A DNA stretch of 5,069 bases from Microcaldota archaeon (GTDB lineage: Archaea > Micrarchaeota > Micrarchaeia > Micrarchaeales > Micrarchaeaceae): NCBI GenBank assembly GCA_021819045.1, contig JAKASM010000040.1, positions 1 through 5,069 on the forward strand, in the 5' to 3' direction. Position 1 is the stretch's first letter, and each line of letters opens with the position of its first letter. Made by a program: the position numbers and the translations under genes. The notes under the pieces are model-generated. The model ran no database searches, was not told the origin of the DNA, and worked only from the letters and a program-made list of their open reading frames with translations. This document shows, piece after piece, positions 1 to 5,069 of this stretch.

Positions 1-228
1 CGCAGAGCATCCTTGCGTTGCCTTTCTGGGCGTATCAGTGCTGCCCTTGCATACATCCCTGTCTGCATGCAATCGGGACATGCTCTCATTCCGCATCTTT
101 TGGATGGATGCGGAAACATTCCCTACTATGGATTTCGTGCCATAGCGCATCTCGTTTGGGCATATCGCATTCGACTCTGGATAGTCCCTTGCAGGACGTA
201 TTCCAGATATATGCGAGACCAATATCAT
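1..228 (-). ncRNA. Highly structured region, possible non-coding RNA (runs off left edge)
   Basis: No recognisable protein is encoded here, although several frames lack stops. The stretch contains a series of inverted repeats that would fold on the minus-strand transcript: a rod with arms 166-170/211-215, 176-181/202-207 and 184-187/194-197; a 6-bp stem 126-131/140-145; a perfect 9-bp stem 89-97/107-115 with a 9-nt loop; and a multibranch unit closed by a 7-bp stem 4-10/80-86 that encloses 28-31/43-46 and 47-52/67-72. A BRE/TATA element at 245-260 would start a transcript near 221-225. The region lies directly downstream of a TnpB relic, so it could be a remnant of the element's right end or guide-RNA (omega RNA) segment, or an unrelated RNA gene. 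I looked for hallmarks of RNase P RNA, SRP RNA and 5S rRNA and found none. The structure is read directly; transcription and function are inference. Confidence 0.27.
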
Positions 229-244
229 CTTGTCATCGTCGAAT

Positions 245-260
245 CTTATATACTTTTCGC
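245..260 (-). promoter_or_regulatory. BRE/TATA promoter element upstream of the structured region
   Basis: Read on the minus strand this is GCGAAAAG followed by TATATAAG, a close match to the archaeal BRE plus TATA arrangement. The expected start of transcription, about 25 nt from the TATA centre, is near 221-225, just ahead of the hairpin series. It overlaps the last codons and stop of the tnpB relic, so it could be a chance product of AT-rich coding sequence. Confidence 0.35.
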
Positions 261-490
261 ATTCATCCCACGATTGAACATCGTGGGCTTTCTGCTATAC
301 ATTATGTAACTGAACCGTCAACGAAAACGCCAGCCCTGAACAATCCAGCTGTACAAGTCCTAAAACCGTAGCTTTCCGACAATGGGGATTTTCCACTTGA
401 ACAGCTGTTTTCTTCTACCACACCTCTTATCTTTACATCTTTTCTACCTATATCATTAGCTAGCTTGATTATGTTCTTGTTTTCAAATCT
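246..490 (-). pseudogene. tnpB: Decayed C-terminus of IS200/IS605-family TnpB
   Basis: Minus-strand reading from 490 to 305 gives a segment resembling the end of the RuvC-like and zinc-finger part of TnpB: VEENSCSSGKSPLSE, then YGFRTCTAGLF and GVFVDGS. In intact proteins the finger has CPxCG and CxxCG pairs and ends in a DADVNGAxNI-type motif. Here the expected first cysteine pair reads as serines (KSPLS), the second pair is incomplete, and the DxDxNGA stretch is shortened. The frame then meets a stop at 302-304. The adjacent frame carries the tail YIMYSRKPTMFNRGMNAKSI with a stop at 246-248, so a frameshift near 305-320 separates the two pieces. The tail KPTM is encoded by a hairpin like the one encoding the KPTTLVVG tail of bacterial TnpB. 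No N-terminal part or TnpA was found, and the frame is closed at 491-493. Family assignment rests on motif likeness, not on a search. Alternative: a chance pseudo-ORF. Confidence 0.55.
267..287 (-). repeat. 8-bp hairpin at the tnpB 3' end (IS200/IS605 right-end type)
   Basis: Arms CCCACGAT (267-274) and ATCGTGGG (280-287) are perfectly complementary around a 5-nt loop. On the minus strand the context is AGAAAGCCCACGAT...ATCGTGGGATGAA. That matches the well-known hairpin at the right end of many IS200/IS605 elements, where it overlaps the tnpB stop region and belongs to the transposition end and guide-RNA scaffold. The hairpin is seen directly; the IS assignment follows from this resemblance. 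Confidence 0.6.
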
Positions 491-684
491 TTAGGTCCAA
501 CCTCTACCTAAAGAACTTCTGGGAATTTGCTTTCTCCTAGTCATATTTTATATGCTCATCGATATTTAAGTTTTACTATACAGCTTTTGAAGTTACAATA
601 AGCATGCGATCGACGACTTTACAGCAAAAACTTGTTTCTAAATCAATAACAAAGATATATGCTGCTATACATTTAGCTAAGTCT
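491..684. other. Intergenic region, no gene recognised
   Basis: AT-rich sequence between the tnpB relic and the stop of the LamG protein gene. All minus-strand frames are broken by stops. A short open segment with VIDLE-like residues (minus, about 620-680) recalls a RuvC-I core but is too weak to assign. It could be further eroded tnpB sequence or plain spacer. Confidence 0.3.
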
Positions 685-1653
685 TCATGGCGGTGTATAG
701 CTGCTGGTCCATGAACTTGTATATGTAACCCCGGTAGGTACACCATTGTTGCCGTTACCACTATAATCGTTTGCATTGCCATTCAACGGCCACCATCCTA
801 CAAGGTTCTGCAGGTCTATCGGCGCGCCGCCTATGCCCTCACGATATAAGGCTTGTATGTCATTCGAGGACAACGAAGTGTTATAAAACTGGACGTTTGA
901 TAACTCACCCTCCATAGATTGCCAGTATCCTCCATCCGGAAAGCAGCCATTGTTACCGGCGCTCATGCCGCCCAGAAGTACTTGGTACGATGACCCATAG
1001 CTTCCCCCATTCGTAGGGAATGTTACTGTGCCACTGCTCCTTCCTTGGGAACTGCCATTTATGTAGAACTGCTCTGTGGTCGTTTCTGCATCGTAAGTTA
1101 GCGTCAGAAAGTACCATGTATCTGTAGTCACAGAAGACCCCTCTATGGGAGATATCGGGTAGGAACCAGCTAGAAAACTTCCCTTGTAAACTTCTATATT
1201 TTTGATACACCCTCCACTGTTCAGCCCATTTTCAAAAATTATAGATTGATTTTGTGTTTGTCCAGAGATTGAGTTTATATTCACCCATGCACTCAAGGTA
1301 TATGAAGGCCTTGTCCATATTAGAGGCGAAATGGCGACGTACTCACTACCTCCTCCGAAGCTTGCAACGTACTGCGGCAGCTCGCCGTTGCATACGCCTC
1401 CAAGGTTTATGAAAGAGGTGGTGCCTGGGCCGTTAGGCCTGTATACCTGGCAAGAGCCAGGCTGCGCCCTAGGGGTGAAGTTTGCGCTGTTGAATACTCC
1501 CAAAGAGAAAAGCGCAACCATGACAATCGCGATAATGAGTATAGCCCATCCGTATGTCATTAGGTACTCCATTGCGCTCTGGGCCTTTACTGTGAAACTC
1601 ACATATGTGTTTCTATTTTTATTTTTCTGCCCTGCAAAGCGCTGCTTTTTCAT
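685..1653 (-). CDS. Class III signal peptide protein with LamG/concanavalin-like domain
   Basis: Predicted 322-residue surface or pilin-like protein. Residues 1-24 form a basic leader ending KA, followed by QSAMEYLMTYGWAILI and a hydrophobic helix to about residue 54. This is the archaeal class III signal: prepilin peptidase should cut A24|Q25, and Glu lies at mature +5 as in type IV pilins. The rest is exported and resembles a LamG-type jelly roll (Laminin_G_3): YVASFGGGSEYVAI (95-108), YTLSAWVNI (118-126), WYFLTLTYD (180-188), FYINGS (196-201), and LSNVQFYNTSLSSNDIQALY (251-270). Four Cys (68, 88, 149, 237) could form disulfides. The tail LVGWWPLNGNANDYSGNGNN (284-303) normally begins such a domain. 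I chose the ATG at 1653; an in-frame ATG at 1683 adds 10 residues, but a TATA-like element at 1681-1688 would start the transcript close to 1660. The role is probably adhesion or glycan binding on the cell envelope; the ligand is unknown. It is a single-gene unit on the same strand as the tRNA behind it. Confidence 0.85.
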   Translation of the reverse strand: MKKQRFAGQKNKNRNTYVSFTVKAQSAMEYLMTYGWAILIIAIVMVALFSLGVFNSANFTPRAQPGSCQVYRPNGPGTTSFINLGGVCNGELPQYVASFGGGSEYVAISPLIWTRPSYTLSAWVNINSISGQTQNQSIIFENGLNSGGCIKNIEVYKGSFLAGSYPISPIEGSSVTTDTWYFLTLTYDAETTTEQFYINGSSQGRSSGTVTFPTNGGSYGSSYQVLLGGMSAGNNGCFPDGGYWQSMEGELSNVQFYNTSLSSNDIQALYREGIGGAPIDLQNLVGWWPLNGNANDYSGNGNNGVPTGVTYTSSWTSSYTPP

Positions 1654-1680
1654 AGACTCAATACTTCTATTGTAAAAAAG

Positions 1681-1689
1681 CATAAAAAT
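1681..1689 (-). promoter_or_regulatory. Weak TATA-like element of the LamG gene
   Basis: Minus-strand ATTTTTATG lies about 33 nt before the ATG at 1653. A start about 25 nt downstream of its centre would fall near 1660, giving a leader of a few bases, which supports the 1653 start over 1683. No clear BRE or Shine-Dalgarno is visible. Confidence 0.25.
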
Positions 1690-1782
1690 GGTGTTGTCAG
1701 CGTCAGTTTGGCTGAGTCCTGGAATGCCGCAAGATTGTGGAAGTATGATGAGAGATTTACACTCGCCTTCTTCAATGCCAAG

Positions 1783-1856
1783 TGCGATCGCCGGGATTTG
1801 AACCCGGGTCTTTGCCTTGGAGGGGCAAAGTCCTAACCAGGCTAGACTACGATCGC
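1783..1856 (-). tRNA. tRNA-Gly (anticodon TCC), C at position 33
   Basis: A full cloverleaf of 74 nt without intron. Acceptor GCGATCG (1850-1856) pairs with CGATCGC (1784-1790), and discriminator A is at 1783. The D stem is GTCT/GGAC with an AGCCTGGTTA loop. The anticodon stem is TTGCC (1824-1828) with GGCAA (1812-1816) around the 7-nt loop CCTCCAA. The T arm is CCGGG TTCAAAT CCCGG. CCA is not encoded. The anticodon is TCC (complement at 1819-1821), reading GGA and probably other GGN codons. A73 fits archaeal tRNA-Gly, and the D and T arms resemble other archaeal tRNA-Gly(TCC). The oddity is position 33 (complement at 1822): it is C where nearly all elongator tRNAs have U. Every other registration of the anticodon loop breaks the stem. 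The gene has its own TATA element, so it is probably transcribed separately from the histone-fold gene 91 bases upstream. Confidence 0.93.
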
Positions 1857-1880
1857 TCCGCTAAGTTATTTATCAAAAGA

Positions 1881-1890
1881 TTATAAAAAG
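1881..1890 (-). promoter_or_regulatory. TATA box of tRNA-Gly
   Basis: Minus-strand CTTTTTATAA is centred about 29 nt upstream of the mature tRNA 5' end. This predicts transcription start near 1860, leaving a leader of a few bases for RNase P to remove. Spacing and sequence fit archaeal tRNA promoters. Confidence 0.5.
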
Positions 1891-1903
1891 GAATAGAAAA
1901 TGC

Positions 1904-1917
1904 GGGCTTCACAGCCC
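1904..1917 (-). terminator. GNRA-capped hairpin downstream of the histone-fold gene
   Basis: Minus strand reads GGGCT-GTGA-AGCCC, a 5-bp GC-rich stem capped by a GUGA (GNRA) tetraloop, followed by GCATTTTC. It lies 31 bases after the stop of the histone-fold gene and ahead of the tRNA promoter, so it may mark the mRNA 3' end. Archaeal termination usually needs U-tracts more than hairpins, and this U-tract is short. Confidence 0.28.
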
Positions 1918-1947
1918 TATAGGCTCAGCCACGCTACATCTGTTTTG

Positions 1948-2214
1948 TTACCATCTGTCTTTCTCTGCTGCTATGATCAGTGCTGCTGCACCGAATCTCA
2001 TTCTCCTCCTCTTTGCCTCCTTCATGGCTCTGAGGGTGTATTCTGCTGTTTTTTCTGCGAGAATGGATTTCAATGCGGTGCCCGCACTCTCGTCCCACTC
2101 CAAGGCTCCGGCTTCGCTGAAGACCTCTGCTACGTCACTCTCACTGAGAGCTTTAGTCGCTTTCTTCTTCACTCTGAGAGCCAGAAGCTCTCCCCTATCT
2201 CTTCCACTTCTCAT
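1948..2214 (-). CDS. Divergent histone-fold protein
   Basis: Small basic protein of 88 residues (91 if the upstream TTG at 2223 is used). Residues 24-85 align almost without gaps to an archaeal histone: helix 1 SESDVAEVFSEAG (24-36), a short loop, long helix 2 from E42 to about R70 (ESAGTALKSILAEKTAEY and on), loop 2 MRFG (72-75), and helix 3 AAALIIAAEK (76-85). In HMfB-type histones the same pattern runs IGRIIKDAGAERVS...AKILEEMG...A.KLARHAGRKT..EDI. The signature RKTxxxxD at loop 2 and helix 3 is not kept: Arg remains, but Thr and Asp are replaced (RMRFGAAAL). An extra basic N-terminal tail (residues 1-23) precedes the fold. The likely role is DNA binding and compaction or a specialised transcription factor, probably as a dimer. 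The histone assignment is my structural alignment by eye; other three-helix proteins are possible. The gene has its own BRE/TATA element and a leader of about 45-50 nt. Confidence 0.6.
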   Translation of the reverse strand: MRSGRDRGELLALRVKKKATKALSESDVAEVFSEAGALEWDESAGTALKSILAEKTAEYTLRAMKEAKRRRMRFGAAALIIAAEKDRW

Positions 2215-2282
2215 TTCCCCCAACTCTTTAACTTAACTTTACTCTCTTCTCATCCCACGTATATTCATAGTGAAGAAATACA

Positions 2283-2295
2283 TATTTAAAGGTTT
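2283..2295 (-). promoter_or_regulatory. BRE/TATA promoter of the histone-fold gene
   Basis: Minus strand reads AAACC (BRE-like, 2291-2295) followed by TTTAAATA (2283-2290). Transcription should start near 2262, giving a leader of about 48 nt. Within that leader lies a four-codon frame, ATG AGA AGA GAG TAA (2239-2253), in phase with the gene. Confidence 0.5.
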
Positions 2296-2457
2296 AGTGG
2301 AACTTTCTAATATGCAATTGGAATATTTCCTAATTAATAGCTAAACATATAAAAATAATTTTATTTTAAGATGAACCTACGAATACAAAAAGTAAACTGA
2401 TTGCTCTACGTAATTGATAAACAAACACTAATTTCCAAAATTCTATTCGTTATCGGT

Positions 2458-3030
2458 CTAAATCGCTCTCCAAAGGCTATTGAAATGATCTTTTAATGCT
2501 GATATTCTTCCAATGTCATATATAACTTCTATATGCTCTATGTTCTTCCTGGTTCCAGAATAAGTAAGATTCGCGCTTCCAAGTACTGCAGAACTGCCGG
2601 ATATGTATAGCTTTTCATGTATGAACTTGCTATCCGATACTTTTACTTCAATCCTGTTCCTTAGCTTCGACGCCCTTTTTATCGCAATTGCGAGAAGTAT
2701 CGCCACAATAGGCATTAGGAGAACTTCAAGGTAGTATAGCTTCAAAAAGAAGAATACAACTTCCAATATTATGAAGTATATTGCCGCTTTTATGTAACCA
2801 GAGCCAGCCCGGCTTCTTCGCATTAGCCTAATCGCATCAGAACTGACCACAGAATTGGATGTGATTACCCTGACGTGCCTCCTTCCAGATGCCCATATCA
2901 GCATTCGCGCATAGTATTTGTTTATATAAGGGCAGACTATTAGCAGTTCTGAGCGCGTTTTTTCTTTTATAAGCTTATCTATTTCCTTGTAAGTTTCATC
3001 TCCGCTGTAGCTTTTGCTCTGCTCGCCCAT
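2458..3030 (-). CDS. Membrane-anchored phospholipase D-like protein (single HKD motif)
   Basis: Protein of 190 residues. The C-terminal part has a PLD/nuclease catalytic motif: H138-E-K140, then GSANLT (151-156) and YSG, fitting HxK...GSxxN of PLDc_2-type domains. The Asp expected five residues after the Lys is Gly145. The N-terminal half supplies an earlier strand and loop of the same fold (SELLIVCPYINKYY at 28-40; HVRVITSNSVVSSDAIRL at 52-69). Between them sit two hydrophobic helices (about 79-98 and 101-117) making a membrane hairpin, so both soluble halves should face the cytoplasm (positive residues R70-R74 and K118-R126 flank the hairpin). With one HKD, activity would need a dimer, as in Nuc-type nucleases. 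The substrate could be phospholipid or nucleic acid; the sequence does not decide. The promoter TATTTAAG lies 28-35 nt before the ATG, so the mRNA is nearly leaderless. The gene is divergent from the tRNA synthetase. Confidence 0.8.
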   Translation of the reverse strand: MGEQSKSYSGDETYKEIDKLIKEKTRSELLIVCPYINKYYARMLIWASGRRHVRVITSNSVVSSDAIRLMRRSRAGSGYIKAAIYFIILEVVFFFLKLYYLEVLLMPIVAILLAIAIKRASKLRNRIEVKVSDSKFIHEKLYISGSSAVLGSANLTYSGTRKNIEHIEVIYDIGRISALKDHFNSLWRAI

Positions 3031-3057
3031 TCAATCGCTTACCTAGGAAGTCAATCT

Positions 3058-3065
3058 CTTAAATA
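3058..3065 (-). promoter_or_regulatory. TATA box of the PLD-like gene
   Basis: Minus-strand TATTTAAG, preceded by the A-rich AAAAG, is centred about 32 nt upstream of the ATG at 3030. The predicted start near 3036 leaves only a few leader bases, which fits leaderless translation and supports this start codon. Confidence 0.5.
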
Positions 3066-3071
3066 CTTTTG

Positions 3072-3106
3072 TTATACATATTAAGGCTTGTCTTGTAATA
3101 AATTAT
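3072..3106 (+). promoter_or_regulatory. Candidate TATA elements of the tRNA synthetase gene
   Basis: Two AT-rich candidates are present: TTATACATATTA (3072-3083) and AATAAATTAT (about 3097-3106). The first predicts a start near 3102, the second near 3126, which is the A of a small upstream ATG. I cannot choose between them. No good Shine-Dalgarno precedes the gene. Confidence 0.28.
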
Positions 3107-3136
3107 CCCGGAATCCAAAGCAGAAATGGTAGTGTA

Positions 3137-5069
3137 ATGATTAATCTAAACGAGCGAGAAGAAAAAATATTGGAGTACTGGAAAACCAATAATGTCGAGG
3201 AATTGGTGCGGTCAAAGAACAGAAACGGCAAAAAATTCTATTTTCTTGACGGACCGCCATATGTAACCGGTGACATCGCAAGCCATCACATATGGGTGAT
3301 CACTACAAAGGACATAGTCTTGCGTTATAAGAGGTACAACCACTACAATGTCCATGACAGGCCAGGTTTTGATGTCCACGGGCTTCCTATAGAGAATAAA
3401 GTTGAAAGAAAACTAGGGGTAAAATCCAAGGGCGATATAGAAAGCAAAATAGGCGTGGAAAAATTTATCCAGGAGTGCAAGAATTATGCAGAAGAGCAGA
3501 TAAAAGAAGCTACAAAAATGTACAAAAGGTATGGATACTCAGCAAACTTCAATGAAACGTATATTCCACTAAGAAATGCATATATGAGTAAGGGATGGAT
3601 GATATTCAAGGAACTGCATAAAAAAGGCCTCATCTATGCAGATCTGCAAGCCCTTGCTTATTGTCCGCAGTGCGGTACAGTATTGTCATCTCAAGGGCCA
3701 GAAATAGAGTATTCGGATGAGACGGATACCTCAATATTCGTCAAGTTCCCTGCAATAAAATCCTCTAAACTCCAATTGGACAAAAATACATTCCTGGTGA
3801 TATGGACAACAACACCGTGGACACTGCCAGCAAATATGGCCATAGCAGCAAACCCCAAAGCGCGATATGTCATTGCTGAATCTAATGGAGAAAATTATAT
3901 AATTGCTAAAGAGAGGCTTGATGCTTTTGTTGAAGCGACTAATACGAATGTTATAATCAAGAGGGAGTTTTATGGTTCTGAACTTGGAGGGCTTCAGTAT
4001 TCCAACCCATTGGAAAACAAAATACCTATGCAAAGGAACTTTTCCAAATACCACAAAGTTCTTTTGGATGAAAACCTGGTGTCAATTTCCGAGGGAACAG
4101 GGTTGCTCCACGTCGCACCAGGGCATGGGCCTGAGGACTATAAGCTCGGGAAAGAAAACAAGATACCTATCTTTTCACCTGTAGACGAGCATGCGAATTA
4201 TACAGAAGAAGCAGGAGCTTATAAAGGGCTAAATGTTCCTTCAGAGGCGAACCGCGTTATTCTCCACGACCTTAAAGAAGCTGGAAACCTCCTATTCCAA
4301 GGAGAAATAAAGCACACCTATCCGCATTGCTGGCGCTGCGGCAGCAAACTGATATTTAGAGCAACAAAGCAGTGGTTCATTAATGTAAAAAAATTAAAGA
4401 AAAAAATGCTCATAGAAAATAAAAAAATAAAATGGCATCCGGTCGTAGCGCAGAAATGGCAGGCAGACGCAATAGAAAGTTCTCCTGATTGGTGCATTTC
4501 AAGGCAAAGGTATTGGGGGACGCCGGTGCCGATATGGGTATGCGGCGGATGCAAATGTTTTGATGTGGTAGGCTCTATCGAAGAGTTAGCGGAGAGGGCC
4601 GGACTTGAGGCTGCGCCTCAAGACATCCATAAGCCACACGCTGATAATATTAAAATAAAATGCAGCAGCTGCGGCGAAATGATGCAAAGGATACCAGATG
4701 TATTCGATGTATGGTACGATTCCGGGGTGTCGCACACCGCAAGCCTTACAGACGAGGAATTCAGTGTGCTTTTTCCGGCAGATTGGATAACAGAAAGCAG
4801 AGATCAGATAAGAGGGTGGTTTAGCGTGCTGTTAAGGACTAGCGTAGGCGCGTACGGCCGGAGAAGCTTCAACGAAGTTAATATAGGCGGCATGATACTG
4901 GATGAGATAGGAAGGGAGATGCACAGGCACCTGGGCAATTCAACAAGTGCCTCGGATCTGCTTAAAATAGCATCTGCTGATGGATACAGGCTATGGAACT
5001 CCAGGCACCCGAGATGGCAAGAATTAAGGCTAAAGAAAAAAGAGCGAGAGGATGCGGACGGCGACATAC
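3137..5069 (+). CDS. ileS: Isoleucyl-tRNA synthetase with altered HIGH and KMSKS motifs (3' end outside window)
   Basis: First 644 codons of a class Ia synthetase, IleRS type, which charges tRNA-Ile with isoleucine in the cytoplasm. Order: FYFLDGPPYVTGDI and the HIGH position (residues 48-51); GFDVHGLPIENKVE; zinc cysteines C176/C179 with C398/C401; CP1 editing domain with WTTTPWTLPAN (223-233) and GTGLLHVAPGHGPEDY (320-335, Asp334 kept); DWCISRQRYWG (451-461); second zinc knuckle C469/C472 with C509/C512; DVWYDSG (524-530); ESRDQIRGWF (553-562); and the KMSKS loop GGMILDEIGREMHRHLGN. These features fit IleRS better than ValRS or LeuRS. The oddities are ASHH in place of HIGH (HxGH), EMHRH (594-598) in place of KMSKS, and Ser554 in place of Gly in EGxDQ. 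No stop or frameshift occurs, so it is not visibly decaying. It could be the cell's only IleRS with a reworked ATP site, or a paralog with another job. The start ATG overlaps a preceding TAA (TAATG). The anticodon-binding domain lies beyond the edge. Confidence 0.93.
   Translation, partial: MINLNEREEKILEYWKTNNVEELVRSKNRNGKKFYFLDGPPYVTGDIASHHIWVITTKDIVLRYKRYNHYNVHDRPGFDVHGLPIENKVERKLGVKSKGDIESKIGVEKFIQECKNYAEEQIKEATKMYKRYGYSANFNETYIPLRNAYMSKGWMIFKELHKKGLIYADLQALAYCPQCGTVLSSQGPEIEYSDETDTSIFVKFPAIKSSKLQLDKNTFLVIWTTTPWTLPANMAIAANPKARYVIAESNGENYIIAKERLDAFVEATNTNVIIKREFYGSELGGLQYSNPLENKIPMQRNFSKYHKVLLDENLVSISEGTGLLHVAPGHGPEDYKLGKENKIPIFSPVDEHANYTEEAGAYKGLNVPSEANRVILHDLKEAGNLLFQGEIKHTYPHCWRCGSKLIFRATKQWFINVKKLKKKMLIENKKIKWHPVVAQKWQADAIESSPDWCISRQRYWGTPVPIWVCGGCKCFDVVGSIEELAERAGLEAAPQDIHKPHADNIKIKCSSCGEMMQRIPDVFDVWYDSGVSHTASLTDEEFSVLFPADWITESRDQIRGWFSVLLRTSVGAYGRRSFNEVNIGGMILDEIGREMHRHLGNSTSASDLLKIASADGYRLWNSRHPRWQELRLKKKEREDADGDI

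Follow-up and report, generated by a model that had tools for sequence, protein, structure and literature searches.

A swapped HIGH motif and an altered KMSKS loop in an isoleucyl-tRNA synthetase of Micrarchaeota

The HIGH (HxGH) and KMSKS motifs are textbook hallmarks of class I synthetases. The locus described here, a 5,069-nucleotide stretch of archaeal DNA that we refer to as the window, encodes an isoleucyl-tRNA synthetase (IleRS) in which neither motif has its usual form, and it raises the question of whether such a protein is a working enzyme and of where its unusual active site came from. A first-pass annotation of the window had proposed that HxGH is replaced by ASHH, in a layout resembling that of a natural bacterial IleRS2 variant, and had argued against random decay. 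It did not mention the accompanying change of KMSKS to EMHRH.

The ileS reading frame runs off the end of the window and is open throughout; judged from P0001, a full-length near-copy of 1040 aa that is 99% identical, the complete protein would be about 1040 aa long. The 644 aa present in the window were sufficient to score 650.3 bits against TIGR00392 (isoleucyl-tRNA synthetase), for which the curated ileS cut-off is 621.4, and 324 bits against PF00133. The nearest named loci, L002 (89% identical) and L001 (87%), are titled Candidatus Micrarchaeota. An AlphaFold model (pLDDT 92.7) showed the fold to be present, matching those of T. thermophilus IleRS and P. megaterium IleRS2 over 625–628 residues at 35–36% identity; the own motifs of these two enzymes are canonical (HVGH, KMSKS), and the P. 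megaterium chain used for the comparison, 8c8w, is the GVHH mutant. Structural Z-scores gave a mixed outcome as a marker of type 2 and did not sort the types cleanly, S. aureus IleRS1 (1qu3, 34.7) scoring above T. thermophilus IleRS (1ile, 32.9). As the window ends before the C-terminus, the type was examined on P0001, in which the family scan found DUF5915 (64 bits) and no zf-FPG_IleRS, the reverse of the IleRS1 control L219. DUF5915 is what we take, from five scanned proteins and general knowledge, to be the marker of type 2. Based on this C-terminus and the missing zinc finger of its near-copy, the window IleRS appears to be of type 2. Profiles for MupA and MupB gave 375.5 and 402.1 bits, to be read against exception cut-offs of 1900 for about 1030 positions when the window supplies only 644 aa; bearing on the same comparison, the window IleRS is placed among archaea in the trees described below.

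The replacement of HxGH by ASHH was borne out by the codons themselves, by the register of helix alpha1 and by an alignment of 120 homologues (Table 1). The phmmer alignment with T. thermophilus IleRS is gap-free across the ASHH stretch, the fourth His stands at the same distance from the conserved Lys-Asp of helix alpha1 in the two proteins (H51...K58-D59 in the window), and in the AlphaFold model this helix begins at residue 49. We also looked for a true HIGH motif elsewhere, an outcome that the first-pass annotation had named as fatal to its proposal. Across the 644 aa the HIGH-like pattern HxG[H/Q/T/N/S/G/A] matches a single string, HLGN at 598. This forms the end of the KMSKS loop, so that a true HIGH in another part of the protein is excluded. 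With ASHH and EMHRH the enzyme departs from the canonical class I motifs, though by its fold and its ileS family score it is a class I IleRS; swapped IleRS of this kind would be called dead if annotated solely by motif.

Table 1. Features of the window, with positions counted from its first nucleotide
Feature	Position	Strand	Basis
332 aa protein, Laminin_G_3 lectin-like domain, prepilin-like N-terminus by eye (hydrophobic stretch after QSAMEY)	685-1683	-	family scan
tRNA-Gly (TCC) gene	1782-1856	-	
190 aa protein, PLD-like (phospholipase D superfamily), with a hydrophobic stretch; oriented divergently to ileS	2458-3030	-	family scan
ileS, N-terminal 644 aa of isoleucyl-tRNA synthetase	3137..5068	+	TIGR00392 score; near-copy P0001
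Swapped HIGH motif A48-S49-H50-H51 (GCA AGC CAT CAC)	3278..3289	+	sequence; alignment of 120 homologues
His50, third motif position; cf. P. megaterium IleRS2 GVHH mutant	3284..3286	+	alignment of 120 homologues; PMC10485003
Editing (CP1) domain, residues 197-390, with WTTTPWT stretch and conserved H325/D334 region	3725..4306	+	VIA match to T. thermophilus editing domain 1ue0; invariant columns
Gly584, two residues N-terminal to the alignment column of P. megaterium His582; 95/95 in swap clade	4886..4888	+	alignment
Altered KMSKS motif E594-M595-H596-R597-H598	4916..4930	+	sequence; homologue alignment
Arg597, replacing the second Lys of KMSKS; accompanies the swap clade	4925..4927	+	row comparison, 120 proteins and 150 genomes

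The distribution of the swap was examined among proteins and among genomes. The homologue set comprised the best-scoring 120 of 8000 scored proteins, which are the closest relatives, so that the proportions are no survey: 88 read [A/G/M]x[H/Y]H (49 AxHH, 28 GxHH, 9 GxYH and 2 MxHH), 31 kept the first His (30 HxGQ and 1 HxGG) and one was without the region. IleRS was then read in 150 genomes, made up of 24, the best 30 of 196 phylum genomes searched, 111 order genomes and five of a family sample; these sets overlap and their choice was non-random. The motif [AG]x[HY]H was found in 35 of the 150, with Arg at the second KMSKS Lys in 34 and the KMSKS region missing in G066. The order sample alone, in which 111 of 118 genomes gave a match and seven gave none at 1e-100, contained 32 swapped genomes. 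In every group the 115 non-swap genomes all kept the first His (27 HxGH, 45 HxGQ, 30 HxGT, 5 HxAQ, 3 HxAH, 3 HxGG, 1 HxGA and 1 HxGS); the second Lys was kept in 112 of them, the other three being without the region, and Arg was found in none. The third position is Tyr, not His, in 11 of the 96 swap rows of our alignment, and over the 35 swap genomes it is encoded by CAT in 7, CAC in 23, TAC in 4 and TAT in 1. Other departures from HxGH were seen on the way: HPGT (or HTGT) occurs, nearly always with KMSKS, in another large DPANN IleRS group (L069–L098 and part of the Aenigmatarchaeota loci from L228 onward), and the motif Gly is changed to Ala with KMSKS kept in IleRS reading HPAH (L186, L188, L214) or HPAQ (L168, L169, L189, L195, L197).

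For phylogenetic analysis the four HIGH and five KMSKS columns were excluded. The FastTree input of 280 rows (317 minus 37 near-copies) placed the 96 archaeal swap rows and the N-truncated P0103 in one clade of 97 tips with support 1.0. Its sister is an 87-row group with HxGQ, HxGH, HxAx and similar motifs, the union having support 0.997 and the sister itself 0.78. In an IQ-TREE analysis of 62 chosen rows a branch with 100/99 support set all 24 swap rows apart, inside Micrarchaeota, and bacterial GVHH IleRS2 fell among bacteria. A joint clade of the archaeal swap and bacterial GVHH IleRS2 was rejected by the AU test (p 0.0002). The bacterial comparators were of the Nonomuraea type only, the other G/AXHH clade of Brkic et al. 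lying outside the trees. The swap maps to a single tree branch, and because the swap clade is nested in Micrarchaeota and the joint clade is rejected, it arose in archaea separately from the sampled bacterial GVHH lineage. These results indicate that the bacterial IleRS2 swap evolved again in another domain.

We then examined whether the swapped gene has a conventional partner. Exactly one frame above the ileS cut-off was present in 34 of the 35 swap genomes, the gene of G066 being divided over two contigs. Among matches to E 1e-60 no further IleRS exceeded the cut-off in these genomes; the extra matches scored 222–284 bits, covered the profile's later portion and fell in frames as long as a ValRS, three of which (L065, L248 and L252, from G004, G002 and G008) passed both archaeal-type valS cut-offs. 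The order-genome search was also single-copy, at a threshold (1e-100) that could miss a distant second copy. The swapped ileS lies in contigs of at least 668 kb (G042) and at least 620 kb (G035), from genomes of about 0.8 and 1.0 Mb; swap carriers are archaea with small genomes, met chiefly in environmental DNA. The evidence for a single copy is that the draft genomes of 35 relatives (MAGs where so titled, and given without completeness figures) agree, and a ValRS match was absent altogether from swap genome G005. The swapped enzyme is thus apparently the only IleRS of its genomes. Three sequence pairs gave dS of 1.25–1.98, dN of 0.058–0.075 and dN/dS of 0.035–0.05, which places the protein under purifying selection. 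Together with the clade-wide motif and the type 2 C-terminus, the copy number and the selection on the gene uphold both the earlier argument against random decay and the earlier view of the protein as an archaeal-type enzyme with a layout that parallels the bacterial swap. Since many genomes apparently have no IleRS other than one with both HIGH and KMSKS replaced, cells must be able to live with the replacement.

Control synthetases were read in twelve genomes, seven of them swapped: ValRS in eleven (seven swapped) and LeuRS in eight (five swapped), three of each being confirmed by family scan and the others named by length and match. None of these 19 proteins carries the swap. The ValRS read HxGH or HxGQ with xMHK, that of G006 being without the first-motif region, and the LeuRS read KMSKS with HxGH, or with TLGH in G006, G007 and G008.

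The bacterial precedent named in the first-pass annotation proved correct, and it includes an AXHH enzyme. In the parts of Brkic et al. 2023 (PMC10485003) drawn on here, G/AXHH is described in bacterial IleRS2, among them those of D. radiodurans (ALHH) and S. griseus, with I, V, L, M or Y at position 2. The N-epsilon of the third His in GVHH P. megaterium IleRS2 sits at the site of the first-His N-epsilon of HVGH, and a displaced tip of helix alpha1 is given there as the reason why type 2 enzymes tolerate the swap. D. radiodurans IleRS2, with its natural ALHH, equals canonical IleRS2 in catalytic efficiency, the third His taking over from the first, and motif exchange moves the Ki for mupirocin by up to 10^3-fold, the G/AXHH form having the higher Ki, in the mM range (PMC10485003). 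The archaeal enzymes share with this bacterial class a Gly or Ala first, His third and fourth, the position at the helix alpha1 tip and the type 2 C-terminus, and A48, H50 and H51 of the window agree with positions 1, 3 and 4. They differ in that Ser49 lies outside the bacterial range for position 2, which in archaea is most often Ser, Ala or Val, and in that the third residue may be Tyr (the bacterial reference here being Nonomuraea GVHH, L218). The Nonomuraea-type set reads GVHH in 119 of the 120 proteins listed, one being without the region, and KMSKH in all 120; the second Lys is replaced by Arg in the EMHRH of the window. Alignment with Micrarchaeota and with bacterial swapped IleRS2, as the first-pass annotation had advised, thus upheld a common layout but, given this difference in KMSKS and the AU result (obtained with one bacterial lineage), not descent from the sampled GVHH lineage. 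The closest relatives are instead the sister Micrarchaeota IleRS (HPGQ, HPGH, HPAH, HPAQ), of which those among the best 120 are 50–55% identical to the window and most have xMHKx; unlike the swap clade they keep the first His and, with the one exception of P0108 among the best 120, the Lys.

At the place of the second KMSKS Lys, 87 of the 88 swapped proteins have Arg, as do one of the 31 with the first His retained and the single protein lacking the HIGH region. Two proteins break the pattern, P0078 by combining ASHH with Lys and P0108 by combining HPGQ with Arg. A statistical coupling of swap and Arg was not established, as the changes coincide once and only two independent contrasts are available. 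Interpreting the whole KMSKS change as a unique oddity was partly rejected: the xMHKx loop, in which Ser has become His and the first Lys another residue, is common to most sister IleRS and to the ValRS read. Since it also occurs in ValRS, this loop is a habit of the lineage, and only the step from the second Lys to Arg accompanies the IleRS swap. Comparison of the 96 swap rows with the sister group of 87 and with 20 more outgroup rows identified states at or near fixation in the swap clade that seldom or never occur among the commonest states of the two other groups: a small residue at 48, His or Tyr at 50, Gly584, Arg597 (94/95), Pro625-Arg626 and Ser554. Position 584 is mostly Asp or His in the sister group and Gln in most outgroup rows. 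The nearby His582 of P. megaterium IleRS2 has been likened to the adenine-stacking Phe of IleRS1 (PMC10485003, in the part drawn on here); its equivalence with the Gly584 region comes from a hand count on the phmmer alignment with T. thermophilus IleRS. The fourth His (96/96), Gly584 and His596 are invariant in the swap clade at identities down to 51% and so represent a fixed new state.

Based on these results, we consider it highly probable that the swapped protein is the sole, active, housekeeping IleRS of a lineage within Micrarchaeota and that its active site has been rewritten in nature. With no other IleRS found, the archaeal enzyme presumably works, and because it shares the layout of bacterial G/AXHH enzymes, His50 most likely replaces the first His. 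By analogy with the third His of bacterial GXHH IleRS2, His50 would substitute for the missing residue in stabilising the transition state of isoleucine activation, and Arg597 may supply the positive charge of the KMSKS lysine within a re-shaped loop. More weakly, a bulky residue at position three would be predicted to clash with mupirocin and so to confer high resistance. Besides the two exceptions to the pairing of swap and Arg, the single coincidence of these changes, the mixed structural Z-scores and the draft state of the genomes, two observations count against this account: the Tyr found in some swap rows cannot exactly copy a His side chain, and the Nonomuraea-type GVHH proteins all keep the KMSK lysine, so that activity with Arg597 cannot be borrowed from them. 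The Tyr suggests either that a different hydrogen-bonding side chain can fill the role or that the requirement is looser than in the bacterial enzymes. A bolder extension, which we hold to be doubtful, is that His50 and Arg597 (with Gly584) form a co-adapted ATP-activating set in which neither change would be good alone, selected by a natural IleRS inhibitor in these communities; it would amount to signature-motif hyper-resistance in archaea, an independent repeat of the bacterial solution.

A history without an antibiotic is somewhat better placed than that extension, though we still give it less than an even chance: under relaxed constraint in small-genome archaea the motif would have drifted and been compensated, leaving catalysis perhaps slower yet sufficient. 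We know of no mupirocin source in these habitats, and the 150 genomes read also hold HxGH, HxGQ, HxGT, HxGG, HxGS, HxGA, HxAH and HxAQ, a variety which, with the swap in the same phylum, offers a natural series for testing motif conservation; ValRS with HMGQ in four genomes and LeuRS with TLGH in three point the same way. The invariance of the fourth His, Gly584 and His596, with Arg597 almost so, speaks for a fixed state and not for ongoing drift. Such a history addresses the cause of the swap and not its mechanism, and can be compatible with a sole, active IleRS.

Acquisition of a bacterial GXHH IleRS2 by gene transfer would explain the identical layout and the type 2 C-terminus of both. The swap clade, however, lies inside Micrarchaeota IleRS beside HPGQ and HPGH enzymes, the AU test speaks against a common clade and the KMSKS motifs differ; inheritance is largely refuted for the sampled GVHH lineage, and we regard it as very improbable. 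Equally slight is the chance that the protein is a catalytically dead or re-purposed paralogue, a reading suggested by two abnormal signature motifs and by SbzA, described in the part of PMC9437257 drawn on here as an IleRS homologue with another job. It was rejected on copy number in the 35 swap genomes, where this is the only IleRS found, and the editing, anticodon-binding and C-terminal domains are all present. The window is a single stretch without reads, and a sequencing or assembly error or a wrong alignment register might be suspected; the agreement of 88 of the 120 best homologues, from several sources, and of 35 genomes refutes an error, and helix alpha1 and the AlphaFold model fix the register, the other HIGH-like string belonging to the KMSKS loop. 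The likelihood of either fault is practically negligible.

The G/AXHH motif itself is already published. A search of PMC for literature pairing Micrarchaeota with isoleucyl-tRNA synthetase returned nothing, and among the papers listed by further searches none reported archaeal G/AXHH in its title or start of abstract; within that scope, no earlier account was met of the motif in archaea, of its independent emergence there or of its combination with a changed KMSKS. The part of PMC10485003 drawn on here counts 41 archaeal IleRS with their motif unstated, and an unremarked archaeal case may be among them.

Variation at the first motif was also seen in the control synthetases. The fourth HIGH position is Gln (HMGQ) in the ValRS of G002, G007, G008 and G023 (L248, L251, L252 and L259, with L248 and L252 confirmed by scan), and the first His is Thr (TLGH), with a normal KMSKS, in the LeuRS of G008, G006 and G007 (L255, L256 and L257, with L255 and L257 confirmed by scan). 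Of the remaining genes in the window, the 190 aa PLD-like protein gave weak matches to DpdK and DrmC that fall under the cut-off, and the 332 aa Laminin_G_3 protein is perhaps a surface adhesin, to judge from its domain and N-terminus.
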